From Hymenobacter jeollabukensis (GTDB lineage Bacteria > Bacteroidota > Bacteroidia > Cytophagales > Hymenobacteraceae), in NCBI RefSeq assembly GCF_005771675.1, contig NZ_VAJM01000019.1, forward strand, positions 1-64,000: DNA of 64,000 bases, given 5' to 3'. Of this stretch, positions 1-64,000 are shown piece after piece; the stretch's first letter is position 1, and each line of letters begins with the position of its first letter. Position numbers and translations under genes: made by a program. The notes beneath the pieces were generated by a model, which did not search any database, was not told where the DNA came from, and saw nothing but the letters and a program-made list of their open reading frames with translations.

Positions 1-1187
1 CCCCGGCGCCGGCCGCCAGCTTCGCCGCCCCGCTGGGCTACCGCCTCTACCGGGCCGAGGGCCAGAACCCGGCCGCCAGCGCCTACACCTTGGTGCGCAC
101 GGCCACCAGCCTGAGCGACACCACCCACACCGACACCAACCTGAACACGCGCGACAAGGCCTATACCTACCGCCTCGAGTTCTTCCGCGCCACGCCTGAA
201 GTCGTCGAGCCCGCCGGGCCTGCCAGTTCCGTGCGCCTCAATACGGTGGCCAACCCGGTGGGCACGACCGTGAAGCTGACCTGGACCTACAACGTGCCCT
301 GGGACAACAGCGTGACGCGCACCCGCGTCTACCGGCGTGATGCCGACCCGGCGGCGCCCTTCGTGCTGGTGGGCGACACGGTGAGCACCCGCACCGGCGG
401 CACCTTCACCGACCGCAGCAGCACGCTACGCAAGGACCAGACGTATTGCTACCGGGTGGAAACCGTGGGGACGTACGGCGCCCCCAACCAGCCCAGCAAC
501 CTGCTCAACCTGAGTCAGGTGAGCTGCGTGACGCTGGCCGCCGTGCCCTGCCCGCCGGTGCTGACGCTGCTGCCCGTCAACTGCGACAGTATTGCCGCGG
601 TGGCCCAGCAGGCGCCGAACCGGGGCCGCACCCTGCTTTACACGAACCGCCTGACCTGGACGCTGGGCAACACCCCCGCCGACTGTAGCCGCAACATTTC
701 CTACTACCGCGTGCTCTACAGCCCTACGCAGTATGGGCCGCTGCAGGAAATCGGCCGGACGCCGGTGCGCAGCTTCGTGCACAGCAACCTGGCCTCGGCG
801 GCGGGCTGCTACGCGGTGGTGGCCGTGGATTCATTGGGCAACAACAGCGCCCAGAGCAACGTGGCCTGCCAGGATAATTGCCAGTTCTTCCTGCTGCCCA
901 ACATCTTCACCCCCGACAACGACGGCCGCAACGACGTGTTTCGTCCGATTTCGGCCTCGCCCATCGTGCGGGCCAAGGTGCAGATTTTCAACCGCTGGGG
1001 CGTGAAGATGTACGAGGGTAACGCCTCCTCCGACCTTACGCTCTGGGACGGTGGCGGTGCGGCCAGCGGCGAAAGCGGCGGCGCCAAGGCCGTGGCGGGC
1101 ACCTACTACTACCTCATCGAAGTGCAGTTTGCTGACCTCAACCGCACCACCAAAACCTACAAAGGCTGGGTAGAGGTAATGCGCTAA
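1..1187 (+). CDS. T9SS type B sorting-domain protein, 5'-truncated by the window edge
   Basis: The reading frame is open from base 3, so the true start lies outside the window. About 394 C-terminal residues are visible. They contain fibronectin-III-like segments (YRLYRAEG, TRVYRRDADPAAPF, CYRVETVGTYG) and end in a gliding-motility-associated C-terminal domain with the hallmark PNIFTPDNDGRND, then FNRWGVKMYEG and a closing KGWVEVMR. This domain (TIGR04131, T9SS type B signal) directs export through the type IX system and retention at the cell surface. The protein is probably a large surface or adhesin-like protein. The N-terminal function cannot be seen. A strong hairpin follows the stop codon. 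Confidence 0.9.
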   Translation, partial: PAPAASFAAPLGYRLYRAEGQNPAASAYTLVRTATSLSDTTHTDTNLNTRDKAYTYRLEFFRATPEVVEPAGPASSVRLNTVANPVGTTVKLTWTYNVPWDNSVTRTRVYRRDADPAAPFVLVGDTVSTRTGGTFTDRSSTLRKDQTYCYRVETVGTYGAPNQPSNLLNLSQVSCVTLAAVPCPPVLTLLPVNCDSIAAVAQQAPNRGRTLLYTNRLTWTLGNTPADCSRNISYYRVLYSPTQYGPLQEIGRTPVRSFVHSNLASAAGCYAVVAVDSLGNNSAQSNVACQDNCQFFLLPNIFTPDNDGRNDVFRPISASPIVRAKVQIFNRWGVKMYEGNASSDLTLWDGGGAASGESGGAKAVAGTYYYLIEVQFADLNRTTKTYKGWVEVMR

Positions 1188-1204
1188 GCTTCCAGATTCC
1201 AAGG

Positions 1205-1237
1205 AAAGGGCCATCGGTTTCGATGGCCCTTTTTCGT
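1205..1237 (+). terminator. Rho-independent terminator after the T9SS protein
   Basis: A 12-bp perfect stem (1205-1216 with 1221-1232) closes on a GTTT loop and runs into a T-rich tract. It lies 18 bp after the stop codon. Confidence 0.8.
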
Positions 1238-1250
1238 TAGCTTATCGGCC

Positions 1251-1562
1251 ATGAACAAAGCAAGCCAGCTGCTACTGGCAACGCTGGTGCTAGGGAGCTG
1301 TGCCGCGCGCCAGTCCAAACCAGTAGTACCGCTGGCGGAAGCGAAAGTCAAAACGGCGGCGGAGGCCCAGGCCATTGCGCTGCGCTGGATAGCGCAGGAC
1401 AGCAGCGAAGTCCGGCACCTGCGGCTGGATCAGGTGGAAGTGCAGGAGCAACCGGCTGGCTGGGAGGTCTTCATCCGACGCAACGACAACCGAAAGCCGG
1501 GCGGCACCCTGATCGTAGTGGACAAGCGCACCGGGAAGCCGACTAACGTGCCCCTGAAGTGA
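1251..1562 (+). CDS. small putative lipoprotein, unknown function
   Basis: A 103-residue protein. Its N-terminus (hydrophobic run LLLATLVLGSC) is a lipoprotein signal with the lipid-modified cysteine at about residue 17. The mature part is a single small alpha/beta unit: a helix AEAQAIALRWIAQ, then WEVFIRRNDN and a strand GGTLIVVDKRTGK. This resembles small periplasmic NTF2-fold or PepSY-like proteins, but I cannot assign a family with certainty. It stands alone between two terminators or gaps and precedes fabD by 110 bp. It is probably anchored in the inner leaflet of the outer membrane, or in the inner membrane. Confidence 0.7.
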   Translation: MNKASQLLLATLVLGSCAARQSKPVVPLAEAKVKTAAEAQAIALRWIAQDSSEVRHLRLDQVEVQEQPAGWEVFIRRNDNRKPGGTLIVVDKRTGKPTNVPLK

Positions 1563-1672
1563 CGCCGGCCCGGTTTTGCGCATAAGGGCCTGATTGCGCA
1601 CCTTGCGGCCCGTTTGGGCGGCCGCGCCGTACAACGACTTCACAACGCTTTTTCCCACCGACCTTTCCCCAC

Positions 1673-2557
1673 ATGAAAGCAGTAGTATTTCCCGGCCAGG
1701 GCAGCCAGTTCACCGGCATGGGCCGCGACCTGTTCGAGCAGCACCCCGAAGCCCGCGCCCTGATGACGCAGGCCAACGACATCCTCGGCTTCTCGCTCAC
1801 CGACATCATGTTCTCGGGCTCCGAGGAGGACCTGCGCCGCACCGACGTAACCCAGCCGGCCATCTTCGTGCACTCAGTAGCGCAGTTCGTGGCCACGCCC
1901 GGCCTGCAGCCCGATATGGTGGCCGGCCACTCACTGGGCGAGTTTTCGGCCCTGGTGGCCGCAGGCGTGCTCACGTTTGAGGACGCGCTGCGGCTGGTGG
2001 CCCGTCGCGCCCAGGCCATGCAGGCCGCCTGCGAGGAGCAGCCCGGCACCATGGCCGCCATCCTCGGCCTCGACGACGCCACGGTGGAGCGCATCTGCCA
2101 GGAAATCACGCAGGGCGGCAACGTGGTGGTGGCCGCCAACTACAACTGCCCCGGCCAGCTGGTTATCAGCGGCTCCAAGGCCGGCATCGAGCAGGCCTGC
2201 GAAGCCCTGAAGGCCGCCGGCGCCAAGCGCGCCCTGCCGCTGCCGGTGGGCGGCGCCTTCCACTCGCCGCTGATGCAGTCGGCCGAGGCGGCGCTGGCCG
2301 AGGCCATCGGGCGCACCACCTTCAGCGCCGGCCGCTGCCCGGTGTACCAGAACGTGGACGCCGCCCCGCACACCGACCCCGACGAAATCCGCCAGAACCT
2401 GATTCGCCAGCTGACCGCGCCGGTGCGCTGGACGCAGTCGGTGCAGCGCATGAGTGAGGACGGCGCCACCGAATTCGTGGAGTGCGGCCCGGGCAAGGTA
2501 CTGCAGGGCCTGGTGAAGAAAATTTCGCCCCAGGCCGCCACGGCCTCGGCCCAGTAA
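1673..2557 (+). CDS. fabD: malonyl-CoA:ACP transacylase
   Basis: A 294-residue cytoplasmic enzyme that moves malonyl from CoA to acyl carrier protein to feed fatty-acid elongation. The FabD signatures are all present: GQGSQ at residues 8-12, the nucleophile Ser87 in GHSLGE, the catalytic His197 in GGAFHSPL, and the late ECGPGKVLQGL motif. The length is normal for the family. The ATG at 1673 opens directly on the conserved MKAVVFPGQG start. No other fab gene is adjacent, so it appears monocistronic. A terminator follows. Confidence 0.97.
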   Translation: MKAVVFPGQGSQFTGMGRDLFEQHPEARALMTQANDILGFSLTDIMFSGSEEDLRRTDVTQPAIFVHSVAQFVATPGLQPDMVAGHSLGEFSALVAAGVLTFEDALRLVARRAQAMQAACEEQPGTMAAILGLDDATVERICQEITQGGNVVVAANYNCPGQLVISGSKAGIEQACEALKAAGAKRALPLPVGGAFHSPLMQSAEAALAEAIGRTTFSAGRCPVYQNVDAAPHTDPDEIRQNLIRQLTAPVRWTQSVQRMSEDGATEFVECGPGKVLQGLVKKISPQAATASAQ

Positions 2558-2583
2558 ATCGAGCTGATTGAGTACGTTCGTGG

Positions 2584-2610
2584 AAAGAGCCGGCGCTAGC
2601 CGGCTCTTTT
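2584..2610 (+). terminator. terminator after fabD
   Basis: The 11-bp stem AAAGAGCCGGC / GCCGGCTCTTT is closed by a four-base loop and followed by T residues, 27 bp past the fabD stop. Confidence 0.75.
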
Positions 2611-2622
2611 AGCATCCGCCCC

Positions 2623-3798
2623 ATGAACACCGCCGCTCCCGTTGCTGCATTCTGGTCGAGGCCCCGCGTGGCGGTGGCGGCTGCGGTCGTGCTGGCCACG
2701 GCGCTGCTGCTGGGCCTGCTGCTCTACGCGCTGCTACCCGGCCTGGCCCGCACCGCCGACTCGCGGCACTACTTGGCCGCCGCGGCCAGCTTCGCCGAAA
2801 CGGGCCAATTGCTGAATGCCGACGGCACCCCATACACCTCGTGGGGGCCGCTGTACCCGCTGTTATTAGCGCTGGGCAGCCGGCACGTGCTGGCCTGGGC
2901 CACCGGGCTGCACGTGCTGGCCAGCCTGACATGCCTCTGGAGCTGGGGCTACCTGGCCATGCAGCTGTTGCCGCGCCGGGCAGTGGTGGCCTGGAGCCTG
3001 CTGGTGCTGGCCCTGGCGGCCCCTTGGCTGATTACGGCCAAGTTTATCTGGGCCGAAGCCGGTTTTCAGGCACTGTTCGGGCTCTACGCCGTGGCGCTGT
3101 ACCGCTGGCTGCGCACCCGGCGGCCGGGCTGGCTGATAGCCGCCACCGTAGCCGGGGTGCTGCTGCCGCTGCAGCGCACCTCGGGCGTGTTTCTGCTGCT
3201 CGGGGTGGGAGCGGGGTTGGTATTGGCGTATCCAGCCGAGCTGCGCCGTCATTGGCGGGCCCTGAACGTACACGCCGTAATCATAAGCAGCGCGGCGGGA
3301 AGCTGGCTGTGGCATGCTCAGCACGTGGCCGCGCAGCCCGAAGTGTACCGCAGCCGCGGCTGGCAGGGCCTGCGCGAAACCCTCGGCGACTACGGCTACG
3401 TGCTCACGCGCTGGCTGGTGCCGGTGCAGCAGGCCGGTTGGCCCAAGCACTGGCTGTTCGAGCTGCTGCTGCCCGCGCTGCTGCTAGCCCTGGCTGCTAT
3501 GGTCTGGCGCAGCCGGCAGCCCTTTCTGCGCCTGCTGGGGGCGGTGCTGCTGACCTATATTCTCTGCCACATCGGCATCACGGTGCTGAGCCGGGCCGGG
3601 GGCAACGTGTACGACGTGGAGCGCTACGCAGCAGCCGTTTACGGGCCGTTTGTGCTGCTGCTGGCCGAGGCGGCCGGCCGGCTGGCCGTGCGGCGGTGCT
3701 GGGTGCTGCTGGTGCTGGCGTGCTGGCTGGCCTACCCGGCGGTGCGGGCAGCGCGGGTGGCCCGGTTCTGCCATCAGCTGCCAGTGCCGATTCGCTAA
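2623..3798 (+). CDS. polytopic membrane protein, possible GT-C fold glycosyltransferase
   Basis: A 391-residue integral membrane protein with about nine to ten hydrophobic helices, starting with one at residues 13-40. The first extracytoplasmic loop contains DSRHYLAAAASFAETGQ, then a TSWGPLYPLLLAL segment. This arrangement (an acidic residue, then GP-x-YP at the next helix) is typical of Dol-P-mannosyltransferase-like GT-C proteins of family 39/83 in bacteria. The sugar donor and acceptor cannot be inferred. It is convergent with folK, with only 11 bp between the stops and no obvious terminator. Confidence 0.65.
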   Translation: MNTAAPVAAFWSRPRVAVAAAVVLATALLLGLLLYALLPGLARTADSRHYLAAAASFAETGQLLNADGTPYTSWGPLYPLLLALGSRHVLAWATGLHVLASLTCLWSWGYLAMQLLPRRAVVAWSLLVLALAAPWLITAKFIWAEAGFQALFGLYAVALYRWLRTRRPGWLIAATVAGVLLPLQRTSGVFLLLGVGAGLVLAYPAELRRHWRALNVHAVIISSAAGSWLWHAQHVAAQPEVYRSRGWQGLRETLGDYGYVLTRWLVPVQQAGWPKHWLFELLLPALLLALAAMVWRSRQPFLRLLGAVLLTYILCHIGITVLSRAGGNVYDVERYAAAVYGPFVLLLAEAAGRLAVRRCWVLLVLACWLAYPAVRAARVARFCHQLPVPIR

Positions 3799-3809
3799 TA
3801 ACTAACGAC

Positions 3810-4313
3810 TTACATATCCCCGAACCAGGGCTCCACGGGCAGCTTGTCGGGGCAGTCGGCCAGCAGGTCGGCCACCGATTTGTGGAGCTGCGGGTGCACG
3901 TAGGTGGTGGCGATATCGGCCAGGGGCACCAGGGCAAACATGCGCTCGGGCAGGCGCGGGTGCGGAATGGTCAGCGCCTCGGTCTGCAGCACCAGGTCGT
4001 CGTAGAAGAGAATGTCCACGTCGAGGGTGCGCGGGCCCCACAGCTCCAGCCGCTCCCGGCCCAGGTCGGCCTCCACCTGCTGGCAGGCGGCCAGCAGCTG
4101 CTCGGGCGTGAGGTCGGTGCTGAGCTGCACGGCCTGGTTCAGAAACGCCGGCTGCGCCTCCTGGCCCCAGGCCGCCGTTTCGTACACCCCCGATACCGCT
4201 ACCAGCCGGCCGCCTTTTTCAGCCAGGCCCAGCAGGGCGCGGTGCAGCGTGACGACCCGGTCGCCGAGGTTGGAGCCGAGGAGCAGGTAGGCAGTGTGGG
4301 CGTGTGGTTTCAT
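3810..4313 (-). CDS. folK: 2-amino-4-hydroxy-6-hydroxymethyldihydropteridine pyrophosphokinase
   Basis: A 167-residue cytoplasmic folate-pathway enzyme. It transfers pyrophosphate from ATP to 6-hydroxymethyl-7,8-dihydropterin ahead of dihydropteroate synthase. The protein shows GSNLGDR at residues 13-19, the family signature RTLDVDILFYDD at 95-106 with its metal-binding aspartates, and PHPRLPERMFAL at 117-128. The length is typical. It is monocistronic as seen here: the next gene upstream on this strand is 170 bp away across two small hairpins. Confidence 0.96.
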   Translation of the reverse strand: MKPHAHTAYLLLGSNLGDRVVTLHRALLGLAEKGGRLVAVSGVYETAAWGQEAQPAFLNQAVQLSTDLTPEQLLAACQQVEADLGRERLELWGPRTLDVDILFYDDLVLQTEALTIPHPRLPERMFALVPLADIATTYVHPQLHKSVADLLADCPDKLPVEPWFGDM

Positions 4314-4385
4314 GCGAGTGGAGCAAGTGACTGGCGCCGGTTTAGCTGCCGCAGGCGACGCAACCGGTGCCCCAAATAAAGCAGG

Positions 4386-4462
4386 TTTTCAACCTGCGTC
4401 GAACCTTGTAGCGGCAGGCTGGAAGTTGTGCCCAGGCCCCACGCGCAGGCTGAAAGCCTGTC
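4386..4462. repeat. pair of short hairpins with a CAGGxTxxAAxCCTG pattern
   Basis: GCAGGTTTTCAACCTGC (4381-4397) and CAGGCTGAAAGCCTG (about 4446-4460) are two similar short palindromes in the gap between folK and the hydrolase gene. They may be a degenerate repeat, or the terminator region of the hydrolase gene. No long T tract follows. Confidence 0.4.
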
Positions 4463-4482
4463 TGATTGTAGGTGCCGGCCAG

Positions 4483-5355
4483 TTAATGCTCCTCAAAAAA
4501 CGTCGCCGTGCGTTCGGCCACCTCCTGCGCCAGCGGGGGCAGGGTGGTTTCGGCCCAGGGGTGGGCGCCGCCGAACATGTGCCCGCCACCGGGCAGAATG
4601 ACCACTTCCGCGTCGGGCTTGGCCTGCTGCAGCAGCGGTACCTTGGCCACCGGCAGCGTTTCGTCCTGGTCGCCGTGGATGATGAGCAGGGGCTGGCGGT
4701 GGCGCAGGCGCAGGTTGTGCTGAATGTCGAGGCGGCGGCGGTTGCGGTGGTAATCTTCTACCATCTGGAAGTACAGCGGTAGCTGCTGCTGGGTGCGCGT
4801 GTTTTCCACGTGCAGCACGCCGGCCTGCTGCCAGTGCTGCATCATGGGCTCGGGCCAGCCGGGGTTGACGTCGGTAATGGGGGCCCAGGCGGCCACGGCG
4901 CGCACGCGGGCGTCTTCGGCGGCCTTGAGCATGGCCAGGCCCCCGCCCCGGCTGTGGCCGGCGAGGTAGAGGCGCCCGAGGTCCATTTCGGCGGCCGGAA
5001 TGGGCGTCTGGCCGGGCTGGTGCAGGGCGTCGAGCAGGCAGCCGATGTCGTCCAGCTCGATGCTGAAGTTGTTGCGGCCGAAAGCGTCGAGGTCTTCCAA
5101 ATCCCCAGTCCCGCCGATGACCACGCCGTTGTGCGAGAGGTCGAGCTTAACGAACACGAAGCCGCGCCGGGCAAAGAAATCGGCCAGCACGTTGAAGTGG
5201 CCCCAGTCCTTGAAGCCCTTGAAACCGTGCACGAACACCACCACCGGCTTGGCGCGGCCATCGGGCACGAAGCGGGCATCGGCGGCGAAGGCGCGGCTGT
5301 GGTGGGCGGGCGTGAGGGTGAAATCGAGGCGGGTGGTGGCAATAGGAGCAACCAT
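4483..5355 (-). CDS. alpha/beta-hydrolase, dienelactone-hydrolase/esterase type
   Basis: A 290-residue soluble alpha/beta-hydrolase. An oxyanion-hole strand FVHGFKGFKDWG lies at residues 41-52. The nucleophile elbow GHSRGGG places the serine at residue 135. The acid is probably the aspartate of IIHGDQDETLPV, and the histidine that of PGGGHMFGG near the end. No signal peptide is visible, so it should be cytoplasmic. The substrate is unknown: VHGFKGF proteins are annotated generally as alpha/beta-fold hydrolases or peptidase-S9-like. Its start is 54 bp from the stop of the DUF3667 gene on the same strand, so the two may be co-transcribed. Confidence 0.88.
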   Translation of the reverse strand: MVAPIATTRLDFTLTPAHHSRAFAADARFVPDGRAKPVVVFVHGFKGFKDWGHFNVLADFFARRGFVFVKLDLSHNGVVIGGTGDLEDLDAFGRNNFSIELDDIGCLLDALHQPGQTPIPAAEMDLGRLYLAGHSRGGGLAMLKAAEDARVRAVAAWAPITDVNPGWPEPMMQHWQQAGVLHVENTRTQQQLPLYFQMVEDYHRNRRRLDIQHNLRLRHRQPLLIIHGDQDETLPVAKVPLLQQAKPDAEVVILPGGGHMFGGAHPWAETTLPPLAQEVAERTATFFEEH

Positions 5356-5409
5356 GGCGGTAGGAGAGTGGAGCGGATTCAGAAGGACAACCGGCGCGGC
5401 GGCCGGCGG

Positions 5410-6282
5410 TTACAGCAGCCAGTAGGTGACCAGAAACAGCAGCGGGCGGTACACGTTGATGAGCAGCCAGAAAAAGCCGATGCCCACCGCCAGCCCGCGG
5501 GCAGTGGCCGCCACCGCCCCGCCGCCGTAGGTGCGCCGCAGCAGCACCGCCGCCCACGCCGTGATGCTGAGCGTGATAATGGCCGTGGCCACCAAATCCC
5601 GGTTGCCGAAGTCCAACGGCTGCGCCCGGGCCCGGTTGATCAGCCAGATCAGGGCCGTACCCGGCGCAATCATCACCAGCTCCACCAGCAGAATCTGGCT
5701 GATCAGGTGCGTCCCGGTGACGACGTGCTCCAGAAAATACCGGCGCTGCCGCCAGAACAGGGCCGTCAGCAGCAGGGCCAGCAGCGGGATGAAGGCGAAA
5801 ATCAGCGTCTTCGACAGCACGTTGGCCGAGGCGTTGAATTGCTCGGCCAGCTGGTCCAGCGTGATGCCGCGCCGCGCGGCCAGGTGCTGCATCCGCCCGG
5901 CGGCCCAGCCCCCGTACCAGTTGTCGACGTGGTAGCGCCAGGGCGTATTGAAAATCTGCAGGTGCAGCTTGTGGGCCGCGAAGACGAACAGCAGGTTGAC
6001 CACCAGAAACAGCTGCAGGGGCTTGGGCCAGGGCACCCGGCGCCCGGCCAGCACCTCGCGGGTCATCAGGCCGGGGCGGCGCAGCAGGCTCCAGCCGCCC
6101 TTCACCACTTTCAGGTCGAAGTGGGTGGCCGTGTCCACGGCGTGCTCCAGGAAGTGGCCGAGGTGGTAATCGTGGTGGTCGAGGCGCTTTTCGCCGCAGT
6201 GATGGCAGAAAGGGCCTTGCAGCGCGGTGCCGCAGGTGGCGCAGGCGGCGCCGACGTCGACGGTGGGGGCGGTGGCTGACAC
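5410..6282 (-). CDS. DUF3667 family membrane protein
   Basis: The N-terminus carries a zinc-ribbon pair, CATCG then FCHHCGEKR, typical of DUF3667. The conserved segment DHHDYHLGHFLEHAVD and the LRRPGLMTREVLAGRRVPWPKPLQLFL stretch follow, and then about four to five membrane helices. The family is common in Bacteroidota and has no established function. The start is uncertain. The frame stays open to a TTG at 6324, but the GTG at 6282 gives MSATAPT just ahead of the zinc ribbon, which is how family members usually begin. It lies divergent from the polyprenyl synthase gene. Confidence 0.85.
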   Translation of the reverse strand: MSATAPTVDVGAACATCGTALQGPFCHHCGEKRLDHHDYHLGHFLEHAVDTATHFDLKVVKGGWSLLRRPGLMTREVLAGRRVPWPKPLQLFLVVNLLFVFAAHKLHLQIFNTPWRYHVDNWYGGWAAGRMQHLAARRGITLDQLAEQFNASANVLSKTLIFAFIPLLALLLTALFWRQRRYFLEHVVTGTHLISQILLVELVMIAPGTALIWLINRARAQPLDFGNRDLVATAIITLSITAWAAVLLRRTYGGGAVAATARGLAVGIGFFWLLINVYRPLLFLVTYWLL

Positions 6283-6398
6283 GGGCAGGCGGACTGGGTG
6301 GTTGCGAAGGGCCAATCTACGCAACCGAGCCAGCTTCCCCGCCGTCCGCAGCCGAAAACTGCCGCCGCGTGCGTATCATTGCGCGCCCTACCCACCGC

Positions 6399-7388
6399 AT
6401 GAAATATTCGCTGGACGATATACAGGCCCCCATTGCGGCCGAAATGCAGGAATTTGAACTCAAGTTCCGCCAGTCCATGCAAACGCGGGTGCTGCTGCTG
6501 GACAAAATCATGGGCTACATCATCCGGCGCAAAGGCAAGCAGCTGCGCCCGATGTTCGTATTCCTGACGGCCCATACCGTCAGCCCCGACCCCACCGCCC
6601 CGCTGCCTGAGCCCACCTTCCGCGGCGCGGCCCTCATCGAGCTGCTGCACACGGCCACCCTGGTGCACGACGACGTGGTAGACGAATCCAACTACCGCCG
6701 CGGCTTCTTCTCCATCAACGCCCTGTGGAAGAATAAGATAGCCGTGCTGGTGGGCGACTACCTCCTGTCGCGCGGCCTGCAGCTGGCCCTGGAGCACGAC
6801 GACTTCGACCTGCTCAAAATCGTGAACCGGGCCGTGCGCGAGCTGAGCGAAGGGGAGTTGCTGCAAATCGAAAAAGCCCGCCGCCTCGACATCACCGAGG
6901 AGGTGTACTTCGACATTATCCGGCAGAAAACGGCCTCGCTCATTGCCTCCTGCACCGCCGTGGGCGCCTCCTCGGTGGGCGCCAGCAAGGAAGCGGTGGA
7001 GCGCGCCCGGCTGTTCGGCGAGAAGGTGGGCATGGCCTTCCAGATCAAGGACGATTTGTTTGACTTCGGCACGGCCGAAATCGGCAAGCCGGTGGGCATC
7101 GACATCAAGGAGAAAAAGATGACACTGCCCCTGATTTACGCCCTGCAGCAGGCCTCCTGGCTGCAGAAGCGCCGCGTCATCTACAACGTGCAGAACAACG
7201 ACGGCCGCGCCGACCGCGTGCAGGCCGTCATCGAGTTCGTGAAGAAGTCGGGCGGGCTGGAGTACGCCGTGGAGCGCATGAAGCAGTTCCGCGACGAGGC
7301 CCTGGCCATTCTGCACACCTTCCCGGCCTCGCCGGCCCGGGTGTCGCTGGAGCAGCTCATCGAGTACACCATCGAGCGGGAGAAGTGA
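6399..7388 (+). CDS. ispB: all-trans polyprenyl diphosphate synthase
   Basis: About 329 residues from the ATG at 6399 (MKYSLDDIQ); an upstream in-frame GTG at 6369 is less likely. It condenses isopentenyl diphosphate onto an allylic primer to make the long isoprenoid tail of menaquinone. The first aspartate-rich motif is HDDVVDESNYRRG, with KGKQLRPM (IPP binding) before it. The second is IKDDLFDFG. KKMTLPLIYAL is the usual downstream motif. The assignment to the octaprenyl/heptaprenyl (IspB-like) class rather than the short-chain IspA class rests on the overall pattern; the product length cannot be read from the sequence. Confidence 0.93.
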   Translation: MKYSLDDIQAPIAAEMQEFELKFRQSMQTRVLLLDKIMGYIIRRKGKQLRPMFVFLTAHTVSPDPTAPLPEPTFRGAALIELLHTATLVHDDVVDESNYRRGFFSINALWKNKIAVLVGDYLLSRGLQLALEHDDFDLLKIVNRAVRELSEGELLQIEKARRLDITEEVYFDIIRQKTASLIASCTAVGASSVGASKEAVERARLFGEKVGMAFQIKDDLFDFGTAEIGKPVGIDIKEKKMTLPLIYALQQASWLQKRRVIYNVQNNDGRADRVQAVIEFVKKSGGLEYAVERMKQFRDEALAILHTFPASPARVSLEQLIEYTIEREK

Positions 7389-7407
7389 GCCGCCGGTGGC
7401 GCTGGCC

Positions 7408-7576
7408 GTCATTGCGAGCGAAGCGCGGCAATCTTTCCTCTCGCGGTAGAAACGGTATGAGAAGCACTGCCCGAAACCTGCAGACGCAATGTTTCGGGCG
7501 GTGCTGTTTTCGGTTTGTAGGTATTCTGGCGGCGGTGCTACTAGAGGAACAATTGCCGCGCTTCGCTCGCAATGAC
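7408..7576. repeat. MITE-like palindromic element, family A, copy 1
   Basis: This 169-bp element is bounded by 25-bp perfect terminal inverted repeats (7408-7432 and 7552-7576) that begin GTCATTGCGAGCGAAGCGCG. Inside lies a second hairpin (CTGCCCGAAAC / GTTTCGGGCGG). It contains no coding sequence. A second copy sits at 17030-17214 in the opposite orientation. It starts 20 bp after the prenyl synthase stop. Confidence 0.85.
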
Positions 7577-7619
7577 TGCAGGGTGAGCCGGCTGAGTACG
7601 CGGAGCCACGGCGACGCCG

Positions 7620-7627
7620 TAGCTTTG
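7620..7627 (+). promoter_or_regulatory. candidate Bacteroidota -7 promoter element
   Basis: TAGCTTTG matches the Bacteroidota -7 consensus TAnnTTTG exactly, 52 bp upstream of the ATG at 7680. I do not see a clear TTG at -33. Confidence 0.4.
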
Positions 7628-7679
7628 CTGCTACGCCGAAACCAGTTCCACCGGCACCCCGACGTTTTGCCGCCCGCCC

Positions 7680-9125
7680 ATGCCCAAATGCTTTCCGCTG
7701 CCGCTGCTGATTCTGCTGGTGCTGCTTGATTTGGGCTACACCTTCTGGCAGAACTATCAGCTGCCGCTGGAAGGCGACCTGCCGCAAATCGTGCTGCCCG
7801 CGCCCGACTGCCGGCAGGTGCTCGGTGACCCGTTCGGTTGGGCGGCCCTCACGCGCCACGAGGTGTACGTGGCCCCGAACCGCTTCTTCGCGCACGCGGC
7901 CATGGTGGGCTACTTCAAGTCGGTGCCCTTCGCGCTGCAGCGGCTGGGAATGAGCCCCATCAGCAGCATCTACGCGGCCTGCGCCCTGTTCAATACCTTG
8001 GTGCAGGCGCTGATTATGTACGTGCTCGGCCGCTACGCCAGCGGCACCTGGAGCCTTCGTTCCCGGCGGCTGTGGGTGACGATGGCGCTGCTGGTGCCGC
8101 TGTTTCAGGTGGGGGGCTACCACAACCAGATGGGCATTGCCGACAACTCCATCACCTACACTTTCTTCTACGGCTTCCCGCTGCTGCTGCTGCTGCTCTA
8201 CTTTCTGCCGTTTTACCAGGCCGAAGTCGACCAGCGGCCCTTTCACGTGGGGCCGTTGACCTGGCTGGGCCTCGTCGGGCTGATGGTGGTGCTGAGCTTC
8301 AACGGGGCCATCGTGCCGGGCGTGGTAGCGGTGCTGGGCGCGGGCATTGCGTTGCGCTGGCTGGGCCGGCAGGGGCCGTTGCTGCGCCAAGGGGAGTGGG
8401 CGGAAGTCAGGCGGCGCATTCCCTGGCAGCCGTTCGGGCTGCTGATCATCTTCGGCCTGCTGTGCCTGTACTCGCTCTACATCGGCACTTTCGAGGCCGA
8501 GCGGCTCACGCACACGCTGCCGCTGTGGGAGCGGTACCAGCGCCTGCCGCTGGGCCTCAACGACCAGTTTCGCCGCCCCGGCCTGCCCATCTTCCTCGGC
8601 GCGGTGCTGCTGAACCTGGCCTTGATTCGCTGGGCCGCCCCCGCCACGGAAAACGGCCGCCGCCTGCTGCGTGTGGGCCGCTGGCTGGGGCTGTTCGCGC
8701 TGGTGTTCATCCTGCTGCTGCCCCTGGGCGGCTACCGCAACTACCGCCCGCTCATCCTGCGCCGCGACTCGGTGCTGCCCATTCTGCTGGCGCTGCTGGC
8801 GCTGTACACGCTCACGAGCTACTACCTGCTGCGCCACCTGCCCGCCGCGCGCCGCCGGGGCTACCTGGCCTGGGTGCTGGTGCTGTCGGCTTTTTACACG
8901 GTTTCCGACCACCCCGGGCTGCCGCGCACCAACGCCTGTGAACGGCAGGCTTTTCAGACGCTGGCCCAAAGCGCCGGCCCCGTGGTGCCGCTGCCCAACG
9001 ACTGCACCGTCATGGCCTGGGAGCTGATTACGTATCCCGATGCCTCCGAAACGCCCGCCCAGCTGCTCGACTACTGGGGCGTGACCTGGGGCAAGCGGCT
9101 GTACTACCAGCAACCGAAGCAGTAA
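7680..9125 (+). CDS. polytopic membrane protein of unknown function
   Basis: A 481-residue integral membrane protein with roughly ten hydrophobic helices. The first, PLPLLILLVLLDLGYTFW, acts as a signal anchor. It is followed by an extracytoplasmic loop of about 70 residues (DLPQIVLPAPDCRQVLGDPFGW). Two short soluble loops with PLWERYQRLPLGLNDQFRRPG and YRNYRPLILRRDSVLP separate helix bundles. The C-terminal tail is soluble. The topology recalls oligosaccharide or lipid-glycosylation membrane enzymes, but I recognise no catalytic motif. A large terminator follows. Confidence 0.75.
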   Translation: MPKCFPLPLLILLVLLDLGYTFWQNYQLPLEGDLPQIVLPAPDCRQVLGDPFGWAALTRHEVYVAPNRFFAHAAMVGYFKSVPFALQRLGMSPISSIYAACALFNTLVQALIMYVLGRYASGTWSLRSRRLWVTMALLVPLFQVGGYHNQMGIADNSITYTFFYGFPLLLLLLYFLPFYQAEVDQRPFHVGPLTWLGLVGLMVVLSFNGAIVPGVVAVLGAGIALRWLGRQGPLLRQGEWAEVRRRIPWQPFGLLIIFGLLCLYSLYIGTFEAERLTHTLPLWERYQRLPLGLNDQFRRPGLPIFLGAVLLNLALIRWAAPATENGRRLLRVGRWLGLFALVFILLLPLGGYRNYRPLILRRDSVLPILLALLALYTLTSYYLLRHLPAARRRGYLAWVLVLSAFYTVSDHPGLPRTNACERQAFQTLAQSAGPVVPLPNDCTVMAWELITYPDASETPAQLLDYWGVTWGKRLYYQQPKQ

Positions 9126-9145
9126 TGCTAACTGCCGAAAAAGCA

Positions 9146-9178
9146 GCGGGGCCGCAGCTCAGGTAGCTGCGGCCCCGC
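9146..9178. terminator. strong hairpin between convergent genes
   Basis: A 14-bp perfect GC-rich stem (9146-9159 with 9165-9178) and a five-base loop separate the membrane-protein gene (+) from the zinc-ribbon gene (-). It could terminate in both directions, although T tracts are short. Confidence 0.7.
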
Positions 9179-9227
9179 GTCGTTTAACCGTCCACGAAAT
9201 CCGGGCAATCCGCCGAATCCGTCTAAA

Positions 9228-9545
9228 TCAGTGATTCTCCTCAGCCGGCGGAATCTGGTAACTCACGCTGCCCTTGGCCACTTCCGACACGTCGAACGTG
9301 ACTCCGTCGAAAGTGCTCTTGATGGTAATCTGGTGTGTCATGTCGCAGCCAGGGCACTTGATTTCTTCCTTCTCGTACTGCCCGTCGTCCTCCGTGGAGT
9401 TGGCCAGCAGGTCGGGGGCCGGAATGCCAATCAGGTCGGTGAAGACTTCGGTGTGGCACTTATTGCACTCGAATTTCAGGCCGACGGTGTGGCCTTGCAG
9501 GTCGCTGAGCGGGGCGGGTTCGTTGGCTTTTTGCTGAATCCACAT
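9228..9545 (-). CDS. small zinc-ribbon protein
   Basis: A 105-residue soluble protein from the ATG at 9545 (MWIQQKANEP). An upstream in-frame start at 9692 would add 49 residues with no conserved look. Two CxxC knuckles (Cys27/Cys30 in CNKC and Cys64/Cys67 in CPGC) should bind one zinc. Between and after them lie an acidic stretch and a beta-rich end (TFDGVTFDVSEVAKGSVSYQ). Function unknown. It could be a nucleic-acid or protein adaptor. Confidence 0.75.
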   Translation of the reverse strand: MWIQQKANEPAPLSDLQGHTVGLKFECNKCHTEVFTDLIGIPAPDLLANSTEDDGQYEKEEIKCPGCDMTHQITIKSTFDGVTFDVSEVAKGSVSYQIPPAEENH

Positions 9546-9736
9546 AGGGACGAGGGGTTTGGTTTGGAGAAAGGGAAGAGGCAGGAAGCTGAAGACGGCC
9601 CCAACCGGGCCGCGTCTGAATGGTACGCAGGCAGCGGTAAAAAGGTCGGCTCGGATTCGTCGTCCTGGAATGGCGGCGCGTCGTACCTTCACTACCCAAG
9701 CCGGGTCAATAGTACGACCGGCCTGTTCTGCCTGGT

Positions 9737-11125
9737 ATGACGCCTGTCACTTCCCCTCCTGCGCTGCCTCGGGTGCCGCGGCTGCTTTCCTTCCGCAACT
9801 CCTGGGCCCTGGCCGCCGACCCCATCCCGGTCATCACCGGCTACCTCGATACCTACGGCGACACCATCGGGCTGCACCTGGGCGGCGTGCGGCCCACCCT
9901 GCTCACCCGCGACCCGGGACTGATTCAGCACGTCCTGCAGAAAAACCACCGCAACTACCCCAAATCCGACATTTCGCAGGGCTTGGCGCGCTACCTCGGC
10001 CACGGCCTGCTCACGGCCGAGGGCAACTACTGGCTGCAGCAGCGCCGCCTCATCCAGCCCGGTTTTCACCGCCAGCGCCTGGCCACGCTCACGGAATTGA
10101 TGCTCGACGTCATCGACGAGTGCCTGGCGCCGGTGGTGGCCGCGGCCCGGCAGCAGGGCGGGCGCACCGAAGTGCCCGTGCACGAGCTGATGACCGCCAC
10201 GGCCTTCCGCATCATCGCCCGCTCGGTGTTCAGCACGGCCATGAGCGAAGACGAGCTGCAGCGCCTCTCGCGCCTGCTCACCGAGCTGCAGGCCTTCTAC
10301 GTGCGCACCCTGCGCCAGCCCTACCTGCGCCCCTGGCTGGGCCTGCGCGGGCAGTACGGCCACCACGACCGGCTGGCCGCCGAGCTGCGCCAGCTCATCC
10401 GCGGCTACATCCAGCGGCGCAAGCAGCAGCCCGGCCCCGGCCCCGACGACCTGCTGCAGATGCTGCTGGAGGTGCGCTACGAGGACACCGGCCTGCCCAT
10501 GACCGACGAGCAGGTGCTCGACGAGGCCATTATCCTGCTGGTGGCCGGCCACGAAACCTCCGCCAACGGCCTCTCCTGGCTGTGGTACCTGCTGGCCCGC
10601 CACCCCGAGGAAGCCGCCCGCCTGCGCGCCGAAATGACGGCGGTGCTCGGCGCCCGCCGCCCCACTTTCGCCGACCTGCCGCAGCTGCCCTACGCCCTGC
10701 AGGTGGTGCAGGAAGCCCTGCGCCTCTACCCGCCGGTGTGGATGGTGGACCGCCGCGCCGCCCGCGACGACGAGTACAACGGCCTGCGCCTGCCCCAGGG
10801 CACGCTGATTTCGGCCTACCTCTACGGCGTGCATCACCACGCGGGGCTCTGGCCTGACCCTGAGGCCTTCCGACCGGCGCGCTTCGAGCCCGAGGCCCTG
10901 CGCCAGCAGCCGCCCTACGCCTACCTGCCCTTCGGCGGCGGGCCGCGGCTCTGCATCGGGCAGCAGTTTGCCCTCACCGAAATGCAGCTGGTGCTGCTGC
11001 AGGTGCTGCGCCGCTTCGAGGTGGAGTGGGTGGAGCAGCCGGCCGTGCTCATGCGCCCGCTCATCAGCCTGCGCCCGCGCCACGACATCCGGCTGGGTTT
11101 TCGGCTGCGCGAAGTGGGGGAGTAG
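9737..11125 (+). CDS. cytochrome P450
   Basis: A 462-residue soluble P450 monooxygenase. The I-helix oxygen-activation motif AGHETSAN lies near residue 272. The K-helix ExxR appears in EALRLYPP. The heme-thiolate loop FGGGPRLCIGQQF has the axial cysteine near residue 406. The sequence has the general look of bacterial CYP1xx/fatty-acid-type enzymes with an early PRVPRLLSFRNS proline region. No ferredoxin, ferredoxin reductase or biosynthetic cluster is adjacent, so the redox partner must be encoded elsewhere and the substrate is open. Confidence 0.95.
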   Translation: MTPVTSPPALPRVPRLLSFRNSWALAADPIPVITGYLDTYGDTIGLHLGGVRPTLLTRDPGLIQHVLQKNHRNYPKSDISQGLARYLGHGLLTAEGNYWLQQRRLIQPGFHRQRLATLTELMLDVIDECLAPVVAAARQQGGRTEVPVHELMTATAFRIIARSVFSTAMSEDELQRLSRLLTELQAFYVRTLRQPYLRPWLGLRGQYGHHDRLAAELRQLIRGYIQRRKQQPGPGPDDLLQMLLEVRYEDTGLPMTDEQVLDEAIILLVAGHETSANGLSWLWYLLARHPEEAARLRAEMTAVLGARRPTFADLPQLPYALQVVQEALRLYPPVWMVDRRAARDDEYNGLRLPQGTLISAYLYGVHHHAGLWPDPEAFRPARFEPEALRQQPPYAYLPFGGGPRLCIGQQFALTEMQLVLLQVLRRFEVEWVEQPAVLMRPLISLRPRHDIRLGFRLREVGE

Positions 11126-11226
11126 TTTGTTAACCTGTCGAGGTTGGGAGAAATCAGGATGATATCCGACCTTTGAAGGCTGAAAATCCGGTCTAACAGG
11201 GTGTTGCCGCACCACATTTGCTCTTT

Positions 11227-13158
11227 ATGACCACTCTTCTCGCTGCTGATAAGGCCCTGCCGGCCACGCTGGACGCCGCCCACGCCGAAATACAGGCGCT
11301 GCGGGCCGCGCTGGCCGAGCAAACGGCATTGGCCCGTATCCCGGCCCAGAATCCCAACCCGGTATACCGCCTCGGGCCCAACCAGCAGCGGCTGTTCGCC
11401 AACGCCGCCGCCGAGCGGCTGGCCGCCTCTCTTTCCCCGGCCGACTTGGCCGCCGGCCGTGACCAGGCGTTCAGCTGGGCCATGGAAGCCTTGGCCAGCG
11501 GCGAGCAGATGCAGCGGGAGCTGCGCGTGGGTGGGCGCTACTTCGCGGCCCGGCTAGTGCCGTTTCCGCGGGAGCAGTACGTGAACCTGTACCTGACCGA
11601 GCAGACGGCCCTGGTGGAGGCGCAGCGCGAGCAAGCGGCGCAGCAGACCATCATTCAGCAGGTGCTCGATGCGGTGCCGGTGCTGGTGTACGTGCGCGAC
11701 GCGGCCGGTAAGTACGTGTTTCAGAACGCCATAACCCGCGAAATGGGCCAGCAGCTAGCCAACAGCCAGCCCACGCCCGAGCTGGCCGCCGAGCAGGCCC
11801 AACAGCTGGCCAGCTACGACGCGGCCGACGCCCAGGTGCTGGCCACCGGCCGCCAGCTGGTGGTGGAAGACGAGCTAACCCTGCCCAACGGCGACAAGCG
11901 CTGCCTGCACACCATCAAGCAGCCCCTGCGCTGGGCCGACGGCGAGCTGCACGTGCTCGGTGTGAGTGCCGATGTGACCGAGCTGAAGCGCGCCACCGAA
12001 GCCGCCACGGCCGCCGCCAAAGCCCGGGAGAACTTTCTGGCCAACATGAGCCACGAAATTCGTACGCCCTTGAACGGGGTGCTCGGCATGGCCAACCAGC
12101 TGGCCAAAACCGCCCTCGACCCGCGCCAGCAGGAGTTGCTGGGCATCATCCGCAACTCGGGCCAGCACCTGCTGGGCGTCATCAACGACGTGCTCGACAT
12201 GGCCAAGATCAGCTCGGGCAAGCTGGAGCTGGCCCAGGAGGCCTTCGACGTGTGCGAGGTGCTGTTCCAGGCCGCGCAGCCGCTGTTCGTGCAGGCCGAG
12301 GAAAAAGGCATTCACGTCGAGGCCATCCGCCTGCACGAGTCCTGCCCGAACCCGCAGGTGGTCGGCGACCCGCACCGGCTCGGCCAGATCATCCTGAACC
12401 TGTTCTCGAACGCCATCAAATTCACCCCGGCGGGCGGCACCATCACGGCCGGCGGCTACCAGCTGGCCGAAACCGACGATTCGCTGACCATTGAGTTCCG
12501 CTTCGCCGACACCGGCGTGGGCATCGCGCCCGACAAGCTGGACCGCATCTTCGAAAACTTCACCCAGGCCTACGCCGACACCTCGCGCCACTTCGGCGGC
12601 ACTGGCCTGGGCCTTACCATCTCGCGGGCCCTGGTGGAGCGCATGGGCGGCACGCTTTCGGTGCAAAGTGAGCTGGGAAAAGGCAGCACCTTCACCGTGC
12701 ACCTGACCTTGCCCCGCGCCAAGGCTGCGCCCGCCGTCCCGGCCCCGACGGCGGCGCCCAACTACGACACCGGCGCCCTGCGCGGCCGGCGCCTGCTGCT
12801 GGTCGAAGACAACGACATCAACCGCCTGGTGGTGCGGATGCTGCTGGAAGAGTGGGGCGCCGAACTCGACGAAGCCGAGGACGGCCCCGAAGGTCTGGCC
12901 CTGGCCACCACCCACGCCTACGACGCGGTAATGATGGACATCCAGATGCCCGGCATGAGCGGCCTGGAAGCCACCGCCGCCATCCGCGCCCTGCCCGACG
13001 CCGGCCGCGCCCATGTCCCCATCCTGGCCCTGACGGCCAACGCCTTCCAGAGCGACACCGAGCAGTACCTGGCCGCCGGCATGAACGACTGCATTGCCAA
13101 GCCCTTCGAAGAAGCCGAGCTCTACGGCAAGCTAGCCGCGCTGGTGGCAGTGAGGTAG
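11227..13158 (+). CDS. soluble hybrid histidine kinase/response regulator with PAS domain
   Basis: A 643-residue cytoplasmic hybrid sensor kinase without membrane segments. The ATG at 11227 is preferred over an in-frame TTG nine bases upstream. An N-terminal helical and PAS-like region precedes a PAS domain (about 138-255, VLVYVRDAAGKYVFQN). The HisKA motif NMSHEIRTPLNG contains phospho-acceptor His276. HATPase motifs follow (LFSNAIKFT, DTGVGIAPDKLD, GTGLGLTIS). A C-terminal receiver (from about 522) carries Asp571 in MMDIQMPGMSG. No separate output protein is adjacent; the receiver may pass phosphate to an unlinked Hpt protein. The last codons and stop are part of a 22-bp inverted repeat shared with the convergent gene. 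Confidence 0.95.
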   Translation: MTTLLAADKALPATLDAAHAEIQALRAALAEQTALARIPAQNPNPVYRLGPNQQRLFANAAAERLAASLSPADLAAGRDQAFSWAMEALASGEQMQRELRVGGRYFAARLVPFPREQYVNLYLTEQTALVEAQREQAAQQTIIQQVLDAVPVLVYVRDAAGKYVFQNAITREMGQQLANSQPTPELAAEQAQQLASYDAADAQVLATGRQLVVEDELTLPNGDKRCLHTIKQPLRWADGELHVLGVSADVTELKRATEAATAAAKARENFLANMSHEIRTPLNGVLGMANQLAKTALDPRQQELLGIIRNSGQHLLGVINDVLDMAKISSGKLELAQEAFDVCEVLFQAAQPLFVQAEEKGIHVEAIRLHESCPNPQVVGDPHRLGQIILNLFSNAIKFTPAGGTITAGGYQLAETDDSLTIEFRFADTGVGIAPDKLDRIFENFTQAYADTSRHFGGTGLGLTISRALVERMGGTLSVQSELGKGSTFTVHLTLPRAKAAPAVPAPTAAPNYDTGALRGRRLLLVEDNDINRLVVRMLLEEWGAELDEAEDGPEGLALATTHAYDAVMMDIQMPGMSGLEATAAIRALPDAGRAHVPILALTANAFQSDTEQYLAAGMNDCIAKPFEEAELYGKLAALVAVR

Positions 13159-13238
13159 ATGAGAGGATGACGTTCTTTTATCCACTCATCCACTCATCCG
13201 CTTATCCGCTTATCCACTCATCTACCTCACTGCCACCA
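13142..13238. repeat. inverted repeat spanning the stop codons of two convergent genes, with octad tandem repeat in the loop
   Basis: Perfect 22-bp arms at 13142-13163 and 13217-13238 contain the last codons and stop codons of both the hybrid kinase (+) and the metallo-hydrolase (-). The loop holds about five degenerate 8-bp units of the form TATCCACT or CATCCGCT (13177-13220). This can act as a bidirectional terminator. Confidence 0.8.
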
Positions 13239-14354
13239 CCGATTCTGCGGCGGGGCTTCGGCGCCGAGCGTGACGGGCTGGCCCAACTCGGGCGTGGTGA
13301 TGGGCAGGCCGCGACGGGCAGCCTCGGCGGCGGCGCGGGTGACGGGCTCGTTCCAGGCGTGGTGGGCTTCGGTGAAGGCGCCCCAGTGCACGGGCTGGTA
13401 GAGGCGGGCGCGCACGTCGAGGGCGGCCTGCACGCTCTGCTCGGGCATCATGTGAATCTGGCTCCACTGCCGGTCATATTGCCCGCACTCCATCAGCGCG
13501 AGGTCGAAGGGGCCGTATTTTTGGCCGATCTGCCGGAAGTGCGGGCCGTAGCCCCCGTCGCCGCTGTAGAACACGCGGCGCGTGGGCGTTTTCATCACCC
13601 ACGACGACCAGGAGGTGGAATTGCGGTTTGTGAGGCCGCGGCCGGAAAAGTGCCGGGCGGGCTGGCTGATAACCGTCAGGCCGCCGGGCAGCTGCAGCGA
13701 GTCGTTCCAGTCCATTTCGTGGATTTTGGCTTCGGCCACACCCCAGAGGCGCAGGTGGGCCGCCACGCCCAACGGCACCACGAAGTGCGCGACTTTGTCC
13801 TTGAGCTGGCGGATGGTTTTGTAGTCGAGGTGGTCGTAGTGGTCGTGGGAGATGAGCACGGCGGTGATGCCGGGCAGCTGCTGGGGGCTGATGGCCAGCT
13901 GCGGGTTGTAGCGCTTGGGCGTCACCCAGGAAAGCGGGCCCATGTCTACGCTCAGCATGGGGTCGAGCAGCAGGTTCTGTCCGGCTATTTCCACCAGGCT
14001 GGCCGAGTGCCCAAACCAGGTCACGCGCAGGGTTTCGGCGGTTTTCTGCTTGATCTGTGCCGAGTCCAGCGGCTGGGTGGGCAGCGGGGCGGCGGGCTCG
14101 GTATTGGGCACTTTGCTGAACAAAAACCGCCACAAGGCCCCCACCATGCTGCCGCCGGTCATCATTTCGGTAGGCAGCAGGTTCTCGAACTTGCCGTCGT
14201 GGTAGCGGCCGGTTTTGGCGTAGGCGGTGCGCTCGGCCTTGGTGGGCTTGCCGCCCAGCTCGGGGCTGAGGTTGGCGAAGGCCACGCCGGCCAGCAACAG
14301 CAGAATCAGCAGGCTCAGCACCCAGCGGCCGAGGGTTTTCAGGGGTTTTCTCAT
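13227..14354 (-). CDS. membrane-anchored metallo-beta-lactamase-fold hydrolase (UlaG/NAPE-PLD type)
   Basis: A 375-residue protein from the ATG at 14354. An N-terminal hydrophobic helix (about 11-28) anchors or exports it. The body is a COG2220-type MBL fold: WFGHSASLVEIAG (113-125), LLLDPMLS, and the metal motif SHDHYDHLD with His170, Asp171, His172, Asp174 and His175. Then come ARHFSGRG, YSGDGGYGPHF and a PVHWGAF histidine near the end. Relatives include N-acyl-phosphatidylethanolamine phospholipase D and UlaG lactonase; the substrate here is unknown. Its ATG overlaps the stop of the upstream cyclase gene by four bases, so translation is probably coupled. Confidence 0.92.
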   Translation of the reverse strand: MRKPLKTLGRWVLSLLILLLLAGVAFANLSPELGGKPTKAERTAYAKTGRYHDGKFENLLPTEMMTGGSMVGALWRFLFSKVPNTEPAAPLPTQPLDSAQIKQKTAETLRVTWFGHSASLVEIAGQNLLLDPMLSVDMGPLSWVTPKRYNPQLAISPQQLPGITAVLISHDHYDHLDYKTIRQLKDKVAHFVVPLGVAAHLRLWGVAEAKIHEMDWNDSLQLPGGLTVISQPARHFSGRGLTNRNSTSWSSWVMKTPTRRVFYSGDGGYGPHFRQIGQKYGPFDLALMECGQYDRQWSQIHMMPEQSVQAALDVRARLYQPVHWGAFTEAHHAWNEPVTRAAAEAARRGLPITTPELGQPVTLGAEAPPQNRWWQ

Positions 14355-15436
14355 GGAAGAATGTGGAAGTATTCCTGCACGTCGAGCAGCTCGGTGGCGC
14401 GGGCCTTGCCGCGCAAAGACTGCCCGCCGAGGGGCGTAAACTGAAACTCGGGCTGCGGGCCCAGCTGCTGGCGCAGCGCGTCGGAAATCAGGAATTTGCT
14501 GCCCAGGGCGTTGCACTGGCTCTGGATGCGGGCGGTGGTGTTGAGCACATCGCCGTGGTACACCAGCTCGCGGTGCGCCGTGCCGACCAGCACCGTGGTC
14601 ACCAGCCCGCCGTGGGCGCCGGCCTTGAACTCGGGCACGGCCGCGTAGTGGCGCAGGTAGTAGTCGCGCCGCTCGTCGATGGCCCGCTGCATCTCGAAAA
14701 AGCAGTGCAGGCAGTTGGCAAAGCGCAGCCCCAGGTCGGCGGGCCAGGTCACCACCACTTCGTCGCCCACGTACTGGTACACCTCGCCGCGGGTGGCCAC
14801 GATGGCCGGGCTCACGTCGCGGAAAAAGTCGCGCACCAGGCGGCTGTAGGCGTCGTTGCCCAGGCGCTCGGCCAGCTGGGTCGAGCCTTTCAAATCGACG
14901 AAGAGAAAGAAGCGGTCCTCGGTTTCGGGCTGCTGGTAGCGCCCGCCCAGCAGCTCCTGCAGGCGGCGCCGGCTCATGCCCTGCAAGAGCTGCCGCATCA
15001 GCGAGGTGACGAACACGGCCAGCAGGTAGATGACGGGCACCAGTAGCAGGTGGCGCAGCGGCCCGGCCGTGCTCGGCGCCGGCTCGGCCCACAGCTGCGG
15101 CAGCCCCAACCGATAGGCCACAAACCGAAACCCGGCGTAGAGCAGCCCCAGCAGCAGCAGGTGCCCGAGGCCCTGCAGCAGCTTGGCCGCGCGCAGCGAA
15201 AACCGCTGCACCAGCCACGGAAACACCACCGATTCCTGCACTCCCAGCAGCCAGCCGATAGGAAAGCCCACCAGCGCCAGCGGCAGCAGCGCCCGGTTGG
15301 GCACCCACAGCAGCAGGGCCATGGCCAGCAGCACCGTCACGAACACCCCGCCGGTACTGCCTATACTCTGAAGCAAATGGCGCTGCGCCGCCCAGAAGCG
15401 GGCCGAGCGGGCAGCAGAAGCGTTGACGTAGGGCAT
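14351..15436 (-). CDS. membrane class III adenylate/guanylate cyclase
   Basis: A 361-residue protein. The ATG at 15436 (MPYVNASAAR) is chosen over an upstream in-frame start that would add 28 basic residues lying in a repeat-flanked gap. Four hydrophobic helices at about 28-150 form a membrane sensor or anchor domain. The catalytic class III domain starts near 172. Metal-binding Asp181 is in LFVDLKGST and Asp225 in YQYVGDEVVV, followed by GAHGGLVTTVLVG and GDVLNTTARIQ. A single chain should dimerise to form active sites. The product (cAMP or cGMP) is not certain. It forms a two-gene unit with the metallo-hydrolase through an ATGA overlap. Confidence 0.9.
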   Translation of the reverse strand: MPYVNASAARSARFWAAQRHLLQSIGSTGGVFVTVLLAMALLLWVPNRALLPLALVGFPIGWLLGVQESVVFPWLVQRFSLRAAKLLQGLGHLLLLGLLYAGFRFVAYRLGLPQLWAEPAPSTAGPLRHLLLVPVIYLLAVFVTSLMRQLLQGMSRRRLQELLGGRYQQPETEDRFFLFVDLKGSTQLAERLGNDAYSRLVRDFFRDVSPAIVATRGEVYQYVGDEVVVTWPADLGLRFANCLHCFFEMQRAIDERRDYYLRHYAAVPEFKAGAHGGLVTTVLVGTAHRELVYHGDVLNTTARIQSQCNALGSKFLISDALRQQLGPQPEFQFTPLGGQSLRGKARATELLDVQEYFHILP

Positions 15437-15567
15437 AGGCAGGGCAGGAGCGGGGCGGGGCCGCGGTAATGGTAGTCGGGATGATACGCGAAATACTTTA
15501 CCGCGCTGCCAAATGCCCACGACAAACCCGTTGGGCGAGGCATCAGCTTTACGGTTTACACTTGAAC

Positions 15568-15641
15568 GTCATGCGGAGCCCCGCGAAGCATTTCTACCGC
15601 TTCGTTGCTCGGTAAAGATGCTTCGCGGGGCTCCGCATGAC
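15568..15641. repeat. palindromic intergenic element with 24-bp arms
   Basis: Perfect 24-bp arms (15568-15591 and 15618-15641) begin GTCATGCGGAGCCCCGCGAA and enclose 26 bases that themselves pair imperfectly. It lies between the divergently placed cyclase start and the Spy-like gene's 3' end. The ends resemble the GTCAT termini of the other elements in the window, so it may be a short relative of them. Confidence 0.75.
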
Positions 15642-15713
15642 CCGCACCCAACAAAGCCGCCCCGGCCGAAGAATCGACCGGGGCGGCGGAGAGAGAAGGA
15701 ACGGTGGGGCGGT

Positions 15714-16214
15714 TTAGCTGCGGCCTTGCTTGAAGTCACCGCGGCGGCCGTCGTGCTGGCCGCGGCGCTGCTGCATCTGCTTCATGCGCTCCTGGCGCTT
15801 GGCCTCAAACTGGGCGTACTGCTTTTTGTTGAGCACGTCCTTGAGCTGCTTGTCGGTGCGCTCGTGGATTTGCTTGGCCTGGGCCATGCGCTGGCTGCGG
15901 TCGGCACTAGCCTGTTGCTGGCCGCGCAGGGCCTGCATCTGCTGCTGCTGATCCTGGAAGATCTTGGCCACTTTCTCCTGCTGCTTTTTGCTCAGATCCA
16001 GCTCCTTGGCCATGCGGTCGAGGCGTTGCTGCTGGTGCTGGGCGTCGTCGCGGCGGCCTTTCTTGTGGTCTTTGTCGCCGTCTTTGCGGCCGTCCTGGCG
16101 CAGTTCGCGGCGGTCTTTATCCTTGCCTTTGCCGAAGTCGGCGGCGAAGGAATTGCCGGCAAACGAGCCGGCCAGACCGAGGATAAGCGCGAGGCTGAAA
16201 AGTTGCTTTTTCAT
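15714..16214 (-). CDS. secreted Spy/CpxP-like or DUF4890-type charged protein
   Basis: A 166-residue protein from the ATG at 16214. A clear Sec signal peptide (MKKQLFSLALILGLAGS...NSFA) is followed by a very basic, Gln/Lys/Asp-rich helical protein. The segment LDRMAKELDLSKKQQEKVAK and the later LKDVLNKKQYAQFEAKRQER match the repeated pattern of periplasmic Spy-like proteins (helix, LsxxQ, helix, LTxEQ). Such proteins act as periplasmic chaperones or stress sensors. The high Gln content and lack of a proper LTxxQ pair leave the role open. Confidence 0.75.
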   Translation of the reverse strand: MKKQLFSLALILGLAGSFAGNSFAADFGKGKDKDRRELRQDGRKDGDKDHKKGRRDDAQHQQQRLDRMAKELDLSKKQQEKVAKIFQDQQQQMQALRGQQQASADRSQRMAQAKQIHERTDKQLKDVLNKKQYAQFEAKRQERMKQMQQRRGQHDGRRGDFKQGRS

Positions 16215-16426
16215 GGGTGACAAACGTTGGGTAGGTTAGTTTCGAAGTTGAAAATCAGGACGCTGCGTCCTTGTCAGCCTCTTTGCAAGCCCAGTGCCGA
16301 AGTGCCGCCCAGTCTGCCCGCTTCTCTGGCACCGGCCCCGAAAACCCGACGAATAGCCGCATTTTCTCGCCCATTCGCCCGCTGCCGTAGCGCGGCCTGC
16401 CCGCCGGGTTTTGCTACTTTGCCGCC

Positions 16427-16990
16427 ATGCAGCTCCTGACCCTCGGCCCGCTCACGCCCGCCACCATTCCCCGCCTCGAAACCCCCGACCTCATCCTGCG
16501 CGGCCCCCGCCCCGACGACCTCATCGAAGCCACCGCCCTGCACCAGGACCCCGCCTTCTACCGCTACCTCGGCAACAAGCCCAACGACGAGGAAACCGTG
16601 TGGCGCCGCATCCTGGGCCAGCAGGGCCTCTGGGCCATGCTCGGCTACGGCAGCTGGTCCATTGAGGAAAAGGCCACCGGCCGCTTTATCGGCACCACCG
16701 GCTTCTTCGACTACCAGCGCGCCCTGGCCCCGTCCATCAAGGGCACGCCCGAAGCCGGCTGGGTTTTCGCCCCGCGCGTACACGGCCGCGGCTACGCCAG
16801 CCAGGCCGTGCAAGTCGCTCTGGCCTGGGCCGACGAGCACCTGCCCGCCCCGCGCACCGTCTGCATCATCGACCCCGACAACGCCGCTTCCCTGCGCCTG
16901 GCCCACAAGTTCGGCTACCGCGAATTTGCCCGCTCCCCCTACCACGACGCCGAAATCGTGCTGCTGGAACGGCCCAGAGGCGGCCGGTAA
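16427..16990 (+). CDS. GNAT N-acetyltransferase (RimJ/RimL type)
   Basis: A 187-residue soluble acetyltransferase. The typical RimJ/L opening is present (PRLETPDLILRGPRPDDLIEATALHQDP). An acetyl-CoA binding segment GWVFAPRVHGRGYASQAVQVAL follows, and then IDPDNAASLRLAHKFGYREFARSPYHDAEIVLLERP. The substrate could be a ribosomal protein N-terminus, another protein, or a small amine. It stands alone: a family A repeat follows its stop by 39 bp. Confidence 0.9.
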   Translation: MQLLTLGPLTPATIPRLETPDLILRGPRPDDLIEATALHQDPAFYRYLGNKPNDEETVWRRILGQQGLWAMLGYGSWSIEEKATGRFIGTTGFFDYQRALAPSIKGTPEAGWVFAPRVHGRGYASQAVQVALAWADEHLPAPRTVCIIDPDNAASLRLAHKFGYREFARSPYHDAEIVLLERPRGGR

Positions 16991-17029
16991 TCTAAGCAAC
17001 AGCTCAGAAGCAGGCGGCAACACCCCGCC

Positions 17030-17214
17030 GTCATTGCGAGCGAAGCGCGGCAACCTTTCCTCCAGTAGCACCGCCGCCGCAATACCTACAGACCGAAAAC
17101 AGCACCGCCCGAAACTGCAGACGCGAGGTTTCGGGCGGTGCTGTTTTTGGGGTTTCTGCCAGTTAGGTCGTCGTGCCGCGAGAGGAAAGATTGCCGCGCT
17201 TCGCTCGCAATGAC
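17030..17214. repeat. MITE-like palindromic element, family A, copy 2 (inverted relative to copy 1)
   Basis: A 185-bp element with 24-bp perfect terminal inverted repeats (17030-17053 and 17191-17214). Its internal sequence matches the reverse complement of the 7408-7576 copy over most of its length, including the CACCGCCCGAAAC hairpin, which here is perfect. It lies 21 bp from the stop of the convergent TlpA-like gene. Confidence 0.85.
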
Positions 17215-17235
17215 TACCAGTGAACCGTTGCTCGG

Positions 17236-18594
17236 CTACTCCGCCAGCAGCTGCGCTACCGTCTTCTCGAATTCCGCCTTTTCCTGCTCGTAGTACTTGC
17301 CGGTGCCGGGGCCCGAGAAGCCGGTGTGCACCTTGCGCACCTCACCCTTCTTATCCAGGAATATGGTGGTGGGGAAGGCCAGCACCTTGGCCAGCTGGGG
17401 CAGCGCCTTGCTGGCCGAGTCCTTGTTGGCCACGCCCGCCACGGCAATGTCGTAGCCGATGTTCATGCGCTGCTTCATCTTCAGCAGCTTCTGCGACGCG
17501 AGTTTCTGGTCGGGCGTGCGCTCGAAGCCCAGGCCGATGATTTCCACTCCGCGCTGCTTGTTCTGCTCGTACCAGGGCGCCAGGAAGTTCGTCTCGTCCA
17601 TGCAGTTGGGGCACCAGGAGCCCAGCACCTGCACCACCACCACCTTGCCCTGGTACTTCGGGTCGGTGGGGGAGATGCTGCCGCCCTCCATGATGCTCGG
17701 AAACTTGAAGTCCAGCCGCTTCTGCCCCGGTTTCAGGCCGGTCAGCGCGTTGGCGTCGGGCAGCTTGGCGTTGGGGTTACCCTTGGCCGTCCATGTCTCG
17801 TGGCCTGACTTGCCGCTATAGAAGTGGCCCTTAAATTCTCCCAGCCTAGGATTCTTAGACGTTACTCCATCAAATAAAAACGCGTGACTTCCATCGAAAG
17901 TAGACAGCATGATATGTGTGCCATCATTGCGCGCCACTAAGTTCCCAGCTAAGTAGCGGTAATCACCGGTAGTAGTTAGGAAGGTGCCGGTCGATTTGTT
18001 AGCACTGTCAATAGTGCCAATGTTGAATATGCCTACAGCTGGGTAAGACTCGCCTTGATCATCTGTGAATTGAACGCTATAGGTCAACTCCTTCATGGCG
18101 TCTTTAACCTCTGTCGCCAGCTTATATCCCTGCTCAGTCCCGCTGTCAGTAAATAATGGCTGCTCCCCCTTCGTCGCGCTGAACGCCACCCGGTACGGCT
18201 CTTTCGCGTCGTACTTCACCCAGGCGCCCTTGAGCTTGTCGGCCCCGTCGGCCCGCACCACCAGCGCCGCGTCGAACACGCCCAGGCGGATGGTGGTCGA
18301 GTCGCCGGCCGTGGTTATTTCGTCCAGCTTCAGCCGCTCCTCCCCGTTACGCAGCGTCACGGTGGGCTTGCCGCCGTCGGTGGCCACGTCGAAGAGGAAC
18401 GGTATTTCCTGGCCCTGAGCCGACAGCACGCCGCGCCAGGTGCCGGCCGTCAACACCGACCCAGCGGCGGCCGTGGCGCCACCTTCGGAGGCAGTGGCGT
18501 TTTTGTCACCGCCTGAGTTACAGGCGCTCAGCAGGGTGGTGAGCAGGGTGGCGCTGCCCAGGAGCAGGCGGCCCGAAACGAAAGGAAAAGTCAT
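17236..18594 (-). CDS. TlpA-family thiol-disulfide lipoprotein
   Basis: A 452-residue lipoprotein with a lipobox ending at Cys25 (TTLLSAC) and a Gly/Ala/Ser-rich linker. Residues of about 45-270 form a beta-rich domain like the N-terminal half of Bacteroidota TlpA/AhpC-type lipoproteins. The C-terminal thioredoxin fold (from about 310) carries the redox pair Cys328/Cys331 in SWCPNCMDE and the cis-proline segment AFPTTIFLD. It probably reduces or exchanges periplasmic disulfides. The middle of the gene (about 17825-18175) is clearly lower in GC than both ends, although the frame is intact. Confidence 0.92.
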   Translation of the reverse strand: MTFPFVSGRLLLGSATLLTTLLSACNSGGDKNATASEGGATAAAGSVLTAGTWRGVLSAQGQEIPFLFDVATDGGKPTVTLRNGEERLKLDEITTAGDSTTIRLGVFDAALVVRADGADKLKGAWVKYDAKEPYRVAFSATKGEQPLFTDSGTEQGYKLATEVKDAMKELTYSVQFTDDQGESYPAVGIFNIGTIDSANKSTGTFLTTTGDYRYLAGNLVARNDGTHIMLSTFDGSHAFLFDGVTSKNPRLGEFKGHFYSGKSGHETWTAKGNPNAKLPDANALTGLKPGQKRLDFKFPSIMEGGSISPTDPKYQGKVVVVQVLGSWCPNCMDETNFLAPWYEQNKQRGVEIIGLGFERTPDQKLASQKLLKMKQRMNIGYDIAVAGVANKDSASKALPQLAKVLAFPTTIFLDKKGEVRKVHTGFSGPGTGKYYEQEKAEFEKTVAQLLAE

Positions 18595-18694
18595 CTGTTA
18601 CTAAGGTAGATGGGCGCAAAAAGACCCGAAAAAGTACACTCCGCTGCCGACCCCAATGGTCGAACCCGCGTACAACCTTGCGGCGAATATAAAG

Positions 18695-18726
18695 TTTGCC
18701 GGCCGGTGAGGCGGGGCCTATATTTG
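18695..18726 (+). promoter_or_regulatory. Bacteroidota-type promoter of aconitase
   Basis: TTTG at 18695-18698 (-33 element) and TATATTTG at 18719-18726 (-7 element, exact TAnnTTTG) are separated by 20 bases. They lie 53 bp before the ATG of the aconitase gene. Confidence 0.6.
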
Positions 18727-18778
18727 CGCCTTAGCCGCTTTAGGCTTGGTTTTGTCACCCTTTTCCCGCTGATATCCC

Positions 18779-21064
18779 ATGGCGTTTGACCTGGAAATGA
18801 TCAAGACCGTGTACAACGGTCTGGGCGAGCGAGTAGAAGCTGCCCGCCGCGTAGTGGGCCGCCCCCTCACGCTGGCCGAAAAAATCCTATACGCCCACCT
18901 CTACAACGGCGCGCCCGACCAGTCTTTCGAGCGCGGCGTTTCCTACGTTGACTTCGCCCCGGACCGCGTGGCCATGCAGGACGCCACCGCCCAGATGGCC
19001 CTGCTGCAGTTCATGCAAGCCGGTAAAGTGAAAGTGTCGGTGCCCTCCACGGTGCACTGTGACCACCTGATCCAGGCCAAAGAAGGCGCCGCCGAAGACC
19101 TGGCCATTGCCAACTCGGAAAACAAGGAGGTCTACGACTTCCTGGCCTCGGTGTCCAACAAATATGGCATCGGCTTCTGGAAGCCCGGCGCCGGCATCAT
19201 CCACCAGGTGGTGCTCGAAAACTATGCCTTCCCCGGCGGCATGATGATCGGGACCGACTCGCACACCCCCAACGCGGGCGGCCTCGGCATGCTGGCCATC
19301 GGCGTGGGCGGTGCCGATGCCGTGGACGTCATGGCCGGCATGGCCTGGGAGCTGAAATTCCCGAAACTCATCGGCGTGAAGCTGACCGGCAAGCTGTCGG
19401 GCTGGGCTTCGCCGAAAGACGTGATTCTGAAAGTCGCCGGCATCCTGACGGTGAAAGGCGGCACCGGCGCCATCGTCGAGTACTTCGGCGAGGGTTCCGA
19501 AAACATGTCGTGCACCGGCAAGGCCACCATCTGCAACATGGGCGCCGAAATCGGGGCTACCACCTCGGTATTCGCCTTCGACCAGTCGATGGTGACCTAC
19601 CTGGCCGGCACCGGCCGCCAGGAAATTGCCGATGCTGCCAACGCCGTGGCCGCGCACCTGCGCCCCGACCCGGAAGTGTACGCCGATCCGGCTACCTACT
19701 ACGACCAGCTCATCGAAATCAACCTCTCCGAGCTGGAGCCGCACGTCAACGGCCCCTTCACCCCGGACGCCGCCTGGCCGATTTCGCAGTTTGCCGCCGC
19801 CGTTAAAGAGCACGGCTGGCCCGAGAAGCTGGAAGTAGGCCTGATCGGCTCGTGCACCAACTCGTCGTACGAGGACATCACCCGCGCCGCTTCCATCGCC
19901 GAGCAAGCCGTGTCGAAAGGACTGGCCGTCAACGCGGAATTTACCGTGACGCCCGGCTCGGAGCTGGTGCGCTACACCGTGCAGCGCGACGGTCTGCTCG
20001 ACACCTTCGCCCAGATGGGCGGCGTGGTGCTGGCCAACGCCTGCGGCCCGTGCATCGGCCAGTGGGCCCGCCACACCGACGACCCCAAGCGCCGCAACTC
20101 GATCATCACCTCGTTCAACCGCAACTTCGCCAAGCGCAACGACGGCAACCCGAACACCCACGCCTTCGTGGCCTCGCCCGAAATCGTGACGGCCTTCGCC
20201 ATTGCCGGCGACCTGACCTTCAACCCGCTGACCGACACCCTGACCAACAAGGACGGCCAGCAGGTGAAGCTCGACGAGCCGCACGGCGTGGATATGCCGC
20301 CCCGCGGCTACGCCGTGGAAGACGCCGGCTACCAGGCCCCGGCCGAGGACAGTTCCTCGGTGCAGGTGCTGGTCGACCCGAACTCCGACCGCCTGGAGCT
20401 GCTGGAGCCCTTCAAACCCTGGGAAGGCACCGATCTGACGGGCCTGCGCCTGCTGATCAAAGCCCAGGGCAAATGCACCACCGACCACATTTCGATGGCC
20501 GGCCCCTGGCTGAAGTACCGCGGCCACCTCGACAACATCTCGAACAACATGCTGATCGGCGCCACCAACGCCTTCAACGGCGAAGCCAACAGCGTGCGGG
20601 ATTACGTGGCCCAGGGTGAGTCGTACAACGCCGTGCCGCAGGTTGCCCGTAACTACAAGTCGATGGGCATCGGCACCATCGTGGTCGGCGACGAAAACTA
20701 CGGCGAAGGCTCCTCGCGGGAGCACGCCGCCATGGAGCCCCGCCACCTGGGCGTGCGCGCCATCCTGGTGAAGTCGTTTGCCCGTATCCACGAGACGAAC
20801 CTGAAGAAGCAGGGCATGCTGGCCCTGACCTTCGCCAACAAGGCCGACTACGACCTGATCGAGGAAGGCGACACGGTGGACATCATCGGCCTGACCGCGT
20901 TTGCCCCCGGCAAGCCCCTGCAGATCCGCCTGCACCACGCCGACGGCGACACGGACCTCATCACGGTGAACCACACCTACAACGAGGGCCAGATCGAGTG
21001 GTTCAAAGCCGGCTCGGCCCTGAACCTGATCCGCCTGCAGCAGTCGGCCCAGCCAGTAGCTTAG
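18779..21064 (+). CDS. acnA: aconitate hydratase, mitochondrial-type
   Basis: A 761-residue TCA-cycle enzyme that converts citrate to isocitrate through a 4Fe-4S cluster. Cluster ligands are Cys359 ([10 protein letters not shown]), Cys422 and Cys425 ([10 protein letters not shown]). The signatures [14 protein letters not shown] and [17 protein letters not shown] (swivel domain) are present. The N-terminal pattern [10 protein letters not shown] follows the ACO2-like clade (about 755-780 residues, TIGR01340) that Bacteroidota use rather than AcnB. Codon use and GC fit the host. A hairpin terminator follows. Bacteroidota gene names vary; the function is firm. Confidence 0.96.
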
Positions 21065-21086
21065 GCTGCCAAGAGGCTACAAGCAG

Positions 21087-21126
21087 AAACCGGCCGCTTC
21101 CCGCGAGGGAGGCGGCCGGTTTTGCG
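21087..21126 (+). terminator. terminator after aconitase
   Basis: The stem AAACCGGCCGC / GCGGCCGGTTT with inner CCC/GGG pairing lies about 22 bp after the stop codon and ends in TTTT. Confidence 0.75.
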
Positions 21127-21332
21127 TTGTGGCAGATCCGGTTATAAGAACATGATGACGGTCCTGCTCGGACCTTCGTCCACGGGGCCAGGCTAGCCTT
21201 GCATCTGCACTTACATCAGCCACGGCGTGCAGTAAGCTGGCCATTAGGGCGGCCTGTGGAGCAATCTGTTGCTGGCCGACGAGTTAGGCTGTACGGGGTT
21301 GCCCCGACCACCAGGGGCGGGAGGCCAGCTGG
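21127..21332. other. non-coding gap of mixed composition
   Basis: About 200 bp between the aconitase terminator and the stop of the next gene. No ORF of interest, RNA gene or long hairpin was recognised. Short open segments could be gene debris, but nothing can be named. Confidence 0.4.
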
Positions 21333-21818
21333 TTAGTTAGGTGTCGAAACGGGCCGTGGTTCGATAACTACTTCGTATAGCTTGGTCGTCAGATTCAGGT
21401 GAAATTCCATCGTTACCTTTTCCCCCCTCCACACCGTTCTTGTGCTTCGGTTGAACTCATCCGGCTCCGACTTGCCAGGGCCATACGAAGCCGTGAGGGC
21501 TTTCAAAACGGCGGCAGCATATTTTTCCCTTTCTAAGGAAGATATGGTCATGTCTATCTTATCTAGCTTGCCCTTGCGGTAGTAGTAGGTGATATTTACT
21601 AGTTCTGCCCCTGGAAATGCCTGCTTATCGCCGCGCCGTGTATACAATTGGTGCTTATACCCGTCCAGGTATAACTGCATTTCTGGATGCACACTGAGGT
21701 CAGTGCCAAAAACCACGTCACGAAAGCCATTCTGGGCATCTAGATCAGCCACCGACTGTGCTTTTAGTCCTAAAGCGACAACCATGAGGAAGAGCGTGAG
21801 GAGTACTTGTTTTTTCAT
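21333..21818 (-). CDS. secreted protein of unknown function
   Basis: A 161-residue exported protein. The signal peptide MKKQVLLTLFLMVVALGLKAQ is of the Bacteroidota type ending in AQ. The mature part begins VADLDAQNGFRDVVFGT and looks like a small alpha/beta domain seen in hypothetical Hymenobacter proteins (NGFRD-xxFGT, then AELVNITYYYRKGKLDKI). Its GC content is lower than that of neighbouring genes and it sits in a low-GC patch with a regulator remnant, so it may be a recent arrival. Confidence 0.7.
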   Translation of the reverse strand: MKKQVLLTLFLMVVALGLKAQSVADLDAQNGFRDVVFGTDLSVHPEMQLYLDGYKHQLYTRRGDKQAFPGAELVNITYYYRKGKLDKIDMTISSLEREKYAAAVLKALTASYGPGKSEPDEFNRSTRTVWRGEKVTMEFHLNLTTKLYEVVIEPRPVSTPN

Positions 21819-22065
21819 GAGGACAAGAATTGCGTTGCGGAGAAAAGGGGGAGGACGTTACGGATGGCTGTTCGGGAATTAACTATCCCTGGAGCTGACA
21901 AAGCGTGCGCGAAAATCTGCTACTTTCGATTCGGAAGTATAGCAAATCTACTGAATGCCCATTAGCCACGAATGACTACGTTTGGGATGCTGAGAGCATG
22001 TTAGTGTAGCCCTCACCCGGATTCCCACTCATCATCTGCAAAGTAGATTATCTACTGCTGAAGAC

Positions 22066-22188
22066 CGGGGGGAGGACCCGGTGCGCATTGAGTACGTGGC
22101 CACCGACTACGCACCCATCCTGAAACAGGTGATGTTGATGCTGCACGACTGGGGCGTGAACTACCGCAAGCAGGTCTTCGACCACTAG
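22066..22188 (+). pseudogene. remnant of an HxlR-family winged-helix regulator (C-terminal end)
   Basis: The frame ending in TAG at 22186-22188 encodes RIEYVATDYAPILKQVMLML then HDWGVNYRKQ. This matches the HxlR C-terminal pattern of R-V-E-Y-S-L-T, a leucine-rich helix, and a conserved W-G. No upstream helix-turn-helix remains in any frame, so about two thirds of the gene is lost. It ends 20 bp before the start of the next gene. Confidence 0.5.
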
Positions 22189-22208
22189 CTGGTGGAAGCG
22201 GTTTTCCA

Positions 22209-23237
22209 ATGCCTATTCTGCGTATGCTGCGTTATTTACTGGTTCTACCGCTGCTGCTGGCCGGCTTCAGGGTCCAAGCCCAGCACGAATACCTTATTGA
22301 TGACTTCTCGCCGCAGTATGTCGCGCGCATCCACGTCGACAACGACACCAGCGGCGTTGGCTGGATAGCCGTGTACGACCAGACCAAGCAGGCGCTGATA
22401 AAACTGGAATCGACGGAGCTGTACGTGGAGCCGGATTATCGGCGGCCCGGTGCTGCCGCCACCCGGCTGCCTTACGCCGAGCAAAACTGGTTGATCAGCA
22501 AGGATTTCAACTTCGACGGGCGCAAGGACCTGGCCATTCAGGACGGACACAACAGCTGCCGCGGCAACGTGTCCTTTCAGGTGTACCTGGCAACGCCCAC
22601 CGGTTTCGCGCACAGCGAAGCCTTTACCGACCTGGCGCAGAATTATTGCGGCATGTTCGAGGTGGACGCCGCGCGGAAGCGAATCAGCGTGCAGCAAACC
22701 GGCTCCTGGGGCGGGGAAGAAACCCAGTTCAGCGTGCGAAACAACGAGCTGATGGTGGTGAGCCGCTACCGGGAAGACCAGTCGCAGGACCCCTTCGTGA
22801 CGTACTCCCGGGAGGAGTGGAACGGCCGCCGCCTAGTGTCGACGGAGTGGCGGGAACTGTACCCCAGCGGCGAGGAGGAAATCTGCTCGTTTCAGCTGGC
22901 CGAAAACGGCAAGCGGGTCGTCCTGTTCGCCCGGGATTCCACCACGCTGTACTACGCGCTGCTGCGCAAGGATGAAAGCGTGGAGTTCAGCTACCCGGCG
23001 CTCCAGGCAGAGGGAGCCCAGCCCTTCACGCTGCACAAAACGGGCAATGGCCTGATCCTGCGTTTCCAGAACGGCTCGGCCCGGTACGAAATCCGCGAAA
23101 CGGCGGGTGGTGCGCTGTTGGTAACGGCCCGAATCGGGGCCAAAACGCTGAATATGAGCGGCGCGGAACAGGGCAAAAAGGGTAGCCTCAAAGCTCTGCT
23201 TACCGCCGAGCTGGAAAACCTGACGCGGCAGCCGTAG
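22209..23237 (+). CDS. secreted protein of unknown function with an XAC2610-like region
   Basis: A 342-residue exported protein. The signal peptide (LRYLLVLPLLLAGFRVQAQ) is followed by a beta-rich protein. The segment SKDFNFDGRKDLAIQDGHNSC resembles the calcium-loop-like stretch of XAC2610/FG-GAP-related proteins. The part that follows (QVYLATPTGFAHSEAFTDL) fits the same group. Later it contains many beta strands and ends in a Lys-rich helix. The role is unknown; it is probably periplasmic. Confidence 0.7.
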   Translation: MPILRMLRYLLVLPLLLAGFRVQAQHEYLIDDFSPQYVARIHVDNDTSGVGWIAVYDQTKQALIKLESTELYVEPDYRRPGAAATRLPYAEQNWLISKDFNFDGRKDLAIQDGHNSCRGNVSFQVYLATPTGFAHSEAFTDLAQNYCGMFEVDAARKRISVQQTGSWGGEETQFSVRNNELMVVSRYREDQSQDPFVTYSREEWNGRRLVSTEWRELYPSGEEEICSFQLAENGKRVVLFARDSTTLYYALLRKDESVEFSYPALQAEGAQPFTLHKTGNGLILRFQNGSARYEIRETAGGALLVTARIGAKTLNMSGAEQGKKGSLKALLTAELENLTRQP

Positions 23238-23291
23238 GCCCGCCGCCGGCGAACTGCCGAGGGGCGTCGTAGCTTCGCGTTTTCGGCTGGT

Positions 23292-24272
23292 ATGGATTTT
23301 CTCTCGGTTTCAGGCATCAATTTTCAGGAAGCAGGCGCCAACGGCCTGCGCGACATCAGTTTTCGGCAGCGGCGCTTCCAGAAAATAGCCGTGGCCGGCG
23401 AAACCGGCGCGGGCAAAAGCACGCTGCTGCAGATCATTGCCGGGCTCACCGCCCCCTCGGCCGGCACGGTGCACTTCGAGGGGCAGCTGGTGGAAGACCC
23501 GCACGAAAAGCTGATTCCGGGCCACCCGGGCATTGCCTACCTCACCCAGCAGTTTGAGCTGCCCAAGTTTCTGCGCGTGGAGCAGGTGCTGCGCTACGCC
23601 GACAAGCTCGGGCCCGGCGAGGCCGCCGCGCTCTACGAGCTGTGCCAGATCGACCACCTGCTGCCGCGCAAAACCAACCAGCTCTCGGGCGGGGAGCGGC
23701 AGCGCATTGCCCTGGCCCGGCTGCTGCTCGGCGCCCCGCGCCTGCTGCTGCTCGACGAGCCCTTTTCCAACCTCGACAGCGCCCACAAGCAGACGCTGAA
23801 AACCGTGCTGCGCGACGTGGGCGAGCAGCTCGACCTGAGCTACCTGCTCGTCTCCCACGACCCACTCGATACCCTGTCGTGGGCCGATGAAATCCTGGTG
23901 CTGCAGGCCGGGCGCGTGGTGCAGCAGGGGCCGCCCGAGCAGCTCTACCGCCAGCCCCGCAGCGAGTACGTGGCCGCCCTCTTCGGCGACTACAACCTGC
24001 TGCCCGGCGCGGCGGCGCGGCCCTTCGTGGCGCCGGGCGAGGTCAAGAAAGGCCAGCGCCTACTGGTACGCCCCGAGGATTTTCGGCTCGCCGGGCCCGA
24101 ATCCGGGGTACCGGGTACGGTGCAGGATGTACGGTTTTTCGGCAGCTACTACGAGCTGCTGGTGCAGCTGGCGGGCGGCCTGGCCGTGCGCCTGCGCACC
24201 ACCGAGCGCGGCCTGGCACCGGGCACGCGGGTAGGCGTGAGCGTGGTGGCCGGAGGCGGCTGGCCGCTGTAG
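23292..24272 (+). CDS. orphan ABC transporter ATPase with TOBE domain
   Basis: A 326-residue cytoplasmic ATPase. Walker A is GETGAGKST (37-45), the Q-loop lies in LTQQFELP, the signature is LSGGERQRIALARLL, Walker B is LLLLDEPFSNLD, and the H-loop is VSHDPLDTLSWADEI. The C-terminal region (from about 240, LLVRPEDFRL...GTVQDVRFFGSYYELLVQL) is a TOBE domain. This is the organisation of PotA/FbpC/CysA-type import ATPases. No permease or binding protein gene is in the window next to it, so the substrate is unknown and the partners must be elsewhere. Confidence 0.9.
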   Translation: MDFLSVSGINFQEAGANGLRDISFRQRRFQKIAVAGETGAGKSTLLQIIAGLTAPSAGTVHFEGQLVEDPHEKLIPGHPGIAYLTQQFELPKFLRVEQVLRYADKLGPGEAAALYELCQIDHLLPRKTNQLSGGERQRIALARLLLGAPRLLLLDEPFSNLDSAHKQTLKTVLRDVGEQLDLSYLLVSHDPLDTLSWADEILVLQAGRVVQQGPPEQLYRQPRSEYVAALFGDYNLLPGAAARPFVAPGEVKKGQRLLVRPEDFRLAGPESGVPGTVQDVRFFGSYYELLVQLAGGLAVRLRTTERGLAPGTRVGVSVVAGGGWPL

Positions 24273-24358
24273 CGGCAGAACCGGGGCGGCGCCGGGCCGT
24301 ACAGCAAAAGCAGCCGGCTTCAATCCGAACGGCCCTCACGCTTTTTCCTCCTCACGCC

Positions 24359-24583
24359 ATGACACCCGACCCCGCAGCATCCGACAGCATCCCCAACGAA
24401 GCCGACGAGGCCGCCGCCCGCCGCAGCGAGCAGCCCGTCGACCACGGCACCGGCTCCGACGAGTCGGCGCCCGTCATCACCCAGGGCCACATGGGCGACG
24501 GCAGCGGCCAGCGCGGCAGCTACGGCGACAGTGACCAGACCAACGGCATGGAAGGCAACCGGGAGCAGCCCAAACCGGAGTAG
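24359..24583 (+). CDS. small acidic, disordered protein
   Basis: A 74-residue hydrophilic protein rich in Asp, Glu, Gly, Ser and Gln without hydrophobic core or signal peptide (MTPDPAASDSIPNEADEAAA, then GHMGDGSGQRGSYGDSDQTN). It has good codon use and its own terminator, which supports a real gene. It resembles small stress-related disordered proteins. The pair at 52476-53131 has a similar character but no clear shared motif with this one. Confidence 0.6.
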   Translation: MTPDPAASDSIPNEADEAAARRSEQPVDHGTGSDESAPVITQGHMGDGSGQRGSYGDSDQTNGMEGNREQPKPE

Positions 24584-24604
24584 CATCCTGCCTAAAGCCA
24601 GACC

Positions 24605-24648
24605 AAACAACGCAGGGCCGCTTCCCGGGAAGCGGCCCTGCGTTGTTT
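24605..24648. terminator. perfect 44-bp palindromic terminator between convergent genes
   Basis: Arms 24605-24626 and 24627-24648 are perfect inverted repeats with no loop, centred on CCCGGG, with A and T runs at the outer ends. It can serve both the small disordered-protein gene (+) and the membrane-protein gene (-). Confidence 0.8.
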
Positions 24649-24669
24649 CAAAAGAACGGTGGCGCCGGG

Positions 24670-25071
24670 CTACAGCGTAGCTACCTGCGTGGCGCGCGTT
24701 TCGCGCGGTTTCTGGACTATGTAGTAATACGCCAGCACCAGCAAGCCCAGGGTAAACGGGATGATGGCCAGGTGCTTGCCCGTGATGCCGTGGCCGAACT
24801 GCACGGTGTCGAAGCCGAAAAACTCGCTGATCATCCAGTAGGAGTTGGCCGAAATCCAGAACACGATGGCCAGGTTGTGGGCCAGCTCGGAGGCCAGGTG
24901 CCGGGTGCGCCAGGCAATGGCCAGCGTGGGCACTATCATGGTCAGGCCCAGCGGCTTCCAGATCATGCACCAGCCTACGTCCTTGAGCAGCCAGAAGACG
25001 ATGTGCAGGTTTTCCATGCGGCGGAAAGACGCCGGAATGGCGTAAATCGGGTCGTTGGCAGCCGGTTGCAT
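24670..25071 (-). CDS. small four-helix membrane protein of unknown function
   Basis: A 133-residue protein from the ATG at 25071 (MQPAANDPIYAIP). An in-frame start further upstream at 25281 would add 70 non-conserved residues and overlap the promoter. It has four hydrophobic helices (HIVFWLLKDVGWCMIWKPLG, PTLAIAW, LAIVFWISANSYWM, HLAIIPFTLGLLVLAYYYIV). The pattern of W/H residues at helix ends recalls small redox or cytochrome-like membrane proteins, but no heme motif is certain. A TATTTTTG promoter element is located just upstream. Confidence 0.7.
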   Translation of the reverse strand: MQPAANDPIYAIPASFRRMENLHIVFWLLKDVGWCMIWKPLGLTMIVPTLAIAWRTRHLASELAHNLAIVFWISANSYWMISEFFGFDTVQFGHGITGKHLAIIPFTLGLLVLAYYYIVQKPRETRATQVATL

Positions 25072-25094
25072 TGCAGGTAAGGTAAGAGAGAAGC

Positions 25095-25102
25095 CAAAAA
25101 TA
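25095..25102 (-). promoter_or_regulatory. candidate -7 promoter element
   Basis: Read on the minus strand this is TATTTTTG, an exact TAnnTTTG, 23 bp upstream of the ATG at 25071. Confidence 0.4.
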
Positions 25103-25280
25103 CACGCCGAGCTTCTGCCTGCGTTGCCCGCCACGCTTTTTTGTCGTTGCTGCACCACGGGCTGATTGGCAGCGGCGCCGGGTACGGCAGCCGGATAATT
25201 TCGTGGCCGATGACTACCGCCGGGCTTGGCCGTTCGCCGTATGAGGCCCAGCCGGCCGCGGCAAACCGGCCGATTCTGCA

Positions 25281-25967
25281 ATGACCAACCCCTTACGCAA
25301 AGCGGCCAAAGCCACGGCCTACGCCGGCGGCGGCCTGCTCGGCGCCCTGGCCCTGTACGGGCTGGCGGCCCTCACTCTCTCACGCATTCCGGTGCGCCGC
25401 CGCCCACCCGACGGCCCCGAAGTGGTCGAATGCTTCATTCTCTCCAACGGCGTGCACACCGACCTCGTGGTGCCCGTGCGCCATGCGCAGATGGACTGGA
25501 GCCGCCTGATTGCCTACGCCGACACGCCCGCCGCCGACCCCACCATGGACTACCTCGGCTTCGGCTGGGGCGACAAGGGCTTCTATCTGAACACGCCCAC
25601 CTGGGCCGAGCTGCAGCCCCGCGTGGCCTTCGAGGCCATGTTCTGGCTGAGCACCACCGCTATGCACGCCACCTTCCACCACCGCCCCCCCGAAGGCCCC
25701 GAGTGCGTGCGCATCACCCTCACCCGCTCCGAGTACAACCGGCTGATCCGCTTTATCCTGGCCAGCTTTGAGCTGGACCGGCGCGGCCGGGCCCGGCACA
25801 TCGAAGGCCACAGCTACGGGCGCTACGACGCGTTTTACGAAGCCCAGGGCACCTACAACCTCTTCTACACCTGTAACTCCTGGGCCAACGCCGCCCTGAA
25901 AGCCGCCGGGCAGCGCGCCGCCCTCTGGACGCCCTTCGACCAGGGCATTTTCCGGCATTACCGATAG
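25281..25967 (+). CDS. DUF2459/TIGR02117 family protein
   Basis: A 228-residue protein with one N-terminal membrane helix (about 15-35) followed by a periplasmic domain. The family pattern is easily seen: SNGVHTDLVVPV (His and Asp likely active), DYLGFGWGDKGFYLNTPTWA, and YTCNSWANAALKAAG with a conserved Cys. The NlpC/P60-like arrangement of Cys and His has led to suggestions of a peptidase-like fold. The family occurs near urease genes in some genomes, but there is no urease here. It starts in the gap divergent from the four-helix protein. Confidence 0.85.
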   Translation: MTNPLRKAAKATAYAGGGLLGALALYGLAALTLSRIPVRRRPPDGPEVVECFILSNGVHTDLVVPVRHAQMDWSRLIAYADTPAADPTMDYLGFGWGDKGFYLNTPTWAELQPRVAFEAMFWLSTTAMHATFHHRPPEGPECVRITLTRSEYNRLIRFILASFELDRRGRARHIEGHSYGRYDAFYEAQGTYNLFYTCNSWANAALKAAGQRAALWTPFDQGIFRHYR

Positions 25968-26031
25968 GGGCCGCCGCGGGCTTGGCTTTGTGGTGCGGGG
26001 CGGCGTATTTGCCGCTCCTCTTTCGCCCGCC

Positions 26032-26559
26032 ATGCCCACCATCTTCACCCACGCCCTTGTGGCCGCCGGCCTCGGCCGTATCAGTCACGCCCGGCGGCAG
26101 CCTGCCCGCTTCTGGTGGCTCACGGCCCTGTGCGCCATCCTGCCCGATTTCGATGCCGTCACCTTCCGGCTGGGCATTCCCTACGCGAGCATGTGGGGGC
26201 ACCGCGGCTTCACCCACTCCCTGGTATTCGCGGCCCTCACGGGGCTGCTGATGGCCTACGCCCTCTGGCCCCGTTCCGATGCCCGGCCGCGCGCGCCGCT
26301 GGCGCTGTGGTTTGCCCTGGCCACGGCCACGCACCCCCTGCTCGACATGCTCACCAACGGCGGCCTTGGGGTGGCGCTGCTGGCGCCGTTCAGCGCCGAG
26401 CGATTTTTTCTGCCCTGGCGGCCGGTGCGGGTGTCGCCGGTAGGCGGCGGGTTTTTCTCGGCCCGCGGCGTGGCCACGCTGCTAAGCGAGTTCAAGTGGC
26501 TCTGGCTGCCCACCTTGCTGGCCGTAGTGGCCGCGCAGTTAGGGCGCCGCCGAGCTTGA
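26032..26559 (+). CDS. YdjM/DUF457-type membrane-bound metal-dependent hydrolase
   Basis: A 175-residue membrane protein from the ATG at 26032 (MPTIFTHALVAAGLG). The conserved histidines and aspartates of the family are visible: THALV at the start, LPDFDAV, the tripeptide HRGFTHSL, and ATHPLLDMLTNGG. About four helices place these at the membrane. Family members (LexA-controlled YdjM in E. coli) are predicted zinc hydrolases of unknown substrate. The nearby umuDC operon is a coincidence worth noting only because E. coli ydjM is SOS-controlled. Confidence 0.85.
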   Translation: MPTIFTHALVAAGLGRISHARRQPARFWWLTALCAILPDFDAVTFRLGIPYASMWGHRGFTHSLVFAALTGLLMAYALWPRSDARPRAPLALWFALATATHPLLDMLTNGGLGVALLAPFSAERFFLPWRPVRVSPVGGGFFSARGVATLLSEFKWLWLPTLLAVVAAQLGRRRA

Positions 26560-26646
26560 CTAAAACGGTGAGCCGGCCCGGGGGCTACAAAAGGAAACGG
26601 CCGCTGCGGGCGGCCGGACAAGGGTTGGAGTAAGGAGGAAAGGGGG

Positions 26647-26910
26647 TTAGTTCAGCCACACTTCCGCCAGCGGCTCGAAGCGGCGGGCGGCAAAGGCGCC
26701 GTACGGACGCTCGGCGTAGAAGCCGAGCACGTGCACCTGCGGCAGGCCGGTGCGGGCGTTGGTGCGGTATTCTACCGGGTACACCTGCCCCGCCAGGGGC
26801 CAATCACCGATGTGGTCGGTGGGGCGGCTGGTGGCGTCCACGCAACGGGCATACTGCTGGACGGGGAGGGGAGTTGGAAGCTGACTCTTCTTCGTTCTGC
26901 GCATATCCAA
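26647..26910 (-). CDS. small conserved protein of unknown function
   Basis: An 87-residue soluble protein starting near MDMRRTKKSQ, or two codons later. The central pattern YARCVDATSRPTDHIGDWPLAGQVYPVEYRTNA and the end FEPLAEVWLN look like a compact beta domain. It resembles small proteins often found near mobile genes, in which a C-V-D-A motif is followed by P-x-x-G-x-x-Y. It is transcribed away from umuD. I cannot name a function. Confidence 0.6.
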   Translation of the reverse strand: MDMRRTKKSQLPTPLPVQQYARCVDATSRPTDHIGDWPLAGQVYPVEYRTNARTGLPQVHVLGFYAERPYGAFAARRFEPLAEVWLN

Positions 26911-27132
26911 AAATACGGATATTTGGTAACAACTAAAAAAATTAGGTAGAAATAAAGGAAGATTTTTTCTCGATTAACTCGTTTTTAATGGGATGAAAAA
27001 CAGATGAAGTTGGGATTTGTAGAAAAAAAGTCAACTGTCGCGGAACTATTCAAGCGGCCTTTGAAAACCAATTACTAAAATTATTAGTAAATAGCGGCGT
27101 CGGCGGCGCAACTGCGCGGGTCGGCCCGCTCT
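26911..27132. promoter_or_regulatory. AT-rich divergent control region upstream of umuDC
   Basis: About 220 bp, much richer in A and T than its surroundings. It contains long A runs and the palindrome at 27072-27090. Both the small protein gene (-) and umuD (+) start from it. Confidence 0.5.
27072..27090. promoter_or_regulatory. perfect palindrome upstream of umuD, putative operator
   Basis: TTACTAA, five bases AATTA, then TTAGTAA. The 7-bp arms are exact inverted copies and the site ends 42 bp before the umuD ATG. The position and symmetry suit a dimeric S24/XRE-type repressor. Confidence 0.5.
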
Positions 27133-27615
27133 ATGATGCGCATTACCCCCTTTTCCGTTGGTACCGATTGGGCCGGTCAAACCCTGCCGCTCTTTGCCTG
27201 CGCCGTGCCCGCGGGCTTCCCCTCGCCGGCCGACGACCACCTCGACGCGCCCATCAACCTGCACGAAATGCTCTTCACGCATCCCGCCTCCACCTTTCTG
27301 GCCCGCGTGTCGGGCGACTCCATGACCGGCGCCGGCATCCGCCACGACGATATCATTGCCGTCGACCGGGCCCTGCAGCCTCAGGACGGCAGCATCGTGG
27401 TGGCCGTGCTCGACGGGGAGCACACCGTGAAGCGCCTGCGCCGCCTGGGCGAGCAAACCTGGCTGGAGCCCGACAACCCGCGCTACCCCATCATCCGGCT
27501 CAACGAGGGCTGCCAACTGGTGATTTTCGGCGTGGTCACGCACGTCATCCACTCCTTCCGCGACCGGAAAGCGCGGGCCGTACCTACGGCCGCCCGGCCG
27601 CGCAAACGCCCCTGA
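27133..27615 (+). CDS. umuD: UmuD-like S24 autopeptidase
   Basis: A 160-residue protein of the LexA/UmuD superfamily without a DNA-binding domain. The likely self-cleavage bond is Ala27-Gly28 in [10 protein letters not shown]. The Ser/Lys dyad is Ser63 ([10 protein letters not shown]) and Lys100 (GEHTVKRL). By analogy, cleavage triggered by RecA filaments yields the active accessory subunit for the partner Y-family polymerase. The ATG at 27133 is used because it gives the short UmuD-type N-terminus. umuC follows after five bases, so the two form an operon. Confidence 0.93.
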
Positions 27616-27620
27616 CGGCC

Positions 27621-28931
27621 ATGATTGCGCTGGTCGATTGCAACAACTTCTACGTGTCGTGCGAGCGGGTTTTTCAGCCGCAGCTGGAAGGGCGGCCGGT
27701 GGTGGTGCTCAGCAACAACGACGGCTGCCTGATTTCGCGCTCCGACGAGGCCAAGGCCCTGGGCTTCGCGATGGGAGAGCCGTACCACCTGGCCCGGCCG
27801 CGGCTGCAGCAGCACGGCGTGCACGTGTTTTCCTCGAACTATGCCCTCTACGGCGACATGTCGCGCCGGGTACTGCGGGTACTCAGCGAGTTCACGCCCG
27901 AAGTCGACGTGTACTCCATCGACGAGGCTTTCCTGAACCTGAGCGGCATGCAATACTGCGCCGACGCAGGCTTGGACGCCTATGCCCAAGCCATTCGGAA
28001 TACTGTCCAGGAGCACGTCGGCATTCCGACGGCCGTGGGCGTGGCCCCGACCAAGACGCTGGCCAAGCTGGCCAACCGTCTGGCCCGCCGACAGCCGCCG
28101 ACGCAGCGCGTGCTGGTGTTGGCCACGGAAGAGCAGCGCTGGGCCGCCCTCAGCCAAACGGCCATTGCCGACGTGTGGGGCATCGGCCGCCGCTACGCGC
28201 CGAAGCTGATGGGGGCGGGCGTGCAGACCGCCGCCGACCTGGCCGAAGCCTCCGAAAGCTGGGTGCGGCGCCACCTGGGCGGGGTGGTGGGCGTGCGGCT
28301 GTGGCGGGAGTTGCGCGGGCAAATCTGCCTGGACTTCGACCCGGCCGAGCTGGCCGCCGAGCCCGGGCAGCCCACCCCGGGCCGACACAGCGTGACGTGT
28401 ACGCGCTCCTTCGGGCAGCCCCAACGTTCCTTCGCGGCGCTGAGCGAAGCCGTGGCCACCTTCACCAGCCAGGCCGCCGAGAAGCTACGCCGCCACGGCC
28501 TGGCCGCGCACGTGCTCACCGTGCTGCTGGGCACCGACAAATACGCCCCCGGCAGCGGCCCGCGCACCCACACGGCCGTGGTGACATTGCCCACCGCCAC
28601 AAGCGACACGGGCGAGCTAATCGGGGTGGCGCTGCAGAAGCTGCGCCAGCTGGTGCGCCCCGGCACGGCCTACCACCGGGCGGGCGTGACGCTGAGCGGC
28701 CTGGAGCCGGCCGGGCAGGCGCAGCTGAGCATGTTTGGGCACTCGGCCGAGCAGCTGCAGCAGCGCCAGCAGCTCATGGCCCGCCTCGATGCCCTGAATG
28801 CCCGCTTCGGGCGCGGCACCGTGCGCCACGCCGCCACCGGCGCCGGGGACAAGCTCTGGCGAGGGCGGCGCAACATGATGTCGGCGCTGTATACCACCGA
28901 CTGGCAGCAGCTGTGGGCGGTGCGCAGCTAG
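27621..28931 (+). CDS. umuC: Y-family DNA polymerase V catalytic subunit
   Basis: A 436-residue translesion polymerase. The ATG at 27621 gives the canonical [18 protein letters not shown] with catalytic Asp6. The second metal site is [12 protein letters not shown]. The thumb helix-hairpin-helix region lies at [17 protein letters not shown]. The C-terminal little-finger and UmuC-type DUF4113 end ([19 protein letters not shown]) is complete. It would make error-prone repair synthesis with the cleaved UmuD homodimer. It lies directly downstream of umuD under the same promoter. Confidence 0.95.
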
Positions 28932-28970
28932 GCAACGGTCAGTTGAGGGAAGGCGCTGGTCTGATGGTGT

Positions 28971-31784
28971 TTACCGCTGCACCACCACGCGGCGTATTTC
29001 CGCGCCAGCAGCCGAGCTGAGGCGGAGCGAGTAGACGCCCGGGGCCACGCCGCTAAGGTCTAGCTCATTGCTGGCGGCTGGCACGGCCCAGCTGCCTGCC
29101 CTGCGGCCCAGGGCATCGAGCAATTCCACGCGGCGGGCGGGGCTTGCCGTCGGCAGTACCACGCGCAGGCGGCCGGTGGTGGGATTGGGATACACCTGCC
29201 ACGCCAGGGGCGCGGCGGCCGCGCGCGTCGGCAGCACCTGTAGGTAGCGAATCTGGGCGGCGTCGGCGGCGTCTTGCAGTTGGGTGAGCGAAGGCGCGGC
29301 CAGCACGGCAAAGGCTACGACCACGGAGTCGCCGGGGGCGAGGCGGCCCAGCGCGGCGCCGACTACGTGCGACACGTCGGAGCCCACGGAGCCGCCGGCG
29401 GTGCGCTGCCGGGCGCGGTTGTTGAGGGTGAGAAACTTCTCGGCCGAGGAAAATCCGTCGCCGAAGTACACCGGGGCGGTGCTGCCGGCGGCGTTGTTGA
29501 GGGCGTAATACGAGGCCACGGCGCGGGTATCGGGCCGCAGCAGCCGCACGCCGGCGTAGAGCGTGGCGGCGGCGGGCTGGGCGGCGTTGGCCACGTAGCC
29601 AAGCAGGCGCGTCGAGTCCCAGGCGGCCACGTTGCGGGCGGCTTCGGCGGGCAGGTCCCAGTCCATGAACAGGCCGGCGTGCAATGGCTTGAGCGTATCG
29701 GCCGAGGCGTTGCGCACGGTGTACTCCACGATGGCGTAGTCACGGTCGGCGGCCGGGGCAGCGTAGGCCAGGGCCCGCTGCCGCACCCGCACGCCCAGGG
29801 TGCGGCCCCGGCTCAGGCTGGGCAAGGAATCCTGAAACATGCCGGCGGCCTGCTGGTCGGCCGTGGCCAGGGGCAGCAGGCGAATGGCCTGGCGGGTGAA
29901 GAAATCGTAGTCGGAAGTGTAGAGCGGGGCGCTGCGCAGGCGGTCCATCACCTTGGTGGGGCCCGTGGCTACCATCAGCCCGCCTTCCGAGAGCAGCACC
30001 GCCGAGTTGCGGTAGGTGATGCTGGCCCCGATTTCGTTGTTGGTGCCCTCGTAGCCGAGGTTGCCGCGGCTGGTCACCGTCAGGTGCAGGTCGTTGGCCG
30101 TCAGCACCACGTAGTCCGGGTTCAGCTCCACGAGGACGTACTGATCATCCTGGTAGCCGCCGGCGGCCGTGAAGCGGCAGCGCAGCACCCCGCGGGTGTT
30201 GACGGGCGTGCCGGCCGCCACGCGCAGCTGCACCGGCGCCAGCGCGGTGCCGCCGGTAGCCAGGCTGCCAAGGGTATTCGGGCCGCTGGTCACCGTCAGC
30301 TCGGGCGTGAGTGAGGTGACGGTGAGCGTGAGGCCCTGCACCGGCAGCAGCAGGTTTTCGGCCGTGAGGGTGAGGCGAGCGGTATCGGCGGGCAGCAGGC
30401 GCGCCCGGCTCAGGCGCTGCGCGCGGATGCGCACGGCCTGCTGGTTCGGGCCCAGGCTCAGGGCGCGGCGCACGTTGAGGCGGCCCGAGCCGAGGCGGCC
30501 GGGAATGGTGGTGTTGCCCGTCACGGCGTAGATGTCATCGGTGGTGCGGCGCAGCACGGCGGCCACCTGGGCGGCGTTCAGCTGCGGAAACCGGTGGCGC
30601 ACCAGCCCGGCCGCCGCCGCCACGATGGGACAGGCGAAGGACGAGCCGCCCACGGCCACGTAGGCGCTGTCGTGGTCGGCCGAGGTGGTCAGAATCAGGT
30701 CACCGGGGGCCGAAAGCGTCACGCGGTAGCTGTACGTCAGCACCTGCCGGTCGGCGGGCGAGACGCCGGCCACCGAAATGACGTTGTCGTAGGAGGCGGG
30801 GTAGAAGTCCAGCTCGGCGTTGGCGTTGCCGGCGGCCACCACCACCACCGCGTCGCGGTTGAGGGCGGCGTAGTTGATGACGTCCTGCTCGTACTGCGAC
30901 TTGCCCCCGGTGCCGCCCCACGACACGTTGATGATTTTGCAGCCGTGGTCGGCCGCGTACACGATGGCCTCGTAGCCGCCAAAGGCCCCGGCGGCGGTGC
31001 TCGGGTAGATTTTCAGCGGCAGGTAGCGGCAGTTGAAGCCCACGCCGGCCAGGCCCTTGCCATTGTCGGGGCGGGCCACGGCGCAGCCGGCCACCAGCAC
31101 GCCGTGCCCGCCGTAGGGCGGCCCCACGCTCGGGTCATTGTCGCGGTCGGCGGTGTCCCAGCCGCGGAAGTTGTCCACGTAGCCGTCGTTGTCGTTGTCG
31201 ATGCCGTCGACGGGGTCGGCGTAGTTGAGCTTCACTTGTCCGCGCAAGTCCTGGTGGGTGAAGCGCGTGCCCGTGTCGGTAATGCCAATGACGATGGTGG
31301 AGTCGCCGCGGTCCAGGTCCCAGCCGCGGTAGGTCTGGGTTTTCTTCAGGTAATACTGCGTGGCCGCCTGGTTGACGATGGTCGAGTCCGAGAGCGGGTC
31401 GTTGGGCTGGTAGAGCGGGGCGCGCTGGTAGAGCGGCTCCACGTAGCTCACCAGCCCGGTGCTCAGCAGCAGCTGGCGCACCTTGCTCAGCGGCAGCCCG
31501 GGGGCGTAACGAAACTGGTAGATACCGCGCAGCTCCACGCTGCCGGGCTGTTTGGGGCTCGGGGCCAGGGCCCGCGGAAACTTCTGCTCCAGCCCGCTGG
31601 CCCCCAGCTGGCGCAACGCGGCGTCGAGCTGACCGATCTGCGCGCCCGCCGCCAGCCGCAGCACAGCCGTGCCGGGCAGGGTGGGGGAGGGCGCTACGCC
31701 GGCCGCCGAGGCCTGCGCGGTGGTGCTGAAAGCCAGCGGCAGGCAGGCGCAGGCGGCAAGTAACAGGCGTAGGAGTCGGTTCAT
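28971..31784 (-). CDS. secreted subtilisin-like serine peptidase with T9SS type A sorting domain
   Basis: A 937-residue exported protease. A signal peptide (LLRLLLAACACLPLAFSTTAQA) and a propeptide-like region precede the S8 catalytic domain. The triad is Asp170 (GITDTGTRF), His227 (GGHGVLVAG) and Ser382 (GGSSFACPI). A calcium-type loop DNDNDGYVDNFRG precedes the His. A long beta-rich region (about 440-850) follows. The C-terminus (VYPNPTTGRLRVVLP...GVYSLRL) is a T9SS type A signal. It is thus exported by the Por/T9SS machinery and probably cleaves extracellular protein. It is divergent from paaN. Confidence 0.95.
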   Translation of the reverse strand: MNRLLRLLLAACACLPLAFSTTAQASAAGVAPSPTLPGTAVLRLAAGAQIGQLDAALRQLGASGLEQKFPRALAPSPKQPGSVELRGIYQFRYAPGLPLSKVRQLLLSTGLVSYVEPLYQRAPLYQPNDPLSDSTIVNQAATQYYLKKTQTYRGWDLDRGDSTIVIGITDTGTRFTHQDLRGQVKLNYADPVDGIDNDNDGYVDNFRGWDTADRDNDPSVGPPYGGHGVLVAGCAVARPDNGKGLAGVGFNCRYLPLKIYPSTAAGAFGGYEAIVYAADHGCKIINVSWGGTGGKSQYEQDVINYAALNRDAVVVVAAGNANAELDFYPASYDNVISVAGVSPADRQVLTYSYRVTLSAPGDLILTTSADHDSAYVAVGGSSFACPIVAAAAGLVRHRFPQLNAAQVAAVLRRTTDDIYAVTGNTTIPGRLGSGRLNVRRALSLGPNQQAVRIRAQRLSRARLLPADTARLTLTAENLLLPVQGLTLTVTSLTPELTVTSGPNTLGSLATGGTALAPVQLRVAAGTPVNTRGVLRCRFTAAGGYQDDQYVLVELNPDYVVLTANDLHLTVTSRGNLGYEGTNNEIGASITYRNSAVLLSEGGLMVATGPTKVMDRLRSAPLYTSDYDFFTRQAIRLLPLATADQQAAGMFQDSLPSLSRGRTLGVRVRQRALAYAAPAADRDYAIVEYTVRNASADTLKPLHAGLFMDWDLPAEAARNVAAWDSTRLLGYVANAAQPAAATLYAGVRLLRPDTRAVASYYALNNAAGSTAPVYFGDGFSSAEKFLTLNNRARQRTAGGSVGSDVSHVVGAALGRLAPGDSVVVAFAVLAAPSLTQLQDAADAAQIRYLQVLPTRAAAAPLAWQVYPNPTTGRLRVVLPTASPARRVELLDALGRRAGSWAVPAASNELDLSGVAPGVYSLRLSSAAGAEIRRVVVQR

Positions 31785-31900
31785 CGAGGTAAGTGACGTG
31801 ATAGGGCAGCGCGGACCTAACTACGTAAATTTAGCCCCGAGCCGGCATCGGCTCCGAACTTTTCGATCAACTTCGCTCCGCATTTCCCCAACCTCGGTTT

Positions 31901-33568
31901 ATGACCGATACAACGCAGCACCAGGCCATCCTGGACCGCGCGGTGCAGGCCCTGCACCAGCGCACGTTCTTCGCCCCGTACCCCGAAAACCCCGCGCCCG
32001 AAGTGTACGGCGCCGAGGCCGACGCCCAGGGGCGCGCAGCCTTCACGGCCCGCCGCGGCCAGCCGTTCCAGGAGCTGCAGCAGGGCGAGCCGCAGGGCTG
32101 GGCCGGCCAGGAAGAGTCGCCCTACGAGCAGGCCGGGCTGGACATCAAATACCCCTTCTTCGCCCCCGAAACGCTGGTGCAGAACGCGCAGGCCGCCTTC
32201 GACGCCTGGCGCAAGGTGAAGCCCGCCGACCGCGCCGCCCTGCTCATCGAGAGCCTGGAGGGCATGAAGCAGCGCTTCTTCGAAATTGCCTACGCCACCA
32301 TGCACACCACCGGGCAGGCCTACCTGATGTCGTTCCAGGCCTCGGGCCCGCACGCCGCCGACCGCGCCCTGGAAGCCATTGCCGCCGGCTACGAGGAACA
32401 GACGCGCTTCCCCGAGCAGGCGCGCTGGGACAAGCCCATGGGCAAGTTCACCATCAGCCTGAACAAGAGTTGGCGCCCGGTGCCCAAGGGCGTGGCCCTG
32501 GTCATCGGCTGCTCCACCTTCCCCACCTGGAACACGGTGCCCGGCATGTACGTCTCGCTGGTGACCGGCAACCCCGTCATCATCAAGCCCCACCCCAAGG
32601 CCGTGCTCCCCATTGCCATCGTGGTGGCGGAAGTGCAGAAGGTGCTGGTAGCTAAGGGGCTGCCCGCCGCCATCTGCCAGCTGGCCGTCGATGCCGACGA
32701 CCACCTCATCACCAAGGAGCTGGCCGAAAACCCCGCGGTGAAGCTCATCGACTACACCGGCGGCACCGAGTTCGGCAACTACATCGAGGGCCTGCAGAGC
32801 AAGGGCAAAACCGTCTTTACCGAGAAAACCGGCGTCAACTCGGTTATCCTCGACTCCTGCGACGACCTCGACAAGGTGGCCCAGAACCTGGCCTTTTCCG
32901 TGAGCCTGTACTCGGGCCAGATGTGCACCGCCCCGCAGAACTTCTTCATCTCGGCCGCCGGCGTGAAGGTGGGCGACACCCTGGTGCCCTTCGAGGAAGT
33001 GACGCAGAAGCTGGCCGCCGCCGTGCAGGGCCTGGCTACCAACCCCAAGGCCGCCCCGCACGTGCTGGGCGCCATTCAGAACCCGGCTACGCATGAGCGC
33101 GTGGCGCAGATGGCCGACCGTGGCCACCGCTCGGTGCTGGCCCACGGCCCGGTGGAAAACCCGATGTTCCAGAACGCGCGCACCTGCTCGCCGGCCCTCT
33201 ACGAGGTCGATGCCACGCAGAAGGAGCAGTTCAGCCAGGAGCTGTTCGGGCCCATCATGCTGGCCATCAAGACCAAGGATACGCACGAGAGCATCCGCCT
33301 GGCGGCCGAGCTGGCGCGGGAGCACGGCGCCATCAGCTGCGCGGCCTACACCACCGATGCCGCCATTAAGGAGGAAATCATGGACCAGATGAGCCTGGCG
33401 GGCACCGCCGTGAGCTTCAACCTGACCGGCGGCATCTACGTGAACCAGAACGCGGCCTTCTCCGACTTCCACGTAACCGGCGGCAACCCGGCCGGCAACG
33501 CTTCCTTCACCAACCCCGAGTTTGTGCTCAAGCGCTTCACCTGGGTAGGCTTCCGCGAGCCGGCGTAG
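31901..33568 (+). CDS. paaN: PaaN-type aldehyde dehydrogenase
   Basis: A 555-residue protein matching the phenylacetic-acid-degradation protein PaaN family (TIGR02288) in length and motifs. These include TFFAPYPENPAPEVYG near the start, KPHPKAVLPIAIVV, and the aldehyde-dehydrogenase catalytic Cys342 in YSGQMCTAPQNFF. PaaN is thought to process an aldehyde formed on the phenylacetate ring-opening route, but biochemical roles differ between species. No other paa gene (paaABCDE, paaZ, paaK) is in the window. It is followed by a striking inverted repeat. Confidence 0.88.
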   Translation: MTDTTQHQAILDRAVQALHQRTFFAPYPENPAPEVYGAEADAQGRAAFTARRGQPFQELQQGEPQGWAGQEESPYEQAGLDIKYPFFAPETLVQNAQAAFDAWRKVKPADRAALLIESLEGMKQRFFEIAYATMHTTGQAYLMSFQASGPHAADRALEAIAAGYEEQTRFPEQARWDKPMGKFTISLNKSWRPVPKGVALVIGCSTFPTWNTVPGMYVSLVTGNPVIIKPHPKAVLPIAIVVAEVQKVLVAKGLPAAICQLAVDADDHLITKELAENPAVKLIDYTGGTEFGNYIEGLQSKGKTVFTEKTGVNSVILDSCDDLDKVAQNLAFSVSLYSGQMCTAPQNFFISAAGVKVGDTLVPFEEVTQKLAAAVQGLATNPKAAPHVLGAIQNPATHERVAQMADRGHRSVLAHGPVENPMFQNARTCSPALYEVDATQKEQFSQELFGPIMLAIKTKDTHESIRLAAELAREHGAISCAAYTTDAAIKEEIMDQMSLAGTAVSFNLTGGIYVNQNAAFSDFHVTGGNPAGNASFTNPEFVLKRFTWVGFREPA

Positions 33569-33570
33569 GT

Positions 33571-33660
33571 CAATTAAAAATTGATAATTAAAAATGAAAA
33601 ATGGACCGCCGGGCTTCCCTGGCGGTCCATTTTTCATTTTTAATTATCAATTTTTAATTG
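33571..33660. repeat. perfect 40-bp inverted repeat built from degenerate heptads, between convergent genes
   Basis: Arms 33571-33610 and 33621-33660 are exact reverse complements, with a 10-base loop. The outer part of each arm follows a 7-bp period of the form nAATnnA (CAATTAA, AAATTGA, TAATTAA, AAATGAA, AAATGGA). The inner part ends in GGACCGCC/GGCGGTCC. The stop codon of the minus-strand lipoprotein gene lies in the right arm. It can act as a bidirectional terminator. Confidence 0.85.
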
Positions 33661-33938
33661 GAAGCCGCTTTGCGGCTGGCGTTGCCGTTGCTGTACTTGA
33701 ACTTCTTACTGCCCTTCACGGTGCGAAACTGGTAAGGGTTGTTCGATTTCATGTCAAGACCCAGGCCCACGTTGCCGCCGCGGGTCTGCTTGTACTGCCG
33801 CTTGTCGTTGGCGCGGTCCGACCCGCGGTTTGAGACGGACTTGTAGTTGTGCGGGTTCTGCATGGCCGCGTCGCCGCGCGAGCAGGCAGTGCCGCTGAGC
33901 AGACAGCCCGCGGCCAGGAGGTATAGTAGAGGTTTCAT
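33654..33938 (-). CDS. small lipoprotein of unknown function
   Basis: A 94-residue protein from the ATG at 33938. The signal peptide MKPLLYLLAAGCLLSGTAC ends in a lipobox (SGTAC). The mature protein is short, basic and Asn/Lys-rich (NPHNYKSVSNRGSDRANDKR, later KGSKKFKYSNG). Its last two codons and stop lie in the arm of the preceding inverted repeat, so its C-terminus was probably set by that element. No known domain. It is conserved-looking in composition only. Confidence 0.65.
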   Translation of the reverse strand: MKPLLYLLAAGCLLSGTACSRGDAAMQNPHNYKSVSNRGSDRANDKRQYKQTRGGNVGLGLDMKSNNPYQFRTVKGSKKFKYSNGNASRKAASN

Positions 33939-34083
33939 GGTGGAGGCAGAGAAAGTGAGAGAAGGGCGAAGTACCAATTTATCGGTTAGTTACCACGCCT
34001 TCCCTTTTACTGCATCCGGCCGGAAAAAGATATACCCGTCCGGGAAATATTGTGTGCCGACCCTGGAGGCAACGCTCAGACTG

Positions 34084-35007
34084 TCAGGCCCGGCGCAGCC
34101 AGCGCACCGGCGCGGCCTCCGGTACCACCAGCGTGGGAATGGGGCTGTGCAGCATGAGCTGGGCACTGGTGCTGGCCTCGAACTGCTCACCCGGCAGGGT
34201 GCGCTGCCGGGCCACAAACAGCAGCAGGTCGGCGTCGCAGGCTTGGACGAGCTGCAGAATGCCCCTTTCCACCGACGGATGGTAAGTGGTGTGCAGGGTG
34301 TGCGGCAGGTCGCCGAGCAGGCCGATTTCGGCGAAGCGGGCGAGCAGCGTGGCGGGGGCGGGCGGGGCCTCGCCGGCAGTGTACACGTGGATGCCCACGG
34401 TGGAAGGCGCCAATTGGGCCAATAGCCGCGTGGCGGCACGCCGGCCGCTGCCCAGGTACAGCACCCGCGTATCCTGGCGCAGGCTCAGCAGCAGCTCGGC
34501 CACGCGGCGGACGCTGCCGGGCAGACGCACGGCCTGCCCGTCGGTATCGAGCACCAGGCGCGTAGGCACTTCGGTGGTGGCGCCAAACGCGACGGGCACC
34601 ACCAGCAGCGGATTCGGCAGCAGGCGGCAGAGGTAAAACAGCGGGTGCGCGGCCCGGGCATCCTCATCGGACGGGCGGCCTACCACCAGCACGTCGGCGG
34701 CGCCGGGGTGTAGGCACTGGGGTAGCTCGGTGGCTACGTCGCGGGTGATGAGCGTGAGGCGGCAGGGGCCCTGCGCGGCCAGCTCGGTGGCCTGGGTACA
34801 CAGGCGGGCGGTGAGCTGCGCCGCCGAGAGGCCCGGCGGCAGCGGAAAGTGCGCGGCGGCCGCGTCGTGGGCCGCGGGCAGCACGGCCAGCAGGCGCAGC
34901 TCGGTCGGCTGCTGATGGCTGCGCAGGTGCCGAATCAGCGTCAGGGCATACGCCAGGGCATTGTCGGCGGCGGCCGAGCCGTTCATCAGTACGCTGAATG
35001 TTGTCAT
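34084..35007 (-). CDS. universal stress protein, two UspA-like halves
   Basis: A 307-residue cytoplasmic protein from the ATG at 35007. The first half starts MTTFSVLMNGSAAADNALAY and continues to DVLVVGRPSDED...NPLLVVPVAFG. The second starts RLVLDTDG and ends with ADLLLFVARQRTLPGEQFEASTSAQLMLHSPIPTLVVPE. This is the tandem Usp arrangement common in Bacteroidota. The G-x(2)-G-x(9)-G(S/T) ATP-binding motif is not clear in either half. Its role in stress or envelope physiology is inferred from the family. A second Usp protein is at 48248-49057. Confidence 0.85.
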   Translation of the reverse strand: MTTFSVLMNGSAAADNALAYALTLIRHLRSHQQPTELRLLAVLPAAHDAAAAHFPLPPGLSAAQLTARLCTQATELAAQGPCRLTLITRDVATELPQCLHPGAADVLVVGRPSDEDARAAHPLFYLCRLLPNPLLVVPVAFGATTEVPTRLVLDTDGQAVRLPGSVRRVAELLLSLRQDTRVLYLGSGRRAATRLLAQLAPSTVGIHVYTAGEAPPAPATLLARFAEIGLLGDLPHTLHTTYHPSVERGILQLVQACDADLLLFVARQRTLPGEQFEASTSAQLMLHSPIPTLVVPEAAPVRWLRRA

Positions 35008-35115
35008 GGCCTGCAGCCACCGCCAAGGAGCTGCGGCAGCCACGCAAGGTACCAAAAAGCTACGCGGTGATTGTTAAAGTTATATTAAAAACAAGGTAAT
35101 TTATAAAAAATCCTC

Positions 35116-35856
35116 CTAGAAGCTGAGCGCCTCGCGGAAGCGCGTGGATTGCTGCCGCGACACTTCTACTTCGCCGCCGCCGCGCAGCCGGATTTTCAGC
35201 GTGCTGCTAAACCAGGGCTCGATGTGCTCGACCCATTTCAGGTTGATGATCTGCTGGCGGTTGACGCGGAAAAATACCGCCGGGTCGAGGCGGGCTTCGA
35301 GCTGCTGCAGGGTGCGCGGAATGAGCGGGCGCACGTCGTGGAAATGCAGGCGGGTGTAGTTGTCGGCCACCTCCAGCAGGCGCACGTCCTGCAGGCGCAC
35401 AAACCAGCACCGCTCGCCGTCCTTCACGAATACCTGGTCGGTTTCGCGCAGCAGCTCGCGGCTGGGGGCAGCGGGCTCGGTCGCGTCGGGGGCGTGGTCG
35501 GCCTGCAGGGCGGCGCGGGCCTTGGCCAGGGCGGCGGCCAGGCGCTGCTCGTCCACGGGCTTGAGCAGGTAGTCCAGCGCATTCACCTCGAAGGCCTGCA
35601 CGGCGTACTGGTCGAAGGCGGTGGTGAAGACGACCTGAGGGGCGGCGCCCTCCAGGTCGGCCAGCAGCTCGAAGCCCGAGCGGCCGGGCATGTGAATGTC
35701 GAGCAGCAGCAGATCGGGCTGCAGCTCGGCCAGACGCAGCTGGGCTTCGTCGGCGTTGGCGGCCTCGCCCACCACGGTCACGTCGGGGTGGCGCTGCAGC
35801 AGGCGGCGCAGCTCTTGGCGGGCCAGGCGGGAGTCGTCGACTACGAGAACGTTCAT
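35116..35856 (-). CDS. LytTR-family response regulator
   Basis: A 246-residue transcriptional regulator. The receiver domain starts MNVLVVDDSRLARQELRRLL with phospho-acceptor Asp53 in LLLDIHMPGRS and the Lys of LLKPVDEQR. The C-terminal LytTR DNA-binding domain runs from about 140 (VFVKDGERCWFV) to FFRVNRQQIINLKWVEHI...LRGGGEVEVSRQQSTRFREAL. The ATG at 35856 is chosen over an upstream in-frame start five codons earlier that lies in heptad-repeat DNA. It lies 29 bp downstream of the histidine kinase gene, so the pair forms one operon. Confidence 0.93.
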   Translation of the reverse strand: MNVLVVDDSRLARQELRRLLQRHPDVTVVGEAANADEAQLRLAELQPDLLLLDIHMPGRSGFELLADLEGAAPQVVFTTAFDQYAVQAFEVNALDYLLKPVDEQRLAAALAKARAALQADHAPDATEPAAPSRELLRETDQVFVKDGERCWFVRLQDVRLLEVADNYTRLHFHDVRPLIPRTLQQLEARLDPAVFFRVNRQQIINLKWVEHIEPWFSSTLKIRLRGGGEVEVSRQQSTRFREALSF

Positions 35857-35861
35857 GGAGT

Positions 35862-35977
35862 CAATGAGCAATGAATAATGAGCAGTTAGCGGGGCCGCGC
35901 GTTGGTGGAGCCATGAGCAACGAGCCCGGCGCCAGCGTCCGGCTGGCCGTTGCTCATTGATAATTGTTCATTGCCCA
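35862..35977. repeat. degenerate heptad repeats, inverted, overlapping the end of the histidine kinase gene
   Basis: Left units CAATGAG, CAATGAA, TAATGAG, CAGTTAG (35862-35889); right units TTGCTCA, TTGATAA, TTGTTCA, TTGCCCA (35950-35977). The two sets are roughly inverted copies and form an imperfect hairpin around 60 bases. The kinase stop codon at 35886-35888 lies in the left block. The right block codes for its last residues. Confidence 0.7.
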
Positions 35978-37055
35978 AGGGCAGGCGCACGGTGGCCGCT
36001 ACGGTGTCGGGCGTGGCCTGGGTCAGCTGCAGCTCGGCCTGCGGGCCGAAGAGCAGGCGCAGCCGCTCGCGCACGTTGCGCAGGCCGGTGCCGGTGCCGT
36101 CGGGGCGCGGGGCGGTGGGGTGGGGCGTGAGCTGGCCGGTGTTAGTCACCGTCAGCAGCAGCGCCTGCGCGGTGCAGCGGCCCTCGATGCGCAGCTCGCC
36201 GCCCGCCGGCAGCGGGGCTATGCCGTGCTTCACCGCGTTTTCGACGAGCACCTGCACCAGCATGGGCGGCACCGGCACCGCGAGGCAGTCGGCGGGCACG
36301 TCGAGGGCGTAGCGCAGGCGCTCCTCCAGTTGCAGTGACTCCAGCTGCAGGTAGTCGCGCACCACGGCCAGCTCGCGGCCCAGCGGCACCTGCTCGGTGC
36401 GGTTCAGCTGAATGGCGTAGCGCAGCAGCTCGGAGAGGTGCGAGAGCATGTGGCGGGCGCGCTCGGGGTCTTCGCCGATGAGGGAGCGGATGTTGTTGAG
36501 CCCGTTGAAGAGGAAATGCGGGTTGATCTGGGCCTTGAGCGTCTGCATCTCGGCCTCGCGCACGGCCGCCGCCAGCTTCCACTTGTCGATTTCGCCCTGG
36601 CGGTAGCGCTCCAGGTAGTGCTGCCCGAAGTACAGCGTCGACCACAGCCACATCACAAACTCCACGTTGATGGCGTAGCCGATGAGCATCGTCCACTGAT
36701 AGGGCTGCGCGGCATTGGTCGTGAACAGAAGCCGGCCTGATACAACCGAAAGCGTGCTGATAATCACTTGGCTGAGCACCGCAATGATGGTGTGGGCTAG
36801 CAGCAGGCGCGGCACCAGCCGCCCGAGTGAGAGGTTGGTCCAGTGGTGGCGCTTGGCGTAGTTGCGCAGGCCGTGGCTGAGGCCGAGCAGGGTCAGGGCC
36901 ACGTACAGCTCAACCAGTAGGATAAACGGCCGGTACTGGCCGCCAAACACCACGACCAGAATCAGTCCGAGCACGCCATACAGCAGCCAGCCAACGGTTT
37001 GGAGCAGCCAGTAGACGCGCCGGCGCTGGGGCGAGGCAAACGAAGTAGCGGACAT
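35886..37055 (-). CDS. LytS/YehU-type sensor histidine kinase
   Basis: A 389-residue membrane kinase from the ATG at 37055 (MSATSFASPQ). Four hydrophobic helices (about 15-135) precede the HisKA_3-type/LytS kinase unit: phospho-acceptor His180 in QINPHFLFNGLNN, the N-box VENAVKHG, and GTGLRNVRERLRLLFG. No PAS or large periplasmic domain. The C-terminal 25 or so residues (from about GNEQLSMSNGQ) are coded by the heptad-repeat block and are unlikely to be part of the fold. It pairs with the LytTR regulator downstream. The stimulus is unknown. Confidence 0.92.
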   Translation of the reverse strand: MSATSFASPQRRRVYWLLQTVGWLLYGVLGLILVVVFGGQYRPFILLVELYVALTLLGLSHGLRNYAKRHHWTNLSLGRLVPRLLLAHTIIAVLSQVIISTLSVVSGRLLFTTNAAQPYQWTMLIGYAINVEFVMWLWSTLYFGQHYLERYRQGEIDKWKLAAAVREAEMQTLKAQINPHFLFNGLNNIRSLIGEDPERARHMLSHLSELLRYAIQLNRTEQVPLGRELAVVRDYLQLESLQLEERLRYALDVPADCLAVPVPPMLVQVLVENAVKHGIAPLPAGGELRIEGRCTAQALLLTVTNTGQLTPHPTAPRPDGTGTGLRNVRERLRLLFGPQAELQLTQATPDTVAATVRLPLGNEQLSMSNGQPDAGAGLVAHGSTNARPR

Positions 37056-37075
37056 GGCGGGCAAGGTAACGGAGA

Positions 37076-37206
37076 GTTGTCAGTTAGCAGTTGCGAGTTG
37101 TCGGTTGCAAGTTGTCGGTTGTCAGGGCGGGCGCCAACCCGGCTACGACGCGTCAGCGTATCCTCTGACAACTGACAACTGACAACTGACAACTGACAAC
37201 TGACAA
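37076..37206. repeat. heptad repeat cluster with six exact tandem copies
   Basis: On the right are six exact tandem copies of CTGACAA (37165-37206). On the left (37076-37124) lie degenerate units GAGTTGT, CAGTTAG, CAGTTGC, GAGTTGT, CGGTTGC, AAGTTGT, CGGTTGT in the complementary sense. The two blocks can pair around a 40-base centre. The stop codon of the alpha/beta-hydrolase (37207-37209) directly abuts the last unit. Confidence 0.85.
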
Positions 37207-38166
37207 CTAGCTGTTCTTGCCTTTGCCGGCTTTGGCCTTGGTAGCCGGGGCGTACTGTTGCAGGAAAGCATCGGCCTGGGCGAAAAACCACTGCGTATCG
37301 TCCCACATCAGGAAGTGGCGGCCGGCCTCCGACATTTCGATGCGGTGCTGGGGCAGCCGGGCGTACTGCTGCTCGAAGATGGCGCGGGTGCTTTCCTTGG
37401 TCGAACCATAGGGCTTGTAGGCCGCCCAGGCGCCGAGCACCAGCACCGGCTGCTGAATGCGGGCCACGTCCGGGCGCAGGTCGGTGGTGTACATGTCGTA
37501 CATGGCTTGGCCCACGGTGGCGCGGTCCGACTGCCGGCTCCAGCGCATGGCCACCGTCTGGCGGGCCGTATCGGTAATCATGCTGGCCATCATCAGGCGC
37601 TGCTGGGCGGCGGGCATGCTGCCCTGGCTCATCTGCTGGCGCGAGGCTTCGGCCATGGGCCGCACGCTTTCGACGGTGGCATTGGGGTTCTGAATGGCCG
37701 AGAGGAAGGGCAGCGAATCGACGATAAGCAGCGGGCCCACGGCTTCGGGCTTGGTGGCGCTCATCCACAGGGCCATGAAGCCGCCTAGGCTGTGGCCGAT
37801 GATGGCCGGGCGCTGCAGCCGCTGCGTCTGGATGTAGGTGAGCAGCTGGTCGCGCACGTTTTGCAGCAGGTGCTCGGTGCTGGCCGGGGCCGCCGCGCCG
37901 CCGAAACCCGCCAGCGAAATGACGTGGCACTGGTACTGCTGCTGGTAGCGGGCCACGGTTTCGTCCCACACCGCGCCGGGGCAGGTCAGGCCCGGAATCA
38001 GCAGCACCGGCTGGCCCTTGCCCACCACGCGCACCGTGAAGTTAGGATGCTGGCCGGGGTTATCGGCGGGCACGGAGGCCATCGGGGCGGCCGCCTGGGC
38101 TGTGAAGGGCGCGGCAGCAGTCAGCAGCAGGGTGGCGGTGAGCAGGGTGGTAGCGAAGCGTTTCAT
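37207..38166 (-). CDS. secreted alpha/beta-hydrolase
   Basis: A 319-residue protein from the ATG at 38166 (an ATG two codons upstream is also possible). A signal peptide (MKRFATTLLTATLLLTAAAP...QA) sends it to the periplasm. The lipase-like oxyanion segment LLIPGLTCPGAVW precedes the nucleophile elbow GHSLGGF with Ser126. The acid probably lies in PVLVLGAWAAYK or nearby, and the His is that of EAGRHFLMWDD. It may be an esterase or thioesterase. It ends in a Lys-rich tail against the heptad repeat. It lies upstream of, and co-directional with, the LytS gene. Confidence 0.87.
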   Translation of the reverse strand: MKRFATTLLTATLLLTAAAPFTAQAAAPMASVPADNPGQHPNFTVRVVGKGQPVLLIPGLTCPGAVWDETVARYQQQYQCHVISLAGFGGAAAPASTEHLLQNVRDQLLTYIQTQRLQRPAIIGHSLGGFMALWMSATKPEAVGPLLIVDSLPFLSAIQNPNATVESVRPMAEASRQQMSQGSMPAAQQRLMMASMITDTARQTVAMRWSRQSDRATVGQAMYDMYTTDLRPDVARIQQPVLVLGAWAAYKPYGSTKESTRAIFEQQYARLPQHRIEMSEAGRHFLMWDDTQWFFAQADAFLQQYAPATKAKAGKGKNS

Positions 38167-38331
38167 GGTCATCAGGGGTTTGGAAGCGTGGTTGATGACC
38201 CAAAATTGGCGCAAGCCTGGCCCGAGCGGAAGCAAAACCTGGCCGAGCGGTAAGGCGTCGGGCCGAGTGGCAGAAAAGCCGGGGCGAATGGCAGAGGCTG
38301 GTTGCCACTGATTGTGGCGCTTGGAAAAGGC

Positions 38332-38540
38332 CGTCATCCTGACGAAGGAAGGACCTTGCTCCAACCCTGCACCGCCGCTGCAGTCCAAGCACCGACGATT
38401 TTTAGTGTGGCACAATAATGCCGAAGCGCAGCCACCGCAGCCCAGACGATAGGGCGTTGGTGGCTGCGCTTTTCGGTTGGTGCAAGGTGCGAGGAAGGTC
38501 CTTGACTACGTCGACCTTCGGTTCCTTCGTCAGGATGACG
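38332..38540. repeat. MITE-like palindromic element, family B, copy 1
   Basis: A 209-bp element bounded by 19-bp inverted ends (38332-38350 and 38522-38540) beginning CGTCATCCTGACGAAGGAA. The core holds the hairpin AAGCGCAGCCACC / GGTGGCTGCGCTT, around GACGATAGGG. The same core and the segment GTTGGTGCAAGGTGCGAGGA recur at 42046-42239. It has no coding capacity. Confidence 0.85.
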
Positions 38541-38556
38541 TGCTGGGTTTACCCAG

Positions 38557-38895
38557 CTACTCCGCCTTCGTGGTATTGGCGTCGGGGCGCACGTCGCCGC
38601 GGGCCTGGGGGGCGCACTCCTTGCTGCTCACGCGACCGTCGGTGCCGAAGAGGATGCGAATGGGCTGGGTATCGGTGGCGCTGCCGAAGAGGTAGGACCA
38701 GGTGTGGCCGCCGTCGGGGCGGGTGTCGTCGCCGGTGGGGGCGCCCATGGTGCGGCGTACCTGCTCCTGGGTCATGCCGATGTCCACCTTCAGGCACTGC
38801 TCCGCGTTCTGGAAGCTTTCCTGGGCGGTGCAGGCGTGCAGGGCCCAGCCCAGCAGGACGAGCAGCATCAGGCCAAAAAGTCGTCGGATTAGCAT
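38557..38895 (-). CDS. small BamE/SmpA-like lipoprotein
   Basis: A 112-residue protein from the ATG at 38895. The signal peptide MLIRRLFGLMLLVLLGWALH ends in a cysteine (HAC) suitable for lipidation. The mature part contains KVDIGMTQEQVRRTMGAPTGDDTRP, the GMT-xxxV-xxxxGxP pattern of BamE/SmpA-type domains, then GHTWSYLFG and RILFGTDGRVSSKEC. BamE helps outer-membrane protein insertion, but many small lipoproteins share only the fold. It lies just upstream of a 104-residue coiled-coil gene read in the same direction. Confidence 0.75.
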   Translation of the reverse strand: MLIRRLFGLMLLVLLGWALHACTAQESFQNAEQCLKVDIGMTQEQVRRTMGAPTGDDTRPDGGHTWSYLFGSATDTQPIRILFGTDGRVSSKECAPQARGDVRPDANTTKAE

Positions 38896-38906
38896 GGGGG
38901 CGGAGG

Positions 38907-39221
38907 TTAGAAAAGCTTGCTGATATCCTCGCGCAGCGTGTCGATACCGCGTTTCAGGTCGGTCCACACGCTGCCGCTCCGGTCGTCGTCGGCGGGGGTG
39001 CTGCGGTCGGCGTCGCCGAGCTGCTCCCCGAGCTGCCGGCGCTTCACTTCCAGGGCCGCAATGTGCTCGTGGTAGTGGTGCGGGGCGCCGGCCGCGGTGG
39101 TGTTGGCACGGGCGTGCAGGGTCTTGATTTTGGTGTCCAGCTCGTCCAGCGCCTGCTGCAGCTCGACGGTGCTCAGGTGGTGAGGGGCACGCATGTGGTT
39201 AGGATTGGGAACGTACGACAT
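38907..39221 (-). CDS. small helical protein of unknown function
   Basis: A 104-residue protein from the ATG at 39221 (MSYVPNPNHM). The segment STVELQQALDELDTKIKTLHA, followed by HHYHEHIAALEVKRRQLGEQLG, predicts a two-helix coiled coil. The C-terminal tail (SVWTDLKRGIDTLREDISKLF) is amphipathic. No known domain. Its stop lies 11 bp from the start of the lipoprotein gene downstream, so the two may be co-transcribed. Confidence 0.65.
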   Translation of the reverse strand: MSYVPNPNHMRAPHHLSTVELQQALDELDTKIKTLHARANTTAAGAPHHYHEHIAALEVKRRQLGEQLGDADRSTPADDDRSGSVWTDLKRGIDTLREDISKLF

Positions 39222-39381
39222 GGTAGTAAGCGGGAGCGAAGGGCCGCCGGCCACGCCCGGCGGGTAGGCCTTGTACTGCCCCCGGCCCCGAAAAGATGCT
39301 CTTTCGGCAACCATCCATGTTACCAACCTAACGGCAACCCAACGATAACGCTGCCGTCACGGCCCGCGCCGGGGCGGCGGC

Positions 39382-39389
39382 TAGCTTTG
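39382..39389 (+). promoter_or_regulatory. candidate -7 promoter element of the TonB-like gene
   Basis: TAGCTTTG, an exact TAnnTTTG, lies 30 bp upstream of the ATG at 39420. A -33 TTG is not clear. Confidence 0.45.
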
Positions 39390-39419
39390 CCCGCGTCTTC
39401 GCCTCCCGATCTGCCGGCC

Positions 39420-39911
39420 ATGCAACGCCTTTCCTCTCTGCTGTTTGCCTTTCTTTTGCTCCTGCTGACCACCGCCGCCACCGCTCAAACGCCGCACTCA
39501 GTAGCCATCAACCACGTCGGAACCGATAGCGCCGCCCAGCTCGCGGGCGAAGGGGCGGCCGGTGCCGCCGACGCGCCGCCGGCCGCCGGCCCGGCCATCT
39601 ACCATGTGGCCGAGGTGATGCCCGCCTTTCCCGGCGGCGCGGCCGCGCAGCTGGCCTTTCTGCGCGACAAGCTGAAGTACCCCGAAGAAGCGCTGCGCAA
39701 GGGCGTAGCCGGCAAAGTGCTGGTGCAGTTCGTGGTGGATGAGCGCGGCCACCTGCTCGATCCGCAGGTGGTGCGCGGCCTCGGCGCCGGCCTCGACGAA
39801 GAAGCCCTGCGCCTCGTTCGCATCATGCCCTGGTGGACGCCCGGCCTCGTCGGCGGGCAGCCGGTGAAGGTGCAGGTTACGCTGCCCATCGTGTTCCGGG
39901 CGCTGGAATAG
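39420..39911 (+). CDS. TonB C-terminal domain protein (energy-transducer-like)
   Basis: A 163-residue secreted protein from the ATG at 39420. A signal peptide (LLFAFLLLLLTTAATAQ) is followed by an Ala/Gly/Pro-rich linker. Then comes a TonB C-terminal domain: AEVMPAFPGGAAAQLAFLRDKLKYPEEALRKGVAGKVLVQFVVDERGHL...GLDEEALRLVRIMP...PVKVQVTLPIVFR. The P-x-FPGG and KYPxxAxxxGxxGxVxVxFVV pattern is the Bacteroidota form. It has a cleaved signal and not a TonB N-terminal anchor, so it may interact with outer-membrane receptors or serve as a free periplasmic adaptor. Confidence 0.88.
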   Translation: MQRLSSLLFAFLLLLLTTAATAQTPHSVAINHVGTDSAAQLAGEGAAGAADAPPAAGPAIYHVAEVMPAFPGGAAAQLAFLRDKLKYPEEALRKGVAGKVLVQFVVDERGHLLDPQVVRGLGAGLDEEALRLVRIMPWWTPGLVGGQPVKVQVTLPIVFRALE

Positions 39912-39914
39912 ACG

Positions 39915-39992
39915 GTGAGATGGTAAGTGGTGAGTTGTCGTTCTGATGCGGTTTGAACGTCAAACTCACCAGTTCACCACTCACCATCTCAC
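39915..39992. repeat. inverted heptad-repeat hairpin between convergent genes
   Basis: Arms 39915-39933 and 39974-39992 are 19 bases with one mismatch. They are built of units like TGGTGAG and TGGTAAG. The stop codon of the minus-strand gene (39989-39991) lies in the right arm. It is a likely terminator for both genes. Confidence 0.7.
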
Positions 39993-40549
39993 TGATATAC
40001 TCCCCACTGCCGGGGCAGGCCCAGGTCGCGGGCCAAAGGGGCGGCGGCGGTGGCCCAGAGGTTGGTCAGCAGCTCGTTGATGGCGTCGGCCAGCTCCAGG
40101 TGGTAGTCGGTTTCGAGCTTGTCGGCCTGGCGCAGGGCGGTGTCGGCGCGGCGGGCCAGGTGGCTGAGTAGGGGCTGGGTGGTGCCGGTGAGGCGGGCCA
40201 CCGTGGCGGGCTGGTGCTGAAACACGTTGTTGAGCAGGCGCACCGTCAGCTCCACCTCGCCGAACTGGTCGCCGGTGATTTTGGCGTGGTAGCCGATCTG
40301 GCTTTGCAGCTGGCGCAGAATGAGCAGCAGGTCGTTGGGCGTCTGGTGGTAGCCGCGCACCGGGTCGTCGAGCCGCTCGCGCAGGCGGGTGCGGCGCTCC
40401 TGCAGCGCGTCGGGGCCCTCGAGCAGGCGAAACTGCAGCTGCTCGGTCAGCACCTTGTCCTGGCACACGAGGCGGGCCAGGAGCTGGTCCTTCTCCTTCT
40501 GGGGCAGGTTCAGCAGGGCTTTGCGCAGGGCGGGTGGAAGAGAGGCCAT
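39989..40549 (-). CDS. helical protein of unknown function
   Basis: A 186-residue soluble, all-helical protein. It starts MASLPPALRKALLNLPQKEK and shows repeated amphipathic helices. The segment DPVRGYHQTPNDLLLILRQLQSQIGYHAKITGDQFGEVEL stands out, followed by helices with heptad leucines and a C-terminal tail PLARDLGLPRQWGVYQ. The pattern resembles a family of Bacteroidota hypothetical proteins with conserved LVCQDKVLTEQL and ITGD-x-x-G. No function can be assigned. It lies upstream of a heptad-repeat hairpin. Confidence 0.7.
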   Translation of the reverse strand: MASLPPALRKALLNLPQKEKDQLLARLVCQDKVLTEQLQFRLLEGPDALQERRTRLRERLDDPVRGYHQTPNDLLLILRQLQSQIGYHAKITGDQFGEVELTVRLLNNVFQHQPATVARLTGTTQPLLSHLARRADTALRQADKLETDYHLELADAINELLTNLWATAAAPLARDLGLPRQWGVYQ

Positions 40550-40647
40550 ACAGTCAATTGAATACGGCGAAATAACACGCGGGCGGCCTTTTTTGCTTCC
40601 GAAAGTGCAGTTTTTTTAGCCGCCTCGGTGCCGTTACGTTCCGGTCG

Positions 40648-41958
40648 TCAGTTGGCCGATTGCGCGTGTTCGGGCTGACTGGCCAGCACGTCGCTTTCGG
40701 GCTGCACCACGCCGGCCAGGGCCAGGCGGTTTTTCGCTTCGTCGAACTCATTCTCGCTCTTGGCCACCACCACCGTGGCCACCGCGTTGCCGATGATGTT
40801 GGTAATGGCCCGGGCCTCCGACATAAACCGGTCGACGCCCAGCAGCAGGGCCATGCCCTCGACGGGAATGGTCTTGGTGGCTGCCAGGGTGGAGGCCAGC
40901 ACCACGAAGCCCGAGCCGGTGACGCCCGCCGCGCCCTTGCTGGTGAGCATCAGAATGCCAATGATGGTGAGCTGCTGGCCCAGCGTGAGCGGAATGTTGA
41001 AGGCCTGCGCCAGAAAGATGCTGGCCATCGAAAGGTAAATGGTGGTGCCGTCGAGGTTGAAGGAATAGCCCGTGGGAATGACCAGCCCCGCCACCGAGCG
41101 GGAGCAGCCGAAAGCCGTGAGCTTGTCGATCAGCCGCGGCAGGGCCGACTCCGACGAGGACGTGCCGAGCACAATCAGCAGCTCCTCTTTGATGAAGCCC
41201 AGCAGCTTCAGGATGCTGAACTTGTAGTAGCGCGCCACCGCCCCGAGCACGCCGAAAATGAACACGGCCATGGTTAGGTACACCGAGGCCATGAGCTTGG
41301 CCAGCGGCAGCAAGGTGCTCAGCCCGTAGGTGCCGATGGTGTAGGCCATGCCGCCGAAAGCGCCCAGCGGGGCCAGCTTCATCACCATGCCCAGCACCCC
41401 AAACAACACGTGGCTCAGCCGCTCGAAGGTGCCGAGCAGGGGCCGGCCCACGCTTTCGGGCACCCGCGTGAGGGCCAGCCCGAAGAGCACCGCCACCAGC
41501 AGCACCTGCAGCACCTCGCCCTGGGCAAAGGCGCCCACCAGGTTTTCGGGCACGATGTGGGTGAAAAAGGCCACCCAGTCCATGCCGGCGGCCTGCTCGG
41601 CGTACTTCTGTGTTTCGGCCGCCCGGGCCGTGGCCGCCGAGGTATCCACACCCGCCCCGGGCCGAATCAGATTCGCCGCCGCCACCCCGATAACCAGGGC
41701 CAGCGTGGTCACGATTTCGAAGTAGAGCAACGCTTTGCCGCCCACGCGCCCCACTTTCTTCAGCGAGCCGATGCTGCCGATGCCGAGCACCACCGTCAGG
41801 AAGATGATGGGCGCGATGAGCATCTTGATCAGGCGGATAAACGTCTCGCCCACCGGCTTCAGGGCCGCGCCCACGCCTGGGAAAAGCGCCCCCACGAGCA
41901 CGCCCAGCGCAATGGCCGTGAGCACCTGCACGGTCAGGTTACTGGTCAGTTTCTTCAT
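40648..41958 (-). CDS. dicarboxylate/amino acid:cation symporter
   Basis: A 436-residue membrane transporter of the DAACS (GltP/DctA) family from the ATG at 41958 (MKKLTSNLTVQVLTAIALG). The family marks are IKMLIAPIIFLTVVLGIG near the start, the HP1 serine loop LGTSSSESALP, the substrate-binding GYSFNLDGTTIYL region, and the HP2 segment LTSKGAAGVTGSGFVVLASTL. It imports C4-dicarboxylates or glutamate/aspartate with Na+ or H+. It lacks a linked sensor such as DctB/DctD. The ATG is preferred over an upstream start that would add 31 residues in a repeat-rich gap. Confidence 0.94.
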   Translation of the reverse strand: MKKLTSNLTVQVLTAIALGVLVGALFPGVGAALKPVGETFIRLIKMLIAPIIFLTVVLGIGSIGSLKKVGRVGGKALLYFEIVTTLALVIGVAAANLIRPGAGVDTSAATARAAETQKYAEQAAGMDWVAFFTHIVPENLVGAFAQGEVLQVLLVAVLFGLALTRVPESVGRPLLGTFERLSHVLFGVLGMVMKLAPLGAFGGMAYTIGTYGLSTLLPLAKLMASVYLTMAVFIFGVLGAVARYYKFSILKLLGFIKEELLIVLGTSSSESALPRLIDKLTAFGCSRSVAGLVIPTGYSFNLDGTTIYLSMASIFLAQAFNIPLTLGQQLTIIGILMLTSKGAAGVTGSGFVVLASTLAATKTIPVEGMALLLGVDRFMSEARAITNIIGNAVATVVVAKSENEFDEAKNRLALAGVVQPESDVLASQPEHAQSAN

Positions 41959-42045
41959 GCTTGGGCAAGTTACACGGGAAACGGCGGCTTGGGCTGGCGG
42001 GCCTTTGGCATTGGCAGGACAGTTATAGCACGGGTTTACCAGGCT

Positions 42046-42239
42046 CGTCATCCTGAGGCGTAGCCGAAGGACCTTCCTTCAACCCCGCACCGCCGGTACC
42101 TACGAAGTACAGACGCTTTCGACAGCTGCAGTAACACCAAAGCGCAGCCACTGAGCCCGGACGATAGGGCGTTGGTGGCTGCGCTTCTCAGTTGGTGCAG
42201 GGTGCGAGGAAGGTCCTTCGGCTACGCCTCAGGATGACG
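42046..42239. repeat. MITE-like palindromic element, family B, copy 2
   Basis: A 194-bp element with 30-bp perfect terminal inverted repeats (42046-42075 and 42210-42239) starting CGTCATCCTGAGGCGTAGCC. The core hairpin AAGCGCAGCCAC / GTGGCTGCGCTT and GACGATAGGGCGTTGGTGG are shared with copy 1 at 38332-38540. It lies in the 300-bp gap between the symporter and sorbosone-dehydrogenase-like genes, both on the minus strand. Confidence 0.85.
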
Positions 42240-42258
42240 TTCGGGTTATGCGCCAGCT

Positions 42259-43500
42259 TTACCCTTTCGCCTTCACCTTGGCCTTCTGCACCGGTACCGG
42301 GGCCTGCCGCGGAGCATTGTAGCTGATGCGGTAAATCACCCCGTTGTCGTCATCCGAGACGAGCAGGGAGCCGTCGGGGGCCTGCACCAGGGCGCAGGGG
42401 CGGCCGAATTCGGCCTTGTCGCCCTCCACCAGCCAGCCGGTCACGAAGTCCTCGAACCGCTCGGGTTGGCCCCGGTCGTTGAAGTGCACCCGCACGATTT
42501 TGTAGCCCGCGGGCTGGGCGCGGTTCCAGGAGCCGTGCATGGTCACGAAGGCGTCGTTTTCGTAGGCGGGCGGGAACAGCTGCACGCGGTTGAACGTCAG
42601 CGCCAGCGGGGCCGAGTGGGCTTTGTAGAGCAGCGCGGGCCGCACGCACTTGGCGTCGAATTGCTGGTACGAGTCGCCGCTTTTGGGCTTGTTGGCCGGG
42701 TAGAGCTGGCCGTCGGCGATGATGCTGGGCCAGCCGTAGTGGGCGTTTTCCTTGATCTGGTTCAGCTCTTCCATCTGCGCTTCGTCGCCCAACCAGTCGA
42801 TGCCGTGGTCCATGCCGAAGAGCTGCCCGGTGCCGGGGTGCCAGTCGAAGCCGATGGTGTTGCGCAGGCCGCGGGCGTACACCGCGCGGCCCGAGCCATC
42901 GGTCTTGATGCGCAGCAGGGTGGCGTTTTCGGGGTTGTCCTCGTCGCAGGCGTTGCAGGTGCTGCCCACCGAAAGGTAGAGCTGCCCGTCGGGTCCGAAG
43001 CGCAGGGTGCGGTTGGCGTGCTGCCCGGCGTCGGGCAGGTCGGTGTAGAGGGTTTTTAGCTCGCCCAGGGTGCCGTCGGCCTTCACGTCGGCCACGTACA
43101 GCTCGCGGATGGCGGCCATGTAGAGCTTGCCATCCTTCAGGGCCAGGCCGTGCAGGTGCGGCTTCTGGGCCACCTGCTGCACCACTTCGGCCTTCCCGTC
43201 GCGGTTGGCGTCGCGCAGCAGGGTCACGGTGCCCTTCACCCGGTTCGACACGTACACGTCGCCGCCCGGGGCCACGGCCAGCATACGCGGCATGTCGAGC
43301 CCGGTGGCGTACTGACTGATGACGAAGCCGGGCGGGGCCTTCAGACTGGCCACCCGCTCGGGCGTGGCGGGCAGCTTCTTGGGCAGGTAGATGTTGCCCG
43401 TCATCCTGAACGGCGTGGCCTCGGGCGGCACATTCTGGGCGGCAGCGGGCAGGGCGGGCAGCAGCGTGGCGGCCAGTAGGAGGGAGAAGTAATGTGGCAT
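42259..43500 (-). CDS. sorbosone dehydrogenase-like PQQ beta-propeller protein
   Basis: A 413-residue periplasmic protein from the ATG at 43500. The signal peptide (FSLLLAATLLPALPAAAQ) is followed by a six-bladed beta-propeller of the soluble glucose/L-sorbosone dehydrogenase (SGL/PQQ) type. Typical segments include GFVISQYATGLDMPRMLAVAPGGDVYVSN, YTDLPDAGQHANRTLRFGPDGQLYLSVGS, and GLRNTIGFDWHPGTGQLFGMDHGIDWLGDE, with a conserved histidine and arginine at the active site. It probably oxidises a sugar or aldose with PQQ. It ends in a Lys/Val/Ala tail. Confidence 0.9.
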   Translation of the reverse strand: MPHYFSLLLAATLLPALPAAAQNVPPEATPFRMTGNIYLPKKLPATPERVASLKAPPGFVISQYATGLDMPRMLAVAPGGDVYVSNRVKGTVTLLRDANRDGKAEVVQQVAQKPHLHGLALKDGKLYMAAIRELYVADVKADGTLGELKTLYTDLPDAGQHANRTLRFGPDGQLYLSVGSTCNACDEDNPENATLLRIKTDGSGRAVYARGLRNTIGFDWHPGTGQLFGMDHGIDWLGDEAQMEELNQIKENAHYGWPSIIADGQLYPANKPKSGDSYQQFDAKCVRPALLYKAHSAPLALTFNRVQLFPPAYENDAFVTMHGSWNRAQPAGYKIVRVHFNDRGQPERFEDFVTGWLVEGDKAEFGRPCALVQAPDGSLLVSDDDNGVIYRISYNAPRQAPVPVQKAKVKAKG

Positions 43501-43561
43501 GAGCAGGTCGAACGGATGAGGTTTGTTCAAACTGCCATTCCGGGCGCGGGGTTGCGCCCGG

Positions 43562-44074
43562 CTACCACCACGGCCGAAATGGCGTTACGAACACGTAGAG
43601 TACCGGCTCGGGCCGGTACAGGTCCAGCGCGTATTTCGATTGGTTGAGCTGCGGCATCAAATCCAGCGCCGCCACCAGGCTGGCGTAGCGCGCCCCGGCC
43701 GCAAAGCGGATGCACACGTCGGCGCGCTCGGCCGGCTGCGTCCGGCCCCGGCGCAGGCGCTCGGCCACCGCCTGCAGCATGGCCGCGTCGTGCCCGGCAT
43801 TGCCGATGAGGGTGTAGGAAAGCCAGCGGCGGCGGTCCAGGTCGGGCGGAACGGTGAAATAGAACCGGGTAACGCTTTCCGCAGGCCTCGCCCGCTGCCG
43901 CGCCTGAACCAGCGACCAGGGAACGGGCATGCTGATTTGCATCACGTACCGCTGCGGGCGGTACACGGCCCGCGCCAGCCGCTGCACGGCCAGCAGCAGC
44001 ACCAGCATCAGCGGCAACAGGCCCAGGGGCAGACGCAAAGCCCGGCGGCGCAGACGAAGGCGGCGAAGCAGCAT
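43562..44074 (-). CDS. membrane-anchored protein of unknown function, downstream paralog of a tandem pair
   Basis: A 170-residue protein with one N-terminal helix (LPLGLLPLMLVLLLAVQRLA) and a soluble domain outside. It shares with the next gene the layout VMQ-I/L-S, a run to the segment IRFAAGARYASLVAALDLMPQLNQSKYALDL, then a divergent C-terminus. Its ATG overlaps the stop of the upstream gene by one base, so the two are translationally coupled. It resembles nothing I can name. It may work with the nearby TonB receptor or the Exb-type energy system, but the TonB receptor is divergent. Confidence 0.65.
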   Translation of the reverse strand: MLLRRLRLRRRALRLPLGLLPLMLVLLLAVQRLARAVYRPQRYVMQISMPVPWSLVQARQRARPAESVTRFYFTVPPDLDRRRWLSYTLIGNAGHDAAMLQAVAERLRRGRTQPAERADVCIRFAAGARYASLVAALDLMPQLNQSKYALDLYRPEPVLYVFVTPFRPWW

Positions 44075-44817
44075 CAGTGGCGGAAGTTAGTGGCGAACAG
44101 CCGCTGCAGCTGCCACGCGGCGGCTGGCGGCAGCAGCAGCAGCAGGAGCGTGGAGTAGCGCCAGGCGGGGCTAAACAGGGGGCGCCAGGTGCTCAGGCGA
44201 AATGCCGCTGCCAACTCCGCCCGTAACTGATGGTGCCACAATGGCGGTGGCGGCGTTGGGGGAGTGTGTGGAATGACATCATCGCAAAGGAAGCGGCCCA
44301 GGTCAACCTCAACCGTGTCGCTGGGTGGATGATACGCCGTGAAAGCGTTGAGGCTAACTGGCAAGCGTCTTAAATCAAGCCAATACCTTTTCTGGTCAGT
44401 CGAAAGCATTAAATCCAGCATTCTGACGAGAGCCTGATAGTGGCTGCCAGCTTCGAACTCGATGCGTAGACCCCGGTCCTGATTGAGCTCCTCTTGGAGT
44501 TGCCGGGCCACGAACGTGGCGGTGCGGACGCTGAGGTCATCCTGCCAGGCATTGCCGGTGAAGTTCACCGTGTGCAACGGGGCTGGTAGCTTGAGTGGAG
44601 CCGTGTACAGCTGGGTTGAAAAGGCACTTAACGGTTTCTGCTTCGTCGCCTCTATTTGTTCAGGTGAAGCTATACTCAGCTGCATCACCCGCTGCCGAAA
44701 CCGCCGCAGCTCCGGCCGCGCCGCCAGCAGCGCGCCGCCCAGCACCGGCAGCCAGGCCAACGCCAGCAGCCCGGCCGGGAAAAATAGCTTGCGCGAATGA
44801 CGACGAGCCACGTACAT
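44074..44817 (-). CDS. membrane-anchored protein of unknown function, upstream paralog
   Basis: A 247-residue protein from the ATG at 44817 (an upstream TTG is possible). One helix (LFFPAGLLALAWLPVLGGALL) is followed by FRQRVMQLSIASPEQIEATKQ and a soluble domain. A central segment LRIEFEAGSHYQALVRMLDLMLSTDQKRYWLDL matches its downstream paralog. A second hydrophobic helix near the end (LLLLLLPPAAAW) suggests both termini are cytoplasmic. GC is locally low (44200-44700). Its start codon abuts an 18-bp palindrome. Confidence 0.65.
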   Translation of the reverse strand: MYVARRHSRKLFFPAGLLALAWLPVLGGALLAARPELRRFRQRVMQLSIASPEQIEATKQKPLSAFSTQLYTAPLKLPAPLHTVNFTGNAWQDDLSVRTATFVARQLQEELNQDRGLRIEFEAGSHYQALVRMLDLMLSTDQKRYWLDLRRLPVSLNAFTAYHPPSDTVEVDLGRFLCDDVIPHTPPTPPPPLWHHQLRAELAAAFRLSTWRPLFSPAWRYSTLLLLLLPPAAAWQLQRLFATNFRH

Positions 44818-44818
44818 G

Positions 44819-44867
44819 CCAGGCAAGGTATACGCGCCGTAAAGGCCGCCGCGTATACCTTGCCTGG
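44819..44867. repeat. 18-bp perfect inverted repeat at the start codon of the unknown gene pair
   Basis: Arms 44819-44836 and 44850-44867 (CCAGGCAAGGTATACGCG and its complement) around 13 bases. The near arm ends two bases before the ATG of the minus-strand gene. In mRNA it would form a stem covering the ribosome-binding region. Confidence 0.8.
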
Positions 44868-45077
44868 TGAAAGGCTGGATATTGAATTATTGCCGGATAG
44901 CGCCTGCGCAGTGCGTTCAGAGTGCCTTCTCACTGCCTTCTCGGAAATGGCCCGCTTTGGCGTCCTCCATAGGCTGCTGAAAATAGCACAAAACCCCGAA
45001 GCTGGCCATCGGCCGAAACTTGTTCCAACCCCGCCACTGCCTTTGCCGTTGGCGCAGGGCGTCCTCACTGCCTCCGA

Positions 45078-47246
45078 ATGCCTCACCGCTCCGCGCCGTT
45101 TCTACTGCTCCTGGCCACGCTGCCCGCCGCCCTGCGGGCCCAGGCCCCCGCGCCGCCCGATAACACCAACGGGCCCGTCGTAGTGCAACGGCTGCCCGAG
45201 GCCACCGTGGTCGGCTACGGGCAGCGGCTGCCGCTGCGGCGCACCGCCGCCGCCGTGGGCGTGGTCGATGCCGCTACGTTGGGGCGCTTCAGCGAGGCGT
45301 CGCTGGCGCAGGCCGTCAACACCCTGCCCGGGGTGCGGCTGGAGGAGCGGGCCACGGCCAGTTACCGGCTCAGCGTGCGCGGCAGCACGCTCCGCTCGCC
45401 CTTCGGGGTGCGCAACGTGAAGGTGTATTACCACGACATTCCGCTGACCGAAGCCAGCGGCAGCACCCCGCTCAATCTGCTCGACCCCGCCCAGCTCGGC
45501 CGCATCGAGGTCATTAAAGGGCCGGCCGGCAGCGCGTACGGGGCGGGCACCGGCGGCGTGGCGCTGCTCAGCAACCGGCGCCCCCAGCCCGGCCCGGCCC
45601 ACGCGCAGCTTGGGTTCGGCGTGGGCTCCTTCGGCCTGCGCCGCTACCAGGCCACCGCCGAAACGGCCACCGGCCAGGGCTTCGTGCGGGCCCAGTACCT
45701 GCGGCAGGAGCTGCAGGGCTACCGCCAGCAAAGCGCCCAGCGCCGCGACGTGCTGGCCCTCGACGGTGAGCTGGCCGCCACCGACCGCCACACGCTGGGC
45801 CTGCACCTGCTCTACACCGATCTGCGCTACCAGCTGCCCGGCGGCCTCACCCGGGCGCAGTTCGAGCAAGACCCACGGCAGGCCCGCCCCGGCACGGCCA
45901 CCGCGCCCGGCACCGTGGCCCAGCGCACGTTCTACGCCTCGCGCACCGTCCTGCTCGGCGCTACGCACGAATACCGCTTCAGCCCGCGGCTGACCGGCAA
46001 AACCACCCTCTACGGCTCGGGCAGCGTCATTCGCACGCCCTATTTGGTCGATTTCGAGCGGAACACCCAGGTGGGTGGTGGCGGGCGCACGCGCTTTGAT
46101 TACCGCACCCAGCTGGCCGGGCAGCTGCTGCGCCTCGCGGCCGGGGCCGAGCTGCAAACCAGCTTCGAGAGCAGCCGCAACTACCAAAACCGGGCCGGGC
46201 AGCCCGGCCCGCTGCGCTACGACGACGAAATCGGCACGCTCACCGGCTTCGCGTTCGGGCAGGCCGACTGGGAGCTGCCCTACGGCTTCCTCGTCACGGC
46301 CGGGGCCAGCTACAACCGCCTGCGCTACCGCCTCCGCCGCCTGCAGGACGCCCTGAATACGCCCGCCCAGACCTACAACGTGGCGCGCACCTTCCTCCCC
46401 GAAGTGTCGCCGCGGCTGGCCGTGCTCAAGGAGCTGACGCCGCTGGTGTCGGCCTACGCCAGCGTCAGCACCGGCTTTTCGCCCCCGACGGAAGAGGAAA
46501 TCCGCCCGTCCGACGGCTCGCTGAACCAGGCCCTGCAGGCCGAGCGCGGCACCAGCTACGAGCTGGGCCTGCGCGGCGACGTGCTGCGGCAGCGCCTGAA
46601 GTTCGACGTGGCGGCCTACGACTTCCGCCTGCGCAATACCATCGTCACGCGCTCCAGCGAGCAGGGCACCCAGCTGTTTCGCAACGCCGGCAACACCCGG
46701 CAGCGCGGGGTGGAAGTGGCCCTGAGCGGCTGGCTGTGGCAGCAGGTGCGGGTGGACTCCGAAAGCAAGCTGATCGGGCCGGCCGGTAGCGCCAGTATAG
46801 TGCAGGATGTGAGGCAGGTCGGGGGCTTGCGTGCCTTCGTCAGCTACGCCTACAACCATTACCGCTTCGGCCGCTACGAGTCGGGCGGGGCTGATTTCAG
46901 CGGCAACCAGCTCACCGGCACCACCCCGCACACGCTCACCGCCGGTTTGGATATTACTCAACGGTTGGGCTTCTACCTAAGCCCCACCGTCAGCCACCAG
47001 GCCCGCCTGCCCCTCAACGACGCCAACACCGACTACGCCGCCGGCTACTGGGTGTTCGGCGCCCGGGGCGGCTGGCGCCACACGCTGTTCCGGAAGCTGG
47101 AAGCCGAGCTGTACGCCGGCCTCGACAACGCCACCGACCGCCGCTACTCCCTCGGCAACGACCTGAACGCCTTCGGGGGGCGCTACTTTCAGCCCGCGCC
47201 GGGGCGCAACTACTACGGCGGCGCCACTGTGGGCTGGCGCTGGTAG
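45078..47246 (+). CDS. TonB-dependent outer-membrane receptor
   Basis: A 722-residue protein with a signal peptide (PFLLLLATLPAALRAQ) and then a short region LPEATVVGYGQRLPLRRTAA that serves as a TonB box and N-terminal linker. The plug is EASLAQAVNTLPGVRLEERATASYRLSVRG...VIKGPAGSAYGAGTGGVALLSNRRP. About 22 beta strands follow and it ends in ...GRNYYGGATVGWRW with a terminal aromatic residue. The pattern is of the FecA/iron-siderophore type of single-receptor transporter, not SusC. The ligand is unknown. A 260-bp leader containing the palindrome precedes it. Confidence 0.94.
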   Translation: MPHRSAPFLLLLATLPAALRAQAPAPPDNTNGPVVVQRLPEATVVGYGQRLPLRRTAAAVGVVDAATLGRFSEASLAQAVNTLPGVRLEERATASYRLSVRGSTLRSPFGVRNVKVYYHDIPLTEASGSTPLNLLDPAQLGRIEVIKGPAGSAYGAGTGGVALLSNRRPQPGPAHAQLGFGVGSFGLRRYQATAETATGQGFVRAQYLRQELQGYRQQSAQRRDVLALDGELAATDRHTLGLHLLYTDLRYQLPGGLTRAQFEQDPRQARPGTATAPGTVAQRTFYASRTVLLGATHEYRFSPRLTGKTTLYGSGSVIRTPYLVDFERNTQVGGGGRTRFDYRTQLAGQLLRLAAGAELQTSFESSRNYQNRAGQPGPLRYDDEIGTLTGFAFGQADWELPYGFLVTAGASYNRLRYRLRRLQDALNTPAQTYNVARTFLPEVSPRLAVLKELTPLVSAYASVSTGFSPPTEEEIRPSDGSLNQALQAERGTSYELGLRGDVLRQRLKFDVAAYDFRLRNTIVTRSSEQGTQLFRNAGNTRQRGVEVALSGWLWQQVRVDSESKLIGPAGSASIVQDVRQVGGLRAFVSYAYNHYRFGRYESGGADFSGNQLTGTTPHTLTAGLDITQRLGFYLSPTVSHQARLPLNDANTDYAAGYWVFGARGGWRHTLFRKLEAELYAGLDNATDRRYSLGNDLNAFGGRYFQPAPGRNYYGGATVGWRW

Positions 47247-47304
47247 TGCTGATCGGGCCAGTGAGTAATCCGTCCTTCTCTCGCAGCCTGTAGAGCCTGG
47301 ACAC

Positions 47305-47343
47305 GCGCGGGGCCGGCCACTTTCTGAGTGGCCGGCCCCGCGC
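47305..47343. terminator. strong GC-rich hairpin between convergent genes
   Basis: A 16-bp perfect stem (47305-47320 with 47328-47343) and a seven-base loop lie between the TonB receptor (+) and the PAP2 gene (-). No long T tract follows on either side. Confidence 0.65.
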
Positions 47344-47367
47344 CAGGAATGTCGGAACACGCCCGAA

Positions 47368-48168
47368 CTACGGCCGCCACACCACCGTCAGGCCGGTGGC
47401 GCCGGGGTAGAGCAGCGGCCCGAAGCCGTACTTGCCCGGCAGCGGCTTGCGGCCCCAGCGGTTGCGGTGCGAGAGGTAGCCCAGGTGGGCTGAGAGGATG
47501 CCCAGGCCCGCCCCGGCCACCACGTCCGACTGCCAGTGGCGGTTGTTGAGCATGCGCAGCACGCCCACGCTGCTGGCAATGGTATAGGCCCCGATGCCGT
47601 ACCACTGGCTTTTGTCGCGGAACTCGGTGTGCACGATGCTGGCCGCCAGAAACGCCTGCGCCGTGTGGCCCGAGGGGAAGGAGTTGCGGGTGCTGCCGTC
47701 GGGGCGCAGCACCTTGGTGGTGTTCTTGATGACGTAGGTGCTCAACCCGAAAATGGCCTCCGATTTCAGAATCACCAGCAGCGTATTGAGCCGGTCGTTA
47801 CGGCCTTCCACGCCGGCCAGCTCCACTAGCGCCAGCTCGGCGTAGGGCGCGAGGATGAGGTAGTCGTCGACCTTGGTGTGGAAGTTCGGGAACTGCCGCC
47901 GGATGTCGTTGCGCGCGTCGTAGCTGCTATAAAAGCCGTTGCCGTTGATGGTGCTGGCGCCGTAGCCGATGAGCAGGGCCGGAATGGCCGTGGCCCGCAC
48001 CAGCTTGCCGCGGTACCAGGGCTGTTTCATGGGTGGCGGCACGCCCGCGGGGTTGGCGTACTTCTTGGCCGTATCGGCCGGCGCGGCGGCCGGGTTCTGC
48101 GGAATTTGGGCCTGGGCCGCGCCGATGGTCAGCCACCCGGCCAGCAGGAGAGAGGAAATAATACGCAT
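47368..48168 (-). CDS. PAP2-family phosphatase
   Basis: A 266-residue protein with a signal peptide or first helix (ISSLLLAGWLTIGAAQAQ). The acid-phosphatase motifs of the PAP2 superfamily are all present: KNTTKVLRP (motif 1), PSGHTA (motif 2) and SVGVLRMLNNRHWQSDVVAG (motif 3). Type-2 phosphatidic acid phosphatases remove phosphate from lipid phosphates or undecaprenyl-PP. The periplasmic location follows from the signal peptide. The substrate is unknown. It stands convergent with the TonB receptor. Confidence 0.93.
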   Translation of the reverse strand: MRIISSLLLAGWLTIGAAQAQIPQNPAAAPADTAKKYANPAGVPPPMKQPWYRGKLVRATAIPALLIGYGASTINGNGFYSSYDARNDIRRQFPNFHTKVDDYLILAPYAELALVELAGVEGRNDRLNTLLVILKSEAIFGLSTYVIKNTTKVLRPDGSTRNSFPSGHTAQAFLAASIVHTEFRDKSQWYGIGAYTIASSVGVLRMLNNRHWQSDVVAGAGLGILSAHLGYLSHRNRWGRKPLPGKYGFGPLLYPGATGLTVVWRP

Positions 48169-48247
48169 AGCAGCCGGACTACGCCGGAAAAAGCCGCCGC
48201 GTTTCGGCGGCGGCGTGGGTTGGTAACTTTTTGGTAAAGCTACTAAC

Positions 48248-49057
48248 TCAATCGGCGTGCTCGGGCAGCACCAGCACCGGCACCGTGGCCGCGCGCACCA
48301 CGGCCGCCGTCACGCTCCGGTGAAACAAACTGCCGAGCAGGCTGCGACGCCGCGCCACCAGCACCAGCAAGTCGGGCTGCACCAGGGCCGTGGCGTCGGC
48401 AATGCCGGCGGCCACCTCGGCGTTGGCGAAGCCGCGCTCCTGCACCGGCCCAAACCCGGCCAACAGCCCCGCCAGCCGAGCATTGTTGAAAGCCCGCTCC
48501 GGGTCGGCCGCCACTTCCTCATCGGCCACGAAAGCCACCGTGAGGGCCGCCTGGCCCAGCAACGGCCGCAGCGCAGTGGTGCCCGGCGTGCGCGGCAGCG
48601 GCTGGTCGTCGACGGCGAGCAGGGCGCGCTGCGGCGGCACGGCCCCGGCGGCGTGGTGAGGCACCACCAGCAGCGGGCAGGGGAGGTGGCGCAGCAGCCC
48701 CAGCGAAGTGGTGTGCACCAGCTCGTCGGGCACCGGGCCCAGCTCGGGGCGGCCCACAATGACCACGGCAGCCTCGCGCTGGCGCACGGCGGCGGCTACT
48801 TCGGCGGCTACCTCGCCGCTGGCCACGGCGGCGCTGGCCGGCAGGCCCGTGGGCAGGCTCTGCAGCCGCTGGCGCAGCAGGGTGTTGGCATCTTCCTCGG
48901 TTGCGGAGCTGGCCGTCAGGGCGTTAGGGCTGAGCAGCGAGGGGCGCACGTGCAGCAGCACGAGGTGGGCCCCGCCGGGCGCCGCCAGCTTGGCGGCGTA
49001 CTGCAGGGCGTGGTCGGCGGCGGGCGAGAAGTCGGTGAGAACCAGCAGGGTCAGCAT
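48248..49057 (-). CDS. universal stress protein (tandem Usp), distal gene of the ars cluster
   Basis: A 269-residue soluble protein with two Usp halves (MLTLLVLTDFSPAADHALQYAAKL...EAAVVIVGRPELG and RALLAVDDQPL...LLVLVARRRSLLGSLFHRSVTAAV). The final G-x-x-H-R-S-V-T segment fits the ATP-binding loop variant. It starts 48 bp after the aquaporin gene and in the same direction, so it may be the last gene of the six-gene unit, or simply downstream. A link to arsenic is not known. Confidence 0.85.
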   Translation of the reverse strand: MLTLLVLTDFSPAADHALQYAAKLAAPGGAHLVLLHVRPSLLSPNALTASSATEEDANTLLRQRLQSLPTGLPASAAVASGEVAAEVAAAVRQREAAVVIVGRPELGPVPDELVHTTSLGLLRHLPCPLLVVPHHAAGAVPPQRALLAVDDQPLPRTPGTTALRPLLGQAALTVAFVADEEVAADPERAFNNARLAGLLAGFGPVQERGFANAEVAAGIADATALVQPDLLVLVARRRSLLGSLFHRSVTAAVVRAATVPVLVLPEHAD

Positions 49058-49105
49058 GGGCGGGGCAAGTTCAGGGTCAGCAATGAGGCCTTTCAGGGCC
49101 GTAGT

Positions 49106-49885
49106 TTACGAGTTCTGCCGCAGTGGCGGGCGCTCCGCCCGGCTGATTTTCGACAGGGCATCCGGGGAGGCGGAGCCGGGCGCGGCGGCGGTGGTTGCGG
49201 CCGGCTCGGCTTCGGCGGCGGGCGGCTGCACGGCCCGCGCCAGCGGCACGGCCAGCAGCGCCCCCAGCGTGGGCGCCAGCAGGTACACCCACAGGTGCTG
49301 CAGCTGCCCGTTCACCAGGGCCGGGGCCAGGGAGCGGGCCGGGTTCATCGACGCGCCGCAGATCGGGCCCGCCACCAGGGCTTCCAGCGCCACCAAGCTG
49401 CCCACCACCAGGCCGGCGGTGATGCCCTTTTCCTTGGCTCCGGTGGACACGCGCAGCACCACCAGCATCAGCAGCAGCGTCAGCACCACTTCCAGCACGA
49501 AGGACTGTGCGGCCGAACCCGCCGGCAGCGTGGCGCCCAGGGTGCGGGCCTCGGGGAACAGCAGCCGCAGCAGGCCGCTGCCCGCCACGGCCCCCAGCAC
49601 TTGGGCCAGCGCGTAGCCCGGCACCCGCCGCCACTCGAAGCGCCCGGCCGCCGCGAAGGCCAGCGTCACGGCCGGGTTCAGGTGCGCGCCCGACACCTCG
49701 CCGAAGGTGTAAATCAGCACCACGACCACCAGCCCGAAGGCCGCCGCCACGCCCCCGTGCCCGATGACGCCACCGGCCAGCTCGTCGACGACGGCCGCGC
49801 CGGTGCCCAGAAACACCAGGAAGGCCGTGCCCAGCAGCTCGGCCAGCAGCGCCGCCCGTAGGGTGGGCTCAGAGGTAGCGCCCAT
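49106..49885 (-). CDS. aquaporin/MIP channel, possible AqpS-type
   Basis: A 259-residue channel from the ATG at 49885. Six helices with two NPA boxes, NPA at 70-72 (SGAHLNPAVT) and 181-183 (GASMNPARS). The C-terminal tail (PAAEAEPAATTAAAPGS...PLRQNS) is long and disordered. MIP channels in ars operons (AqpS) can pass arsenite, and MAs(III) passage has also been proposed. This one has the overall look of AqpZ-like proteins. Its selectivity filter cannot be judged by eye. It overlaps the acetyltransferase gene by 17 bases, so it is translated with it. Confidence 0.93.
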   Translation of the reverse strand: MGATSEPTLRAALLAELLGTAFLVFLGTGAAVVDELAGGVIGHGGVAAAFGLVVVVLIYTFGEVSGAHLNPAVTLAFAAAGRFEWRRVPGYALAQVLGAVAGSGLLRLLFPEARTLGATLPAGSAAQSFVLEVVLTLLLMLVVLRVSTGAKEKGITAGLVVGSLVALEALVAGPICGASMNPARSLAPALVNGQLQHLWVYLLAPTLGALLAVPLARAVQPPAAEAEPAATTAAAPGSASPDALSKISRAERPPLRQNS

Positions 49886-50405
49886 CCGTGGCGGCGTTTG
49901 CCGTTTCCGCATCAGCCCCGACCACGGCACTGCGCCGCTCCAGCAGCAGCGTGTCGCGCCAGCGGCTGCCCATCCGCCCGATTCGCTCGCGGCGGCCCAC
50001 CAGCCGAAAGCCGGCGGCCTCGTGCAGGCGTACGCTCGGCTCGTTTTCGGGGAAGATGCCGGCCTGCAACGTCCACATGCCCTGGGCTTCCGACGCGGTT
50101 ATCAGCGCTAGCAGCAGCGCCCGGCCCAGGCCCTGCCCGCGTGCCTCGGCGGCCACGTACACGCTCACCTCGGCCACGCCCCCGTACACGCAGCGCCCCG
50201 ATACCGGCGACAAGGCCGCCCAGCCCAGCACTTGGCCGGTGGCCTCGTCAAGGGCCACGAGGCGGCTGTGGGTGAGGTGGCCGCGGTGCCACTCGTCCCA
50301 GCTGGGCGCTTCGGTGGTGAAGGTGGCGTTGCCGGTGGCAATGCCGGCTTCGTAAATGGCGCGGACTTCGGGCCAGTGCGCCTCGGTGAGCGGCGAAAGA
50401 GTCAT
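49869..50405 (-). CDS. arsN1: GNAT N-acetyltransferase of the ArsN1/phosphinothricin acetyltransferase type
   Basis: A 178-residue enzyme from the ATG at 50405. The opening (VRAIYEAGIATGNATFTTEAPSWDEWHRGH) and the segment VAEVSVYVAAEARGQGLGRALL match the PAT/ArsN1 subgroup, which carries I-Y-x-x-G-I-A-T-x-N-A-T-F, then a charged Val-Tyr-Val strand and R-G-x-G-L-G. Members acetylate the alpha-amino group of phosphinothricin, methionine sulfoximine or arsinothricin. ArsN1 confers arsinothricin resistance. The location between a metallophosphoesterase gene and an aquaporin gene in an arsR-led cluster makes ArsN1 more likely than a general PAT. The substrate is an inference. Confidence 0.82.
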   Translation of the reverse strand: MTLSPLTEAHWPEVRAIYEAGIATGNATFTTEAPSWDEWHRGHLTHSRLVALDEATGQVLGWAALSPVSGRCVYGGVAEVSVYVAAEARGQGLGRALLLALITASEAQGMWTLQAGIFPENEPSVRLHEAAGFRLVGRRERIGRMGSRWRDTLLLERRSAVVGADAETANAATDGRYL

Positions 50406-50523
50406 AGGCGGTGAGCTGGGGAAGTGGTGAAATGGTGAGTCTGACGTTCGGGCGGCCAAATACCGCGCACGTGGGGCCAGCGCAGCGGTACCCAGTACCT
50501 CATCACCTCATTCGTTCGCCAAA
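50406..50523. repeat. gap with weak heptad-like repeats inside the ars cluster
   Basis: Units like GGTGAGC, TGGGGAA, TGGTGAA, TGGTGAG (50411-50440) lie beside the start of the acetyltransferase gene. The other end shows CCTCATCACCTCATT in the complementary sense. Pairing is weak, so a terminator role is uncertain. Confidence 0.4.
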
Positions 50524-51297
50524 TTAATACGCCCGGCGCAGCATGTCGGCGTATTCGTTGGGCAGGGGCGAGGCTTCCACGGCCCGCGCCGCCCGCTCCA
50601 CGTCGTAGGGCACGCGCACCAGCTCCGAGCGCAGCCCCGCCGGGTCCGTCAGCGAAGTCTGTTCGTCGAGGTGCAGCAGCAGGTAGGCGGCGCGCGGGTC
50701 GCCGTCCTTGGGCTTGCCCACCGAGCCGATGTTCAGGGCGTGGTGGTAGCGGGGCGAGGTGCCCGGCTCGGCGGGCAGTACGCGGTGGAAGGGCTTGTGC
50801 GTGTGGCCAAACAGCAGCACGTCGGCCCCGGCGTCCTGCAGCACGCGCCGGAAGCTGGCCTCGGGCCGGTCTTCAAACAAATACTCGTTGATCTTGCGCG
50901 GGGAGCCGTGCACCAGCAGCATGCTGAGCGTGCACGGCTCGTCCTGAAACTCCAGCCGTAGGTGCTTGGGCTGCTGGCGCAGGTAGCGCCGCTCCCCGGT
51001 GCCCACCACGGCGTTGGTATAGGCAATGCTCTGCGCCCCGAGGGCTTTGTCGGCGTCGGTTTTGTAGGCGCAGCCGCAGTTGTCGCTGCCCAGCCCGATG
51101 CCCTGGTCGTAGTTGCCGGCAATGGTGGGAATGCCGCGCCGGCGCACTTCGCCGATGACTTCGTTGGGCCAGGGCGCGTAGCCCACCAGGTCGCCCAGGC
51201 AAAAGGTCATATCGGGGCGGCGCTGGTCGAGGTCGGCTAGCACGGCTTCCAGGGCCGGCAGGTTGCCGTGCACGTCGGAGAAAAAGGCGAGGGTCAT
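50524..51297 (-). CDS. metallophosphoesterase in the ars cluster
   Basis: A 257-residue calcineurin-type phosphoesterase. Metal motifs are SDVHGN (Asp8, His10), GDLVGY (Asp36), GNYD (Asn62), HGSPRK, and GHTHKPFH. The family acts on phosphoesters; no fixed substrate is known for this subfamily. The gene lies between the arsI gene and the acetyltransferase gene, 84 bp and 118 bp from them. Similar metallophosphoesterases recur next to ars genes in other bacteria, as far as I recall, but no function has been shown. The domain call is firm and the context a clue. Confidence 0.9.
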   Translation of the reverse strand: MTLAFFSDVHGNLPALEAVLADLDQRRPDMTFCLGDLVGYAPWPNEVIGEVRRRGIPTIAGNYDQGIGLGSDNCGCAYKTDADKALGAQSIAYTNAVVGTGERRYLRQQPKHLRLEFQDEPCTLSMLLVHGSPRKINEYLFEDRPEASFRRVLQDAGADVLLFGHTHKPFHRVLPAEPGTSPRYHHALNIGSVGKPKDGDPRAAYLLLHLDEQTSLTDPAGLRSELVRVPYDVERAARAVEASPLPNEYADMLRRAY

Positions 51298-51381
51298 AGC
51301 AGCGGTTCGTCGGAGGCTTGGCGGCAGAACGCCCCGCCGGGCAGGTGCGCGGCGGGGCGTTCCGGGAGGTAAAAGGCAGGG

Positions 51382-51954
51382 TTAGCAGCAGCCGCTGCCC
51401 GGGGCGCAGCCGGCTTCAGTGGCAGCGGGCGCGGCAGCCGTGTCGAGCAGCGTGAAGGTCATGGGGGCGGTGGTCAGCACCTCGGCGGGCGCGGCCTGGG
51501 CGGCCGGCGCAATGCAGCACTGGGCGCTGGCCTCGGACTGGTACTCGTCGGCGTAGCGCGGGTCGTTGAACTCGGCGTCCTCGTGGAAGTAGTACACTTC
51601 CCATTCCGTGCCGTCCGGGTCGTTCACCCAGAACTTGTCCTGCTTGGCGTAGCAGCAGGCCGTGCCCATTTCCTCGCGCTGCACCAGCCCGGCCGCCTTG
51701 GCCGCCGCCAGCCGCTGCTGCAGTTGCTCCACGGTTTCGACCTGGAAGCCCAGGTGCCCGAAGTTGCTGGCCACCCGCGCCGGGTTCTGCACGAAGGAAA
51801 TAATCAGCGAGGGCGCGTCGAGCACGTACTTGGCGTAGCCGGGCTTGATTTTGGTGGCCGGCTGCCCGAAAAAGGCGTCGTAGAAGCCGACGGTAGCGGC
51901 CAGATCAGCCACGTACAGGCTGACGTGCATGCGGGGAAATGGGTTGGTTTTCAT
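51382..51954 (-). CDS. arsI: ArsI/CadI-type VOC metalloenzyme, C-As lyase candidate
   Basis: A 190-residue vicinal-oxygen-chelate protein. The Fe(II) ligands of ArsI are in place: His10 (PRMHVSLYV), His67 (NFGHLGFQV) and Glu119 (EWEVYYF). The vicinal pair Cys100-Cys101 in GTACCYA is in the MAs(III)-binding position. Two more Cys pairs are in the C-terminal tail (AQCCIA and the terminal GCC), typical of the CadI/ArsI group. ArsI cleaves the carbon-arsenic bond of methylarsenite and of trivalent aromatic arsenicals with O2. Cadmium-induced CadI is the main alternative. It follows arsR by 60 bp. Confidence 0.9.
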   Translation of the reverse strand: MKTNPFPRMHVSLYVADLAATVGFYDAFFGQPATKIKPGYAKYVLDAPSLIISFVQNPARVASNFGHLGFQVETVEQLQQRLAAAKAAGLVQREEMGTACCYAKQDKFWVNDPDGTEWEVYYFHEDAEFNDPRYADEYQSEASAQCCIAPAAQAAPAEVLTTAPMTFTLLDTAAAPAATEAGCAPGSGCC

Positions 51955-52014
51955 AGCGCAGAAAGGGTTGGAAAAGGGGAGAACAGAAAAGGGTCGGAGG
52001 AAAACGGAGCCGGC

Positions 52015-52356
52015 CTAGCAGGCGCAGCCGGCGGGCCCGTCGCAGCAGGTGGCCTGCTCGAAGAAGCCGGCGAACTGCCGCTGCACCCGGGCCAGCAGCT
52101 CGGTGTCGAGGCAGTAGCACACGGTCAGCCCGTCGATGTCGCCGCGGATGAGGCCGGCCGCCTTTAGCTCCTGCAGATGCTGCGACACGGTGGTGCGCGA
52201 GAGCGGCAGCTCGGCCGCGATGTCGCCCGAAATGCAGGTTTTGCGGGCCGCCAGCAGCTCGATGATGGCCACGCGGGCCGGGTGACTGAGGGCCTTGGCC
52301 ACCCGGGCCAGCTGCTGCTGGGCCTCGGTAAATTCGGCGAGCTTGGCGTACGTCAT
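52015..52356 (-). CDS. arsR: ArsR/SmtB-family arsenic repressor
   Basis: A 113-residue regulator from the ATG at 52356 (MTYAKLAEFT). A winged-helix core holds the recognition helix SRTTVSQHLQELKAAGLI. Cysteines at the C-terminus read Cys104-Cys105-x5-Cys111-x-Cys113 (QATCCDGPAGCAC). This resembles the C-terminal As(III) site of the AfArsR type, where a CC-x5-C pattern is used, as I recall. Further Cys are at 41, 80 and 82. It would be released from the palindromic operator at 52372-52393 on binding trivalent arsenic and thus derepress the whole cluster. Confidence 0.93.
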   Translation of the reverse strand: MTYAKLAEFTEAQQQLARVAKALSHPARVAIIELLAARKTCISGDIAAELPLSRTTVSQHLQELKAAGLIRGDIDGLTVCYCLDTELLARVQRQFAGFFEQATCCDGPAGCAC

Positions 52357-52371
52357 GGGTTTGTTATGAAG

Positions 52372-52393
52372 TATGACGTAAACATACGTCATA
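52372..52393. promoter_or_regulatory. ArsR operator candidate (9-bp inverted repeat)
   Basis: TATGACGTA, four bases, TACGTCATA. The 9-bp arms are perfect. The site ends 15 bp from the arsR ATG. A further half-site TACGTCAT overlaps the ATG itself (52349-52356). The arrangement fits an autoregulatory ArsR box, and the site is at the head of the ars cluster. Confidence 0.6.
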
Positions 52394-52475
52394 GCCTGAG
52401 AAAAAGAAACCGTCCGGCAGCTATTTTTTCGGACGAAAGAAATAGTTGTCGGACGGATTGCTGATTGTCAACTCG

Positions 52476-52739
52476 TTAATGTGAGCGGTTGGTCGGGTCG
52501 AAGCCGGCGGTGTCGTCGCTGAGCGTGGGCGGGCGCGGGGTAGCGGCTTCGTCGCTGCCGTCGGAGTAGAGGCGGTCGGCGGTGTTGCGGGCTACGGGCT
52601 GGCCGTGGGTTTCGCGGTTCAGCATGGCCGTGCTGCCGCCTTCGGTATTGTTGTTTTCCTGGGCCGCGTCGGGGCGGTCCGAGGCGTCGCGCCGCGGCTG
52701 CTCGTCGGCGGGCTGCGGCTGTTGGGATTTGGCTGCCAT
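52476..52739 (-). CDS. small acidic disordered protein with RETxGQ motif
   Basis: An 87-residue hydrophilic protein rich in Gln, Asp, Asn and Pro (MAAKSQQPQPADEQPRRDAS). It shares the motif ML(N/D)RET(H/Y)GQ with the 84-residue protein at 52877-53131, together with the Ser/Thr/Gly-rich lead-in. No hydrophobic core, signal or domain. It may be a stress-induced disordered protein. Short length means confidence rests on the paralog. Confidence 0.6.
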   Translation of the reverse strand: MAAKSQQPQPADEQPRRDASDRPDAAQENNNTEGGSTAMLNRETHGQPVARNTADRLYSDGSDEAATPRPPTLSDDTAGFDPTNRSH

Positions 52740-52876
52740 GGTTGTGAAAACTAGGTTGGGTCTGGCTTACCTGTACGCAGCCCGCGCCCGGGCGGACGAG
52801 CCGGCGGCTCCGAAGTCCGCCGCGACGGGCAACAAAAAGCCCCGGCGCGGGGCCGGGGCGGGTAGTTCGGTCGGGC
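52740..52876. other. intergenic gap between the two small-protein genes, with a possible terminator
   Basis: A CG-rich palindrome (CCCCGGCGCGGGGCCGGGG, around 52841-52859) sits near the end of the gap. It is flanked by AAAA on the minus-strand 3' side of 52877-53131. It could terminate that gene. Nothing else is seen. Confidence 0.4.
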
Positions 52877-53131
52877 TTAGTCGGCCCGCGCGTTGGGGTT
52901 TTCCTCGCCCGGCACGCGTTCCTCGTTGCCGAGGTGCTGCGAAGCGGGCTGGTTGAGGGCCGAAGTCAGGTCCGAAGTGTCCGCATCAGGCGCGGGCTGG
53001 TCGAGAATCTGGCCGTAAGTTTCGCGGTCGAGCATGCTCTGCGAGGTGCCTTCGGATTGGTCGGGGCGGGTATCGGCGGCCGACTGCGGGCGTTGGGCGT
53101 CGGGGGCTTTTTCGGGAGTGTCCGGATGCAT
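52877..53131 (-). CDS. small acidic disordered protein with RETxGQ motif, paralog
   Basis: An 84-residue acidic protein (MHPDTPEKAPDAQRPQSAAD). The middle segment SEGTSQSMLDRETYGQILD aligns with TEGGSTAMLNRETHGQPVA of the neighbour at 52476-52739. The shared core with different flanks shows a tandem duplication followed by divergence and not chance composition. The function is unknown. The core could be a binding motif for a partner. Confidence 0.65.
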   Translation of the reverse strand: MHPDTPEKAPDAQRPQSAADTRPDQSEGTSQSMLDRETYGQILDQPAPDADTSDLTSALNQPASQHLGNEERVPGEENPNARAD

Positions 53132-53149
53132 GGGAGGAAGATTGAGCGG

Positions 53150-53332
53150 TTAGTCGACGGGGTAGAGGCTGTGGCAGGCCGGATCGAGCTGCTCCCAATA
53201 GCGCACGCGCCGGGGAGCGGGGCGGGTAGCAACACCAGCAGCCGAGGCCGCCGCTGTAGGAACGGTGGGGGCGGGGCGCTGAGCCGACTGGGGCGTTTGC
53301 TCAGCGGGCGGGGAGGTATGGCTTTGGTTCAT
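53150..53332 (-). CDS. small proline-rich protein of unknown function
   Basis: A 60-residue protein (MNQSHTSPPAEQTPQSAQRP) with a Pro/Ala/Thr-rich first half and a more structured end (PAPRRVRYWEQLDPACHSLY). It lies 18 bp from the next small gene in the same direction. Too short to be sure; the similarity in style to its neighbours supports a small-protein cluster. Confidence 0.5.
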   Translation of the reverse strand: MNQSHTSPPAEQTPQSAQRPAPTVPTAAASAAGVATRPAPRRVRYWEQLDPACHSLYPVD

Positions 53333-53500
53333 AGGGCGGTATGGGAAAAGCCGACGGCTGTGGGACGCCGTCGTAACTCTTCTACGCAAAAGCCGCCCGA
53401 ACGGACGGCCGCCCGCCCGCGTACAGGAAGGCTGCCTTGCTTGCCGGGTTTGCCCGGTAGGCCCGGCCTTGTTTTTCCCTTCTTCCGAACCGTTGCGGCC

Positions 53501-53785
53501 ATGCACGTCGAGCACCAAACCGAAGACCAGACGTTTTACCTCACTTCCCACGGCTACGAAGGCGAGCTGGCCTACAGCCGCCCCGCCGAGGACGTGGTAG
53601 ACTTTCAGCACACCTACGTCGATGAGCACCTGCGCGGGCAGGGCGCGGGCGAGGCCCTAGCCAAAGCCGCCCTCGACTGGGCCCGGCAGGAGCACCTGCG
53701 GGTGCGCACCAGCTGCCCGTACATGGCCAAATTCGTGCAGCAGCACGCCGAGTACCAGGATTTACTGGAAAATGCCGGCAAGTAG
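53501..53785 (+). CDS. YjdJ-type GNAT N-acetyltransferase
   Basis: A 94-residue one-domain acetyltransferase of the short PF14542 type (YjdJ, N-acetyltransferase superfamily). It starts MHVEHQTEDQTFYLTSHGYE. The key segment is DFQHTYVDEHLRGQGAGEALAKAALDWARQEHLRVRTSCPYMAKF with the R-G-x-G-x-G loop and the S-C-P-Y-x-x-K-F motif. These small proteins may acetylate polyamines or proteins; the substrate is unknown. It is transcribed toward the amylase gene. Confidence 0.88.
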   Translation: MHVEHQTEDQTFYLTSHGYEGELAYSRPAEDVVDFQHTYVDEHLRGQGAGEALAKAALDWARQEHLRVRTSCPYMAKFVQQHAEYQDLLENAGK

Positions 53786-53860
53786 CAGGCCGTTGGCGGT
53801 TCTGCACTGCGCTCAGGATGACGGCCGATAAAAGCTGATGTCCTCACAACTCCAGACACA

Positions 53861-53896
53861 ACGGCCGCTTCCGAAACCGGGAGCGGCCGTTTTTTA
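53861..53896 (+). terminator. terminator after the YjdJ-type gene
   Basis: The stem ACGGCCGCTTCCG / CGGGAGCGGCCGT is followed by TTTTTT on the plus strand. It lies 75 bp after the stop codon. Confidence 0.75.
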
Positions 53897-53916
53897 TTCC
53901 GCCTTGGTTTCTGCGG

Positions 53917-56900
53917 CTACTGCTTCACCACTTTCAGGTGCTGCGGCTGCCCGTTTACTTCCACCGTCAGCACGTAAAGGCCGGGGGCGGCGCGGCGCAG
54001 CGCGGCGCTCAGCTTGGCTGAAGCCTCGGCCGCGGTGAGCAGCGGCGTGCTGAGCACGACCCGGCCCGGGGCGGTGCGCAGCGCGAGCTGCAGCTGCGCG
54101 GTGGCCGGCAGGCCGTCGAGGCGCACGTCGCCGGTAGTGGGGTTGGGGTAGATGGTCAGCTCGGAGCCAGGGCCGGCGGCCACGTACTGCGGTGCGCTGT
54201 AGGTGGTCTTGCCGTCGGTATCGGTCTGACGCAGGCGGTAATAAGCGGCTGCCGTAGCTGCGTCGTCGACAAACAAGTAAGCCTGGCGCTGGGTGCTGGT
54301 GCCGTGGCCCGCCACCTGCCCGATGCGGCGGTACTGGCGCCCATCCATCGATTTTTCGACCTCGAAGCCGGCGTTGTCCTGCTCCTGCGCCGTGGCCCAT
54401 CGCAGCTGCACGGTGGCCGGACCGCGGCGCTGAGCCACGAAATCGAGCAGGGTGACGGGCAGCACCACGCCGCCCGTGCCGATGCTGAAGGGCGAGAAGC
54501 TGCTCACGCCGCTGGCCGTAACGGTATAGGGCCCGCTGCTGCCCACCGCGGTGGTCGAGTAGGAGCCCCAGCTGCCGTTGCCGTTGTAGTGCATGACGGC
54601 GGCGCGGCTGCGGTCGAAGCCGACGTTTTCGTCGGTGGCATTCCACTGGAAGGTCAGCGCGGCCGTCAGCGCCGTGCTGGGGCTGATGTCCCAGGTGCGG
54701 TCGACGAAGGCGCTGGCCTGGGCGTGCGGGGCGCCGCTGGTACCGTTTTGCAGCACGCCGCCGAACACGCGCACCGGTACGGTGGGCGCGGTAGTGCCGG
54801 TGTTCAGCACCGTCAGCGGGGTGTAGCTGGCGCTGGTGCCCACGGGGTAGAGCAGGGTGGTGCCGGCCGGGGCCGGGCGCACCAGCGCGCCGCCGCTGGC
54901 CGCTCTGTTTTTCGTCACCACGTAGCGGCTGGCATCGGCCCCGCTGATGGTGGCGGTGCTGGCCAAGGTCAGGTTCTGGTCGCCGAGCAGCAGGTGGCCG
55001 TTGCTCAGCGCGAGGGTGCCCGTCACGCTCACCGGCGCCAGCAGCTGCACGTCGGCGGCGTTGTCGATGGTCAGGTTGGCGAAGCTCAGCGCGCCGCTGC
55101 CGCCCAGCGTCTGGGTGCTGGCGCCGGCCAGCGCCACGGTGCCGTTGCTGACGAGCGTGCCGTTGTTGCTCAGGTTGCCGGCGAGGCGCAGGGTGCTGCC
55201 GGCGGCCAGGGTGAGGGTGGCGCCGCTTTCCACCGTCAGGCTGCGGGCCTGCAGGGTGCCGCTGCCGAGGGCGGGCATGTAGCTGCTGCCGGCCGGCACG
55301 AGCACGTCGGTGGTGGCCGAGGGCTGCAGGCCGCCTTCCCAGTTGCGGCAGCTGCTGGCGTCCGAGCTGTTGTCGTTGCCGGTCCAGATGGCCACCGTGT
55401 TGGCGGCCGGGGCGCTCAAGGCGCTGGGCGCGCTCGGGGCGGTGTAGGTGACCTTCACGTAGCAGCGCTGGCCGGTGTAGGTGCTGCTGGTGTTGCGCAG
55501 CTTCAGGGCCAGCCAGCCGGTGCTGCTGGGCGTGTAGGTGCCGGTGATGGTGCCCACGCCGGTGGCGGCCTGCAGGCGGTTGCCCTGCCGGTCGTAGAGG
55601 CCGAAGGTCAGGTCGCGGCCGGTGCCGCTCAGCTCGGGGTACAGCTCGTAGGTGACGGTCTGGCCGCTCTGCGCGTAGATTTTGCCCACCACGCGCTGGT
55701 TGGTGGAGTTGTCGGGCAGGCGGCCGCCCTGGCCCAGGCTCTGGCAGTTCTGGTCGCCCAGGTCATCGGCCAGCTCCCACTCCTGGGTGGTGGCGGCGGC
55801 GCGGGCGGGCAGCACGTTGCTGCTGCCCTGGCCCTCGGGGGCCCACACCGAGTAACCCCGCCGGCCAAAGGCCGCCGAGCCGTTGCAGGGCGGGGTGTTG
55901 ATGCGCACGCGCTGGTCCTGGGGCACTACGTACACATAGCTGCCGTTGGCGCCGGAGTAGTCAATCAGCCGGGTGCCGGGCGCGAAATCCGAGTCGACGT
56001 AGGTTTCCTGCCAAGTGTCCCAGTTGTCGTTGATACCGATGAGGGCCTTGGCGCCGCGCTCAATAACCAGGTGGTCGGCCTGCTGGGCACGCACTTTGTA
56101 GGCGCCGTCCTTGAAGTGCAGATTCTGGTGGCACCAGATCAGGTTCACCAAGTCGTCGCGCAGGGGCAGGTCGGTGGCCGAGGTGGGCAGGTGCGAAAAC
56201 CGCTTGCCGGTGCCGCCGATGTTGAACAGGTCCTCGAAAAACACCTGCGGGTTGCCGTCCACGGCGAAGGCCGCGGCGTAGGCGGCCGAGAGGCGCGGGT
56301 CGAACGGGTCGATGTGCGGGGCCAGCTCCGAGCCCGCGTTCCAGCCGGTGTAATTGCCGCTGGCGTCGAGCTGGGGGCGGAAGGTGTCGTGGTTGTTCAC
56401 GAACGGGGCCGTGCGGTGCACGTACACCGCCGAGGTGCCCGAGCCGTACTGCGCCACCCGCTGGCCCTGCTGGTAGCCCGGCAGATTGCCAATGTTGAAG
56501 CTGCCGTTGCCGCTCACCATGCTGTAGAGCCCGTCGCGCAGGCCGAAATCGAAGGTGCCCATCAGAAACTCCGAGCCGTTGTTCTGGCCCGTCACGCTGC
56601 CCACGTAGGTATCCAGGTCGCCGCCGCCGCCCACGAACTCGCCCACGTTGAACATGGCGTTGCCGCCGTTGGCCCAGCCGGCCAGGTACTTCAGGTTGTA
56701 GCTCCAGTCCTGCTGGGCGGCGTAGCTGAAGTGCTTCACCGCGTCCCAGCGGAAGCCGTCGACGCCGGTTTGCTTTTTCAGCCACACCAGCCAGCTGCGG
56801 GCCTGGTCGCGCGAGTAGCCGGCGCTCTGGGGCGGGTTGTAGCTGCTGGTGGTGCTGGGGCCGTAGCCATCGGAGCCGCCGTCGTCGCCGTAGCAGAAGT

Positions 56901-57561
56901 CGGGGCCGAAGTAGGGCGCGGCCATGTCGCCGGACGTGGTGTTGTGGCCGGCGTGGGCGTGGAAGTTGGGGTAGTTCTTGGTCCAACGGCCCTGGCGCAG
57001 CAGGTATTCGGCCGAGGTTTCGCCCGCTTCGGGCAGGGGCGTACCGTAGCAGGCGTAGCGGAAGGTCTTGTAGCCGTTGTTGCTCGACATGGCGTACGAG
57101 TCCGGGTCCTGCCCGCCCGCGCCGGTGCTGGTGCCCGCCCCGTCGGCGTGGTTGAGCACCACGTCCTGAATCACCTCGATGCCGTTGGCGTGCAGCACGG
57201 CCACCAGGCGCAGCAGCTCGTCCTTGGTGCCCACGCGGGTGCCCGTCGCGCCTTTCTGGTACTTGTCGCCGAGGTCGTAGTGGTCGAAGGGCGAGTAGCC
57301 CACGTCCGAGGTGGCGTTTTTGTTTTTAACGGTCGGCGGAATCCACACCGCGTCGATGCCCAGGCTCTTGAGGCGCGGGGCCAGGTCGGTCAGGTAGTTA
57401 GCCCAGCCCGCCGGGTAGTTCGAGTTCCAGTAGTCCCACCAAAAGGCCTGGAGCACTACTTTTTTGTGGGTTTGCTGGGCCCAGAGCGGCTGGACCAGCA
57501 GCAGCAATAAAGCCAATAGCAGCGGCCAGCGCCGGCCGCGGCGGGAGTAAGCGTCGAGCAT
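53917..57561 (-). CDS. secreted GH13 alpha-amylase with beta-sandwich modules and T9SS type A signal
   Basis: A 1214-residue exported glycoside hydrolase. The ATG at 57561 gives MLDAYSRRGRRWPLLLALLL, a good signal peptide. The GH13 barrel shows DVVLNHADG, nucleophile Asp273 (DGFRWDAVKH), acid Glu308 (NVGEFVGGGG) and Asp392 (NNHDTFRP). A beta-sandwich region follows (QRVVGKIYAQSGQTVTYELY), then a right-handed beta-repeat module with LTVESGATLTLAAGSTLRL. A long beta-rich part ends in ELTIYPNPTTGDVRLDG...LKVVKQ, a T9SS type A signal. It degrades starch or glycogen outside. The large extra module is unusual for an amylase. Confidence 0.93.
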   Translation of the reverse strand: MLDAYSRRGRRWPLLLALLLLLVQPLWAQQTHKKVVLQAFWWDYWNSNYPAGWANYLTDLAPRLKSLGIDAVWIPPTVKNKNATSDVGYSPFDHYDLGDKYQKGATGTRVGTKDELLRLVAVLHANGIEVIQDVVLNHADGAGTSTGAGGQDPDSYAMSSNNGYKTFRYACYGTPLPEAGETSAEYLLRQGRWTKNYPNFHAHAGHNTTSGDMAAPYFGPDFCYGDDGGSDGYGPSTTSSYNPPQSAGYSRDQARSWLVWLKKQTGVDGFRWDAVKHFSYAAQQDWSYNLKYLAGWANGGNAMFNVGEFVGGGGDLDTYVGSVTGQNNGSEFLMGTFDFGLRDGLYSMVSGNGSFNIGNLPGYQQGQRVAQYGSGTSAVYVHRTAPFVNNHDTFRPQLDASGNYTGWNAGSELAPHIDPFDPRLSAAYAAAFAVDGNPQVFFEDLFNIGGTGKRFSHLPTSATDLPLRDDLVNLIWCHQNLHFKDGAYKVRAQQADHLVIERGAKALIGINDNWDTWQETYVDSDFAPGTRLIDYSGANGSYVYVVPQDQRVRINTPPCNGSAAFGRRGYSVWAPEGQGSSNVLPARAAATTQEWELADDLGDQNCQSLGQGGRLPDNSTNQRVVGKIYAQSGQTVTYELYPELSGTGRDLTFGLYDRQGNRLQAATGVGTITGTYTPSSTGWLALKLRNTSSTYTGQRCYVKVTYTAPSAPSALSAPAANTVAIWTGNDNSSDASSCRNWEGGLQPSATTDVLVPAGSSYMPALGSGTLQARSLTVESGATLTLAAGSTLRLAGNLSNNGTLVSNGTVALAGASTQTLGGSGALSFANLTIDNAADVQLLAPVSVTGTLALSNGHLLLGDQNLTLASTATISGADASRYVVTKNRAASGGALVRPAPAGTTLLYPVGTSASYTPLTVLNTGTTAPTVPVRVFGGVLQNGTSGAPHAQASAFVDRTWDISPSTALTAALTFQWNATDENVGFDRSRAAVMHYNGNGSWGSYSTTAVGSSGPYTVTASGVSSFSPFSIGTGGVVLPVTLLDFVAQRRGPATVQLRWATAQEQDNAGFEVEKSMDGRQYRRIGQVAGHGTSTQRQAYLFVDDAATAAAYYRLRQTDTDGKTTYSAPQYVAAGPGSELTIYPNPTTGDVRLDGLPATAQLQLALRTAPGRVVLSTPLLTAAEASAKLSAALRRAAPGLYVLTVEVNGQPQHLKVVKQ

Positions 57562-57788
57562 ACGCAAGGGGTGGGAAGTGGAAATCGGGGCGGAGAAGCC
57601 AACGCCGGGGTCAGCGGCCATTGGCTCCGCAAGATACAATCAGTGCGGCGGCAATTGCAAAGCGGTTATTGATCTAATAGTCAAGTGGTAAGGCTGATGA
57701 ATATTGCGTTGATTATTCGTAAAGTGCCAGCTGGGGTCGTAACCCGCATCGGACCGCGCATCCTGGCCGTCGTCAGATAAGTAGCAAT
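57562..57788. other. intergenic region upstream of the amylase gene
   Basis: About 225 bp holding the amylase promoter region. It is AT-richer than its surroundings at 57650-57720. No clear TAnnTTTG on the minus strand was identified with confidence. Confidence 0.4.
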
Positions 57789-57821
57789 AAAAAACGCCTC
57801 CCCGAACAGGGAGGCGTTTTT
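57789..57821 (-). terminator. terminator after the endonuclease gene
   Basis: A 13-bp stem (AAAAACGCCTCCC / GGGAGGCGTTTTT) with a six-base loop and outer A and T tracts. It lies 42 bp past the stop of the minus-strand nuclease gene. Confidence 0.8.
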
Positions 57822-57863
57822 CAGAAAGCGGCGGAACAGCAGTGCCGAAACCGGCAGCCGTCC

Positions 57864-60182
57864 TTAGCGCTGCACGGCCAGGCGGGCGGCGTACTGCACG
57901 CCGGCCACCGTCACGCGCACCGAGTACAGGCCGGCGGGCAGGGCGGGCAGAGCCAGCGTGGTCACGTCGGCGCCGCTGAGGGTGCGGGTAGTCGTCAGCA
58001 CTTCGCGGCCCAGCGCGTCGTACAGGCCGATGCGGGCCGCCTGGCGGCCGCTCAGGCCCGGCAGGCGCAGCTGCACCGCGCCCGCGGCCGGGTTCGGGAA
58101 TACCTCAATGCCCACGCCCAGCGCATTCGGCTTGGTGGTGGCGGTGGTGGTGCAGGCCGTGCTGCTGTGGCTGCCCAGGCCCGAGTAAGTGTCCACGCCC
58201 ACGGCCGTCCAGCCGGCGGCGGCGGTGCTCCAGCGGGTGCTGCCCCCGGCCACGGTGGGCAGGCGGCGCAGGGTGTTGTTCAGGGTGGTGCCGCCGGTCA
58301 CGGCCCAGTTGGCCTGCTGCCCGATGACGCCGATGATGTCCAGCGTGTCGGTGCCTTTAAACAGAGCCATGGCGTCGTCGCCATTGAAGTCCACCACGTT
58401 GTTGGTCACGTTGGCTACGGCCGTCACGGCGGCTACCGAGCCGGTGGTGGCCACCACGTAGGTGCCGCCGGCCGCGATGGTGCCGCTCAGCGTGTAAGGA
58501 GCCTGCGGGGTGGTGCTGCCGTTGGCGTAGCGCAGCAGGCGGTAGCTGCCCAGGTTGATGGAGCTGGTCGTGGGATTGTAGATTTCCACGGCCCGCGTGG
58601 CGCCGCTCGATTCCACGTACTCCGTGAAGAACAGGTCCGAGCAGTTGCCGCCCCCGCCGGGCAGCGGCGCGTCGTCGTTGGTGATGGTGAGCACGTGGCT
58701 GGTGGGCGCGCTGATGGCCACGCCGCCGCCGCTGGGCGTACCCAGCAGCAGGCGCACGGTTTCGTTGGCCTCCGATTGGGTGTCGCCGTTGATGGTCACC
58801 GTCACGGCCTGGCTGGTCACGCCCGTGGCGAAGCTCAGCGAAGTCGTGCCCAGGGTGTAGTCCGAGGCGTCGGCGGTGGTGCCGGCCGCGTCCACCGTGA
58901 TGGGCAGGGTGAAGGCCGCGGTGGGCGCGGCGCCGCTCAGCACCACGTTCACCGTGTAGGTGCTGGTGCCCGCGTTGCCTTCCACGATGCTGCCCGTAGC
59001 CGTCGCGAAGCTCACCAGCGGCGGCTGGCCGTCGTCGTTGGTGATGGTCAGGTCGTGGGCGTTGGGCGAGCCGACCGAAACGCCCGATGAAGTGGTGCCG
59101 AGCACCAGGCGCACGGTTTCGTTGGCTTCGGGCTGGGTGTCACCGTTGATGGTCACCGTCACCGTCTGCGAGGTCTGGCCGGCGGCGAAGGTCACCGTCT
59201 GGGTGGTGAAGGTGTAGTCCGAGGGGTTGGTGGCGGTGGAGTTGGCCGCGTCCACGCTCACCTGCACGGTCACGGCCGAGGTCTGGGCGGCGCTCAGCGA
59301 CAGGGTAGCGGTGTAGATGCTGGTGCCCGCGTTGCCTTCCACGATGCTGCCCGTGGCCGAAGCAAACGTCACCGTCGGGCCCACCACGAAGCCCCAGGCC
59401 TTGGCTACCAGCGAGGGGTCCACGATGTAGGGGTTGAAGTTGCCCTGGGCCTTGGCGGCGCGGCGGTTCCGCTCCCGCTCGTGGGCATCGACCGGGTCGG
59501 CCAAATGCCACTGATAGAGCGTCTGCAGGTCGGCCAGGCCGGTAATCACGTCCTTGCCGGAGTCGAACGTCTGCCCGGCGTGCATGGTGTAGAAGTAAAA
59601 CGCCGTGCGGGCCAGGTTGCCCTTGTGGTCCTCGCGGGGCTCAAACAGCGAGCCGCTGTCCTCGCTCCACTCCGCGATGTTGCTGGTCGGAATGCCGCTC
59701 TGGCTGGTGGTGTTGCGCATCCAGATGCGCGTTTGCGCGTCCGGAATTTCCGCAAACATGTCGCTGCCGCGGTTGGAGTTCCACTGCGTGTAGGTGGGGT
59801 AGAGGTGGTGAATGTCCGACTTCATGCGGCTCACCTCGTTAAACCACGACTGCGGAATGGTGTGCTCGCAGTTGATCAGGCCCACGTTGGCCGTACTGGT
59901 GGCCGTCGAGTCGATGGTCTTGGGCACCGAGTAGCCTGAGTACACGCAGGTCAGCTGGCCGTTGAACACGTCCACGTAGTTGTACATCTTGCCGCGGGCC
60001 ACGTCGTAGCCCAGGTCCACGCGCTTGCCGTCGTACCAGTTCACGCGCAGCCAGTCGCGCAGGGCCACGCCCTGCAGGTTGGCCGGCGGCGAAGGCGGCA
60101 GTACCTGCGCCGTAGCCGTGCTCAGAACCAAGCCGGTAACGGCCAGGGTCGCGCAGATGTGCTTAGCGAAGAAGTGCTTCAT
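57864..60182 (-). CDS. secreted endonuclease I with Calx-beta and lamin-tail domains and T9SS type A signal
   Basis: A 772-residue exported nuclease from the ATG at 60182. The signal peptide MKHFFAKHICATLAVTGLVL ends in TATAQ. The endonuclease I domain (PF04231) carries NCEHTIPQSWF, MKSDIHHLYPTYTQWNSNRG and DHKGNLARTAFYF, giving the His/Asn active centre. Two Calx-beta repeats follow (each with SIVEGNAGTS... and LTITNDD). Then a lamin-tail-like domain (FFTEYVESSGATRAVEIYNP) and the sorting signal (EVFPNPAAGAVQLRLPG...SVRVTVAG). It probably degrades extracellular DNA for nutrient or phosphate recovery. Confidence 0.93.
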   Translation of the reverse strand: MKHFFAKHICATLAVTGLVLSTATAQVLPPSPPANLQGVALRDWLRVNWYDGKRVDLGYDVARGKMYNYVDVFNGQLTCVYSGYSVPKTIDSTATSTANVGLINCEHTIPQSWFNEVSRMKSDIHHLYPTYTQWNSNRGSDMFAEIPDAQTRIWMRNTTSQSGIPTSNIAEWSEDSGSLFEPREDHKGNLARTAFYFYTMHAGQTFDSGKDVITGLADLQTLYQWHLADPVDAHERERNRRAAKAQGNFNPYIVDPSLVAKAWGFVVGPTVTFASATGSIVEGNAGTSIYTATLSLSAAQTSAVTVQVSVDAANSTATNPSDYTFTTQTVTFAAGQTSQTVTVTINGDTQPEANETVRLVLGTTSSGVSVGSPNAHDLTITNDDGQPPLVSFATATGSIVEGNAGTSTYTVNVVLSGAAPTAAFTLPITVDAAGTTADASDYTLGTTSLSFATGVTSQAVTVTINGDTQSEANETVRLLLGTPSGGGVAISAPTSHVLTITNDDAPLPGGGGNCSDLFFTEYVESSGATRAVEIYNPTTSSINLGSYRLLRYANGSTTPQAPYTLSGTIAAGGTYVVATTGSVAAVTAVANVTNNVVDFNGDDAMALFKGTDTLDIIGVIGQQANWAVTGGTTLNNTLRRLPTVAGGSTRWSTAAAGWTAVGVDTYSGLGSHSSTACTTTATTKPNALGVGIEVFPNPAAGAVQLRLPGLSGRQAARIGLYDALGREVLTTTRTLSGADVTTLALPALPAGLYSVRVTVAGVQYAARLAVQR

Positions 60183-60263
60183 GCAATAAGGAAGAGTGTG
60201 TTGGGAAAAGCAAAAGGACTGCAAAGGTCCTGAAATCATTTAGTTACTCGCCTATGTGGGCGC

Positions 60264-60306
60264 AAAAAAAGCGGCGGGTCACGGTTAAGTTTCCGTGACC
60301 CGCCGC
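60264..60306 (-). terminator. terminator of the Met/Thr-rich protein gene
   Basis: A 14-bp perfect stem (60271-60284 with 60293-60306) preceded on the plus strand by seven A residues. On the minus strand these form a U tract directly after the stem. Confidence 0.8.
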
Positions 60307-60330
60307 GCGGATGAGGTGACTAGCCGGAGC

Positions 60331-60948
60331 TTACATCTCCGACTTGCTCTTCATCTTATCTTTTTTCTCCTTCATTTTCGTCTCTTTATCAGGCTTCATG
60401 CGGCGGCCTACGCGCATGTCGTCGGCCGGAGCCGGGGTCGTCGCGTCGCCCACCGTGGTTGAGGTGCCGTTCATCGGCGTAGTGGAGTTCATGTCGGTGC
60501 CGTTGTTCATCGTGCCCGTTGCGGGCGTGGTTGGCGTGGCCGGCATCGTGCCCGCCGGGTTCATGGCCGGTTCGGTGGTCGGCGTGGTGGCGGGCATGGT
60601 CGTGGCCGGCGTAGCGGGCATGGTCGACATCGTGCCCGTGGCCGGGGTGGTCGTCGTTTCGGTCGTCGTGGTGGTCGACGAGTTCATCATCGAGCCGCCG
60701 CTACCGCCGCTCATCGAGGCGTCGGTGGTGCCGTTCATGGGCTTCATCTTGGCCTTCATCTTGTCGCCGGCGTCCGATTTGCCCTTCATCTTGGTATTGC
60801 CGTTGTCGTCGTCCTTGGACTTGGTTTTGGTGTCCATGTCCTTGGTTTTGGTCTTGGTGCCGTCGCTCGAGGTTTTGGTGGTCTGGGCTTCGGCTACGGT
60901 GCAGAGGGCCAGGCCCAGCGCGAGTACAGAAATGGTTTGCTTCAACAT
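60331..60948 (-). CDS. secreted low-complexity Met/Thr/Lys-rich protein
   Basis: A 205-residue exported protein from the ATG at 60948. Signal peptide MLKQTISVLALGLALCTVAEA. The mature protein is of low complexity: charged KTKDMDTKTKSKDDDNG, then GTMSTMPATPATTMPATTP-type Met/Pro/Ala/Thr repeats, and a Lys-rich tail MKEKKDKMKSKSEM. It resembles its neighbour at 61122-61778 in the K/M/D-rich opening and in the (K/M)xMNGST-like segment. No catalytic domain. It may be a coat or metal-binding protein; this is a guess. Confidence 0.65.
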   Translation of the reverse strand: MLKQTISVLALGLALCTVAEAQTTKTSSDGTKTKTKDMDTKTKSKDDDNGNTKMKGKSDAGDKMKAKMKPMNGTTDASMSGGSGGSMMNSSTTTTTETTTTPATGTMSTMPATPATTMPATTPTTEPAMNPAGTMPATPTTPATGTMNNGTDMNSTTPMNGTSTTVGDATTPAPADDMRVGRRMKPDKETKMKEKKDKMKSKSEM

Positions 60949-61061
60949 GACGGGTCTTGGTTGGGAGGTTAGAAAGGGAACCTTAGTGCCCCTTATACGC
61001 ACTCCGCCCATTCCGGATAACGCCAGGGTTGCTCGTCGACTGTTCGATGCCCTGCCAATCA

Positions 61062-61104
61062 AGCAAAAAAGCCCTTTCCGGCGCACGGAAAGGACTTTTT
61101 TGCT
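61062..61104 (-). terminator. terminator of the fasciclin gene
   Basis: A 19-bp stem with one mismatch (61062-61080 with 61086-61104). It has six A residues at the outer left end that make a U tract on the minus strand. Confidence 0.8.
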
Positions 61105-61121
61105 CCACGTGAAATTGCCGC

Positions 61122-61778
61122 TTAGCGCGCCGGCATCAGCACCGTGTCCACCACGTGCGTCACCCCGTTGCTCGACACCACGTTCGGAATGGTCACCGTC
61201 GACATGCTGCCTTTCGAGTCATGCAGCATCACCGCGTTGCCCTTTTTCATCACCGTCAGCGTCTCGCCTTCCACGGTGGTGAGTTTCTGCCCGTCCTTCA
61301 GGTCAGAAGCGAGGTAGCGGCCGGGCACCACGTGGTAAGTCAACACGGTGGTGAGCTTGGCCTTGTTTTCGGGCTTTACCAGCGTCTCCACCGTGCCGGC
61401 GGGCAACTTGCCGAAGGCCTCGTTGGTCGGGGCGAATACCGTGAACGGCCCCGCGCCCTGCAGCGTCGGTACCAGGTCGGCCGCCTTTACGGCCGTCACC
61501 AGCGTGGTATGGTCGGCCGAGCCCAGGGCGTTGGCCACGATGTCCTTGTCGGGCGTCATCATGGCGCCGCCCACCATCACGCCCGCCGACGAGCCGGCCA
61601 TGCTGCCCGAGGCGCCCATGCCGCCACCGGTGGTGCTGCCGTTCATGGCTTTGTGGTCTTTGTCCTTCATTTTCATCCGGTCCTCCTTGGCCTTCACTTT
61701 GGTTTGGGCCTGGGCCGTGGCGGAATAGCCGGCCGTGAGGGCCAGCAGCAGGGCGGCGGTAAGAGCGTGCTTGAGCAT
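61122..61778 (-). CDS. secreted fasciclin (FAS1) domain protein
   Basis: A 218-residue exported protein. The signal peptide (LKHALTAALLLALTAGYSATAQA) is followed by a charged Met/Lys-rich linker (KAKEDRMKMKDKDHKAMNGS). The FAS1 domain (about 75-216) starts DIVANALGSADHTTLVTAVKA. Its H1 box is PFTVFAPTNEAFGKLPAGTV and H2 is TVTIPNVVSSNGVTHVVDTVLMP, with the YHVVPGR centre. FAS1 domains mediate adhesion or matrix binding. It is followed by a terminator and the similar low-complexity gene. Confidence 0.93.
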   Translation of the reverse strand: MLKHALTAALLLALTAGYSATAQAQTKVKAKEDRMKMKDKDHKAMNGSTTGGGMGASGSMAGSSAGVMVGGAMMTPDKDIVANALGSADHTTLVTAVKAADLVPTLQGAGPFTVFAPTNEAFGKLPAGTVETLVKPENKAKLTTVLTYHVVPGRYLASDLKDGQKLTTVEGETLTVMKKGNAVMLHDSKGSMSTVTIPNVVSSNGVTHVVDTVLMPAR

Positions 61779-61932
61779 GGTCGTAAGGTGTTGGTGTGGT
61801 GAGATTGAACTGAGCCCGACTTACGACGCCCGCCCCCGGACCGGATTGCTTCGTCATTCACCAACGCCCAAAAAAGCCACCGCCCGGCTACCAGTAAAGG
61901 CGCCGGGCGGCAAGGGCAAGCAGCATAAAAAG

Positions 61933-62004
61933 TGGCCACGCCAGGAATCGAACCTGGATCAAGAGCTTCGGAGACTCCTATACTATCCGTTGTACTACGT
62001 GGCC
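61933..62004 (-). tRNA. tRNA-Arg (anticodon CCG)
   Basis: The minus-strand cloverleaf has acceptor stem GGCCACG/CGTGGCC and T-arm CCAGG-TTCGATT-CCTGG. The anticodon loop CTCCGAA gives anticodon CCG, which reads CGG codons. The CCA end is not encoded. The D-stem is short (GTAC/GTAT), as in many tRNAs. There is no integrase, attachment site or partial tRNA copy next to it. Confidence 0.93.
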
Positions 62005-62140
62005 GGTAGTGGGCGACAAAAGTAGGCAAAAATGCGGCGCAGCCAAACCCCGGTGGCGTTTTCCTGAAAATTCCGCCCGTAACCTTCTATTCCGGTTGGC
62101 AGTTTAGTCTGATACCAACCCAAACCCTAAGTCCGTTCCT

Positions 62141-62623
62141 ATGGCTTCGTCCGAAAAGAAAACCTTGTATACCGCTGAGGCGCAGGCCGTCGGCGGCCGT
62201 AGCGGCCACGTGCGCTCCACCTCGGGCGTCATCGACCTCGATATGTCGGTGCCCGAGGGCCTCGGCGGCAAGCGCGGCGCCACCAACCCCGAAGAACTGT
62301 TCGCCGCGGGCTACTCCTCGTGCTTCCAGCAGGCCCTGCTCGTCATTGCCCAGCGCGCCGGCGACCGGCTCGACCCCGAAACCACCGTCAACTGCTCCGT
62401 GTCGCTGTTCCAGGAAGGGGAGGGCTACGGCCTCAGCGCCGTGCTCGACGTGGACCTGAAGAAGTTCGACGAGGCCAAAACCATCGAGATGGTGCGGCAG
62501 GCCCACCGCATCTGCCCGTACTCGGTGGGCACCCGCGGCAACATGGAGGTGGAGCTGCGCGTGAAAGGCCAGCCCCTGCCCGTGCAGGCCGAAGAAAACG
62601 CCGGCGTAGCGCACAACGGCTAA
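62141..62623 (+). CDS. ohr: organic hydroperoxide resistance protein Ohr
   Basis: A 160-residue cytoplasmic OsmC/Ohr-family peroxidase. Catalytic Cys61 in GYSSCFQQAL and resolving Cys125 in AHRICPYSV occupy the positions usual for Ohr (61 and 125, as in Xanthomonas). The VRSTSGVIDLDMSVPEGLGGK segment is also typical. It reduces fatty-acid and organic hydroperoxides with a dihydrolipoamide-dependent recycling system. No OhrR regulator gene is adjacent. The ATG at 62141 gives the normal N-terminus. It is followed by a terminator. Confidence 0.95.
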   Translation: MASSEKKTLYTAEAQAVGGRSGHVRSTSGVIDLDMSVPEGLGGKRGATNPEELFAAGYSSCFQQALLVIAQRAGDRLDPETTVNCSVSLFQEGEGYGLSAVLDVDLKKFDEAKTIEMVRQAHRICPYSVGTRGNMEVELRVKGQPLPVQAEENAGVAHNG

Positions 62624-62643
62624 CCGATTCTGCCCTAACGCAG

Positions 62644-62676
62644 CCGCGCCCGTCCGAAAGCTTCGGACGGGCGCGG
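62644..62676 (+). terminator. terminator after ohr
   Basis: A 15-bp perfect stem (62644-62658 with 62662-62676) and a three-base loop, 20 bp past the stop. There is a weak T tract. Confidence 0.7.
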
Positions 62677-62706
62677 CCGTTGTTAGAGGGTGTGCCGAAG
62701 CAGGCG

Positions 62707-63588
62707 TCAGTCGATGGACTTCAGGTGCTCCTGCGCCTGGTGCGTTTCCAAGGGGTTCGGGTAGAACACGGCCGTGGAGGTGGTGTAGCGCATACCGCTG
62801 AGCTTGGTGGTGCGGTGAAACATGGTCAGCTTCTTGGCCCCGATGGGCATCAGCATCAGGCTGGCATTGCCGGTGCGCACGCCGTAGCGGTTGTCCAGCG
62901 GCGTATCGAAGTAGTACAGGTAGGGCTGCAGCCAGCGGTAGTAGAACTTGATTTTGGCGTCGGTGGAGGTTTCGCCCGTCAGCCCGGCCGTCTTGTTGGC
63001 CAGCGCGTGCTGCAACTCCACCGCACTGACGGGTGTGCCGTTCAGGGTAGGCAGCACGTCCCATTGGCTGTCGACCACGGCCCACTTCTGAAATTCCTCC
63101 AGCCATACTTCCGTCAGCACGTGGCCGCCGGCCGAGCCGCGCTTGTCGGCGTCGGCGGCTTTCAGAAACAGCGGCCGGGCGGGCATGCCCATGGCCGTGA
63201 GCACCGCCGCCATCACGCGGCCGAACTCAATGCACTGCACCGACTTGCCCACCAGCGCATCGTCGAGGATTTCCATCGGGTCCGTCTTGGTCGAGGCGAT
63301 GCGGCCGTCGTGCACCAGGCGGTTATGCACCCACAGGCTCAGGGCCTTCACCTTGCCCAGCGTCGTCGACTCGGTGGCGGCTACGGCCTCCAGGCCGTAC
63401 CGGTCGCGCAGGGTCTGCAGGTAGAAGTCGTCGGGCGTGCTGTAGTGGAAGCTGTACGCGGCTATGGTCGTGGGGGCATTGCTGAAGGGCAGGGGCGCCT
63501 CGAAGGAGGGCGCCGTCGACTGGGCCCACGCGGGGGAGCCCAGTCCTAGCCCAAGCAAAATCAACAGTCCCGTAAATGTTTTATGCAT
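62707..63588 (-). CDS. secreted transglutaminase-like (cysteine-peptidase fold) protein
   Basis: A 293-residue protein from the ATG at 63588 (MHKTFTGLLILLGLGLG). A signal peptide ends SPAWAQ. The transglutaminase-like triad is visible: Cys in VQCIEFGRVMAAVLTAMGMPA, His in GGHVLTEVWL, Asp in WAVVDSQWD. The remaining domain is beta-rich (YYRWLQPYLYYFDTPLDNRY). Bacterial relatives with this arrangement are called transglutaminase-like or DUF3857-related. It may cleave or modify peptides in the periplasm. It ends against the terminator of ohr. Confidence 0.8.
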   Translation of the reverse strand: MHKTFTGLLILLGLGLGSPAWAQSTAPSFEAPLPFSNAPTTIAAYSFHYSTPDDFYLQTLRDRYGLEAVAATESTTLGKVKALSLWVHNRLVHDGRIASTKTDPMEILDDALVGKSVQCIEFGRVMAAVLTAMGMPARPLFLKAADADKRGSAGGHVLTEVWLEEFQKWAVVDSQWDVLPTLNGTPVSAVELQHALANKTAGLTGETSTDAKIKFYYRWLQPYLYYFDTPLDNRYGVRTGNASLMLMPIGAKKLTMFHRTTKLSGMRYTTSTAVFYPNPLETHQAQEHLKSID

Positions 63589-63836
63589 GGAGATGGATGG
63601 TTTACCGGGGTGGAGTGCCTGCAAACGGAAAAACCCGCGAAGGGGTTGGCAACCGAGGGTTGCCACTGAGGAACCAGCTTTACTTGCCGTGAAGCGTTAA
63701 CCTGCTGACAAACTGAGCAAAAGCCTACGGTTACAGTCAGAGTTCAAAAACAGGCGCAGCAAATATAACTCGTCCAATTTACGATATGATAAAAAATATA
63801 TGTGATTGTTTTTCCAGAATTTTTTTCACAAGAAGA
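63589..63836. other. AT-rich intergenic region upstream of the transglutaminase-like gene
   Basis: About 250 bp of lower GC (63690-63840 is strikingly AT-rich). It is likely to carry the transglutaminase gene promoter. There is no RNA gene or strong hairpin before the sucC terminator at 63837. Confidence 0.5.
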
Positions 63837-63863
63837 AGCCCCGCCGAGGTTGTCGGCGGGGCT
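63837..63863 (-). terminator. terminator of sucC
   Basis: An 11-bp stem (AGCCCCGCCGA / TCGGCGGGGCT) with a five-base loop, 32 bp past the stop on the minus strand, followed there by CTTCTTCTTGTG and a T/A-rich stretch. Confidence 0.75.
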
Positions 63864-63894
63864 TGCTCTGGTTCGGAATGCGTAAGCCCTTGCG

Positions 63895-64000
63895 TTAGGC
63901 TTGTTGCTCCTGCATGGCCAGCACTTCCTTCACTTTCTGGGCGGCGTCCTTCAGCAGCACGGCCGAGTACACCTTCAGGCCCGACTCGTCGATGATGCGG
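63895..64000 (-). CDS. sucC: C-terminal end of succinyl-CoA synthetase beta subunit (partial)
   Basis: Only the last 35 residues are seen: RIIDESGLKVYSAVLLKDAA then QKVKEVLAMQEQQA. The I-I-x-x-S-G-L pattern with a following A-x-x-L-x-x-A-A-x-K is the C-terminus of the ADP-forming succinate-CoA ligase beta chain, as in other Bacteroidota. The rest lies beyond the window. Function is the TCA-cycle step from succinyl-CoA to succinate. A terminator follows. Other ATP-grasp CoA ligases are a possible alternative. Confidence 0.7.
   Translation of the reverse strand, partial: RIIDESGLKVYSAVLLKDAAQKVKEVLAMQEQQA

What the first reader, a model, noticed from the sequence alone, without database searches (positions are those of the whole stretch)
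43562..44817. Uncharacterised tandem paralogs with a one-base overlap
Two membrane-anchored proteins share a conserved core (VMQ-I/L-S ... F-A/E-A-G-x-x-Y-x-x-L-V-x-x-x-D-L-M ... K-Y-x-L-D-L) but have no recognisable domain. They are translationally coupled and sit divergent to a TonB-dependent receptor. They could be a two-component periplasmic complex linked to uptake.
Basis: partly seen in the sequence, partly recalled or inferred. Interest (0 to 1): 0.5.

Follow-up and report, generated by a model that had tools for sequence, protein, structure and literature searches.

The report
ExbD-like protein pair without motor residue
Two neighbouring genes in a Hymenobacter-like bacterium code for membrane-anchored relatives of ExbD, a subunit of the proton-driven motor that powers nutrient uptake, but both lack the residue that makes the motor run, so they may tune that machine rather than drive it.

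Summary
The two overlapping genes are real, paralogous and under purifying selection. Evidence: the family profile finds two of the genome's four ExbD proteins (E 1.6e-5 and 2.1e-5); profile-profile comparison gives E 9.5e-10 (score 66) against controls scoring at most 19; ExbD is the only Pfam model matched by more than one member (9 of 54). Yet both lack the membrane aspartate that carries protons in ExbD (Ala and Pro here); 4 of 105 close relatives and 0 of 11 more distant ones have it. P0001 also has a probable second, C-terminal membrane helix. This is an Asp-less, ExbD-derived accessory family, not an ExbD motor subunit. The 'two-component complex' idea is weak: sister species carry only one such gene. 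The receptor is a core gene kept without the pair, and no ortholog of it was found beside 11 distant members. Best guess: an inner-membrane modulator that engages TonB or ExbD through its periplasmic domain. The homology is well supported; the function is inferred.

The parts
44074..44817 (-). P0001: 247-aa ExbD-derived protein with an N-terminal and a probable C-terminal membrane helix
   Evidence: ORF; family profile E 6.5e-70 (it is part of that profile); model m1a2492e97953, mean pLDDT 77.7; dN/dS 0.30
44719..44775 (-). P0001 N-terminal membrane helix (residues 15-33); residue 19 (44761-44763) is Ala where ExbD has its proton-carrying Asp
44662..44688 (-). P0001 VMQLSIASP: NIBS-like strand of the ExbD linker (residues 44-52; the Pro is displaced)
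44341..44577 (-). P0001 periplasmic beta-alpha-beta-alpha-beta-beta domain (residues 81-159), with conserved Tyr127, the counterpart of ExbD Tyr112
   Evidence: block-mean pLDDT 89-98
44086..44160 (-). P0001 probable C-terminal membrane helix (residues 220-244), not found in P0002 or in ExbD
   Evidence: model; hydropathy 1.31, under the 1.6 cut-off
43562..44074 (-). P0002: 170-aa ExbD-derived protein with one N-terminal membrane helix; its start shares one base with the P0001 stop
   Evidence: model m062a4e5b5b75, mean pLDDT 81.0
43964..44020 (-). P0002 membrane helix (residues 19-37); residue 21 (44012-44014) is Pro where ExbD has Asp
43925..43945 (-). P0002 VMQISMP: NIBS strand; VMQISMPV is shared exactly with one of the genome's own ExbD proteins
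43592..43825 (-). P0002 periplasmic domain (residues 84-161), conserved Tyr130
45078..47246 (+). Context: divergent TonB-dependent receptor, core gene of the taxonomic family; nearest NCBIfam model PqqU but far below its cut-off
42259..43530 (-). Context: glucose/sorbosone dehydrogenase family protein, next gene downstream
   Evidence: immediately downstream in 32 of 89 member loci

Best explanation
P0001 and P0002 belong to an accessory family that arose from an ExbD-type subunit of the Ton motor. They sit in the inner membrane by an N-terminal helix homologous to the ExbD pore helix, P0001 probably also by a second C-terminal helix. They keep the linker strand (NIBS) and the periplasmic domain with its dimer-interface tyrosine, but lack the membrane aspartate needed for proton flow. 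Most likely they do not drive transport. Through the retained periplasmic domain they probably pair with ExbD or capture TonB's D-box segment, and so modulate how much force reaches outer-membrane receptors. Shown here: the homology, the absent aspartate, the N-terminal anchor and predicted domain, purifying selection, and the patchy and partly tandem occurrence. Inferred: the loss of motor function, the binding partners, the direction of the effect, and any special link to the receptor next door.
For: Homology: a whole-genome search with the family profile finds two of the genome's four ExbD proteins, on C12 (E 1.6e-5) and C21 (E 2.1e-5), overlapping the PF02472 matches. hhalign of the family against the long ExbD type of related genomes gives probability 96.5, E 9.5e-10, score 66; 16 other gene clusters scored 10.7 to 19.0, reversed and 30 column-shuffled controls at most 16.6. 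The anchor+NIBS part and the periplasmic part match separately (E 3.1e-5 with probability 73, and E 2.2e-7 with probability 94). P0002 against the own ExbD by BLASTP: E 9e-6 for the single comparison, 28% over 143 aa. In one search P0002 picked up seven further loci (E 1.2e-4 to 0.0079) that match the long ExbD type. ExbD is the only Pfam model hit by more than one member (9 of 54). Absent aspartate: at the ExbD Asp column 30 of 32 ExbD have D (2 have G); of 105 family members 93 A, 4 D, 7 other residues, 1 gap; 11 distant members S (10) or I (1). Retained: the Tyr column is Y in 97 and F in 5 of 105; the NIBS Pro is P in 71 of 105. The roles of NIBS and Tyr112 come from passages of PMC10771500, of Asp25 from passages of PMC12905483, of the D-box from passages of PMC10907165.
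Against: Neither window protein reaches the ExbD cut-off (P0002 12.5 bits against 25.4; P0001 no match). The best of 54 members, E 0.014 and 15.9 bits, is one of the four with Asp. The Foldseek listing for P0002 and the VIA listing for P0001 showed IF3-C, SepF, Smr and other folds and no ExbD or TolR among the 50 rows printed. The short ExbD type of the same genomes matched barely above the controls (score 20.0, E 0.026). The 11 distant members match ExbD only weakly on their own (probability 11, E 0.0026), although they match the Hymenobacter-group family strongly (E 3.3e-25). The NIBS Pro is displaced in P0001 and absent at its column in 34 of 105. No binding to TonB or ExbD was tested. About half the genomes gave no match.
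Confidence: 0.5

Rival explanations
1. ExbD-derived but repurposed outside the Ton system: the periplasmic domain now binds peptidoglycan or another envelope partner, and the membrane helices are only anchors.
For: Absence of the Asp is near-universal. No ortholog of the window's receptor was found beside the 11 distant members, and their neighbours differ between groups. The anchor, not the domain, is the best conserved part (mean pairwise identity 0.58 against 0.29). An ExbD periplasmic construct binds peptidoglycan sacculi (PMC12905483 passage).
Against: The NIBS strand and the Tyr112 counterpart, which serve the ExbD open/closed switch, are still recognisable.
Confidence: 0.3
2. One reading: the two paralogs form a dedicated heterocomplex that serves the divergent receptor.
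For: One-base overlap and divergent receptor; the same arrangement in G002 (L073); receptor immediately divergent in 46 of 89 member loci.
Against: Four of the eight genomes of the genus carry a single copy (G004, G005, G006, G007). Only 17 of 89 member loci hold two or more copies. The receptor is kept in 17 fetched loci that lack the family.
Confidence: 0.08
3. Still a working motor axle: the pair inserts in an ExbB-like pentamer and uses another acidic residue, or shares the pore with a normal ExbD.
For: The N-terminal helix is homologous to the ExbD pore helix and is the most conserved region; four of 105 members have Asp at the ExbD position.
Against: No acidic residue lies within the modelled N-terminal membrane helix of either window protein; the ExbB-family matches of the genome lie on contigs C12 and C24, not C11.
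Confidence: 0.07
4. Decaying duplicates of exbD without function.
For: Fast divergence; several hits carry in-frame stops (rows).
Against: dN/dS 0.30-0.47 in the window's own lineage, not far from the receptor's 0.28; members of the same layout in three taxonomic families.
Confidence: 0.05

Closest known systems
ExbD / TolR (Pfam PF02472), above all the long ExbD type found in this genome (L011, L012)
   Same: Collinear N-terminal membrane helix, NIBS-like linker strand, periplasmic domain predicted with two helices on a sheet, conserved Tyr and the LD....[KR]Y segment.
   Different: No membrane Asp in either window protein, score below the Pfam cut-off, probable extra C-terminal membrane helix in P0001, no exbB neighbour, patchy distribution.
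Tandem ExbD paralogs in G022 (L173) with Gly in place of the Asp
   Same: Tandem ExbD-type genes that lack the proton-carrying Asp.
   Different: Otherwise ExbD sequences over the Pfam cut-off (56.9 and 41.8 bits); separate from the family here.
TPH-vWA proteins described in PMC12204202 (passages read)
   Same: Another ExbD-like helix joined to an unusual periplasmic part.
   Different: By that paper they keep the Asp and co-occur with tolQ homologs; the window pair does neither.

Membership tests
ExbD/TolR (PF02472) | Score above the curated Pfam cut-off | tested here: not met
   P0002 12.5 of 25.4 bits, P0001 no match
ExbD/TolR (PF02472) | Sequence homology over membrane helix, linker and periplasmic domain | tested here: met
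ExbD/TolR (PF02472) | Proton-carrying Asp in the membrane helix | tested here: not met
   Ala19 in P0001, Pro21 in P0002; 4 of 105 relatives have D
ExbD/TolR (PF02472) | NIBS strand in the linker | tested here: met
   VMQISMP in P0002 as in an own ExbD; VMQLSIASP in P0001 with displaced Pro, so less clear there
ExbD/TolR (PF02472) | Dimer-interface Tyr (Tyr112 of ExbD) | tested here: met
   Tyr127 and Tyr130; Y in 97 of 105. The equation with Tyr112 rests on the alignment and on the E. coli sequence as recalled
ExbD/TolR (PF02472) | Periplasmic fold like solved ExbD or TolR | tested here: inconclusive
   Predicted two helices and four strands, but no ExbD or TolR in the 50 rows shown by Foldseek and by VIA
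ExbD/TolR (PF02472) | Single membrane helix | tested here: inconclusive
   P0002 one; P0001 two in its model, the second with hydropathy under 1.6; by that cut-off 31 of 105 members, 8 of 11 distant members and 0 of 32 ExbD have a C-terminal one
ExbD/TolR (PF02472) | Gene next to exbB/tolQ | tested here: not met
   PF01618 matches only on contigs C12 and C24, not C11
ExbD/TolR (PF02472) | Assembly with ExbB and binding of TonB | not testable with these tools
   needs multimer prediction or biochemistry
PqqU receptor (NF041535), for the neighbour | Score above the curated cut-off | tested here: not met
   best NCBIfam match, 183 of 1200 bits

The most novel reading that the evidence does not exclude
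Bacteria of the order Cytophagales carry a widespread family of 'pseudo-ExbD' proteins: ExbD copies without the proton-carrying residue, many with a second membrane helix, which act as tunable brakes or adaptors of the Ton motor by occupying TonB or ExbD through the conserved periplasmic switch.
Probability: 0.25. Interest if true: 0.7.

Novelty: new variant of a known kind. Interest (0 to 1): 0.5.

Why it matters
Inhibitory or regulatory copies of the ExbD, TolR or MotB motor subunits are not something I met in the titles and abstracts listed by five literature searches or know from memory. A family in which the essential residue is gone but the partner-binding parts are kept is a natural experiment: it could separate the motor role of ExbD from its role in gripping TonB, and show how bacteria with many receptors share one energy source.

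Tried and rejected
Considered and dropped. (a) A new uncharacterised domain: rejected after the ExbD profile results. (b) That the four Asp-bearing members are the ancestral form: a first tree rooted on ExbD put them at the base, but the next node had support 0.0; with 11 distant members added, all without Asp, they nest inside the family on weakly supported nodes, so the question is open. (c) A receptor-specific module: weakened by core status of the receptor and by single copies. (d) A lipoprotein: many members end the first helix in LGC, but the window proteins have no Cys there. (e) The inverted repeat 44819-44867 as a conserved operator: degenerate in L073. A genome-wide pattern search for it used the wrong spacer length and is uninformative. 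Led nowhere: the NCBIfam scan of both proteins (none), the profile against solved-structure sequences (two chance-level hits), the genome-contig scan (one close relative only). The genome's own ExbD finds ExbD/TolR structures by phmmer only weakly (best E 0.0034), so a miss by the diverged family was to be expected. Limits: trees and gene calls are rough; my gene caller did not list P0001, and members were added by profile. The tallies include some matches that are ExbD (such as G093, G094, G120, G127) or unexamined, and they miss some members (G021, G071 found later). Most fetched loci were centred on members, so neighbour counts describe those loci only. Two short fragments (L200) of 107 members were left out of the column counts. 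One chimeric ORF (L090_7999) and one poor one (L100_8012) were left out of the profile, the latter still counted among the 105. Of 11 genomes outside the taxonomic family with a match, four were confirmed as members and one as ExbD; six were not examined.

Full report
What is there. The window belongs to a Hymenobacter-like genome: the one named relative found is Hymenobacter edaphi, 89% identical for P0001. Two minus-strand genes lie at 44817-44074 (P0001, 247 aa) and 44074-43562 (P0002, 170 aa) and share one base. They are paralogs. dN/dS against G002 is 0.30 for P0001 and 0.47 for P0002, and against G006 0.38 for P0002; the neighbours give 0.28 (receptor) and 0.09-0.15 (dehydrogenase and symporter). 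So both are maintained genes that evolve fast.

Identity. Pfam gives P0002 only a sub-threshold ExbD match (E 0.16) and P0001 none. I therefore collected relatives: 100 of 204 genomes of the taxonomic family match P0001 and 96 of 204 match P0002 at E 0.01; some of the weakest P0002 matches are ExbD itself. Of 54 relatives scanned one by one, 9 match ExbD, and no other Pfam model matches more than one. A profile of the 54 finds two of the genome's four ExbD proteins at E 1.6e-5 and 2.1e-5, overlapping the PF02472 matches. Profile-profile comparison with 32 long-type ExbD proteins gives E 9.5e-10. Controls: 16 other gene clusters scored 10.7-19.0 against 66, and reversed or shuffled alignments at most 16.6. 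The anchor plus NIBS strand and the periplasmic part are each recognised alone, and the result survives removal of the window's clades and the Asp-bearing clade (44 members, E 4e-9). The short ExbD type matched far worse (score 20.0, E 0.026).

What was kept and what is missing. On a joint alignment the ExbD membrane aspartate is D in 30 of 32 ExbD proteins and G in two tandem ExbD copies of G022. In the family it is A in 93, D in 4, another residue in 7 and a gap in 1 of 105. P0001 has Ala and P0002 Pro. The NIBS strand VMQ[LI][ST]MP of local ExbD proteins is recognisable, and P0002 shares VMQISMPV exactly with one of them. The dimer-interface Tyr column is Y in 97 and F in 5 of 105. Passages of PMC10771500 describe NIBS, Tyr112 and the open/closed switch that TonB selects. 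Passages of PMC10907165 describe capture of the TonB D-box by an ExbD dimer. Passages of PMC12905483 call Asp25 essential. AlphaFold2 models show one membrane helix in P0002, two long hydrophobic end helices in P0001, and in both a confident domain of two helices and four strands. The second helix of P0001 is only probable: its hydropathy is 1.31; with a cut-off of 1.6, 31 of 105 members, 8 of 11 distant members and 0 of 32 ExbD have a hydrophobic C-terminal segment. Searches of solved structures listed common alpha/beta folds and no ExbD among the 50 rows shown, so the fold test is inconclusive.

Distribution. Eleven more distant members were analysed: seven from other genera of the same taxonomic family and four from two other families of the order (Cytophagales by recalled taxonomy). 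They match the Hymenobacter-group family at E 3.3e-25 and carry Ser (10) or Ile (1) at the Asp position, but match ExbD itself only at E 0.0026. In the order-wide search 25 of 194 genomes gave any match, some of them to ExbD. The N-terminal anchor is the best conserved part of the family: mean pairwise identity 0.58 over sampled pairs, against 0.29 for the domain.

Context. Of 106 analysed loci 89 hold members. The receptor is the immediate divergent neighbour in 46 of 89, and lies somewhere in the fetched stretch in 71 of 89; 17 of 89 hold two or more members. A close match to the receptor is present in 201 of 204 genomes. Of 20 receptor loci fetched from genomes with no or doubtful members, 17 lack the family and 3 hold a member. 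In the window's genus two copies occur in two genomes, one copy in four and none in two. None of the 11 distant member loci, about 2 to 7 kb on either side, holds a tblastn match to the receptor, the dehydrogenase, the symporter or the 186-aa gene at 39989-40549.

Mechanism. The simplest reading is an ExbD copy without the motor residue and with the partner-binding parts retained, held in the inner membrane. It may form mixed dimers with ExbD or take TonB's D-box, and so tune force delivery. This is inference; repurposing outside the Ton system is the main rival. I give the ExbD homology about 0.93, Ton-related modulation about 0.5.

Novelty. Four literature searches pairing ExbD with D-box, paralogs, lack of aspartate or Hymenobacter (all hits listed) and one for ExbD-like proteins in Cytophagales (10 of 53 listed) showed no paper whose title or abstract start describes such a family; most listed papers were not read. 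I class it as a new variant of a known kind.

Noticed in passing
window 45078-47246: The divergent receptor has a close match in 201 of 204 genomes of the family; its best NCBIfam match is the PQQ receptor PqqU (183 of 1200 bits), and a glucose/sorbosone dehydrogenase family gene occurs in 44 of the 106 analysed loci. It could be a distant PQQ receptor.
   Followed up: partly
window 44819-44867: A 21-nt inverted repeat (95% complementary, 7-nt loop) sits directly upstream of the P0001 start and may form a hairpin in its leader; it is degenerate in G002.
   Followed up: partly
L173 (G022:C2:321400-323000): Two tandem ExbD-type genes with Gly instead of the membrane Asp (MVGLGFLL), otherwise well-formed ExbD: a separate case of a missing motor residue.
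   Followed up: partly
L104, L105, L106, L108: Four family members carry Asp at the ExbD position of the membrane helix; whether retained or regained is unresolved.
   Followed up: partly
L090:7999-8646: An ORF that starts with the family's anchor motif but continues into an unrelated secreted-protein-like sequence; it may be a fusion or recombination product.
   Followed up: no
L078 and L222, near the starts of the members: Perfect inverted repeats of 35 and 40 nt per arm near the 5' ends of the family genes.
   Followed up: no
window 39989-40549: A 186-aa protein without Pfam or NCBIfam match is the immediate downstream neighbour in 44 of 89 member loci and is also present in some loci without the family.
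   Followed up: no
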